A DNA stretch of 34,273 bases, taken from contig JAGVFQ010000013.1 of NCBI GenBank assembly GCA_020057505.1, positions 1 through 34,273 of the forward strand, given 5' to 3'. The stretch comes from Patescibacteria group bacterium (lineage in GTDB: Bacteria > Patescibacteriota > Patescibacteriia > JAGVFQ01). The notes beneath the pieces are model-generated. The model saw only the letters and a list, made by a program, of their open reading frames with translations, did no database searches and had not been told where the DNA came from. Positions 1 through 34,273 of this stretch are shown one piece after another. Position 1 is the stretch's first letter; every line of letters starts with the position of its first letter. The position numbers were made by a program, and so were the translations under genes.

Positions 1-51
1 TCCAATTGGAGGCCGAACCTCTTGAATTTCATTTTCTTTTTAAATTAGATT

Positions 52-60
52 TGCTATAAT
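52..60 (+). promoter_or_regulatory. Extended -10 promoter for mntA-hepT
   Basis: TATAAT at 55-60 is preceded by TGC, giving an extended -10 element. No good -35 is seen at the right distance, which fits an extended -10 promoter. Transcription would start near 67, about 23 nt before the first ATG. Confidence 0.5.
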
Positions 61-89
61 AAAAACACAGCGAACTTACAAAAAAATAA

Positions 90-377
90 ATGCTTAAAGC
101 TAAATACTTAAAACAAATCAAAAATAAAATCAGCCGGTTTAGCTATGGAAAAAAAATGAAAATTTTTATTTATGGCTCAAGCCTGGTTAAGGACCAATTC
201 GGCGACATTGATATCGGCATTATTGGCAGAATAAATAATAAAGATATAGACGAGTTAAAGGCCGATTTCGAGGGCTCAATTTTTCCTTACAAAGTTGATA
301 TAGTTGACTTCAACAAAGTCAGCGCTAAATTTAAAAATAATGTACTTAAAGACAAAATATTATGGCTGAAACATTAA
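90..377 (+). CDS. mntA: MNT-domain nucleotidyltransferase, antitoxin of a MntA/HepT pair
   Basis: This 95-aa protein is a minimal nucleotidyltransferase (HI0073/MntA type). G29-S30 is followed by D39-I-D41, the GS...DxD nucleotide and metal site, and a third acidic site is at D70/D73 (VDIVD). The spacing between GS and DxD is 8 residues, slightly shorter than usual. In characterised MntA/HepT pairs the enzyme transfers AMP to a tyrosine of the HEPN toxin and so neutralises it. The next gene overlaps its 3' end by 16 nt and encodes that partner, so the two are translationally coupled. The start follows an extended -10 promoter by about 30 nt, without a clear ribosome binding site. An accessory or housekeeping nucleotidyltransferase is possible, but the pairing argues for toxin-antitoxin. 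Confidence 0.85.
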   Translation: MLKAKYLKQIKNKISRFSYGKKMKIFIYGSSLVKDQFGDIDIGIIGRINNKDIDELKADFEGSIFPYKVDIVDFNKVSAKFKNNVLKDKILWLKH

Positions 378-751
378 AATTAAAACTAGAAGATTTCAAA
401 CAGGCCTTGACGACTTTAGATAAGGCCATCAAAGCCGGGAAAAATGAGATTATCAGAGATTCCGTAATTAAACGCTTTGAATACTGTTTTGAATTGGGTT
501 GGAAGACGGTTAAAATATTTCTGTTTGAAAAATTCGGATCCGATATTTTTGCGCCCAAAGACGCTTTTCGCGAACTATTGAGCAAGCAATTAATCTCTCC
601 AGAAGATACTGAAGAGCTTTTGAGCATGGTCGACGATCGGAATAAAGTTATTCATACTTACGACGAATCATTTGCGGATGAAATTTATAAAAGAATAATA
701 AATCAATATTTTGATTTAATGAAAAAAATTAGCGAGATAATTAATTTGTAA
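362..751 (+). CDS. hepT: HEPN-domain protein, HepT/HI0074-like toxin
   Basis: A 129-aa all-alpha protein of the HI0074 family (nucleotidyltransferase substrate-binding protein). The family signature FEYCFELGWKTVK is at about residues 38-50. The RNase motif R-x4-H-x-Y is visible as RNKVIHTY near residues 95-102, so both the catalytic Arg/His pair and the tyrosine that MntA AMPylates are present. In known systems the toxin is an RNA-cleaving HEPN protein silenced by its nucleotidyltransferase partner. It overlaps the preceding gene by 16 nt and ends only 10 nt before the converging tgt stop codon, with no terminator between them. All key residues are intact, so the system looks functional. Confidence 0.87.
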   Translation: MAETLKLKLEDFKQALTTLDKAIKAGKNEIIRDSVIKRFEYCFELGWKTVKIFLFEKFGSDIFAPKDAFRELLSKQLISPEDTEELLSMVDDRNKVIHTYDESFADEIYKRIINQYFDLMKKISEIINL

Positions 752-761
752 AATAATCATA

Positions 762-2010
<1,249 letters not shown>

Positions 2011-2064
2011 GGGTAAAATATTGTTAGCTTTAAGAATCCCCCTTTAACAAGGGGGCAATTAAAT

Positions 2065-2098
2065 AAAACAAAAAATCGTCCACTTAAGACGAATTTTT
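2065..2098 (-). terminator. Rho-independent terminator after the dcw cluster
   Basis: On the minus strand, CGTC/GACG flanked by A- and T-tracts forms a short stem (arms at 2092-2088 and 2080-2076) followed by TTTTTTGTTTT. It sits 40 nt after the ftsL-like stop and would end the mraZ-rsmH-ftsL transcript. A second hairpin, CCCCCTT/AAGGGGG at 2038-2055, has no T-run and is probably one of the dispersed palindromes. Confidence 0.6.
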
Positions 2099-2119
2099 AT
2101 ATAACCTAATATCTACAGT

Positions 2120-2138
2120 CTAAGAAGCTAAAAAGCTA
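2120..2138. repeat. Family D 19-bp dispersed repeat overlapping the ftsL-like stop codon
   Basis: The 19-mer CTAAGAAGCTAAAAAGCTA is found here and, in the opposite orientation, identically at 19290-19308. A shorter copy (AGCTAAAAAGCTA) is at 15010-15022. Its last three bases supply the TAG stop of the ftsL-like gene. Confidence 0.7.
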
Positions 2139-2504
2139 TTTCACCATAGCCACAACTCCGGCGGTTGCTGATAAATAATCAGTTTTGCTAACAGCCACCA
2201 TATTGAGACCGCCAATTCTCGTTTGTAATTCTCCACTGGCTTTAATCTCGGCAGATTGTAATTCCAAAGTCTGATTTTCTATTTTTAATTGGCTGATTTT
2301 TTTCTCTAATGTTTTTATTTCAAAACTTTTAGTTGATAAACTGTTTACTTGGACAATATAGACTAAACCTGAGAAAATAACAAAACCAATCGCTAGCGTT
2401 CTGAATTGCTTTGATTTCAACCAAGATAAATTAAACGATTTCCTTCTTGCATTGAATCTTGGCATGCCGATCTTTGTAATTGTCAGTGAAAAAAATCTGG
2501 ACAT
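2136..2504 (-). CDS. ftsL: FtsL/DivIC-like septum protein
   Basis: This 122-aa bitopic membrane protein has a basic cytoplasmic N-terminus (ARRKSFNLSWLKSKQ). One transmembrane helix follows (about residues 36-53, TLAIGFVIFSGLVYIVQV), then a short coiled coil (about 58-88, LEKKISQLKIENQTLELQ). This architecture and its place 14 nt after rsmH match FtsL, a component of the FtsQLB divisome complex. Sequence conservation in this family is weak, so the assignment rests on topology and synteny. The stop codon is formed by the family D repeat, so the original C-terminus may have been changed. An internal ATG (2465, MPRFNARRK) is an alternative start. Confidence 0.7.
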   Translation of the reverse strand: MSRFFSLTITKIGMPRFNARRKSFNLSWLKSKQFRTLAIGFVIFSGLVYIVQVNSLSTKSFEIKTLEKKISQLKIENQTLELQSAEIKASGELQTRIGGLNMVAVSKTDYLSATAGVVAMVK

Positions 2505-2518
2505 ATTTGTTTTGGTTT

Positions 2519-3490
2519 TTATATCTTTTCAATTACTCTTAATTTGGCGCTTCGGCTTCTTGGATTTTTTTGAATTTCCGCTAAAGTCGGAATTATCGGT
2601 TTTTTATTAATAATTTTTATAATCGGTTTGTGATTGCATCGGCAGACCGGAATTTCTACGGGGCAGATACAACCTCTCGCCTCTTGCTTGAAAAAATCTT
2701 TTACAATTCTATCTTCCAATGAATGGAATGAAATCACCGTGAGCTTTCCGCCCTTATCCAAAATTTCAATTGCCTGCGGTAATAATTGTTTTAGATTGTT
2801 AAGTTCGTCGTTAACTGCAATGCGCAAAGCTTGAAAAACTTTTGTAGCGAAATGAATTTTGGGTTTCGGCTTTCCCCGATAAACTCTCTCAATTATTTTA
2901 ACTAAATCAACTGTGGTTTTTATTTCTTCTCTTTCTCTGGTTTTAATAATTTCTTCGGCAATCTGTTTTGAATATCGCTCTTCGCCATATTCCCTAAATA
3001 TCCGTTCCAATTCCTTTTCCGGCCATTGGTTCAGAATCTCCGCCGCCGTAATCCCGTCTTCTATTCGTGTGTCTATCCGCGATTCATTCGAGTAAGATTC
3101 GTGTGCATACCTCATATTCAATGGACCTTCCAGCAAAAAGGAGAATCCTCTTTCTTGATCCTGCAATTCATAAGACGAAATTCCCAAATCGACTAAAATG
3201 CCATTAATCGGATAAAATTTATTTTCCTCAACAATCTTTTTTAAATTTTTAAAATTATCTTGAACTAATATTACTTTATCGACTAATCCTTGCTCTTCAA
3301 TTCTCTCCGCAGCTAATTTGATTATTTCGCTATCCAAATCTATTCCTAGCACTTTACCTGTCTCTAATTTTATGGCTAGAGCAATCGCGTGTCCGCCGTT
3401 TCCCAGAGTGCAATCAATAAAATTTTGATTTGGCTTGGGATCTAAATATTTTATAACTTCTTTTAAGAGAACTGGTTCGTGATATATCAT
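2519..3490 (-). CDS. rsmH: 16S rRNA (cytosine-1402-N4)-methyltransferase RsmH
   Basis: A 323-aa S-adenosylmethionine-dependent methyltransferase that modifies C1402 in the ribosomal P site. Motifs: HEPVLLKEV at the N-terminus, FIDCTLGNGGHA (AdoMet loop, about 24-35), ILVDLGISSYELQDQERGFSF (about 97-117), KVFQALRIAVNDEL (about 216-229), VISFHSLEDRIVKDFF (about 252-267) and the basic C-terminal PRSRSAKLRVIE. After GPLNMRY, where the family normally runs straight into a D-P-x-x-G-like turn, there is an extra stretch of about 15 residues. It is encoded by the ATTCG-type repeat at 3063. The gene sits between the 65-aa gene and ftsL in the mraZ-led operon. Confidence 0.97.
   Translation of the reverse strand: MIYHEPVLLKEVIKYLDPKPNQNFIDCTLGNGGHAIALAIKLETGKVLGIDLDSEIIKLAAERIEEQGLVDKVILVQDNFKNLKKIVEENKFYPINGILVDLGISSYELQDQERGFSFLLEGPLNMRYAHESYSNESRIDTRIEDGITAAEILNQWPEKELERIFREYGEERYSKQIAEEIIKTREREEIKTTVDLVKIIERVYRGKPKPKIHFATKVFQALRIAVNDELNNLKQLLPQAIEILDKGGKLTVISFHSLEDRIVKDFFKQEARGCICPVEIPVCRCNHKPIIKIINKKPIIPTLAEIQKNPRSRSAKLRVIEKI
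3063..3107 (-). repeat. Family A half-element inserted in frame in rsmH
   Basis: Pentamers ATTCG, ATCCG, ATTCG, ATTCG start at 3063, 3075, 3086 and 3097 (spacing 12, 11, 11), identical in phasing to the copy in tgt. Read on the coding strand it gives E-S-Y-S-N-E-S-R-I-D-T-R-I. This matches the Tgt insert at 7 of 13 positions, in the same reading frame of the repeat. Confidence 0.75.
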
Positions 3491-3526
3491 TGTAATTTGA
3501 TTAGAATAAGGGAAGAAGTTCCTTCC

Positions 3527-3724
3527 CTAAAAGAGATCTCCGACGGCCTGCGGTAATTGATGATCGGCTTCTTGGCCGATGAATTCCTCAGCTGAGGTTT
3601 CATCTCCAAACATTTCCAGCAATTCTTTCCGAGTGCAGATAAGGCCACCAATTATGAATGCCTCGTCTGGCTTATGTTTTTTAATTCCCCTTCCGAGATC
3701 TATTACTTTTCCTCCTGTTTTCAT
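3527..3724 (-). CDS. Hypothetical 65-aa protein in the dcw cluster
   Basis: I do not recognise this protein. The start is set at ATG 3724 because GGAGG lies 5 nt upstream, one of the few strong Shine-Dalgarno sites in the window; an upstream in-frame ATG at 3754 has none. The product begins MKTGGKVIDLGRGIKKHKP and has a basic N-terminal third and an acidic C-terminus, without a signal peptide or membrane segment. It lies between mraZ and rsmH, where no gene is usually found. A hairpin (3509-3528) overlaps its stop codon. The good ribosome binding site and co-direction favour a real gene, but function is unknown. Confidence 0.55.
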   Translation of the reverse strand: MKTGGKVIDLGRGIKKHKPDEAFIIGGLICTRKELLEMFGDETSAEEFIGQEADHQLPQAVGDLF

Positions 3725-3780
3725 TTTTTCCTCCGTGCGATTTTTGGTTTTCAAAATATATAAATCGGTTTATAGATGGA

Positions 3781-3961
3781 TTGGGGAATTAATCCCCAAA
3801 AATTTGTGGGTGAGCGGCGAACGACCGCTACGCTAATCTTCAACAAGCTGAAGATTCTTATTTTTCTTTTATTTTTATTTTATATCGCAAAGGTTAAGTG
3901 TAGACCTAACCATGTGAAAATTAAATTGTCACACTCCCCGCATTTTGCGGGATCGAAGTGT
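3781..3961. other. Cluster of four short hairpins between mraZ and the 65-aa gene
   Basis: Inverted repeats are at 3781-3799 (TTGGGGA/TCCCCAA), 3835-3856 (AATCTTCA/TGAAGATT), 3892-3911 (GGTTA/TAACC) and 3931-3961 (ACACT..CCCGC/GCGGG..AGTGT). The second is followed on the plus strand by a T-rich tract, but no plus-strand gene ends here. On the minus strand these would be structured spacer RNA between mraZ and the next gene. They look like an accumulation of dispersed palindromes, not a known regulator. Confidence 0.55.
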
Positions 3962-3965
3962 CTCC

Positions 3966-4397
3966 TTAGACCCCTAGTTCGCCCAATGCTTCTGCTATAT
4001 CCCCGCTAGTCTTCTCAGTCCCCTGTTTGTAAGCATCCCATCTTGCTTCATCCCAGATTTCCAAACGATTATAAAGACCAGCAACCACAACTTGTTTTTT
4101 TAAATTACCATATTTGCGTAAATATTCCGGCAACATAATTCTGCCCTGTTTATCAATCTCGACATCCATCGCGCCGGCCAGCATCAAACGGGAAAAGGCT
4201 CTGGTATTTGATTTTGAAATCGGCAGTTGGGCCAGCTTCTCCGCGAGTTTCTCCCATTCTTCTTTGGTGTAGAGAAACAAGCAATCGTCCAATCCTTTAG
4301 TCACTACCGCTCCGGTCGCTAATTCATTGCGAAATTTCGCCGGCACGGCCAATCTTCCTTTGGGATCAATATTGTGATGATATTCGCCGATAAACAT
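3966..4397 (-). CDS. mraZ: Transcriptional regulator MraZ
   Basis: A 143-aa AbrB-fold DNA-binding protein that controls the division and cell-wall cluster it heads. The start is placed at ATG 4397 because the family begins MFIGEYHHNIDPKGR; an upstream GTG in frame (4469) would add 24 residues of untypical sequence and lies in the operator. The two tandem half-domains are visible: IDPKGRLAVPAKFR (about 9-22) and IDKQGRIMLPEYLRKY (about 81-96). Both carry the D-x-(K/Q)-G-R-(L/I)-x-(V/L)-P signature. The promoter just upstream carries GTGGGG-type MraZ boxes, implying autoregulation. Downstream come a 65-aa gene, rsmH and ftsL. Confidence 0.95.
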   Translation of the reverse strand: MFIGEYHHNIDPKGRLAVPAKFRNELATGAVVTKGLDDCLFLYTKEEWEKLAEKLAQLPISKSNTRAFSRLMLAGAMDVEIDKQGRIMLPEYLRKYGNLKKQVVVAGLYNRLEIWDEARWDAYKQGTEKTSGDIAEALGELGV

Positions 4398-4463
4398 ATT
4401 TGAGCTTTTAAGTGTTATTTTATAGGTAATTAAGTAACTTATGCACTTTTGAACTAACTTTAT

Positions 4464-4527
4464 CCCCACTCTTATCCACTTATCACCTCTGTATTAATAT
4501 TATACACCACTTTGCCCCACTTTTCAA
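4464..4527 (-). promoter_or_regulatory. mraZ promoter with MraZ boxes
   Basis: On the minus strand TTGAAA (4527-4522) and TATAAT (4504-4499) are separated by 17 nt. Within the spacer are GTGGGG (4520-4515) and GTGGTG (4510-4505), and downstream are GTGGAT (4479-4474) and GTGGGG (4469-4464). Each pair has a 10-bp period, the arrangement known for MraZ boxes (TGGGN repeats). Bound MraZ would cover the core promoter. Confidence 0.75.
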
Positions 4528-4664
4528 TGCTCTGACGCAAATTATTTAATTTAGGCTAAGGTAAAATAAAAAAATCCAGCCTGTGGATAGCTGAATTTTG
4601 TAAAAATTAAGAAGTGGATATCTAACGCCTACGAAAACTTATGAAATGCTTTTGTTTATCCACC
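4472..4664. other. Cluster of DnaA-box-like 9-mers upstream of mraZ
   Basis: Nine-mers close to TTATCCACA occur at 4472-4480 (TTATCCACT), 4582-4590 (reverse strand, one mismatch), 4613-4621 (reverse, two mismatches) and 4656-4664 (TTATCCACC). The stretch between is AT-rich and holds no gene. The first overlaps an MraZ box, and chance matches are likely in AT-rich DNA. Confidence 0.3.
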
Positions 4665-4684
4665 TTTGCGTTGATAACTATGCC

Positions 4685-6415
4685 CTAACTATTATTTAGC
4701 TGCTCAATCTCCAAATCATTAAATATCCCCTTCTCGCTCCGCCATTCATTGGCAAAACCCCAACCATTCCACTGCCAAACAGCGGCATATTCTCCGTTGC
4801 ATTTTGTATTATCAAGAGAATAGCTGCCCTCAATAACCACTAGTTCATTTTTGCCATCATGGTTAAGATCGCTAAAATCAAATTTACAATTTGGCGCATC
4901 AAGGTTGGATGACTGCCACACGGACTTTATTTCACCATTAATCAAATCAAAAACAAAGAAATGGTTTTTTACGCTGGGATTATTTTTTTCCACCCAAAAA
5001 GGTTTTGACGGCCCATAATCACCCGCTTTCCAGACTGAGAGATTAATATCTTTCAAGCCATCGTTCGTGGAGTCGGCTAAAACGAAATTATCAATCCACC
5101 ACTCTTCTTTTGACTGCCAGACAACCTTGTTGTTTTCGAAAATTTTAAACCGGCCATTTTCGAGCTCATAATTTTCTAATATAGAATCGTTATCCAAATC
5201 CCCTGTTTCCGTCTTGGCAATATTATAATCTCCGACAACCGAATCTTCATTAATAACTTTATTTATCTTCTCTCCAAAATTTTTATTTTCCTCATTCCAT
5301 GCCAGATAAGCTTTATTGGTCAGAGGATATTTTAATCTGTTTAAAATACTATCCGCTTCAGCGTCATTGATTATTCGCGGTTGGGAATAGTCTTCAATTA
5401 AAATCGGCGAAAATTGAATTTTAGTTAATCCAGCTTTGGTAAAAAAGGCTTTCAAAATTAATCCCTGCCTCGTTTCTCTCGACCACATTTGGTCGAAGAT
5501 GAAATTGCCTAGGCTGTAAAAAATATATTTGCCTTTATATTTTTCCATTGTCTCGACTACGTGCGGATGATGGCCGATCACGATTTCCGCTCCAGCATCA
5601 ATCGCCGCTCGCGCGAAATTCTTTTGAAAACTATTCGGCAGGGCCGCATATTCAGTGCCAGCATGCATGGAAACAATTACAAAGTCGGCATTTTGTTTGG
5701 CATTTTTGACCGTCTCGGCCATTCTTGCCGGATCCATAAAAGCCAGCGTCGGCTCGCTCGCTAATTTTGGTCCGACGTCAGCGTAATTATAGGCAAGGAA
5801 AGCAAATTTAATTCCTTTTATTTCTAAATAAACCGATTCGTTTGCCGCTTGTTGATTTTCGCCAGCACCGACATATTTAATCCCCGCTTGATTAAGATAG
5901 CTGAAAGTATCCTGCAGCCCCTTTTCGCCAAAATTAAGCGTATGATTATTCGCGAGCGATAAAATATTAAATCCGGCATTTTTCAAAGCAACTTCAATGC
6001 CCGGCTCGGACCGAAAAACCATCTCGCCCGATTGGATTTCCCGGCCAGCAGTGATCGGCGTTTCGAGATTGCCCAAAACCAGATCGCCGGATTGCAAATA
6101 ATCTTTAGTCTCTAAAAATGGATAATTCGAATTATTATATTGTTTTATCTTTTTCGCCACGCCGCGTGAGAGCATCACATCGCCTACGGCAATTAAAGAA
6201 ACTTCCTCCGGCTTGGAAGGAAGTTTTTCTTTCAGAGATCTGAATTTGATGAATTCAGCCGACATTGGAATTAGCTCTTCACTCGCGCTTATCGGTGAAA
6301 GATAAGTATCGTCATTTTTATTTTGGAATAAACCAGTAAAATAATCCTGTCGGGAAATCAAAATGATTCCGGAGGATAATAATAAAACTATAGGGATTAA
6401 AAATTTTTTAGCCAT
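4685..6415 (-). CDS. CapA-family metallophosphatase-like protein with C-terminal FG-GAP-like region
   Basis: A 576-aa protein starting with a membrane anchor or signal (about residues 5-22, LIPIVLLLSSGIILI). The PGA_cap/CapA domain follows at about 50-310, with AVGDVMLSRG, LGNLETPIT, LANNHTLNFGEKG, VSMHAGTEY, IGHHPHVVE and YSLGNFIFD, the conserved set of this calcineurin-like family. About 400-576 contains three Asp-rich loops (DLDNDSILE, DSTNDGLKD, DLNHDGKNE) resembling calcium-binding FG-GAP/VCBS or dockerin-like loops. CapA proteins are linked to surface polymer synthesis, but the substrate here is unknown. It starts 3 nt after the stop of the DUF3160 gene, so the two form an operon. Confidence 0.85.
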   Translation of the reverse strand: MAKKFLIPIVLLLSSGIILISRQDYFTGLFQNKNDDTYLSPISASEELIPMSAEFIKFRSLKEKLPSKPEEVSLIAVGDVMLSRGVAKKIKQYNNSNYPFLETKDYLQSGDLVLGNLETPITAGREIQSGEMVFRSEPGIEVALKNAGFNILSLANNHTLNFGEKGLQDTFSYLNQAGIKYVGAGENQQAANESVYLEIKGIKFAFLAYNYADVGPKLASEPTLAFMDPARMAETVKNAKQNADFVIVSMHAGTEYAALPNSFQKNFARAAIDAGAEIVIGHHPHVVETMEKYKGKYIFYSLGNFIFDQMWSRETRQGLILKAFFTKAGLTKIQFSPILIEDYSQPRIINDAEADSILNRLKYPLTNKAYLAWNEENKNFGEKINKVINEDSVVGDYNIAKTETGDLDNDSILENYELENGRFKIFENNKVVWQSKEEWWIDNFVLADSTNDGLKDINLSVWKAGDYGPSKPFWVEKNNPSVKNHFFVFDLINGEIKSVWQSSNLDAPNCKFDFSDLNHDGKNELVVIEGSYSLDNTKCNGEYAAVWQWNGWGFANEWRSEKGIFNDLEIEQLNNS

Positions 6416-6418
6416 TAA

Positions 6419-8749
6419 TTATTTAACAATAAATTCATTAGTCCAAGATGGCAATTGCGGCTGATCATAATTCTGCAAAAGCTCCCGCCATTTCTCATCA
6501 GTGAGTCGATCAGAAAGCGGCCAAGGAAATTCATAATAAGAATATACTGCGCCCCGAGCAATTGTTAATTTGCCGTCGATAGGGACAATAACGAAGATAC
6601 TATTAACTCTACCTGTACCTTCTTCAAGCACTTGGCCATTAGGATCAGTTGCTACATCTGCCACCAGCGCAGATGGATTTTGATCTAAATAATTTCTTTG
6701 ATCAAGACCACTCGCTGCCATATCATTTTTGTTAACTTCCAGCCAAAAACTTTCCAGCTGTCCGCCATAAGAACGAATCAATTCATACTCTGCGTCAGTC
6801 AAGGCAGTATTATTTAATTCTTTCTCGGAGATAGTTTTAAGCGACAAAGCCAATTGTTCCAGTTTACCTAGATTCGTTTTATTAGCAGCGCTTAATAACC
6901 CGCGATCTGCCAGTCCGGCGGCTGTCATTTTGAGAAGTGAAGCTAGGCGGGCATAGACTAGAACATTGGGTTCGACATAACCGCGATCGTCTTTCTTCGC
7001 CGGCAATTCCCCGCCGCCGCCGAGCTCGGCATAGACTTGCTTGGCATAAAGAATCGTATCATGTTTCAGTTCTGTCCAACTCGCGAGATAAGTATTTAGA
7101 TCCTTGCCCGCCCAAGCTGAATTGATCATAAAACTTGGATAACCCGCTGGTTTTTCCGTGGTGAGCGACTGCAAGGAATAAAGCCAGCCCCAATATAGAT
7201 TTTGCGTCCAGATATCAACGCCTAGGCTCGCAATATATTTCTGCATTTTAGACATATTCTCCGGATAGCAAGCGAGTTCAAAATCGCCCTGACTCTTTAA
7301 AATACCTTCAGCTTTCTTCGAGCCCATGGCCGCAGGAATATCCAAACCCTTGGGCAGCATCCTGCCATCATTAAACGGCGCCTTGCTGCACGCTAATCCT
7401 TTTGGTCCGACCTCTCTCGTAATCAACCGCTGGAATATCGCTGCGTCAATGGTAAATCTCTGGCCCATAAAACGAAAACCCTTGATTTCTTTTTCTCGAT
7501 CCGGTTGAATCGAAGCCTGGAATATCGGAATGGAATTGATCTGCGGCGGATTCATGTTCGCCAAGCGCGAGACAAACATCGCAAGCTTGTTTTTATCAGT
7601 TAAAATAATTTCCGGTTTTTCTCCAGCACCCAAAAGCCAGTCAATTGCGTTCTTAAAATCGTAATAAGAAATATCGTTAGTTTTTCCCACGAAAAAATTA
7701 ATCGGTTCATAGATCTTATTCCAGGAATCAAAATTGGTTTTTTTATCCAAGCTCAAAGTCATTAGAACCGCCGATCGGACTTCATCCTCGCTTTTGAAGC
7801 GAAAAGTCAGCCGGCCATACCACATCATTGATTTGAAATACGCCTTGAGCTCTTCGCTCTTAGTATAATGGCCGCGAGGAATATACTGCGAATAATCTTC
7901 ATTCACGGCGTCGGGTGACAAAGCGCCTTGAGGAGTTTCAATTTTTACTCCGGCTTTGCTGCCGATATTCATAACTAAAGATTCTTTAATGCCTTCATGG
8001 GCTTCAATCAAAGCCAATTCTCCCTCAACTTCAGATTTAATTATTTCGGGGATCGCCACGGCCGGATCTAATAGCTTACTCGCAACAGCGAAGAAACCGA
8101 CATTTCTTTTCGCGGCATTCCCCCACTCCGTGCCTTTCAAAGAATTGTACTGACCAAGCGCTGAAGCAAGCATGGCGACATTCAACTTCTTTAATTCCGG
8201 CGCGAGTTTATCTTCTTCTAGCCGGCGCAGAGTATAATCAAACATCAAATGATAATTATGCAAAATAGAATCAGTGGTAATAAAATTCGGCGTATAATTA
8301 TAACGATCATTTTCATAAATACGGAAGAATTCGCTATCACCATAAGGCGTAATAGCAAAAAGATTTTGTGCCAAAAGCTGTTTTGTCTTAGCTGTCCAAA
8401 CCGCGCCATCCGGAAAATAATCTTTTTCGATATCTTTAATATTGGTTACATTTGAAAAATTCGCGTCCGTAGAGTAAGCCGCTACCTGAGAATTGATATT
8501 CACTGGCACTTCTTCGTATTTAGCAAATTTGGAATCAAAAGTCAGCGCTGCTGGCGGACTATATTCTTCTTCCGGCGGCACGACTACCACTTCATTGGAA
8601 TTCTTAATTGGCTGATTAGAACTGCGATTCAAATATATTGTGAGGCCGATAGCCACGGCAAATAATACAACCACGACAATAATTAAAATAATCTGCCAAT
8701 ACTTTAGTTTGTGGCTTACCGATTTTTGAGGTTTTAATTTTGTTGGCAT
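6419..8749 (-). CDS. DUF3160-domain protein, membrane-anchored
   Basis: A 776-aa protein with one N-terminal transmembrane segment (about 19-42, IILIIVVVVLFAVAIGLTIYL) and a large extracytoplasmic region. The region FAITPYGDSEFFRIYENDRY followed by PNFITTDSILHNYHLMFDYTLRRLEE (about 130-180) is the hallmark of DUF3160. This family is common in Candidate Phyla Radiation and archaeal genomes and has no assigned function. No enzymatic motif could be recognised. It is the first gene of a pair with the CapA-like protein, so a joint role in cell-surface chemistry is plausible. The start ATG is 8749; the region before it is shared with a divergent plus-strand promoter. Confidence 0.85.
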   Translation of the reverse strand: MPTKLKPQKSVSHKLKYWQIILIIVVVVLFAVAIGLTIYLNRSSNQPIKNSNEVVVVPPEEEYSPPAALTFDSKFAKYEEVPVNINSQVAAYSTDANFSNVTNIKDIEKDYFPDGAVWTAKTKQLLAQNLFAITPYGDSEFFRIYENDRYNYTPNFITTDSILHNYHLMFDYTLRRLEEDKLAPELKKLNVAMLASALGQYNSLKGTEWGNAAKRNVGFFAVASKLLDPAVAIPEIIKSEVEGELALIEAHEGIKESLVMNIGSKAGVKIETPQGALSPDAVNEDYSQYIPRGHYTKSEELKAYFKSMMWYGRLTFRFKSEDEVRSAVLMTLSLDKKTNFDSWNKIYEPINFFVGKTNDISYYDFKNAIDWLLGAGEKPEIILTDKNKLAMFVSRLANMNPPQINSIPIFQASIQPDREKEIKGFRFMGQRFTIDAAIFQRLITREVGPKGLACSKAPFNDGRMLPKGLDIPAAMGSKKAEGILKSQGDFELACYPENMSKMQKYIASLGVDIWTQNLYWGWLYSLQSLTTEKPAGYPSFMINSAWAGKDLNTYLASWTELKHDTILYAKQVYAELGGGGELPAKKDDRGYVEPNVLVYARLASLLKMTAAGLADRGLLSAANKTNLGKLEQLALSLKTISEKELNNTALTDAEYELIRSYGGQLESFWLEVNKNDMAASGLDQRNYLDQNPSALVADVATDPNGQVLEEGTGRVNSIFVIVPIDGKLTIARGAVYSYYEFPWPLSDRLTDEKWRELLQNYDQPQLPSWTNEFIVK

Positions 8750-8809
8750 AAATTTTTATAAATTAACTATTATTAATGGCTAAGATTAGATAAAAAACAA
8801 ATAATTAAC

Positions 8810-8838
8810 TTGACATTTTTTAAAATATCTGCTATCTT
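8810..8838 (+). promoter_or_regulatory. Promoter of the 76-aa membrane protein gene
   Basis: TTGACA (8810-8815) and TATCTT (8833-8838) are 17 nt apart, with TGC before the -10. Transcription would start near 8845, about 40 nt before the ATG. Confidence 0.75.
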
Positions 8839-8886
8839 TATAACAAAATTTAGTTCTTTGTAAACCTAAACAAGAAAGGGAAAAAC

Positions 8887-9117
8887 ATGAAAGCCTTTAT
8901 TCTGGTAGTGATAACTTGGCTGATATTATTTATCAGCTACGGATTGGCCTCATTCTGGATCGCCGACTATCCAGGAACGGGATTCTTCGCCTACTTATTC
9001 AAAGGTCCTGAGGCAGACTTTGCCGCTCTCGGAAGCCTATACATATCCTTTTTCATCGGCGTCAGCTACCTCGCCTTCTCAGACACAACAAATTCGGAAC
9101 GAAGAAGCCGATCTTAA
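8887..9117 (+). CDS. Small two-helix membrane protein
   Basis: A 76-aa protein with two predicted membrane helices (about 3-25, AFILVVITWLILFISYGLASFWI; about 46-64, ALGSLYISFFIGVSYLAFS) and a short charged tail ending ERRSRS. It is a complete stand-alone transcription unit with a near-consensus promoter, a GAAAGGG ribosome binding site and a strong terminator. Such a unit in this compact genome suggests fairly high expression. I do not recognise a family. Confidence 0.75.
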   Translation: MKAFILVVITWLILFISYGLASFWIADYPGTGFFAYLFKGPEADFAALGSLYISFFIGVSYLAFSDTTNSERRSRS

Positions 9118-9146
9118 CTTAATAACGTTCTTTCAATGGAAAGATT

Positions 9147-9178
9147 TGACCCAATAAAATTTGGGTCATTTTTTATTT
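9147..9178 (+). terminator. Strong intrinsic terminator
   Basis: TGACCCAA (9147-9154) and TTGGGTCA (9161-9168) form a perfect 8-bp stem with a 6-nt loop, followed by TTTTTTATTTT. It ends the 76-aa gene just before the converging stop at 9184. Confidence 0.9.
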
Positions 9179-9183
9179 TAAAA

Positions 9184-9990
9184 TTATCTCGCAAAATGAT
9201 TTACTAATCTAAACAACCCGCTTAAAAACCATACTAGAATTAGCATTAAGAAGGTAAATACTATCCCGTAGCCCAAAATAAAATTCAGCCAATGGATGGG
9301 TAGAATCAAGAATGAAAAAATCTGCCAAACCGAGCTTAAACTAAAAAATGCTAGAATAAAATATAAAAACACGAAAACGACCAAAATAATACCTAAGCCC
9401 TGGAAGGCGTGTTTCAAATCGGTTTTTGACGGCGCCGCGTGGGAACCAAGCGAAAGCATTAAATAAAAAAATATATATACCCGCCAATCAGCAAAATCCA
9501 GATTCCTGAATAATTCAAAAAAGTAATTAAGATAAGACTGCAGATAAAAAATGCCGGCTTGCCAAAATGCTCTTAATGATGAGAAATCGCCGAGACTTAA
9601 ATTTATTGCTTTAATTTGTTGGCTATAGACTGCCGGCAATAGAAACTTTACGAGCAGCCAAATCACGAGCGAAACCCCGAAAAGCGGCGCGATGGAAACA
9701 ATTAATTTCTTAATCGGATTTCTGGTATATTCATGCGCTACCTGGCCCAAAACCAGCCTTCCCTCGCTTGATCTCGGCCGAAAAAGTTCGAGCTTTTTAA
9801 TTTTAGTAAAAGTAATAATACAACCCAGATAATGACTAAATTCATGGACTATCACACCCGGCCACATGAAAAATAGATAAAGCCATTGGGGCAAAGAGCT
9901 CGCCACGAGATTGTTTAAATAATTGGAAAGAAAATACAAGATAACGATTAAAACAAAAAAGGGCAAAAATAAATTTAAAAGATAAATCAT
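9184..9990 (-). CDS. Membrane HExxH metallopeptidase-like protein (M50-like)
   Basis: A 268-aa polytopic membrane protein. After a first hydrophobic helix (about 5-24) comes VIVHEFSHYLGC, with zinc-ligand motif H49-E50-x-x-H53 embedded in a hydrophobic segment, as in site-2-protease-type (M50) peptidases. A candidate third ligand is the Asp in SHAAPSKTDLKHAF (about 190-203). Several further hydrophobic helices follow to the C-terminus. Members of M50 cleave membrane proteins, but the typical N-P-D-G motif is not seen, so catalysis and substrate are uncertain. It is monocistronic, convergent with the 76-aa gene and preceded by a 100-bp dispersed inverted-repeat element. Confidence 0.6.
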   Translation of the reverse strand: MIYLLNLFLPFFVLIVILYFLSNYLNNLVASSLPQWLYLFFMWPGVIVHEFSHYLGCIITFTKIKKLELFRPRSSEGRLVLGQVAHEYTRNPIKKLIVSIAPLFGVSLVIWLLVKFLLPAVYSQQIKAINLSLGDFSSLRAFWQAGIFYLQSYLNYFFELFRNLDFADWRVYIFFYLMLSLGSHAAPSKTDLKHAFQGLGIILVVFVFLYFILAFFSLSSVWQIFSFLILPIHWLNFILGYGIVFTFLMLILVWFLSGLFRLVNHFAR

Positions 9991-10049
9991 CTGTTATGGG
10001 TAATTCTTAATTTGACAGTGTAAATAAATATCCTAGAAGTAGAATAATC

Positions 10050-10149
10050 TGTCATTGCGAGCGAAGCCGCAGCGTAGCGAAGCAATCTCTTTACTCACTA
10101 AAGCCGGAGATTGCTACGTCGCTCCCGCGGGTCGCTCCTCGCAATGACA
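10050..10149. repeat. Family C 100-bp inverted-repeat element (TGTCATTGCGAG type)
   Basis: Terminal inverted repeats TGTCATTGCGAG and its complement at 10138-10149 (interrupted by one base) enclose a second inverted pair, GCAATCTC (10082-10089) and GAGATTGC (10107-10114). The whole segment can fold into one long hairpin and has no open reading frame. Similar CATTGCGAGCGAAGC palindromes are, from general knowledge, scattered in many bacterial phyla. It fills most of the gap between the HExxH gene and tsaB. Confidence 0.75.
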
Positions 10150-10182
10150 AGCTTCTTACTAACATTAATAGACGACTTTGAT

Positions 10183-10602
10183 TCATGATTCCCGATTTTT
10201 CGGCGTAGTTATGTTTGGCTCTTTATCGTAAAACGGCATGACTATCTCCCCTGTCTTGGCTTTTTTAAGCTTCGCTAAACCTTCTTCCACTAAATCAGCC
10301 AAATCATGTTCTACTTCCTTTTTAACGCCCACAACCGGAATATTCAAAGCAAAGCTCAAAATATTCGCCGTAACTACTCCGATTCTTATAGAAGTAAATC
10401 CGCCCGGACCAACAACAACAATAATGCCGGACAAATCTTCCAACTTAACTTTATTGCTTTTAAGTAATTTAGCAATTAAAGGCAGGAGTTCTTCTATCTG
10501 GCGATACTCGCTTTTGGATTCCTGCTTGGCTTTAATTTTTTGGTTATCAATCAAAGCGACGAGAATATTTTTCTCTTCTGCGGTATTAATAAATAAAATC
10601 AT
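10183..10602 (-). CDS. tsaB: tRNA threonylcarbamoyladenosine biosynthesis protein TsaB
   Basis: A 139-aa ASKHA-fold protein of the t6A pathway, which modifies A37 of ANN-decoding tRNAs. It starts MILFINTAEEKNILVAL and contains VGPGGFTSIRIGVVTAN (about 63-79), the TsaB counterpart of GPGSFTGLRIG. The family is usually about 220-240 aa; this protein ends soon after the first domain, which keeps the TsaD-contacting surface. Such short forms are common in reduced genomes. A 30-bp perfect palindrome (10616-10645) separates it from the upstream winged-helix gene. The partners TsaC, TsaD and TsaE are not in the window. Confidence 0.85.
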   Translation of the reverse strand: MILFINTAEEKNILVALIDNQKIKAKQESKSEYRQIEELLPLIAKLLKSNKVKLEDLSGIIVVVGPGGFTSIRIGVVTANILSFALNIPVVGVKKEVEHDLADLVEEGLAKLKKAKTGEIVMPFYDKEPNITTPKNRES

Positions 10603-10615
10603 AATTCAACAAAAT

Positions 10616-10645
10616 CGTAGAGACAATTCATGAATTGTCTCTACG
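10616..10645. repeat. Family B perfect 30-bp palindrome (CGTAGAGAC arms)
   Basis: Arms CGTAGAGACAATTCA and its exact complement meet at 10630/10631, with no mismatch. The outer GTAGAGAC/GTCTCTAC arms recur at 13880-13907 with a different core. It has no T-run and so is unlikely to be a terminator; it lies between a winged-helix gene and tsaB. Confidence 0.85.
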
Positions 10646-10660
10646 AAAGATGACAAAAAA

Positions 10661-11266
10661 TTAATCCAACTGATCCACTACTACCACTTTTTTATTATCA
10701 AGAATGCTATATAAAAATTTGTCAGTAATGTCTCGGCGGTACTTGAATTCTTGCGCTGACAGTAAAGTATAATTGATTTCCCGTCCTAAATCGCGTTCAA
10801 ATTTTTTAACCACACTTTTCATGCGTTTGGGATTGACCTTGCCGACCGCCAATATATCGACCGGGAAATCTTTTAGCCCGACAAATACCCCTGTCAAAAC
10901 CAAATAATTAATATTGCCAAGCTCCTTTATTTTTTTGATCAAATGCTGTTCGACTAATAATTCCGCCTTGAGCATCAGAGCCTTTAATTCCGGATACAAA
11001 ATAAAATTTTGATTGATAATAAAAAACTTTTTTTGCTTCTTTTTTATTTTTTTCTTTTTTCCTTTGATTTTATTCTCTTCCTTATCCACTATTTTAATCA
11101 TAATAATCTCCATTGATTCCAAATTTTCCAATTCCCGCCGCACGGCATTGATCTGGCTTTTGAGCTCCCGCGTGAGCTCGCGGACATAATACGGCCTGTC
11201 GGGATGATTTAAAAAAATCCTTAATAATTTAACGCGCGTCTTTGAACCAAAAAGTTGCTCAAGCAT
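10661..11266 (-). CDS. Winged-helix regulator fused to a degenerate nucleotidyltransferase-like domain
   Basis: A 201-aa protein. Residues 1-60 (MLEQLFGSKTRVKLLRIFLNHPDRPYYVRELTRELK..INAVRRELENLESMEII) form a winged-helix DNA-binding domain of the MarR/ArsR-like type. A lysine-rich linker follows (about 66-80). The C-terminal half (about 115-195) looks like a minimal nucleotidyltransferase fold. The usual GS...DxD has decayed to GVFVGLKDFPVDILAVG, with only one acidic residue left, so catalysis is unlikely. Such fusions are frequent in Candidate Phyla Radiation genomes and probably act as sensors or repressors; targets are unknown. It is followed by tsaB. Confidence 0.7.
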   Translation of the reverse strand: MLEQLFGSKTRVKLLRIFLNHPDRPYYVRELTRELKSQINAVRRELENLESMEIIMIKIVDKEENKIKGKKKKIKKKQKKFFIINQNFILYPELKALMLKAELLVEQHLIKKIKELGNINYLVLTGVFVGLKDFPVDILAVGKVNPKRMKSVVKKFERDLGREINYTLLSAQEFKYRRDITDKFLYSILDNKKVVVVDQLD

Positions 11267-11278
11267 AATAATATGATA

Positions 11279-11385
11279 CGAATAATGCCCGTCCTCCGTA
11301 GCTGTAAGCGACAGCTACTGCGGAGGGTGGACGAATAATTGCGAATTAATGCGAATATGAAAATTCTTATCGCTTTATTCGTATA
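11279..11385. repeat. Family A element interrupted by a 43-bp hairpin
   Basis: CGAAT units start at 11279, 11332, 11342 and 11352, and inverted TATCG/ATTCG units end at 11372 and 11381. Between the first two units lies a hairpin (11291-11332, stem CCGTAGCTGT/ACAGCTAcTGCGG extended by GTCC/GGAC). Removing 43 bp restores the 10-bp unit spacing. One palindromic element therefore seems nested inside another. The region also carries the -10 (11412-11417, TATAAT) of the next gene just downstream. Confidence 0.65.
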
Positions 11386-11443
11386 GCCTTTAAATAATTT
11401 AATAATTATAGTATAATATAATTGCGAAATTGAAGCAACAATT

Positions 11444-13837
11444 ATGAATATTGAATTCGGACAATTAATAATAAACCATCCGGAAAGAGCCAAAAGAGCC
11501 ACCCGGATCTTTGTGAGTAAAAGCTTCCCTGAAAGAGAAAGGATTTTGGGCAAAATTTTCGGCATTGTTGAAATTGAGACTGATTCACCGGATAAGAGAA
11601 AATACCAAATAATTGATGACATTATTAATAATTTGGAAAATAGCTTTTATTACCACGAGGCCTTGGGCGATAATCCGGCCGACCTGGATGCTAACGAGAT
11701 TGATCCTGAAGTAATCCTTGAAGATACGCTTAAAAAAACCAACGAAAAAATAATCAACATGGTGCAGGGCGGCGCCATCTATCTGCCGACGGAAAAATTG
11801 CATTTTATATTCGGCGTAATTAAGGATGAAAATTTATTTTTTACCAATTTCGGCCAGATGCAGGCTTTCTTGATTTTTGGAAGCAAAAATAATGATTTAA
11901 AAATCATTGATATTATTGGAAAAAGGGACGATTCTTCAAGGCCAGCCGAGCCCAGTCGCGGACCGATAAAATTTTTCTCGAACATTATCAGTGGAAAATT
12001 AAATTCGGGCAATTCCATTTTATTTACGACTGACAGCCTGCTCGACTTTCTATCATCGGATCGTCTGAAAAAGACGATTTCAATGGAAAGCGCCAGATCG
12101 GCGGCCGATGACTTTAGACAGATTCTTTTAAAGGTGACGCCTTATGTCACTTTCGCGTCGATTATTTTAAAACTCAACAATGAAAAAATAGTAATTCCAG
12201 TCCAAGAAATCACAGAACCGCAGAATTCCATCCAAGGATTAATCAGCACTGAAGAGCGGACTAAATCCTTTCTTATCCCCTCACTAAAATCGGCCCTCTT
12301 AAAAAATTTAATTTCAACCAAAAACTATATAAAAAAATTCAGTGCCGAAACCAAGCAAAAAATAAAAGAAAATAGGAATGAAAAAATTCTCAGCCAAAAA
12401 CCAATCGAAAAAGATATTGAATCTGCTGAAATTGAAACCGATAAAAAAGCATTTCTTGCTTCTTACAAAGAACGACTTGATCATTTATTCAAGAAGAAAA
12501 TCGACAATGATCCGCCAACAGATCTTCCGGCGCAAAAAGATAATACTGAAAAATTAAGCCCATTTTTCAAAAGGAAAACAACCGCCATCAGGCATTATTT
12601 GGTTTCATTGAAAACTAAACGTTCGAATGCGATAAAAAACTTTATCCATAGAATAGCTGATAATATCGACGATAGAATTGGACGATTATACAAAAGCTTT
12701 TCAAATTGGCCGAAATCAAGCAGAATTCTATTCGTAGCTTCGATCATTATTACCTTAATTTTCGTTCAAAGTTTAGTTTATTTGGACCAGCAGAAAGAAA
12801 AAAAATCATCTACGATTTTTTTCAACCAAACCGCCGATGAAATAAAAAAGAACCTTGACGAAGCCGAGGCCGGAATTATTTACAATGACGAAGATACGGC
12901 TAAAAAAATATTAGCCAAAACACAGGCGTTGTTAGCCGTCTTGCCTCAAGTTAATAAACAAGAGAAAACCGCATACAATGAATTGAATAAACGCTTTCTC
13001 GCGCAATTGCAAAATTTAAAGAAAATAATTAATATCGAGGAACCATCGCAAATAGTTAATTTCCAAACATTGGCGGCGGAAAATAGCGATATAAAAATCA
13101 AGGGGCTTATAAACATAAATAATAAATTATACGCATGGAGCGATGACAAGAAAACCGTTTATGAAATCGATCCAGACAAAAAAGAAATTACTGAAGTCGC
13201 ATCGCTCAATCAAAGTGAGCCCAATCTAAATCTGGGTCTGGCGATTGATTCATCGTCCATTGTTTTTATTAAAGCAAACCAATCGTTAACCAAGCTTGAT
13301 CTGAATACTAAAACATTTTCTGCTCTGGAATTGCCGCTCGTGAATAATGCGGAAATCAAAGATTTGGCAATTTATAATAATCGCCTCTATTCTCTCGATC
13401 CAAGAAATAATCAAATTTATCGCTATACTAAAACGCCAACCGGCTATTCTCGCGGTGCTGCTTGGGTTAAAGAGAGAAATATTAATTTATCGGATTCGGT
13501 TTCTCTCGCGATAGATACGAATATTTATGTCGCGAAATCAGACGGTTCAATTTTAAAATTTAATAGCGGCTATGCCAGTAATTTAAACACGGATAATATT
13601 GATCCGTTGCTAAAACAACCGACCAAAATATTCGCTTCGACTGATTCTAATTTTCTCTATATCCTAGACCCCGGGAACAAAAGGCTCATCGTAACAACCA
13701 AAGACGGCAAACTGAAGAATCAATATTATTCCGATCAATTTGATGATTTGAATGATTTTGTAGTAATTGAAAAAGAAAAGAAAATTTATCTATTCAATGG
13801 AACAAAAATCTTCGGCATTATCGCTAGCCATTTATAA
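11444..13837 (+). CDS. Large single-pass membrane protein: PP2C-like cytoplasmic domain and beta-propeller-like outer domain
   Basis: A 797-aa protein that I do not recognise as a named family. Residues 1-270 have segments such as HFIFGVIKDENLFFTNFGQMQAFLI and SILFTTDSLLDFLS, resembling the strands around the metal site of PP2C/SpoIIE phosphatases. The catalytic aspartates are mostly absent, so it may be a pseudophosphatase. A charged linker (about 310-425) leads to one membrane helix (about 427-447, ILFVASIIITLIFVQSLVYL), an alpha-helical stretch, and from about 540 repeated strands (LNINNKLYAWSDDKKTVYEIDPD; SNFLYILDPGNKRLIVTTKDG). These suggest an extracytoplasmic beta-propeller. The promoter -10 is at 11412-11417. 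It may transmit a surface signal; this is inference. Confidence 0.6.
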   Translation: MNIEFGQLIINHPERAKRATRIFVSKSFPERERILGKIFGIVEIETDSPDKRKYQIIDDIINNLENSFYYHEALGDNPADLDANEIDPEVILEDTLKKTNEKIINMVQGGAIYLPTEKLHFIFGVIKDENLFFTNFGQMQAFLIFGSKNNDLKIIDIIGKRDDSSRPAEPSRGPIKFFSNIISGKLNSGNSILFTTDSLLDFLSSDRLKKTISMESARSAADDFRQILLKVTPYVTFASIILKLNNEKIVIPVQEITEPQNSIQGLISTEERTKSFLIPSLKSALLKNLISTKNYIKKFSAETKQKIKENRNEKILSQKPIEKDIESAEIETDKKAFLASYKERLDHLFKKKIDNDPPTDLPAQKDNTEKLSPFFKRKTTAIRHYLVSLKTKRSNAIKNFIHRIADNIDDRIGRLYKSFSNWPKSSRILFVASIIITLIFVQSLVYLDQQKEKKSSTIFFNQTADEIKKNLDEAEAGIIYNDEDTAKKILAKTQALLAVLPQVNKQEKTAYNELNKRFLAQLQNLKKIINIEEPSQIVNFQTLAAENSDIKIKGLININNKLYAWSDDKKTVYEIDPDKKEITEVASLNQSEPNLNLGLAIDSSSIVFIKANQSLTKLDLNTKTFSALELPLVNNAEIKDLAIYNNRLYSLDPRNNQIYRYTKTPTGYSRGAAWVKERNINLSDSVSLAIDTNIYVAKSDGSILKFNSGYASNLNTDNIDPLLKQPTKIFASTDSNFLYILDPGNKRLIVTTKDGKLKNQYYSDQFDDLNDFVVIEKEKKIYLFNGTKIFGIIASHL

Positions 13838-13849
13838 ACAAAACGTAGG

Positions 13850-13869
13850 GGGCAAAAAATCTTTTGCCC
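13850..13869. repeat. Short palindrome GGGCAAAA/TTTTGCCC
   Basis: An 8-bp stem with a 4-nt loop directly follows the stop of the 797-aa gene and precedes the bidirectional terminator. It looks like another dispersed palindrome family (GTAGGGG...CAAAA type). It could also assist termination of the plus-strand gene. Confidence 0.55.
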
Positions 13870-13874
13870 GCAAT

Positions 13875-13912
13875 AAAAAGTAGAGACGCGATTAATCACG
13901 TCTCTACTTTTT
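13875..13912. terminator. Bidirectional terminator made from a family B palindrome
   Basis: GTAGAGACG.GATTAATC.CGTCTCTAC (13880-13907, one mismatch pair) is flanked by AAAAA and TTTTT, giving a hairpin plus T-run on both strands. It separates the converging 797-aa gene and rplL. The arms match the palindrome at 10616, so a repeat element appears to serve as terminator. Confidence 0.8.
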
Positions 13913-13927
13913 ATTTTGCCTAAATTC

Positions 13928-14335
13928 TTATTTTAGAGTCACTTGCGCGCCAGCCGCTTCAAGTTTCTTTTTCATCTCTTCAGCTTCTTGTTTGGTTGCG
14001 CCTTCCTTCACCATCTTAGGAGCGCCATCGACTAAATCTTTGGCCTCTTTAAGACCGATCTGAGTGATTTCTCTAATGACCTTAATGACGCCGATTTTGT
14101 TGGCGCCGGAGCCTGTCAATTCCACGTTAAAGCTGGTCTTCTCTTCCGCTGGAGCCGCGGCTCCAGCGCCAGCGCCTGCAGCCATAGCCATGACTGGCGC
14201 TGCGGCGGAAACGCCGAACTTATCTTCCAGGACTTTGACTAATTCAGCCAAATCGAGGACGGATAACTTTTCGATTTGTTCCACGAGCGATTTGAATTTC
14301 TCAGGAACGACAACTTCTTTTTTCTCTTCTGACAT
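13928..14335 (-). CDS. rplL: 50S ribosomal protein bL12 (L7/L12)
   Basis: A 135-aa ribosomal stalk protein that binds translation factors. An N-terminal dimerisation helix region ([26 protein letters not shown], about 15-42) is followed by an Ala-rich hinge (about 45-63) and the factor-binding domain. The last contains [33 protein letters not shown] (about 82-115). It is slightly longer than usual because of an N-terminal [12 protein letters not shown] extension. It follows rplJ by 47 nt as in most bacteria and ends at a bidirectional terminator. Confidence 0.98.
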
Positions 14336-14382
14336 ATAGTTTAAAAATTAATTAATTATTTTATTAATTTATTTTTCATGAA

Positions 14383-14925
14383 TTAAACGCTTTTTTGATC
14401 TTTAATCGCATTAAGCACCACTACCAAACCTCTTAAATTGCCCTGCAATACATTGATTAATCCGGATAAAGGCGCCTTAATACTGCCAAGCATCTTGGCT
14501 AAAAGCTCAGGTCTAGTCGGCAGAGCGGCAAGACTCTTCACGCCGGCAGTGTCTAATATTTTGTATTCTTTCACGCCGGTAACAAGTATTCCGCTAAGAA
14601 ATTTCAAAGCTTCATGGTCTTTGGCGAATTTGTTTAAAAGTTTCGCCGGAGCCACTTCATCTTCAAATCCGAAAACCGCGGCCGCTGATCCTTCGATTTC
14701 TTTCGGGGCAAATCCCTTAATGTCGGTTTTCTCCAAGGCTTTGGCGAGCAAAGTCTTTTTTGCGACCAAATAATCTATCCCCGCTTCTCGGCAAGTTCGG
14801 CGCAACTGCGTCGTATCTTTCACCTTCATGCCGGAGAAACTGACAAAAATCAAAGATTTGAATCGAGAAAATTTGTCGACCAAATCATTAATGGTTATTT
14901 CTTTTTCTTGTTTTGTTTTAGGCAT
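14383..14925 (-). CDS. rplJ: 50S ribosomal protein uL10
   Basis: A 180-aa protein forming the base of the ribosomal stalk. It has the typical start (MPKTKQEKEITINDLVDKFSRFKSLIFVSFSGMKVKD), the RRTCREAGIDYLVAKKTLLAKALE segment, and the C-terminal helix that carries L7/L12 dimers. The rplK-rplA genes that usually precede it are absent here, so rplJL is an independent unit. It is controlled by a consensus promoter and an L10 leader RNA upstream. A short CTAATGA-type period-7 repeat (about 14934-14960) sits just before the start codon. Confidence 0.98.
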   Translation of the reverse strand: MPKTKQEKEITINDLVDKFSRFKSLIFVSFSGMKVKDTTQLRRTCREAGIDYLVAKKTLLAKALEKTDIKGFAPKEIEGSAAAVFGFEDEVAPAKLLNKFAKDHEALKFLSGILVTGVKEYKILDTAGVKSLAALPTRPELLAKMLGSIKAPLSGLINVLQGNLRGLVVVLNAIKDQKSV

Positions 14926-14962
14926 ACTTTTAGTAATTAGTCATTAGTTATCGGCTATTGGT

Positions 14963-15134
14963 ATAAAATAAAATATCTGTGGGCTTACCACAGACGTTTA
15001 AAACCTGAAAGCTAAAAAGCTACAAACTAATCAGCTGACTTGTACCTCGATAGGCCCTCATAAAAGAGGCTTAAGCGATAATTTAGCTAAATTATAGACT
15101 ATTAGCTAATTATCCACACCTATTGTCTGCGGTA
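14963..15134 (-). ncRNA. Ribosomal protein L10 leader with attenuator hairpin
   Basis: The minus-strand leader contains CCGCAGACAATAGG (from 15132), which can pair with CCTATCGAGGTAC further on. This is the kink-turn-like signature of the L10 leader family that binds the L10-L12 complex. Near the gene a hairpin TCTGTGG-TAAG-CCCACAGA (14994-14976) is followed by TATTTTATTTTAT. GTCTGTGG (14995-14988) is also fully able to pair, with one G-U, with CCGCAGAC (15132-15125). Binding of excess L10 would hold the 5' segment and free the downstream arm to form the terminator. This accounts for nearly all of the 335-nt gap upstream of rplJ. Confidence 0.8.
15010..15022. repeat. Short copy of family D repeat inside the L10 leader region
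   Basis: AGCTAAAAAGCTA matches the core of the 19-bp repeat seen at 2120 and 19290. It lies between the kink-turn part and the attenuator hairpin, in the loop region of the leader. Confidence 0.5.
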
Positions 15135-15151
15135 ATATAAATTGTATTTTT

Positions 15152-15179
15152 ATTATAGCAAATATAAGAATTGTGTCAA
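15152..15179 (-). promoter_or_regulatory. rplJL promoter
   Basis: On the minus strand TTGACA (15179-15174), a 16-nt spacer and TATAAT (15157-15152) preceded by TGC form a near-perfect promoter. Start of transcription is near 15145, about 220 nt before rplJ. It begins 3 nt after the terminator of the upstream operon. Confidence 0.9.
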
Positions 15180-15181
15180 AT

Positions 15182-15212
15182 AAAAAAGGAATCTCCATAA
15201 AAGAAATTCCTT
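15182..15212 (-). terminator. Terminator of the DAHP synthase operon
   Basis: On the minus strand AAGGAAT (15212-15206) pairs with ATTCCTT (15192-15186) and is followed by a T-run. It ends the transcript of the DAHP synthase gene 50 nt after its stop codon. Confidence 0.8.
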
Positions 15213-15260
15213 GATCCTCCTAGATTTCCCGGCCAATGGCTTGAGTCATCTTTTTATCGA

Positions 15261-16277
15261 TTACAGCCTCCTTCCCGCGGCCTTGACGAAAGGCCGAATA
15301 TTTTTCATCAGCGCTTCGAACGTGTGGAGTTTCAGGGATTGGCCGCCATCGGAAACGGCGGATTTGGGGTCAGGATGAACCTCGATCATCAGGCAATCGG
15401 CGCCGCAGGCTACTGCCGCCTTAGCCATGGGCTCGACATATTGCCAATAGCCAGTGCCGTGGCTCGGATCAACTGCCATCGGCAGATGTGTACGCTCCAA
15501 AAGCACGGGGACAGCATTGAGGTCAAGCGTGTTGCGCGTCGCGGTCTCAAAAGTGCGAATGCCACGCTCGCAGAGAATCACGTTCGGATTCCCCTCAGAG
15601 AGAATATATTCGGCGCTCATCAGAAATTCCTGAATCGTCATAGCCATGCCACGCTTCAGGAAAACGGGCAGTGCGCTTTGACCGACCGCCTTCAAGAGCG
15701 AAAAATTCTGAGCGTTGCGCGCACCGATCTGCAAGCAATCCGCATACTTGGCGATCAGGTCAAGGTCATGGACGCTCATCACCTCGGTAACGATCGGCAG
15801 GCCGGTTTCCCTGCTCGCGATTTTAAGCAGTTTCAGGCCTTCCTCGCCGTGACCTTGAAAAGCGTAAGGAGATGTCCGTGGTTTAAATGCGCCACCGCGC
15901 AATAGTTGAGCACCCGCCGCCTTGACTGCCTGGGCGGCCGCGACGATCTGTCCTTCATCTTCCACCGCGCAGGGACCCGCTATGACGATAAATTCGTTGC
16001 CACCTACCGGCACTCCGCCCACTTTCACCACCGAATGCTCAATCTTAACCGTCTTGCTCGCCAGCTTAAACGGCTGCAGAATCGGCACGACTTTATCGAC
16101 GCCTGGTATTGATTCGAGCGATTGTAAGACCGCCTTGCTCCGCTCGTCCCCAACGGCGGCAATGACCGTACGCTCGACTCCGAGGATGACATGCGGTTTG
16201 TATCCCAACTTCTCGATTTTGGCGGCGACTTCGTTAATCTCAACTTGCTCCGCGCCTTCCTTCATTACGATAATCAT
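15261..16277 (-). CDS. aroF: 3-deoxy-7-phosphoheptulonate (DAHP) synthase
   Basis: This 338-aa enzyme condenses phosphoenolpyruvate and erythrose 4-phosphate in the first step of aromatic amino acid synthesis. Residues 1-65 form a ferredoxin-like regulatory domain ([25 protein letters not shown]), as in the Thermotoga-type enzyme of the same length. The barrel shows [68 protein letters not shown] and MIEVHPDP. The start has a good AAGGAG ribosome binding site. The gene is visibly richer in G+C than all neighbours, suggesting acquisition by transfer. It is the second gene behind an aromatic-codon attenuator. Other shikimate genes are not in the window. Confidence 0.96.
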
Positions 16278-16308
16278 TGTTCCTGCTCCTTGCTTGGTTG
16301 TTAAAACT

Positions 16309-16587
16309 TTATATCTTGGGAAACCCTTCAGTCTGCAAATCTATCTTGACGCTTTGCTTTGCCATCCATCCATTTAGCCTTCGGATGAATATCAAAGCTT
16401 CTTTAGGATTTTTGTTGCGAGAATATGTCGCTTCGGCGACTAATTCGCTTTCGCCAACTTTTGCCGTAAAAACAACTATTGCCTGCCCGTCAGAGTGATC
16501 GAGCAAAAATAATGCCTGCGCAATAGTAAATGACTTCGGCATGGTTAGCTTTATCCTATTGCGAATGAGAATTGCCTTGATCACCAC
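16309..16587 (-). CDS. Hypothetical 92-aa protein, first gene of the DAHP synthase operon
   Basis: I do not recognise this protein. It contains [32 protein letters not shown] and [23 protein letters not shown], suggesting a small alpha/beta fold with no membrane segment. Start choices are GTG 16587 (close to AAAGGA) or ATG 16542 ([15 protein letters not shown] 11 nt upstream); I give the longer form. It lies 31 nt before the DAHP synthase start and after the attenuator, so it is co-regulated by aromatic amino acid supply. A regulatory or accessory role is possible but unproven. Confidence 0.5.
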
Positions 16588-16676
16588 TTCCTTTATTCTG
16601 CGCTTCTTGTTTATTTTTCTTCCTTTTTGCTAGAAATTGTTAAAGGCCTAATATTTGAATCTGCGAACTGCATAAT

Positions 16677-16763
16677 AAAAAACTGACCTTTTCGGGCCAG
16701 CTTTTTTTATCTAAACTAATGCTTTTATCTAGATAACCTAAAGCGCTGGCCCTTCCAGTCAGT
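16677..16763 (-). promoter_or_regulatory. Transcription attenuator with mutually exclusive hairpins
   Basis: On the minus strand four segments are present. Segment 1 is CTGG (16758-16755). Segment 2 is GGGCCAGC (16752-16745). Segment 3 is GCTGGCCC (16701-16694). Segment 4 is GGTCAG (16688-16683), followed by TTTTTT. Segments 3 and 4 form the terminator stem CTGGCC/GGTCAG with loop CGAAAA. Segments 2 and 3 are fully complementary over 8 nt and form the antiterminator, and 1 and 2 can pair locally. Segment 1 lies inside the leader-peptide gene just after its aromatic codon run. A ribosome stalled there would leave segment 2 free to block the terminator. Confidence 0.8.
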
Positions 16764-16811
16764 AAAATAAAAATTAAAGAAAAACTTAATTGTATTATGG
16801 CTCAATTTCAT
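16725..16811 (-). CDS. Aromatic-rich leader peptide of the DAHP synthase operon (28 aa)
   Basis: This 28-codon reading frame starts at ATG 16811, about 3 nt after the predicted transcription start, so it may be translated leaderless. The peptide begins MKLSHNTIK and continues FFFNFYFTDW at residues 10-19, where 7 of 10 residues are Phe, Tyr or Trp, then ends at TAA 16727-16725. Such codon runs are typical of attenuation control peptides like the enteric pheA leader. Its sequence overlaps attenuator segments 1 and 2. The match between codon content and the first aromatic-pathway enzyme downstream supports function. Confidence 0.75.
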   Translation of the reverse strand: MKLSHNTIKFFFNFYFTDWKGQRFRLSR

Positions 16812-16820
16812 ATTATCCAC

Positions 16821-16848
16821 AGTATAACAGAATAAAAAATCTTGTCAA
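16821..16848 (-). promoter_or_regulatory. Promoter of the DAHP synthase operon
   Basis: TTGACA (16848-16843), a 16-nt spacer and TATACT (16826-16821), with TGT before the -10, form a strong minus-strand promoter. It lies 15 nt after the pyrH stop codon. Transcription is expected to begin near 16814. Confidence 0.85.
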
Positions 16849-16862
16849 ATATATTTTATATT

Positions 16863-17555
16863 TTATGCTTGCTTTTTATTTTCTATTACCGTCCCTTTGA
16901 AATTATTGCCTGATAAAAAACTTTCAAAATTAACCAAATCATTGCCTTGGATAACTAGTACTTTTATTTTCAACTTTTCTGTGAGCCGCGAAGCTACTGG
17001 ATCAAAGGGAGAGTTCAATCCAGGCCGCCATTTCCCGCCGCATATTTTTTTGAATTCTTTCCAATTAAGATTTCCCAATGGTTTCGCATCTTTGAATTTC
17101 CTTGGATCTTTATTGCAAATGCAAGAAATATTAGAAAGATTGATAATGGTTTTAATTTTATATTTCTTCGCGAGGATAGTACAAACATAATCTGTGGACC
17201 AGCCCGGACGCCAGCCGGCGGCTACAACAATTTTCTTGCCGGCTTCAATCTGGTCTTTGATCGGATCGGTAATAATTTTCTTCTGGCAATTTGTCCTGAA
17301 TATCGTCGCCAAGAGATGGCCGTTAAGGCGAGTTGAATGTATCCCTAGCCAATCAAAATCTTCGGTAATGCCTCCGCCGATGGCTCTCGCGGCATTCTGA
17401 TAATTTCTCGCCGTCATTCCCCCGCCTGTGACAATAATAAAATGATCGCCCTTTTTTACGCGGTTCAAAATCAATTTTTTAAAACGCTTTAAAAATTCTA
17501 TATCAATTTTATCCGGCACGATCACCGATCCGCCGAGTGATATGATGTAAAACAT
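16863..17555 (-). CDS. pyrH: UMP kinase, archaeal-type
   Basis: A 230-aa amino-acid-kinase-fold protein that phosphorylates UMP to UDP. Motifs: ISLGGSVIVPDKID (phosphate loop, about 5-18), FIIVTGGGMTARNYQNAA (about 41-58), VVAAGWRPGWSTD (about 122-134) and a C-terminal VASRL. The pattern is closer to the archaeal or short UMP kinases than to the usual bacterial PyrH. The start is placed at ATG 17555 (MFYIISLGGS); a GTG at 17561 is 6 nt upstream. Its 5' region is a family A palindrome and no ribosome binding site is seen. Confidence 0.85.
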   Translation of the reverse strand: MFYIISLGGSVIVPDKIDIEFLKRFKKLILNRVKKGDHFIIVTGGGMTARNYQNAARAIGGGITEDFDWLGIHSTRLNGHLLATIFRTNCQKKIITDPIKDQIEAGKKIVVAAGWRPGWSTDYVCTILAKKYKIKTIINLSNISCICNKDPRKFKDAKPLGNLNWKEFKKICGGKWRPGLNSPFDPVASRLTEKLKIKVLVIQGNDLVNFESFLSGNNFKGTVIENKKQA

Positions 17556-17560
17556 AAACA

Positions 17561-17641
17561 CGAATTAAAACGAATTATTAACGAATAAACACGAATACAC
17601 AAATTAGTGTATTTGTGCGTACTCGTCTTCTATTCGTGTAT
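17561..17641. repeat. Family A palindrome without a gene
   Basis: CGAAT units start at 17561, 17571, 17582 and 17592 (spacing 10, 11, 10). ATTTG, ACTCG and ATTCG follow at 17611, 17621 and 17632. Each right-hand unit ends at the position mirroring a left-hand unit around 17603.5 (coordinate sums all 35207), so the phasing is exactly symmetric. The central CACAAAT/ATTTGTG forms a tight hairpin. It lies directly upstream of pyrH. Confidence 0.8.
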
Positions 17642-17692
17642 ATTATTTTTATGTATAAATAAATTTTGACTCTCAGATCTTTTCTTTTTTAA

Positions 17693-18163
17693 TTATTTGT
17701 GATAACTACTACCTCTAATAATCTCAAACGCCCGATAAAGCTGTTCCAAGAGCAAAAGCCTGATCATCTCATGGGTAAAAGTTAGTTTGGAAAAAGACAA
17801 GGTTAAATTCGCCTTACTCAAAACTTCACTTGATAAACCAAGCGGTCCGCCGATAATAAAACAAATTCTCGCGCCCGAATAATCCCTTTTTTCTTTAATC
17901 ATTCTCGCGAATTCTTCGGAATTGAATGATTTGCCTTCGCGATCAAGAATAATATTAAAAAATTCCAAATCCAATTTTTCAATAATCCTTTTACCTTCTG
18001 TTTCCTTGATTGTCTTCGCATCCTTATTTTTAGTAATCGGCTCTTCTTTAATTTCCACAATTTCCATCTGGCAATCCCGGCGCAATCGATGAAGATAATC
18101 CTTTTCTCCCGCTCGAAGATAATCAACCTTGGTTTTTCCGACTATGATAATTTTAATCTTCAT
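17693..18163 (-). CDS. rlmH: 23S rRNA (pseudouridine-1915-N3)-methyltransferase RlmH
   Basis: A 156-aa SPOUT-class enzyme (formerly the YbeA family) that methylates pseudouridine 1915 in helix 69. It starts MKIKIIIVGKTK and carries the AdoMet-binding knot ICFIIGGPLGLSSEVL (about 105-120), then LSFSKLTFTHEMIRLLLLEQLYRAFEIIRGSSYHK at the C-terminus, the family signature. The length is typical. It is preceded by a family A half-element that also overlaps the end of the Nudix gene. Confidence 0.97.
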   Translation of the reverse strand: MKIKIIIVGKTKVDYLRAGEKDYLHRLRRDCQMEIVEIKEEPITKNKDAKTIKETEGKRIIEKLDLEFFNIILDREGKSFNSEEFARMIKEKRDYSGARICFIIGGPLGLSSEVLSKANLTLSFSKLTFTHEMIRLLLLEQLYRAFEIIRGSSYHK

Positions 18164-18179
18164 ATTTCTCTTCTATGTG

Positions 18180-18220
18180 ATCCGTGTAAATCTGTAATTA
18201 ATCTGTGCTTATCCGTGTTT
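18180..18220 (-). repeat. Family A half-element forming the Nudix C-terminus
   Basis: ATCCG, ATCTG, ATCTG and ATCCG start at 18180, 18190, 18201 and 18211 (spacing 10, 11, 10). On the coding strand it supplies the last residues of the Nudix protein, T-R-I-S-T-D and stop, in the same frame as the T-R-I peptides in tgt and rsmH. Confidence 0.7.
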
Positions 18221-18623
18221 TTAAAAATTTATTCGCTTTTTCTAGAATCGCTTTAGCATTTTTGAAAGTCATAACCTTCATCGCTTCCTCATAATTAAGC
18301 CATTTGTAATCCTGATGTTCAGAGGAAATAGTAATCTTATCCGTAGTAGTTTTAGCCAAGAGAATAATGGCTTCTTTATAAATCGTCTGCCCTTCTTTTC
18401 TGAAAAACCAAAAAGTTTTTTCTCTAAAACCAGGGATGAATTCCAAATCTTTCAAACCTGTTTCCTCCGCAATTTCGCGCCTGGCCGTTTCTTCTTCGCT
18501 TTCGCCTTGCTCAATGTGGCCGCGCGAGAAATCCCAATAGCCGCCGCCATATTGCAGGACTAAAAATTTTATCTCGCCGTTCTTTCTAAAAATGACAGCG
18601 CCAGCGGAAGTCTCCTTCGGCAT
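18198..18623 (-). CDS. Nudix hydrolase, diadenosine tetraphosphatase-like
   Basis: A 141-aa Nudix enzyme. The Nudix box G-x5-E-x7-REUxEExGU is complete: GHIEQGESEEETARREIAEETGL (about 36-58; the glutamates bind metal). The start MPKETSAGAVIFRK and the C-terminal EHQDYKWLNYEEAMKVMTF resemble bacterial and archaeal Ap4A hydrolases, which remove alarmone-like dinucleotides. Other nucleotide substrates remain possible. The last 6-7 residues come from a family A repeat, so the natural end of the protein has been replaced or extended. It lies between rlmH and a family A palindrome. Confidence 0.88.
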   Translation of the reverse strand: MPKETSAGAVIFRKNGEIKFLVLQYGGGYWDFSRGHIEQGESEEETARREIAEETGLKDLEFIPGFREKTFWFFRKEGQTIYKEAIILLAKTTTDKITISSEHQDYKWLNYEEAMKVMTFKNAKAILEKANKFLKTRISTD

Positions 18624-18634
18624 AGGTTAACACG

Positions 18635-18711
18635 CGAATGTTACGCGAATATTTGCGAATGATCACGAATGCCATTTGCAAACTATTCACATATATTCGC
18701 AAAATTATTTG
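18635..18711. repeat. Family A palindrome without a gene, overlapping the translin-like stop
   Basis: CGAAT units start at 18635, 18646, 18656 and 18666; inverted ATTTG, ATTCA, ATTCG and ATTTG start at 18674, 18685, 18695 and 18707. Mirror sums are 37344-37346, so the arms are symmetric within 2 bp. The right arm encodes the final residues I-R-K and the stop of the translin-like gene. The left arm lies just upstream of the Nudix start. Confidence 0.8.
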
Positions 18712-19277
18712 CGTATACTAATATCATACATAATCTCCTCAATCTTCCTCATATTATTTTTCGCCTGATCGTATTTGGTGCGCAGATAACCGGTTAGATT
18801 CATTTCAATCAATTCCTGCATAATCGATTCAATCGCTTTCTTGAATTCTTCCACTTCGTCAAACTTTCTTTTGGTAGCCGAGGCAATCGCCTTGCGGAGT
18901 ATTTCACCCGTGAGATCGCAAAGACCGCCGAGATAACTATCTAAATCAACTTTGATTTCCTTAATCTCATCAATCTTTTTCTCTCGTAAAAAATTAAAAA
19001 ATAACTTGGCTTCAGCATATTCCTCTGTGGCTGCCCGATAAGCGCCTTCACCCCTTAATTCCTCGTCTCTCTCAAATCTTTTTTCTAAATTTTCAAATAT
19101 ATTTTCTATGGTTTTTAATAATTCCCCCGCTCGTTCTACATCATCGCGATGCAGGGCAAAAATAGCCTGCTTCGAAAGTGCTAAAGCCTCATTTGATTCG
19201 CTGATAAGTTTCCGTCTCTCACTTCCATAAAGCTCATATTCCGCTTTGATTTTTTTAAAAAATTTTTGGTTTAACAT
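18705..19277 (-). CDS. Translin-family protein
   Basis: A 190-aa all-helical protein. The N-terminal region RRKLISESNEALALSKQAIFALHRDDVERAGELLKTIENIFENLEK (about 21-66) and the middle EYAEAKLFFNFLREKK (about 87-102) plus LDSYLGGLCDLTGEILRKAIASATK (about 111-135) match the translin/TRAX fold. Eukaryotic and archaeal relatives bind single-stranded RNA or DNA, and some act as RNases. Translins are present in archaea and some Candidate Phyla Radiation bacteria; the bacterial role is unknown. Its stop codon is provided by the adjoining family A repeat. It is followed upstream by the 58-aa gene, 12 nt away. Confidence 0.75.
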   Translation of the reverse strand: MLNQKFFKKIKAEYELYGSERRKLISESNEALALSKQAIFALHRDDVERAGELLKTIENIFENLEKRFERDEELRGEGAYRAATEEYAEAKLFFNFLREKKIDEIKEIKVDLDSYLGGLCDLTGEILRKAIASATKRKFDEVEEFKKAIESIMQELIEMNLTGYLRTKYDQAKNNMRKIEEIMYDISIRK

Positions 19278-19288
19278 GCGCTGGGTTG

Positions 19289-19465
19289 TTAGCTTTTTAG
19301 CTTCTTAGTTTGTAACGGGTAATTTTCCACTCCGACGCTCTTGTATAATTCACGGATCAATTCCTGCCGTCCGTTAACGTCAGCAACCGCCCGCCTAATG
19401 CGAGATTTTTCTATGCGGATATATTTTCTAATCCCCCGGCTCAAAGCCTTAAATTCTTGTTTCAT
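19289..19465 (-). CDS. Small basic 58-aa protein
   Basis: This reading frame begins ATG 19465 (MKQEFKALSRGIRKYIRIEK), contains SRIRRAVADVNGRQELIRELYKSVGVENYP, and stops at 19291-19289. It is strongly basic, probably helical, and sits 12 nt before the translin-like gene, so it may be co-translated with it. Its last residues (T-K-K-L-K-S and stop) are encoded by the family D repeat. I do not recognise a family. The helix-like composition and tight spacing make a real gene likely. Confidence 0.55.
   Translation of the reverse strand: MKQEFKALSRGIRKYIRIEKSRIRRAVADVNGRQELIRELYKSVGVENYPLQTKKLKS
19290..19308. repeat. Family D 19-bp dispersed repeat at the end of the 58-aa gene
   Basis: The reverse complement is CTAAGAAGCTAAAAAGCTA, identical over 19 bp to 2120-2138. 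It supplies the last codons and the stop of the 58-aa gene, as the other copy supplies the ftsL stop. Confidence 0.75.
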
Positions 19466-19587
19466 ATAAAGACATATTTAAAAAAATTAATATCTTGCTA
19501 TAGATTACATTATTTTAGGAATAAAAACAAGCCGTAAGTAAAAAGAGGGTAATACTAAATCCTTGGAATTAGCCTAACTATTAATAG

Positions 19588-20640
19588 CTACTTCAAATAC
19601 TTCGCTTTAGCAACATTATGCTCTTCCAAGGTCTTGCTAAAAATAGTCTGGCCATCCGGCGTGGTGAGGAAAAACCAATAATTATTTTTGACCGGATGAA
19701 TCGCGGCATCGATAGCGTCCAGCCCGGGATTCGAGATCGGGCCCGGCGACAGTCCGCGATATTTGTAAGTATTATATAAAGAATCAATTTTCGTATCATC
19801 GTGCGATACGCTCGGGGAGTTACCGTTGGTTATATAGTTAATCGTTGAATCAGCCTGCAAAGGCATGCCCACGAGCAATCGGCGATAAAAAATATCCGCC
19901 ACCATGGCTCGTTCATTTTTAAGAGCCACTTCTTTTTCCAAAATACTCGCCATGGTAATTGTATCCAAAATAGTTCTCTTGGAATTTTTAATATCTTCAC
20001 GCATCGCCGGAGTCAATTTTTGATCAAAATTATCAAGCATCTTTTGGATTATATCGGCGGCTGTGGCATCGCGATAGATCCGATAAGTGTCGGGAAAAAG
20101 AAAGCCCTCAAGCGAATTAGCCTCCTTTAATCCGGATAAAAATGACCATCTGGCTTCATCAATATTGCCGCCAACGCAACTGGCGCAAGGCTGCCATTTT
20201 TTAATATTTTTTACTTCTGTTAAAAAATCATTTTTCTTAATAATATTTTCCTTATCCAAATAATCGGCTATGTCAGAAATAGTCCACCCTTCAATAATTT
20301 TGATTGTCCGCTCGTTGGTTATCTGTCCATTGACTAAAATATTAGTCAGTCGTTGCAAGCTCGTTCCGGAATTTAACCGATACTCCCCTGCCTTAAGATT
20401 GTTTTCCAATTTCGAAACCCAAAGATAGGTTTCAAAAATAAATTTATTTTTAATTAAATTATTTGCAAACAAATCACGGCTGATCTCATTAGCGCTTTCA
20501 CCCTCTTTAATGACAAACAGTTTCTCTTCGCCTAATTTTTTATCACCTGTATAGATCATTTTTAAAGAATAAAAAGAAACCGCGCCAAATGCGATGATTA
20601 AAATTATGAATAAAATTATAAGCTTTTTTAGCTTAGACAT
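19588..20640 (-). CDS. mltG: Endolytic murein transglycosylase MltG
   Basis: A 350-aa YceG-family protein that cuts nascent glycan strands and ends peptidoglycan polymerisation. It has an N-terminal transmembrane helix (about 5-26, LIILFIILIIAFGAVSFYSL) and a LysM-like region (FVIKEGESANEISRDL, about 43-58). The catalytic domain follows, with TITMASILEKEVALKNERAMVADIFYRRL (about 229-257), whose Glu is the expected active residue, then MPLQADSTINY and GLSPGPISNPGLDAIDAAIHP (about 294-314). The length is typical. It stands between the 58-aa gene and a PAP2 phosphatase whose terminator separates the two. Confidence 0.96.
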   Translation of the reverse strand: MSKLKKLIILFIILIIAFGAVSFYSLKMIYTGDKKLGEEKLFVIKEGESANEISRDLFANNLIKNKFIFETYLWVSKLENNLKAGEYRLNSGTSLQRLTNILVNGQITNERTIKIIEGWTISDIADYLDKENIIKKNDFLTEVKNIKKWQPCASCVGGNIDEARWSFLSGLKEANSLEGFLFPDTYRIYRDATAADIIQKMLDNFDQKLTPAMREDIKNSKRTILDTITMASILEKEVALKNERAMVADIFYRRLLVGMPLQADSTINYITNGNSPSVSHDDTKIDSLYNTYKYRGLSPGPISNPGLDAIDAAIHPVKNNYWFFLTTPDGQTIFSKTLEEHNVAKAKYLK

Positions 20641-20682
20641 ATTTATTTAAATTTACCATATTAATGGATTTTTAACAACAAA

Positions 20683-20704
20683 GAGCGCATAGCTAGGTGC
20701 GCTC
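20683..20704. terminator. Intrinsic terminator between the PAP2 gene and mltG
   Basis: GAGCGCA (20683-20689) pairs with TGCGCTC (20698-20704). On the minus strand it is followed by TTTGTTGTT and would end the PAP2 transcript. On the plus strand it is followed by a longer T-rich tract, so it may work in both directions. Confidence 0.65.
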
Positions 20705-20727
20705 TATTTTTTATTTTAAAAAAACAT

Positions 20728-21243
20728 CTATAATCTATTTTTCAAAATTCTTTTTGCCAAAAAAGCCGATAGAAGCCCAACTATAATTCCACCTAGAATA
20801 TCAAGCGGATAATGCACGCCGACAAAAATTCTGCCCAGGCCGACAATCAAAGCCAAAATCAAAAATATAATGCCTAATTTTTTATTATAGAAATAAATGG
20901 CAAAGGCGATGGCAAAAGATATAGCCACGTGATCTGAGGGAAATGATTTTTCAAGCGCCGATTTTTGAATCAGCTTCAAAACCTCATGATTAACGAAAGG
21001 CCGCGGACGAAAATAAATCAGACCAATCAAATTATTAATCACCCACGCCCAGCCAGCCGCAACAAACGCGTTAAAAGCCATTAATTTATAAATTCTATCT
21101 TTCTTTAATATGGCTAAGCCAAGAACAACCGCAACAATAATAAAAATCAAATATTTAGCGGCAAAAATTCCCAGCCAATCCAAATATATATTCTTATTGG
21201 CTAGATTATTGATTACTTGAAAAATTTGAAAATCAAGATTCAT
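20728..21243 (-). CDS. PAP2-family phosphatase, undecaprenyl-diphosphatase-like
   Basis: A 171-aa polytopic membrane phosphatase. The three catalytic motifs are visible: YFRPRPF (C1, about 74-80), FPSDHVAISFA (C2, about 96-106) and GRIFVGVHYPLDILGG (C3, about 137-152), the last with the catalytic His. Short BcrC-type members recycle undecaprenyl pyrophosphate for cell-wall synthesis, which fits the nearby mltG. Other lipid phosphates are possible substrates. Five hydrophobic helices can be traced. It is 18 nt downstream of the ZIP transporter gene. Confidence 0.85.
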   Translation of the reverse strand: MNLDFQIFQVINNLANKNIYLDWLGIFAAKYLIFIIVAVVLGLAILKKDRIYKLMAFNAFVAAGWAWVINNLIGLIYFRPRPFVNHEVLKLIQKSALEKSFPSDHVAISFAIAFAIYFYNKKLGIIFLILALIVGLGRIFVGVHYPLDILGGIIVGLLSAFLAKRILKNRL

Positions 21244-21260
21244 TATTGTTAAAAAATAAT

Positions 21261-22007
21261 TTAATGTAAAAAATTACCAGTTAACCAAATAACTAAAACG
21301 CCCAAAATCATAAAAAAAACTTGCGTTAAGGCTTTTTTAATTTTAATCTCTTTATGAATGGCGGGAATTAAATCAGAACTGGCTATATAAATGAAATTGC
21401 CGGCGGCAAAGGCGATAATTAACGAGCTAAGCCTTATAATATCAAAAGAAAAAAACAAAATCAGCAGTGCCCCAAAAATGCCGAATAAAGCTGAGAAAAA
21501 ATTGTATAATAAAACCTTTTTTGCCGGCATGCCGCCATGCAACAAAATGCCAAAATCTCCAATTTCCTGCGGTATTTCATGCGCGATAATAGCTAGAGAG
21601 GTTGTAATACCTAGGGGCAAACTCACCAAAAAACTTGTCGCAATAATCGCGCCATCAATAAAATTATGGATACTGTCACTTAAAATTATAAGATAAGTAA
21701 AACCATGCACTTCACAATCCGTGTTATCATGACAATGGTACCAAATCAAAAATTTTTCAATTAGAAAAAAAATCAAAATGCCCAAAAGGGTCACAGCTAA
21801 AATCAATTTAACATTACCGCCACCTTCTATGCTTTCAGGCAAAAGATCAAGGAAGGCCGCCCCAAGCATTGTGCCAGCGGCAAAAGAGATTAAATAACCA
21901 ATAAACGGTCTGACTAATTTTTCTTTCCAAATAATGAATAATCCGCCGCTTAAACCCAAAATACCGGCAAAAATCACCACTAAAATAATAATTAAAGAAA
22001 TATACAT
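21261..22007 (-). CDS. ZIP-family divalent metal transporter
   Basis: A 248-aa membrane protein with about eight hydrophobic segments. The ZIP metal-binding signature is in helices 4 and 5: DSIHNFIDGAIIATSF (about 110-125) and AIIAHEIPQEIGDFGILLHGG (about 138-158), giving H-N-x-x-D-G and H-E-x-P-x-E. These proteins import zinc or related metals. A cytoplasmic or periplasmic loop with H-C-H-D (about 90-94) may help bind metal. It starts 54 nt downstream of mutM and precedes the PAP2 gene. Confidence 0.92.
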   Translation of the reverse strand: MYISLIIILVVIFAGILGLSGGLFIIWKEKLVRPFIGYLISFAAGTMLGAAFLDLLPESIEGGGNVKLILAVTLLGILIFFLIEKFLIWYHCHDNTDCEVHGFTYLIILSDSIHNFIDGAIIATSFLVSLPLGITTSLAIIAHEIPQEIGDFGILLHGGMPAKKVLLYNFFSALFGIFGALLILFFSFDIIRLSSLIIAFAAGNFIYIASSDLIPAIHKEIKIKKALTQVFFMILGVLVIWLTGNFLH

Positions 22008-22061
22008 TTGAAAATTTTAATTAAGTTTATTTATTACTAATAACCATTATTGGTTGATTAG

Positions 22062-22919
22062 CTATTTCTGGCAAAAGAGACAAAAGTGCGTTCCCCGGCC
22101 GTTTAATTTTATCTTATTTACTTTCCCGGGGCAACCGGAACACTTCTCACCTTCCCGGCCGTAAACCTTGAGGAATGGGACAAATCCCCCGTCACTGCCG
22201 TCGGTACGGACATAAGTATCGGCCGAAGTCCCGCCTTTTTCAATCGAAGCGAGCAAAATTTTCCTGATACCGTAATATAAATTTTTAACTTCCTCATCGG
22301 TCAAAGTTTTAACTATTCTTGTTGGCAATATTTTCGCGTAAAAACAGCTTTCATCGGCATAAATATTGCCGATTCCGGCAATCATGGCCTGATCCATCAA
22401 AATTTGCTTGATTTTCCTATTGGGATAACGAGCCAGTATTTCTTTGAATTTAGGTAAATCAAAATCTTTTGACAACGGTTCCGGCCCGAATTCATTTCCC
22501 ACTTTAATCATTTCTTCGTCTTTTATTAATTTTATATAACCGAACTTTCTTATATCATTAAAATATAATCTCGAACCGTCGGTAAAATTAAAAATTATAT
22601 GGGTAAATTTCCCGGGCATCGGCCCGACTTTGGCGGGAAAATTTTGGCGACCAGTTCTATCGCTTGCCGTTTCATAAATCAATTGTCCTGTTAATTTCAA
22701 ATGGATCAGCAAAAAATCTGGCCCTTCTAGATCAATTATAATCAATTTCGCCCTGCGGCTCACGGAATTTATTTTTTTGCCTATCGTTCGCCGGCTAAAT
22801 TCTAATATCGGCAAATTAATTTGCTTTGGAACTTTAACTTCAACTGATCGGATAATTTTGCCTTTTATTTTCCGATTCAGCTCCTGTGTGATTGTCTCAA
22901 CTTCCGGCAATTCGGGCAT
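22062..22919 (-). CDS. mutM: Formamidopyrimidine-DNA glycosylase
   Basis: A 285-aa base-excision repair enzyme that removes 8-oxoguanine and ring-opened purines. The start is set at ATG 22919 because the mature protein must begin P-E-L-P-E-V-E, with the catalytic proline; an upstream ATG (22943) would bury it. Further motifs are HLKLTGQLIY (about 72-81), QILMDQAMIAGIGNIYADESCF (helix-two-turn-helix, about 164-185), and a C-terminal zinc finger CSGC...CLFC (about 256-283) with the family glutamine-lysine end. It ends 54 nt before the ZIP gene. Confidence 0.97.
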   Translation of the reverse strand: MPELPEVETITQELNRKIKGKIIRSVEVKVPKQINLPILEFSRRTIGKKINSVSRRAKLIIIDLEGPDFLLIHLKLTGQLIYETASDRTGRQNFPAKVGPMPGKFTHIIFNFTDGSRLYFNDIRKFGYIKLIKDEEMIKVGNEFGPEPLSKDFDLPKFKEILARYPNRKIKQILMDQAMIAGIGNIYADESCFYAKILPTRIVKTLTDEEVKNLYYGIRKILLASIEKGGTSADTYVRTDGSDGGFVPFLKVYGREGEKCSGCPGKVNKIKLNGRGTHFCLFCQK

Positions 22920-22981
22920 AGCATGATGAAAATATAAAAACAAAAGCTATGTTATTTTTATATTCTTGTATTTTTATATTT

Positions 22982-24583
22982 TTAAATCAACGGGCTGCCG
23001 TTCATTTCCTCGGGTTGTTTTAATCCCATAATTTTAAGTATGGTCGGCGCGACGTCTGAAAGCAATCCTTGGGGCGGCATCAAACTCAAATCCGAACCAA
23101 GAGCTTCGCGGGCTCCCCCGGTCTTGCCTTCCCATTCCTTACCGATTATAATCAACGGCACTGGATTAGTTGAATGTTCTTTGTCCATCACTCCGGTTTG
23201 TAAATTTACCAATTCTTCAGCATTGCCATGATCAGCTGTAACCACCGCCACTCCTCCGTTTGATAAAATAACATCAACTAATTTACCAACGCATTTATCA
23301 ATCGTTTCCACCGCCTTGATCGTAGCCGCTTTATCGCCCGTATGGCTGACCATATCGGCATTGGCAAAATTTATCAAAATGAAATCGTATTTATTTTCTT
23401 TTACTTCTTTTACCACTTGATTGGTTATTTCAAGAGCGCTCATTTCCGGCTTTTGATCATAAGAAGACACTCGAGGAGAAGGAATCACCGCCCGATCTTC
23501 GCCGAGAAATGGTTCTTCCGCGCCGCCATTAAAGAAAAAAGTGACATGGGCGTATTTTTCCGTTTCAGCAATATGTAATTGTTTCAACCCCGCCTCGCTC
23601 AATACTTTCGCCAACGGTTCTTTCACCAAATCAACCGGAAACGCGACTTCGACCGGCAAACCTTCTTCATACTCGGTCATGGTTACAAACATAATATTAT
23701 CCAAATATTTTGGCCTTTCAAATTTACTGAATTCGGGAATAATAAAAGCTTTGGTTATTTCACGCGCCCGATCCGACCGAAAATTAAAAAAAATAATTGC
23801 GTCTTTTTCTTCAACTAAAGCAGCCGCGGCGTTTTTGTTAGCCATTACCGCCGGAACAAACTCTTCATCAAATATTTTTTTATCATAAGATTTTTTAATA
23901 GCTTCGATGGGATCGGAAAATTTTTCATCACTCTCGCCCCTAGTCATCGCGTTATAAACTTTTTCCGTTCTTTCCCAATGATTATCCCGATCCATCGCAT
24001 AAAATCGGCCGGAAATAGTGGCAATCTGGCCAACGCCGAGTTCTTTCATTTTTGCCAAAAGTTTAGTAGTAAAATCTAATCCGCTGTTGTAGATCGAATC
24101 GCGGCCGTCGAGAACCACGTGCACAAAAACTTTTTTTATACTTTGTCTTTTAGCCATTTCCAAAAGCGCAAACAAATGTTCTATTGAAGCATGAACACCT
24201 CCGGAGCTTACTAAACCCAATAAATGCAATTTGGAATTATTCTTTTTAACGAAATCAGCGGCTTTAAGAAAAACGCGATTGCTAAAAAATGATCCGTCGG
24301 TAATGGATTTATTTATTTTGGGAAGATTTTGATAAAAAACTTTGCCCGCGCCCAAATTCAAATGGCCCACTTCAGAATTTCCCATCTCGCCCCATGATAA
24401 ACCAGCCGAGTCGCCCGACGCGACCAAAGTCAATGCAGGATAAGTTGAAATCAACTTATTAATATTAGGCGTTTTGGCTTCCGTAATCGCATTGCCATCG
24501 GAAGGCGGCGCTATTCCCCAGCCGTCCAAAATTATCAAAGCTACGGGCTTGGGACGATTAGATTTAATTATTCCGTCAGACAT
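22982..24583 (-). CDS. gpmI: 2,3-bisphosphoglycerate-independent phosphoglycerate mutase (copy 1)
   Basis: A 533-aa manganese enzyme interconverting 3- and 2-phosphoglycerate. Visible signatures are LIILDGWGIAPPSDGNAI (about 16-33), GEMGNSEVGHLNLGAG with the catalytic Ser (about 66-81), SSGGVHASIEHLFALL, LDGRDS, ISGRFYAMDRDNHWERTEK, FFNFRSDRARE, INFANADMVSHTGD and TADHGNAEEL. All metal and phosphate ligands appear present. This copy has the usual GGVH motif. It follows mutM in direction and is separated from the other glycolytic genes by an accessory island and a second, divergent gpmI. Confidence 0.96.
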   Translation of the reverse strand: MSDGIIKSNRPKPVALIILDGWGIAPPSDGNAITEAKTPNINKLISTYPALTLVASGDSAGLSWGEMGNSEVGHLNLGAGKVFYQNLPKINKSITDGSFFSNRVFLKAADFVKKNNSKLHLLGLVSSGGVHASIEHLFALLEMAKRQSIKKVFVHVVLDGRDSIYNSGLDFTTKLLAKMKELGVGQIATISGRFYAMDRDNHWERTEKVYNAMTRGESDEKFSDPIEAIKKSYDKKIFDEEFVPAVMANKNAAAALVEEKDAIIFFNFRSDRAREITKAFIIPEFSKFERPKYLDNIMFVTMTEYEEGLPVEVAFPVDLVKEPLAKVLSEAGLKQLHIAETEKYAHVTFFFNGGAEEPFLGEDRAVIPSPRVSSYDQKPEMSALEITNQVVKEVKENKYDFILINFANADMVSHTGDKAATIKAVETIDKCVGKLVDVILSNGGVAVVTADHGNAEELVNLQTGVMDKEHSTNPVPLIIIGKEWEGKTGGAREALGSDLSLMPPQGLLSDVAPTILKIMGLKQPEEMNGSPLI

Positions 24584-24656
24584 AATAAATAAAAAAATTC
24601 TAATATTTAATTATTATATAAATCAAACTCGGCGTAAATCATAAATTGCTTTTCTC

Positions 24657-25592
24657 TTAACCTTTTAGCATTTTTTGATTATAAATTGCCAATTCCTGTC
24701 TCACTTTTTGCTCCATTTCTTTACGAGACACACTGCCGGCATTATCAAAAATTTCTTTATCGTTCAAAATCAAAAAGTCGTCTAATTTTTTTATCCAATC
24801 TCGCATATGCATTATTCTCTGTTCCACGCTTTGCAATTCCGCAAAAGAAAGAAACTGCTCCACTAGTAAATTCAGCCGTTTTAATTCCAATTCTTCCAAA
24901 TAATTTTTAGCGACTTCCGCTTGTTCGCGAGTAATAATTTCCCCCTTCCAATTGGTCAATCCTAAATTATTTTTAGCGCTGTCTATGCGGCTATTTATTA
25001 TTTCCGCGGCCGTAAGTCCGGTAATCGCAAAATGAAATTTATTCTGCACGACTCTGAAAAATTGCTGGGCATATTCTGCTTTGGGGTTATAATCGACGCT
25101 GGTCGCAAAAACATCTCTCGCTTTTTGATAAAAATTAGCCTCTGAAGTCCTAATCTTGCGTATTCTCTCTTCCCATTCTTGAAAATATCCTTTAGCCACC
25201 CCGCCGTTCGCCAAACGATCATCGTCCATGACAAAACCCTTGATAATATACTCTTTCAATTTCTGTGTCGCCCAAATACGGAACTGGGTGCCGCGGAGAG
25301 AGCTGACGCGGTAGCCGACAGAAATAATCACATTAAGATCGTAAAAATTTACATTATATTTTTTACCATCGGAAGCAGTATGCTGGAATTTCCGGCATAC
25401 TGAATTTTCCGCTAATTCTCCCTCTATAAACACATTTTGTATATGCTCTGTAATAGTTTTTCTGTCTTTTTGAAACAATTCCGCCATTTGAGCCTGACTA
25501 AGCCAAACCGTCTCGTTTTCCAGTTTGACCGCAATTTTAGTCTGTCCGTCCTCGGTGTTATAAATAATAATTTGATTGTTTTTATCTTCCAC
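24657..25592 (-). CDS. RhuM-family protein
   Basis: A 311-aa protein starting MEDKNNQIIIYNTEDGQTKIAVKLENETVWLSQAQMAELFQKDRKTITEHI, the highly conserved opening of the RhuM (virulence protein, Fic/DOC-associated) family. It continues SVCRKFQHTASDGKKYNVNFYDLNVIISVGYRV and FRIWATQKLKEYIIKGFVMDDDRL, the KilA-N or Bro-N-like DNA-binding region. Despite the name, a virulence role is not established. The genes are typical of mobile or defence islands. It lies at one end of the island between the two gpmI genes, 9 nt after a truncated DUF2779 remnant. Confidence 0.9.
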   Translation of the reverse strand: MEDKNNQIIIYNTEDGQTKIAVKLENETVWLSQAQMAELFQKDRKTITEHIQNVFIEGELAENSVCRKFQHTASDGKKYNVNFYDLNVIISVGYRVSSLRGTQFRIWATQKLKEYIIKGFVMDDDRLANGGVAKGYFQEWEERIRKIRTSEANFYQKARDVFATSVDYNPKAEYAQQFFRVVQNKFHFAITGLTAAEIINSRIDSAKNNLGLTNWKGEIITREQAEVAKNYLEELELKRLNLLVEQFLSFAELQSVEQRIMHMRDWIKKLDDFLILNDKEIFDNAGSVSRKEMEQKVRQELAIYNQKMLKG

Positions 25593-25601
25593 AAAATTAA
25601 A

Positions 25602-25730
25602 TTATTTCTCGTATGAGTTAAATTCGCCGCGAAGCCTAAAATATTTATGAATCCTTTCACAACCCGTCTGCGCCAGCCAGAGATATTTGTAGCATTGGAT
25701 ATATTTTAGGAATTGGGATTTGGAGAGCAT
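25602..25730 (-). pseudogene. Truncated N-terminus of a DUF2779-family protein
   Basis: This 42-codon frame encodes MLSKSQFLKYIQCYKYLWLAQTG, then a short unrelated end and TAA. Its beginning strongly resembles the N-terminus of DUF2779 proteins, which normally run to about 500 aa and carry a nuclease-like domain. The rest is missing because the rhuM gene begins right after. The likely history is insertion of rhuM or deletion inside an older defence-related gene. The resemblance is judged by eye. Confidence 0.5.
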
Positions 25731-25735
25731 AGGAT

Positions 25736-26356
25736 CTAAATTTTAAATTCCAGTTTAACTTTATTTGAATCTATATTTAATAGAAAAACCTTCGTCTTGA
25801 TTCTCTTGTCTTTTATTATCTTTTTAGTTTTACTAATATACCTCGGAAAATAATATTTGAATGGAGATTTAATCAATTTCTTAAATTTGGCGTCTGATTT
25901 AGAAAAACAATAAGAAAACCAATTTTCCTTCTTAACTAATCTCTTGGGCAGGGTTGAAATAATAATCCAATAGGGCGGTACCTCATGATCGCTAGGAACG
26001 TACATTTTTAAACATCTTAAATCGGAGGTTGGCGCCGACAAGTCATAGAAGCGGTCATCGGAAGAATTTGTGCTCTCATATTCAATAAAACCAAAAACTT
26101 TGTTATTTTTATACAAAGTGATATCGGGCTTGAATCTAACAGTATCTCTCCCCTCTTTATAATTAAAACCTCTTTCGGTTTCAATATCAAATCCCATTTT
26201 GTTGCAAACCCCAATTATTAAAGCTTGGACTCTGGAATGCACTTCTGATTGGTAATTGTAATCCCAAGTTGTGAAATACTCTTCCTTAATAAATCCTGAC
26301 AATAATTTCCGTTTTAACTCTTTGTTTAACTTGCTTATTAATTGGTTTACAAACAT
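25736..26356 (-). CDS. Putative PD-(D/E)xK-like nuclease, 206 aa
   Basis: I do not recognise a named family. The region FKPDITLYKNNKVFGFIEYES (about 74-94) has the spacing of a PD-(D/E)xK nuclease core (P-D, then E-x-E in place of E-x-K), so activity is uncertain. The upstream helix EVHSRVQALIIGVCNKMGFDIETERGF fits the usual alpha-helix with a conserved acidic residue. The C-terminal 60 residues are strongly basic (KTKKIIKDKRIKTK). It is 16 nt downstream of an HNH endonuclease gene in the same direction and may work with it. Confidence 0.5.
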   Translation of the reverse strand: MFVNQLISKLNKELKRKLLSGFIKEEYFTTWDYNYQSEVHSRVQALIIGVCNKMGFDIETERGFNYKEGRDTVRFKPDITLYKNNKVFGFIEYESTNSSDDRFYDLSAPTSDLRCLKMYVPSDHEVPPYWIIISTLPKRLVKKENWFSYCFSKSDAKFKKLIKSPFKYYFPRYISKTKKIIKDKRIKTKVFLLNIDSNKVKLEFKI

Positions 26357-26372
26357 AAAAATTATATAAATA

Positions 26373-27410
26373 TTATTCTAATGCTAATGAAACTTCATAT
26401 TTTGTGCTATTCAGTATAAAAATAATTTTTTCTTTGTTCCTCTTTATTATTTGCTTATCCCCAAAATCAAATTCTTTATGATGATTAGGGCATAAAATTA
26501 ATATATTATCCGGCGTTTCGGGGCCCTTGTCTTTCTTTTGTGTTATATGGGCTGCCTCAATATATTGAGTATTGTCTTTTTTTATAATAGTTGTACCGCA
26601 TATTTGGCACTTAAAATCCCTTAAAAATTTTAACTCAGCAATAGTCTTATTATCGCGCCCATAAGTCTTTCCCGTTAATATAACTATTTCTGGATCTGTC
26701 GGCTTAAGCTTTTTTAACTCCCGCGCAATATCTTCTTTCTTGATTTCCTTTTTCTTATTCAAAACTTTAATAATCTCATCTTGTTCTTCCGCATCATAAT
26801 CGGTCTCTAAATCACCCTTGTATGGATCACCTGTAATATATTTATAGATTGAAGCTAATTTTTTTAATTCATCCTGCTTTATACCGGAACGCTTCAAGGC
26901 AATGATTTCATCATTGATAATAGCCTTCGCTAGATTTTGATCGTCAATCAATCTAAATCCAATCTGGGGAACGAGTCGCTTTGTATTAACGATTTGCTTA
27001 TATTTCTTTTCACTGAGCGGGATTGGAAATAGCATCGAAAATCTTTCTTCAGTAATAATATTAGTTAAATATTTATCTTCCCCAAATTCAAGATAATCAG
27101 TCTCAATAGGTGTCTTAATAATTTCAGCCTTGCCATAAATACCAACAATTTCACCTTTGTTGGTTTTTAAATTACGAGAATAAAAAATAACAATACCACC
27201 CGCTAAAAATTTTTTAGGTGGAAAAGTCCATTGGACATAACCATGGACGTTACCATTTTTATCAATCGGCTTATCAAACTTAAAATTTAAACATTCATGT
27301 CCCGGAGTATCTCTCGCATATAAATGACCAGCGTGAGGATTGGTATAAGTATTTCGCCAGCCATCTGGATTCCATGTAATATTAGCGATTATGATTGAAA
27401 GTTTTTCCAT
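26373..27410 (-). CDS. HNH endonuclease with unknown N-terminal domain
   Basis: A 345-aa protein (start at ATG 27410; a GTG at 27437 would add 9 residues). The C-terminal HNH core is clear: CQICGTTII..NTQYIEAAHITQKKDKGPETPDNILILCPNHHKEFDFG (about 265-320), with two CxxC-type zinc ligands and the A-A-H and N-H-H nuclease residues. The N-terminal 100 residues (ITWNPDGWRNTYTNPHAGHLYA) contain a GGIVIFYSRNLKT..GEIVGIYGKAEII stretch that could be an EVE or PUA-like base-reading domain, as in modification-dependent restriction enzymes; this is inference. It is followed by the PD-(D/E)xK-like gene. Confidence 0.75.
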   Translation of the reverse strand: MEKLSIIIANITWNPDGWRNTYTNPHAGHLYARDTPGHECLNFKFDKPIDKNGNVHGYVQWTFPPKKFLAGGIVIFYSRNLKTNKGEIVGIYGKAEIIKTPIETDYLEFGEDKYLTNIITEERFSMLFPIPLSEKKYKQIVNTKRLVPQIGFRLIDDQNLAKAIINDEIIALKRSGIKQDELKKLASIYKYITGDPYKGDLETDYDAEEQDEIIKVLNKKKEIKKEDIARELKKLKPTDPEIVILTGKTYGRDNKTIAELKFLRDFKCQICGTTIIKKDNTQYIEAAHITQKKDKGPETPDNILILCPNHHKEFDFGDKQIIKRNKEKIIFILNSTKYEVSLALE

Positions 27411-27452
27411 ATTTTTAGAAAATAAATAGGGCTCCACGTCGGCGGCACCCTT

Positions 27453-27490
27453 GCGAGCGCTCCAGCCTCTCGGTCACTTGACTTATTATA
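27453..27490 (-). promoter_or_regulatory. Promoter and tRNA-Ser-like segment upstream of the HNH gene
   Basis: On the minus strand TATAAT lies at 27490-27485, with a weak TTGAGT 19 nt upstream. The predicted transcript starts almost exactly at GTGACCGAGAGGCTGGAGCG (from 27477). This resembles the D-arm of bacterial tRNA-Ser, but no anticodon arm, T-arm or acceptor follows and the D-stem does not close. It could be a fragment left by integration at a tRNA-Ser gene, or chance. Confidence 0.3.
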
Positions 27491-27524
27491 CAATATCCGC
27501 GAAAAATAGACTCAAAATGAATAA

Positions 27525-29096
27525 TTACAACAACCCTCTTCTCGTCATTAATCTTGGTTTCTTAACGTCCATAATTTTTAAAATTGTCGGCGCGACATCT
27601 GCTAGAATTCCGCCTTTCAATTTGGAACGACGCAATGCTCTATCCCTGCTTACCAAAATAAAAGGCACCGGATTCGTCGAATGCTCTGTATCAATTTCTC
27701 CGGTTTTGAGATTGACCATTTCTTCAACATTGCCATGATCGGCCGTAATGATTACGTTTCCCTTTTCTTTTAAAACCGGATCGACTATTTCACCAACACA
27801 CTTGTCTACGTACTCTACGGCTTTGATGCCGGCAGCCAAGTTGCCCGTATGCCCGACCATGTCTGGATTGGCAAAATTGATCGCGATGAAATCGTACAAA
27901 TTATGTCCAAGCGACTGCAAAACGATTTTAGTAATTTCACTGGCGGACATTTGCGGTTTTAGATCATACGTCGGCACATCCGGCGACTTAACCACAATTC
28001 TATTTTCGCCATCGCACGGATTGGCATAACCGCCATTTAAAAAATAAGTAATATGCGAATATTTTTCTCTTTCGGCGATATACAACTGCCTTTCCTTTTG
28101 TAAAACCATCGGCAAAGTATCTTTTAACAGATTGCTCGGGAAAGCGGTCAAAATATTCGGCAATTCCGGGCCAAAGTCAGTCATCGCGACAAAACGAAAA
28201 TCTTTTAACACTTTCCTTCTTTTGAATCCATTAAAATCATGCTGCAAAAATGGCTTGGCCATCTGCCTCGCGCGATCAGATCTCAAATTAAAAAAAATTA
28301 AGGAATCTTTATTATCTATAGTTGCCACGGGTTTATTATCTTTTACAATAACAGTCGGGATAATAAACTCATCGCTCAGACCCCGATTATAGGATTGGAC
28401 AATCGCCTCTTCTGGAGAGACAGCTGTCACACCTTTTCCTAATACTAAGGCATTATAGGCTAATTCTGTCCTCGGCCAGTTTGAAGCGCGATCCATGGCG
28501 TAATATCTGCCGGAGATTGTCGCTATTTTCATGCCATCGACAAATTCCCTTTCTAACTTTTTCAAAAATTTGATAGCGGCGTATTGCGATGAATCCCGGC
28601 CATCAGTAAAAAGATGCAAATAGACGTCCTTCAAATTTTGCTCGCGGCAGAGCTTGAATAAAGCAAAGACATGATCCGGGCTTGAATGAGCGCTTTCATG
28701 ATTGGAAAGCAAACCCATGATATGGAGTTTCGCTGATTCGCCATGCGCTCTATGCCGCTTGACATGATTAATCGCTTCAAGAAAAGCGGCATTCTTAAAA
28801 AAAATGCCGGATTTAATGCTCTTTGAAATTAATACTGAATCCTGTTCAATAATTCTGCCGGCGCCTATATTCATATGGCCTGCCTCGGAATTGCCGTCCT
28901 GATTTCGAGGCAAACCCACCATGCTGCCGTGAGCGGCGAGCAAGGTATTGGGAAAATTTTTTGTATAATAATCAATTGCCGGAGTTTTGGCTTGGGTAAT
29001 AGCATTGCCAGCGCTCGGTTTCGCGATACCCCAGCCATCCATAATGATTAGAACTACCGGACGCGCAGATTTACCTTTTGTTAATTGCTTAACCAT
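27525..29096 (-). CDS. gpmI: 2,3-bisphosphoglycerate-independent phosphoglycerate mutase, divergent copy 2
   Basis: A 523-aa GpmI-family protein. LIIMDGWGIAKPSAGNAI, the catalytic-serine loop DGNSEAGHMNIGAG, TDGRDSSQYAA, ISGRYYAMDRASNWPRTE, FFNLRSDRAR, INFANPDMVGHTGN and TADHGNVEEM are present, so it is probably active. The usual SSGGVHSH loop is replaced by SNHESAHSSPDH, and the C-terminus is different from copy 1. By eye the two copies are clearly diverged, more like two subfamilies than a recent duplication. It follows eno by 71 nt, giving the gene order pgk ... eno-gpmI, the expected glycolytic context. Confidence 0.93.
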   Translation of the reverse strand: MVKQLTKGKSARPVVLIIMDGWGIAKPSAGNAITQAKTPAIDYYTKNFPNTLLAAHGSMVGLPRNQDGNSEAGHMNIGAGRIIEQDSVLISKSIKSGIFFKNAAFLEAINHVKRHRAHGESAKLHIMGLLSNHESAHSSPDHVFALFKLCREQNLKDVYLHLFTDGRDSSQYAAIKFLKKLEREFVDGMKIATISGRYYAMDRASNWPRTELAYNALVLGKGVTAVSPEEAIVQSYNRGLSDEFIIPTVIVKDNKPVATIDNKDSLIFFNLRSDRARQMAKPFLQHDFNGFKRRKVLKDFRFVAMTDFGPELPNILTAFPSNLLKDTLPMVLQKERQLYIAEREKYSHITYFLNGGYANPCDGENRIVVKSPDVPTYDLKPQMSASEITKIVLQSLGHNLYDFIAINFANPDMVGHTGNLAAGIKAVEYVDKCVGEIVDPVLKEKGNVIITADHGNVEEMVNLKTGEIDTEHSTNPVPFILVSRDRALRRSKLKGGILADVAPTILKIMDVKKPRLMTRRGLL

Positions 29097-29151
29097 AAGT
29101 TAAATTTAAATATCATCTAAAAAACAAAAACCAAAAAAATAAAAAAAATCA

Positions 29152-29187
29152 GCGTTGTTCCGCGATGCTATCCGCGTTGTTCCGCGA
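29152..29187. repeat. Direct repeat of GCGTTGTTCCGCGA across the eno stop codon
   Basis: The 14-mer GCGTTGTTCCGCGA occurs at 29152-29165 and 29174-29187, 22 bp apart. The eno stop codon lies between them. The second copy forms the last eno codons and the first copy is the duplicated 3' flank, pointing to a small tandem duplication that moved or created the present stop. Confidence 0.7.
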
Positions 29188-30487
29188 GTTCTTCTTCAAT
29201 TTCCATCAGCCTATTATACTTGCCGACTCGTTCGCTACGAGACAAAGATCCGGTTTTAATAAAATCAGCATTTACCGCTACCGCTAAATCGGCAATAGTG
29301 GTATCATTGGTTTCACCGGAACGATGAGAAATAACAACTTTGTATTTATTTTTTTGCGCGAGAGAAATCGCTTGTATTGTTTCAGTCAGGGTTCCGATTT
29401 GATTCAGCTTAATTAAAATCGAGTTGGCAATATTTTTTTCAATTCCCTTTTTCAATCTATTAATATTCGTCACAAACAAATCATCACCGACGATCATTAT
29501 TTTCTTGCCCATTTTACCCGTAAAATCTTTCCATTGGTTCCATTCGTCTTCGGCCAGCGGATCTTCAATAGAAATTATCGGATATTTATCCACCCAAGCC
29601 TGATACATTTCCGCAACCTCTTTATAACTTTTAAAAAACTGGCCTTGATTTTTTTGTTTAAAATTAAAATCATAGCCCTTCCCTTTCTTGTATAATTCGG
29701 AAGCCGCCACATCAATAGCAATAGAAACTTGATCTCCGGGCTTATAGCCGGCCGCGCCAATCGCTTTTACAATTAATTCAAGGCCGATTTCGTCTTCATC
29801 AAAATCCGGAGCATAGCCAAAGGGCCCTTCGATATTGGGAGCATAGCCGCCCTCGTCACCTACCAAAGCATTAACCCTGTAATTTTGCAGGATTTTTTTC
29901 AGAGCGTGAAAAATCTCCGCGCCGGATCGAACTCTCTCTTTAAAGAGTTTCGCCTTGGGCACAATCATGAATTCCTGCGTTGAGATGGTATTATCAGCGT
30001 GCTTGCCGCCGTTGATAACATTCATCATCGGCAAAGGCAACTTATAATCCTTAAGATTTATACCATAAGATTGCCTTAAGTATTTATACAGCGGCAAATC
30101 AAGAGCATTAGCCGCCGCATGGGCGCAAGCCATAGAAACGCCAAGAATCGCATTCGCGCCCAGTTTGGATTTATTTTCCGTCCCGTCTTTTTCTATCATC
30201 ATTTGATCAATTTTTTTCTGCGCGGTTACTTTCTTACCAATCAAAAGATCATTCAAAACAGTATTAACGTTTTTCACTGCCTTCAATACTCCCTTGCCGC
30301 CATATCTTTTCAGATTATTATCCCGCAATTCCAAAGCTTCGTGCGAACCAGTGGAAGCGCCCGATGGCACAGAGGCCGCGCCGCTCACCCCATTTCGCAA
30401 TAGAACTTTTGCCTCAACAGTAGGATTGCCCCGCGAATCCAAAATCTCGCGAGCAGTGATTTGTTTGATTTTAAGGGAGTTGAACAT
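29168..30487 (-). CDS. eno: Enolase
   Basis: A 439-aa enzyme converting 2-phosphoglycerate to phosphoenolpyruvate. Signatures: [21 protein letters not shown] (about 9-29), [17 protein letters not shown] (about 40-56), [38 protein letters not shown] (metal Glu and Asp), [25 protein letters not shown] and [21 protein letters not shown]. The family sequence is complete. The extreme C-terminus (AEQRG) lies in a small duplicated segment. The gene is separated from pgk by the SIMPL gene and a GxxExxY element. No ribosome binding site is seen at the ATG. Confidence 0.98.
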
Positions 30488-30493
30488 AGATTG

Positions 30494-30962
30494 ACACGCT
30501 AATAACCGCGAATAGCGCTAATACGCACTAATGATCGCGCCCTACTTTAGATTAATCACTCTTTTTATTTGGATTTTTGACCCTCGAAAATTTACAATAA
30601 TTCCTAATTTTAACTTTGATGCTTCTAAATATCTTATCATCTGCCGGTAATCTTCTCGAGTTATATAACTTTTTGCTTTCGCATCAATTAAAATAATTTT
30701 ACGAAAAATAAAATCAACTCTATTTCCTCCAATTTCTCCGCCTATAAATGGGAGAATAATTTCTTTTTCTCGCTCATAATCATCTTTACTATTCTTAAAA
30801 ACAATCTCAATGGCGTCAGCATATTGTTTCTCTTTGCCGGTTGAACCTAATTGATTTTGGATGCTATAGAAAATACCAGTCAAATAATAGCTTTCTTTAG
30901 GATAAACCAAGTCAGCCATATTATTAGTGCTTATTCGTGGTATTAGAGTTTATTAGTGTAAT
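30494..30962. mobile_element. GxxExxY element: gene flanked by symmetric family A arms
   Basis: Left arm: CTAAT, CGAAT, CTAAT, CTAAT start at 30499, 30509, 30518 and 30528 (spacing 10, 9, 10). Right arm: ATTAG, ATTCG, ATTAG, ATTAG start at 30923, 30933, 30942 and 30952 (spacing 10, 9, 10). Each unit mirrors one in the other arm, and start plus end coordinates always sum to 61455. The only gene inside is the GxxExxY gene, which starts 4 nt from the right arm and ends 10 nt from the left. The same arm type occurs without a gene at 17561 and 18635. No target-site duplication is evident at the ends. Confidence 0.65.
30542..30919 (-). CDS. GxxExxY-family protein
   Basis: A 125-aa protein with the family pattern QLGSTGKEKQYADAIE (about 23-38, E30 and Y33) and the C-terminal YRQMIRYLEASKLKLGIIVNFRGSKIQIKRVI (about 91-122). 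In the middle, NRVDFIFRKIILIDAKA shows D69 and D79-x-K81, matching a PD-(D/E)xK nuclease core. The function of the family is unknown; it is widespread in environmental bacteria. The start ATG directly follows the right repeat arm, without a ribosome binding site. The position between mirrored repeat arms suggests it travels as a small element and may act on the arms; this part is inference. Confidence 0.88.
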   Translation of the reverse strand: MADLVYPKESYYLTGIFYSIQNQLGSTGKEKQYADAIEIVFKNSKDDYEREKEIILPFIGGEIGGNRVDFIFRKIILIDAKAKSYITREDYRQMIRYLEASKLKLGIIVNFRGSKIQIKRVINLK

Positions 30963-30963
30963 T

Positions 30964-31743
30964 CTATTTGATCTCGTACACCACCATCGCATCAACGACT
31001 ATATCCAAACTGCCGCTCTCTACTTGCGGAGCTGGCGCGGATTCGGCGGCGCCGCCTATACCCATGGCATAATTTTTATAAATCGGCTGAGGATATTGGC
31101 TTGATTCATTAAAAGAAACTACCTTGCCTAATTTTACGTCCATAATATCCGCCAAAGCTTTGGCTTTCTCTTTGGCGTTCTCAAGGGCTTTTATTCTCGC
31201 TTCATTTTGTAATTTTTCCGGATCATCAATGCCAAAACTTAATCCGCCCACTTGATTCAAACCCAAAGTACCCGACATAGCCAAAATATCGCCAATCTTA
31301 TCCATGTTTCTAATCTTCACCGTCACGGTCTGATTCACTTGATAGCCGCGCAAGGTTTGTTTGCCAACATTATAATCATACTGGGGATATATTGAGTAAT
31401 TATTGGTTTGGATATCTTTCGCGTCAACACCCATATCCTTAAGCTGCTTATTCAATTGATTCATTTTGTCGGTATTTTCTTTTTGCGCTTCGGCAACCGT
31501 CTTCTTTTCCGTAGTTAAACCAAGTTGAATATTGGCAATATCAGGAATGGCCGTGACCTTACCTTCGCCGGAAATAGCGATCGTGTCTCGTTCCTGCACC
31601 TGTTTGCCGATATAATCATACTGCTTCATACTGTTGCGGATCATAACCGCGGCGATGACGATAAATGCCAAAAAAGCGAGAGCCAAAAGAATAGTAAAAA
31701 TTTTGTTCTCACTCCATGTTGGCCAAAATGTTTTCTCGTTCAT
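30964..31743 (-). CDS. SIMPL-domain (DUF541) protein
   Basis: A 259-aa protein with an N-terminal transmembrane anchor (about 13-35, IFTILLALAFLAFIVIAAVMI). The SIMPL domain follows (about 52-258): DTIAISGEGKVTAIPDIANIQLGLTTE, LKDMGVDAKDIQTNNYSIYPQYDY, GYQVNQTVTVKIRNMDKIGDIL and ARIKALENAKEKAKALADIMDVKLGKV. These are typical of the family (YggE, SIMPL). Members are periplasmic or surface proteins with roles in stress or signalling that remain poorly defined. It lies 26 nt after pgk and just before the GxxExxY element. Confidence 0.9.
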   Translation of the reverse strand: MNEKTFWPTWSENKIFTILLALAFLAFIVIAAVMIRNSMKQYDYIGKQVQERDTIAISGEGKVTAIPDIANIQLGLTTEKKTVAEAQKENTDKMNQLNKQLKDMGVDAKDIQTNNYSIYPQYDYNVGKQTLRGYQVNQTVTVKIRNMDKIGDILAMSGTLGLNQVGGLSFGIDDPEKLQNEARIKALENAKEKAKALADIMDVKLGKVVSFNESSQYPQPIYKNYAMGIGGAAESAPAPQVESGSLDIVVDAMVVYEIK

Positions 31744-31769
31744 AGATTTTGATAATTAATTATTCTTTT

Positions 31770-33053
31770 TTATTTTAATAATGGCGTAATACCCGGCAAT
31801 CCCTTCCCCTCAAGAAAAGTAAGCATGGCTCCGCCACCGGTGGAAATATGGTCAACAAATTCCGCCATTCCGGTTTGTTCCAAGCAAGATATAGTTTCGC
31901 CGCCACCCACGACTCCAAAAGCGGTACCGCGAGAACGCGCGGCGATTATTCTGCCAAGAGCTATACTCCCATGTTTGTATTGGTCAACTTCAAAATATCC
32001 AAAAGGTCCATTCCAAATAATTGTCTCAGCTTGTTTAATTAATAAAGCGTACTTACCAATAGTTTCCGGACCAATATCATAAATTCCTTCTGATTTTTTG
32101 CAAATAGCAAAAGGCTCATTTTTTATTTCAACAATTCTAACTTTATTTCCTTTTTTGTCTCCCGTAATAACATCGGCAGGCAGAATGATCTTACCCGCGC
32201 CGATTTTTAATAATTTTAACGCTAAATCAATCTCACTATCCTCAATCTCTGAATCGCCAACGCCATAACCCATCGCCTTAAAAAATGTATTGGCAATACC
32301 GCCGCCCAAGCAAAGATGATCGACTTTGGTTAATAAATTTTCCATCAACGCGATCTTGGTCGAGATCTTAATACCGCCTATCAAAGCTACAAACGATTTC
32401 TTCGGATTGTCAATAAGTTTGCTTAAGGCGTTAATTTCTTTTTCCAAAAGGAAACCGGCATAGCTTGGTAAATGTTTAGTAATCTCGACAATCGTGCCTT
32501 CGGATCGATGCGAGGAGGCAAACGCGTTATCAACATACAAATCGCCATAACTTGCCAGTTTGGCAATAAACTCCGAATCACCAACCAATTCTTTGGGATA
32601 AAACCTGGTATTTTCCAGTAAAACAATATCCCCATCTTTCATTTTACCAATCAACTGCTCGGCTTTTTTATTGATTAGATCGGTCGCGTAGGTAAAATTT
32701 GTTTTGGGTGAAATTTTAATAGACTTGTAGGGTTTAATTTCTGTTTTTTCTTTATTACCCAAAAGCTCAATCAGCCTTTGCGCTACAGGATTCAACCTAA
32801 GACCGGCGACAATCCTGCCTTCGGGTCGGCCCAAATGGCTGAGTAAAATCACTTTAGCGCCTTTTTTGATTAAAAATTCGAGTGTTGGTAGGGTTTCCTT
32901 AATTTTCGTTGATTCTGTGACAATCACTTTTGCCTTATCTCTTTCCCTGATTTCTTTCAAAGGCGTATTAAAATCAGCACGCAAAATAACTCTCTTACCC
33001 TTCAGGCTTTTAACTTCGCGAATAGATTTTAACTGCATATTTTTAATAATCAT
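31770..33053 (-). CDS. pgk: Phosphoglycerate kinase
   Basis: A 427-aa glycolytic kinase that makes ATP from 1,3-bisphosphoglycerate. Motifs: VILRADFNTPL (about 21-31), LLSHLGRPEGR (about 70-80), VLLENTRFYPKE (about 142-153), YVDNAFASSHRSEGT (about 173-187), LIGGIKISTKIALMENLL, IIWNGPFGYFE and VVGGGETISCLEQTG, ending ISTGGGAMLTFLEGKGLPGI. It is slightly longer than the usual 390-400 residues because of linker segments. ATG 33053 is used; ATG 33038 is an alternative. A TATAAT lies about 25 nt upstream but no good -35 is seen. Confidence 0.97.
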   Translation of the reverse strand: MIIKNMQLKSIREVKSLKGKRVILRADFNTPLKEIRERDKAKVIVTESTKIKETLPTLEFLIKKGAKVILLSHLGRPEGRIVAGLRLNPVAQRLIELLGNKEKTEIKPYKSIKISPKTNFTYATDLINKKAEQLIGKMKDGDIVLLENTRFYPKELVGDSEFIAKLASYGDLYVDNAFASSHRSEGTIVEITKHLPSYAGFLLEKEINALSKLIDNPKKSFVALIGGIKISTKIALMENLLTKVDHLCLGGGIANTFFKAMGYGVGDSEIEDSEIDLALKLLKIGAGKIILPADVITGDKKGNKVRIVEIKNEPFAICKKSEGIYDIGPETIGKYALLIKQAETIIWNGPFGYFEVDQYKHGSIALGRIIAARSRGTAFGVVGGGETISCLEQTGMAEFVDHISTGGGAMLTFLEGKGLPGITPLLK

Positions 33054-33140
33054 TAATAATTATTTTATATAGCAATTATACCACAGATTATAAAACAAAA
33101 AAACTAATAACTTACTAACCTAAAAACTTAAAACTAATCT

Positions 33141-33395
33141 CTAATCCCCCGCAATCTCGACTAATTCCCATCCCAAAATTTTGGCTTTTTCAATTACAAT
33201 CACGGCCGCTTCGGCCATACTGCCTCTCGCGAGCATCTCGATATTAAATTTCAAATTATCGGCATTAATTTCTTCGCCGTGCTCCATCACACTGCCTAAT
33301 TTCAGGGTAATTTTTTTCACCTTTTTCAAATTATTTTTCTTGGCGTATGCCAAAACCAGATTGAATATCTTATTAGCTTCATGAAGATCGTGCAT
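33141..33395 (-). CDS. HypA-like domain protein lacking the zinc domain
   Basis: An 84-aa protein resembling the N-terminal nickel-binding half of the hydrogenase maturation factor HypA: MHDLHEANKIFNLVLAYAKKNNLKKVKKITLKLGSVMEHGEEINADNLKFNIEMLARGSMAEAAVIVIE. The Met-His start (H2 is the nickel ligand) and the LKLGS-like strand fit. HypA is normally about 115 aa with two CxxC zinc motifs after this point; here the chain ends without them. It could still bind nickel or be a structural relative with another role. It lies between the polysaccharide deacetylase and pgk genes, with no hydrogenase gene visible. Confidence 0.65.
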   Translation of the reverse strand: MHDLHEANKIFNLVLAYAKKNNLKKVKKITLKLGSVMEHGEEINADNLKFNIEMLARGSMAEAAVIVIEKAKILGWELVEIAGD

Positions 33396-33419
33396 AAGCT
33401 TAAATTTAAAATCAGCTGA

Positions 33420-34268
33420 TTATTTGTTTAATATTGAAACAAATTTATTAAAATCATTAGTAACTAAGAAACACTTGAAATTAAATTTATCTTCCTTTTT
33501 CTGATAAAGCCCCCAAGCGAGTCCCCGCGCTGCCTCATAGCCTGATTCTTTGACTAACGCCATAAGTTTTTCGCTATACTGTCCGTACGGATATGAAAAC
33601 AAATTTATTTTTTCGCCCAGACGTTCTTCGAGAATTTGTTTGCTGCCGGAAATTTCTTTTTTCAAAACAGCGGGGTCGGAAATTTTAAATAAATAAGGAT
33701 GAGTTTCTGTATGACTGCCGATAGCCATGCCCGCGCGAGATAATTCTTTTACTTCGTCCCATGTCATAAACTTTTCATGCCCGAGACTATTGGTATAGAC
33801 AAAAAAAGCGGCAATAAATTTTTTATCTTTAAGAATTGGAAAAGCGTTTAAGTACTGATTTTCCCAGCCGTCATCAAAATTAATAATTACTGGCTTAGTC
33901 GGCATGGGCTTACCCTTCTCAAATAAATTCAATAAATCATTAAAAGAAATCGCCACATAGCCATTGTCCCGCAAAAAATTCATCTGTCGCTCAAATACGG
34001 CCGGCTCGACAATAAATTGCTTGACAAACTTCGTATCACTGAAATAATAAGGCCGAACACTGTGATAGACAATAATCGGGACTTTTACTCCTTTGGCATT
34101 TATAATATCAAATGGCTGTTCCGGCGCGGCATTTTCTTTCTCTTGCCCCGCTGGACCGGATAAATATTCTCTATTTTCTTCCTTAAATAATCGAAATAAA
34201 GACCCAACTTGATTAAAATAATAAAAAAATACGAAACCGAAAAATACGGCAAAAATTGTAATTATCAA
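33420..34268 (-). CDS. Polysaccharide deacetylase (NodB homology), possibly incomplete at its 5' end
   Basis: A 282-aa protein with an N-terminal membrane anchor (about 2-18) and a NodB domain: VPIIVYHSV (about 60-68), VIINFDDGWENQYLNAFPIL with the catalytic and metal aspartates (about 126-145), GMAIGSHTETHPYL with the H-x3-H metal site (about 180-193), and NLFSYPYGQYSE (about 216-227). Such enzymes remove acetyl groups from surface glycans or peptidoglycan. The start shown is a TTG five codons before the window edge; the true start may lie outside. It is upstream of the HypA-like gene. Confidence 0.88.
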   Translation of the reverse strand: MIITIFAVFFGFVFFYYFNQVGSLFRLFKEENREYLSGPAGQEKENAAPEQPFDIINAKGVKVPIIVYHSVRPYYFSDTKFVKQFIVEPAVFERQMNFLRDNGYVAISFNDLLNLFEKGKPMPTKPVIINFDDGWENQYLNAFPILKDKKFIAAFFVYTNSLGHEKFMTWDEVKELSRAGMAIGSHTETHPYLFKISDPAVLKKEISGSKQILEERLGEKINLFSYPYGQYSEKLMALVKESGYEAARGLAWGLYQKKEDKFNFKCFLVTNDFNKFVSILNK

Positions 34269-34273
34269 AACAA

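Follow-up and report, generated by a model that had tools for sequence, protein, structure and literature searches.

Phased, mirrored arms around GxxExxY nuclease genes suggest a single-gene mobile element of a type not described before

Between the genes for enolase (eno) and a SIMPL protein, a Patescibacteria group bacterium carries a small GxxExxY gene that is enclosed by two mirrored runs of short repeated words. This arrangement raises the question of whether gene and repeats together form a mobile element, as had been proposed in a sequence-only reading of the window. By the window we mean the whole stretch of DNA that was analysed, which comprises 34,273 nucleotides of the forward strand of contig JAGVFQ010000013.1 (assembly GCA_020057505.1). 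Comparisons with related genomes indicate that the arm-flanked unit is very probably mobile. We assign a probability of roughly 0.6 to the fuller reading, in which the phased arms are the ends of a single-gene mobile element whose gene codes for a small, stand-alone PD-(D/E)XK nuclease with a fold like those of Cas4, RecB, and lambda exonuclease.

The eno-SIMPL element and the arms of GxxExxY genes

The element is located on the minus strand at positions 30496 to 30959 (464 bp) and occupies the complete eno-SIMPL junction, where the GxxExxY gene sits between the enolase start at 30487 and the SIMPL stop codon at 30964. Its left arm (30496 to 30535, plus strand) carries four phased pentamers, CTAAT at 30499, CGAAT at 30509, and CTAAT at both 30518 and 30528, which follow one another in steps of 10, 9, and 10 bp. 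The right arm (30920 to 30959, minus strand) mirrors these steps with ATTAG at 30923, ATTCG at 30933, and ATTAG at 30942 and 30952. All of these coordinates agree with the original description, including the constant sum of 61455 for left start plus right end in every pair of pentamers. The arms had also been called exactly mirrored, which is true of the positions but not of the letters, given that CGAAT stands opposite ATTAG and that the longest arm match (40 bp, 30496-30535 / 30920-30959) is 78% complementary. This match has a score of 22, which was reached in none of 1000 shuffles (8.0 ± 2.1). The enclosed gene (30542 to 30919, minus strand) encodes 125 amino acids, and the right arm begins immediately past its first codon and lies 4 bp short of the SIMPL stop codon.

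When the eno-SIMPL region was compared among relatives, as the sequence-only reading had advised, the junction proved to be element-free in at least 11 distantly related genomes of the same class, wherein eno comes directly after SIMPL with no GxxExxY gene in between. Removal of positions 30496-30959 from the spacer of the window would leave about 12 bp of intergenic DNA, similar to these element-free relatives. The arms of the window copy are imperfect, and its exact ends do not recur many times. The copy is probably old, with its gene still intact, and it may no longer move.

Additional arms are present elsewhere in the window. Two gene-free palindromes of like design had been reported nearby, and arm-like, imperfect palindromes are indeed found at about 17.56 kb (17545 to 17660) and 18.65 kb (18625 to 18735), but their second halves are degenerate, and their scores were reached in 6 of 300 and 0 of 300 shuffles, respectively. 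A solo arm of phased CGAAT words at 11.33 kb (11279 to 11356, plus strand) is split by a GC-rich palindrome, cccgtcctccgtagc..gcggagggtgga. Such a GC-rich palindrome (tcctccgtagc..gcggagga) interrupts the arm at an identical position in two of this genome's copies, one at 11279-11331 of the window and the other at locus L094. Six triple-phased arms are observed in the window, where a second-order Markov model predicts approximately 0.005, and a genome-wide count yields 66 phased triple-arm matches versus a single match with a reversed control pattern. Furthermore, CKAATAATGCGAATNNNTGCGAAT, an arm of another gene-bearing element of this genome (L005), recurs in at least 10 dispersed arms.

Mirrored arms are a general feature of GxxExxY genes. 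They were found in nearly all flanks of the seven PF13366 genes of the window's genome and of those from 35 relatives drawn from Patescibacteria, Bacteroidota, Ignavibacteria, Verrucomicrobia, Kiritimatiellales, and Dependentiae, and about 40 additional loci of the class have the same arrangement. Among 59 GxxExxY genes from several phyla, the arm score averaged 21.9 within a locus, compared to 12.9 across loci and 11.4 for 85 control ORFs (Mann–Whitney P = 1.4e-18), and 57 of the 59 genes exceeded their own cross-locus mean. The sequence-only reading had asked if such arms accompany GxxExxY genes elsewhere, and they are far more common there than beside control genes. The lowest arm score of all belongs to locus L124. 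Sequence autocorrelation of the flanks has maxima at lags 10 and 19. The words themselves vary between elements (CTAAT/CGAAT, CAAAT, TACGAAA, CGCGGAT, AATCTGTG, TTGATT, and others), and the two arms of any one element are built from the same word. Three PF13366 or PF05635 matches (L110, L228, and L188) lie within open frames of 481 to 1162 amino acids and might represent fusions to other genes.

Within the window's class, 98 of 381 genomes carry PF13366. Phased arms number 9.9 per genome on average in carriers and 0.72 in noncarriers (P = 8e-6, 57 class genomes). Two genomes (G046 and G042) have phased arms, with 12 and 5 matches, yet no PF13366 match. Because these genomes are AT-rich and the pentamers are short, one could ask if CTAAT-like words simply arise by accident in intergenic DNA. 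This explanation from base composition is refuted by five controls (shuffled sequence, Markov model, reversed pattern, cross-locus pairing, and neighbouring genes).

Insertion boundaries and gene-free copies

The limits of these insertions can be read in the genus g178. Only 5 to 9 bp separate the lepA stop codon from the next ATG in four congeners (G208, G327, G263, and G366), and in G249 the element is located exactly within this gap, with a phased word beside the lepA stop and its mirrored counterpart just ahead of the following start codon. A single arm remains at the lepA site in G293. At another location, site C, one pair of genes encloses an element in both G380 and G249, from a different subfamily in each, and in G293 there is a 32-bp spacer. 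Empty orthologous sites, which had been sought as evidence for insertion, are thus represented by the lepA junction in the four congeners and by site C in G293. Arm-to-arm limits are also seen among more distant elements. For example, L039 and L040 belong to different hosts and share 81% identity along 432 bp, a similarity that starts and stops within the arms, leaving flanks that are unrelated.

Other sites have a more complex occupancy. Between the sister species G007 and G049, some sites are filled in one species only, one is common to both, and two hold different families, and this pattern indicates that sites seem to be re-used or replaced. Different subfamilies were observed at one intergenic site in sister species in several cases (L151/L162, L149/L167, L240/L243, and L239/L245), suggesting hot spots or in-place replacement. 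Likewise, the gap between rpsG and fusA holds GxxExxY elements in three families of the class (L002, L117, and L118), whose arm words are related yet different.

Repeated occupation of the same sites, as at rpsG-fusA in three families and at g178 sites C and D by different subfamilies, might suggest a homing-type selfish nuclease. Such an enzyme would cut element-free alleles at fixed sites and be copied in by homologous repair, with the arms as relics or recognition sites and without transposition to new locations. Indeed, a homing endonuclease has been documented in rRNA insertions of CPR bacteria (PMC11270868). We consider this improbable, however, given that a single genome can carry many copies at unrelated sites, that near-identical 128-bp copies in G249 have different flanks, and that the contexts of L039 and L040 are unrelated. 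Moreover, homing would not be expected to generate gene-free copies.

Gene-free copies are abundant in two sets of relatives. The class relative G007 carries 18 of them (93 to 95 bp) along with one gene-bearing element (459 bp), all of which have CGATGCNAATAT..ATATTNGCATCG in common. In genus g178, TGAACCWYGATT ends are common to four gene-bearing elements (448 to 493 bp) and over 20 copies that lack the gene (102 to 174 bp). The g178 end motif, ATTGTC(T)TGAACC..GGTTCA(A)GACAAT, is present in both kinds of copy, conservation extends outward through ATTGTC and ends there, and each of two gene-bearing subfamilies has gene-free copies to match. The two 128-bp copies in G249 lie 1.15 kb apart, and it is their left flanks that differ. 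The PF13366 carriers G249, G380, and G293 have 91, 23, and 10 copies of the motif, respectively, and five congeners that lack a PF13366 match (G366, G243, G208, G263, and G327) have none. G270 carries the gene and has no exact g178 end motif; its element ends in CTAGACC. The proposed relationship of an autonomous element to nonautonomous derivatives is weakly supported within the window itself but strongly supported by the common ends in G007 and g178.

No target duplication of 3 bp or longer was found among seven g178 copies with complete ends, which is a small sample. In G007 (L136-L154), GC-rich hairpins of variable sequence flank the copies just outside both ends at a near-constant distance, with a mean folding z score of -2.15 compared to -0.44 for controls. 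In the same copies, arm-segment variants (TTGATA, CCCTA, and TTGTA) that precede CGAAT combine freely between left and right, as if recombining. A search of g178 flanks (L242 of G249 and relatives) also revealed another family of dispersed palindromes, TTAAGACGTTATGACGTTAAGA, together with a GTACATC repeat.

The arms could conceivably be immobile regulatory sequences, such as phased operators, terminators, or mRNA hairpins that control the small gene, with the gene-free palindromes representing independent regulatory repeats. The upstream arm overlaps the promoter and start region, autoregulation could make use of phased sites, and terminator-like hairpins adjoin some copies. We regard this explanation as very unlikely because arms are present on both sides and delimit insertions exactly, because dispersed families have common ends, and because the mixing of left and right arm variants in G007 breaks RNA pairing. 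The arms also have no match among Rfam families, with nothing above the gathering score.

The enclosed protein and its predicted role in mobility

The protein encoded in the window matches PF13366 (PDDEXK_3) with 72.3 bits (cut-off 22) and TIGR04256 with 71.3 bits (cut-off 35). An AlphaFold2 model built from an alignment of 48 sequences (pLDDT 94.9, pTM 0.87) adopts a PD-(D/E)XK fold, for which the best PDB structures identified by Foldseek are SSO0001 (Cas4), RecE, Cas4 Pcal_0546, LHK-Exo, and lambda exonuclease; the Cas4, RecE, and lambda exonuclease entries are 4ic1, 4r5q, 3h4r, and 1avq. The PD-(D/E)xK-like core proposed at the outset (D69 and D79-x-K81) is supported by this model and by the invariance of its residues, although assignment to the PD-(D/E)XK group was already recorded in Pfam. 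The active-site set of the window protein consists of E30, D69, D79, K81, Q93, and Y97. Across the alignment, D69, D or E at position 79, K81, and Y97 are conserved in 48 of 48 sequences, Q93 in 47 of 48, and E30 in 47 or 48 of 48. We take this pattern to be that of the RecB/Cas4/lambda-exonuclease branch. A kinship to T7 endonuclease I was suggested by a weak profile match (E = 0.013) and was set aside because the fold search favours Cas4, RecE, and lambda exonuclease.

Matches to the Cas_Cas4 profile are weak and limited to 7 of 48 members, and neither cas genes nor any other CRISPR or recombination partner was found beside GxxExxY genes in the loci inspected. According to Pfam searches of the 48 members, none has a DDE, HUH/Y1, tyrosine recombinase, or serine recombinase domain, and PF13366 is the sole gene between the arms. 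PADLOC assigned the window protein to no defence family. The protein was not found in phage and viral-contig collections, and plasmids yielded one weak match; nothing in these collections thus points to carriage by phages. One pair of orthologs, L147:2090-2386(-) (the second gene of G007 C95) and L166:3455-3751(+) (G049 C93), lacks arms and appears to be catalytically dead, with D69 replaced by N or S and E79 by R; no other dead copies were seen. The pair, found beside an active-looking element, may represent domestication.

Arm sequences and protein sequences change together. With orthologous sites set aside, elements that have similar proteins tend to have similar arms (rho = 0.43; 0 of 300 Mantel permutations), also inside Patescibacteria alone (rho = 0.45), compared to a rho of 0.05 for DNA segments 200 bp outward. 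At orthologous sites, the words may change in step in both arms, as in L005 versus L114 and among L002, L117, and L118 at rpsG-fusA. Such a pattern would be expected if the protein recognised the arms.

We favour, somewhat beyond even odds, the view that the GxxExxY nuclease is itself the mobility enzyme. Specifically, we infer that the protein would carry out binding, cutting, and strand transfer, and would also mobilise copies in trans. Several protein copies might bind the words of each arm, whose spacing of about 10 bp would place them along one face of the DNA, and the bound proteins might then pair both arms. The invariant active site suggests that the nuclease would nick or trim DNA at the element ends. 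The segment could subsequently be copied or moved into short spacers between genes, aided by the repair or replication machinery of the host and with no evident target duplication. Finally, the identical ends and species-level co-occurrence of arm-only copies suggest that these may be moved in trans by the same protein. Two observations fit this scheme less well. Orthologous sites sometimes hold different subfamilies, which could reflect in-place replacement rather than fresh insertion, and G270 has the gene without the exact end motif. In the initial proposal of a candidate mobile element, then, the mobility of the unit is supported by shared ends, empty sites, and boundaries, and the part played by the protein in this movement is predicted.

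The same architecture exists around a second, unrelated gene. Genes for the four-helix-bundle 23S_rRNA_IVP protein (PF05635) also reside within mirrored arms (29 genes; 21.4 within-locus versus 10.8 between, P = 2e-16), and the mirrored-arm architecture is thus not unique to GxxExxY genes. These arms have a 7-bp period (lags 7, 14, and 21) and element-specific words (L074, L013:3992-4357, and L184-L212), and carriers make up 46 of 57 class genomes. In CPR bacteria, IVP ORFs have been reported within insertions in 16S and 23S rRNA genes (PMC11270868). This parallel broadens the finding, and it also makes it less compelling that the protein between the arms has to be a nuclease. Given that four-helix-bundle genes share the architecture and that no catalytic site is known for them, the gene inside the arms may be something other than the mobility enzyme.

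Accordingly, the unit may be mobile while its gene is a passenger, a regulator, or an accessory DNA-binding protein, and another enzyme, such as an HUH/REP-type transposase or the host replication and recombination machinery, moves it in trans, with both parties recognising the arms. The presence of an unrelated protein in arms with a 7-bp instead of a 10-bp period is consistent with this explanation, as are the arms of G046 and G042, which have no PF13366 match. In addition, the result of 0 target duplications in 7 copies and the GC-rich hairpins outside the G007 ends recall single-strand mechanisms. Yet arm words co-vary with protein sequence, copies are confined to gene-carrying congeners, and active-site residues are invariant in arm-bearing copies. 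We therefore judge a passenger role to be unlikely, though it is the foremost competitor to a nuclease-driven element. With respect to the nuclease-driven element, we are evenly divided on a broader form, a superfamily of bacterial mobile elements in which all movement, including that of gene-free palindromes, is due to one small Cas4-like PD-(D/E)XK nuclease that recognises the helically phased words of paired arms, with the IVP elements and their 7-bp-phased arms as a parallel superfamily.

Comparison with known mobile elements

A nuclease gene enclosed by mirrored arms looks like a mobile element type that has not been described before, for which the cutting step is predicted. Within the open-access literature that was searched, papers on GxxExxY proteins do not deal with mobility, and no account of arms flanking GxxExxY or IVP genes was found. 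If our reading is true, GxxExxY and 23S-IVP genes, which are common genes of unknown purpose, would prove central to mobile elements, from which many of the intergenic palindromes that are so far unexplained, in Patescibacteria as well as in other phyla, would derive. It would also bring into DNA mobility a class of nuclease that is not known to operate there by itself. With the protein and its presumed target both within 500 bp, each element lends itself to a direct test.

Several known systems have individual features in common with these elements. Tn7 carries a PD-(D/E)XK core in TnsA, which requires TnsB and other partners, whereas here the nuclease is the sole gene between the arms. Cas4, RecE, and lambda exonuclease provide the best structural matches and the E..D..(D/E)xK..Q3xY residue pattern, but the GxxExxY protein is a stand-alone protein of about 125 amino acids that matches the Cas4 profile only weakly, and no CRISPR context was seen in the loci inspected. 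The 23S rRNA intervening sequences likewise place a small gene within mirrored arms, although the IVP protein is all-helical, the arm period is 7 bp, and those GxxExxY elements that were examined are situated between genes that encode proteins. Small mobile repeats such as RU, ERIC, and other MITE-like sequences, which have no known enzyme (PMC2229807), are also dispersed palindromes of about 100 to 150 bp, but the gene-free copies described herein have a gene-bearing partner with identical ends in the same genomes.

Closer parallels are offered by two classes of transposable units. The organisation of insertion sequences with MITEs is evident here in the inverted repeats that bound the insert, in gene-bearing and gene-free copies that share ends at unrelated sites, and in element-free orthologous sites. 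DDE insertion sequences with MITEs similarly have terminal inverted repeats, one gene, and internally deleted nonautonomous copies, but the GxxExxY gene encodes no DDE, HUH, tyrosine recombinase, or serine recombinase domain, and each of its arms is an array of several words in phase. RAYTs (TnpA-REP) belong to the HUH/Y1 transposases and are relatives of IS200/IS605 (PMC3116915, PMC8266576). As in RAYT, REP, and REPIN systems, the gene has its own repeats on either side, the genome contains numerous inverted pairs of the repeat that lack the gene, and repeat word and protein co-evolve; a target duplication is likewise not visible here, in a small sample of seven copies. However, the GxxExxY protein is a PD-(D/E)XK nuclease rather than an HUH/Y1 enzyme, and REPs are single hairpins, whereas each GxxExxY arm strings together direct words in phase, and both arms accompany the gene copy as it moves. 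Because it lacks the transposase that IS and RAYT families require, the element falls outside both, and it works like an insertion sequence with its MITEs or a RAYT with its REPINs.
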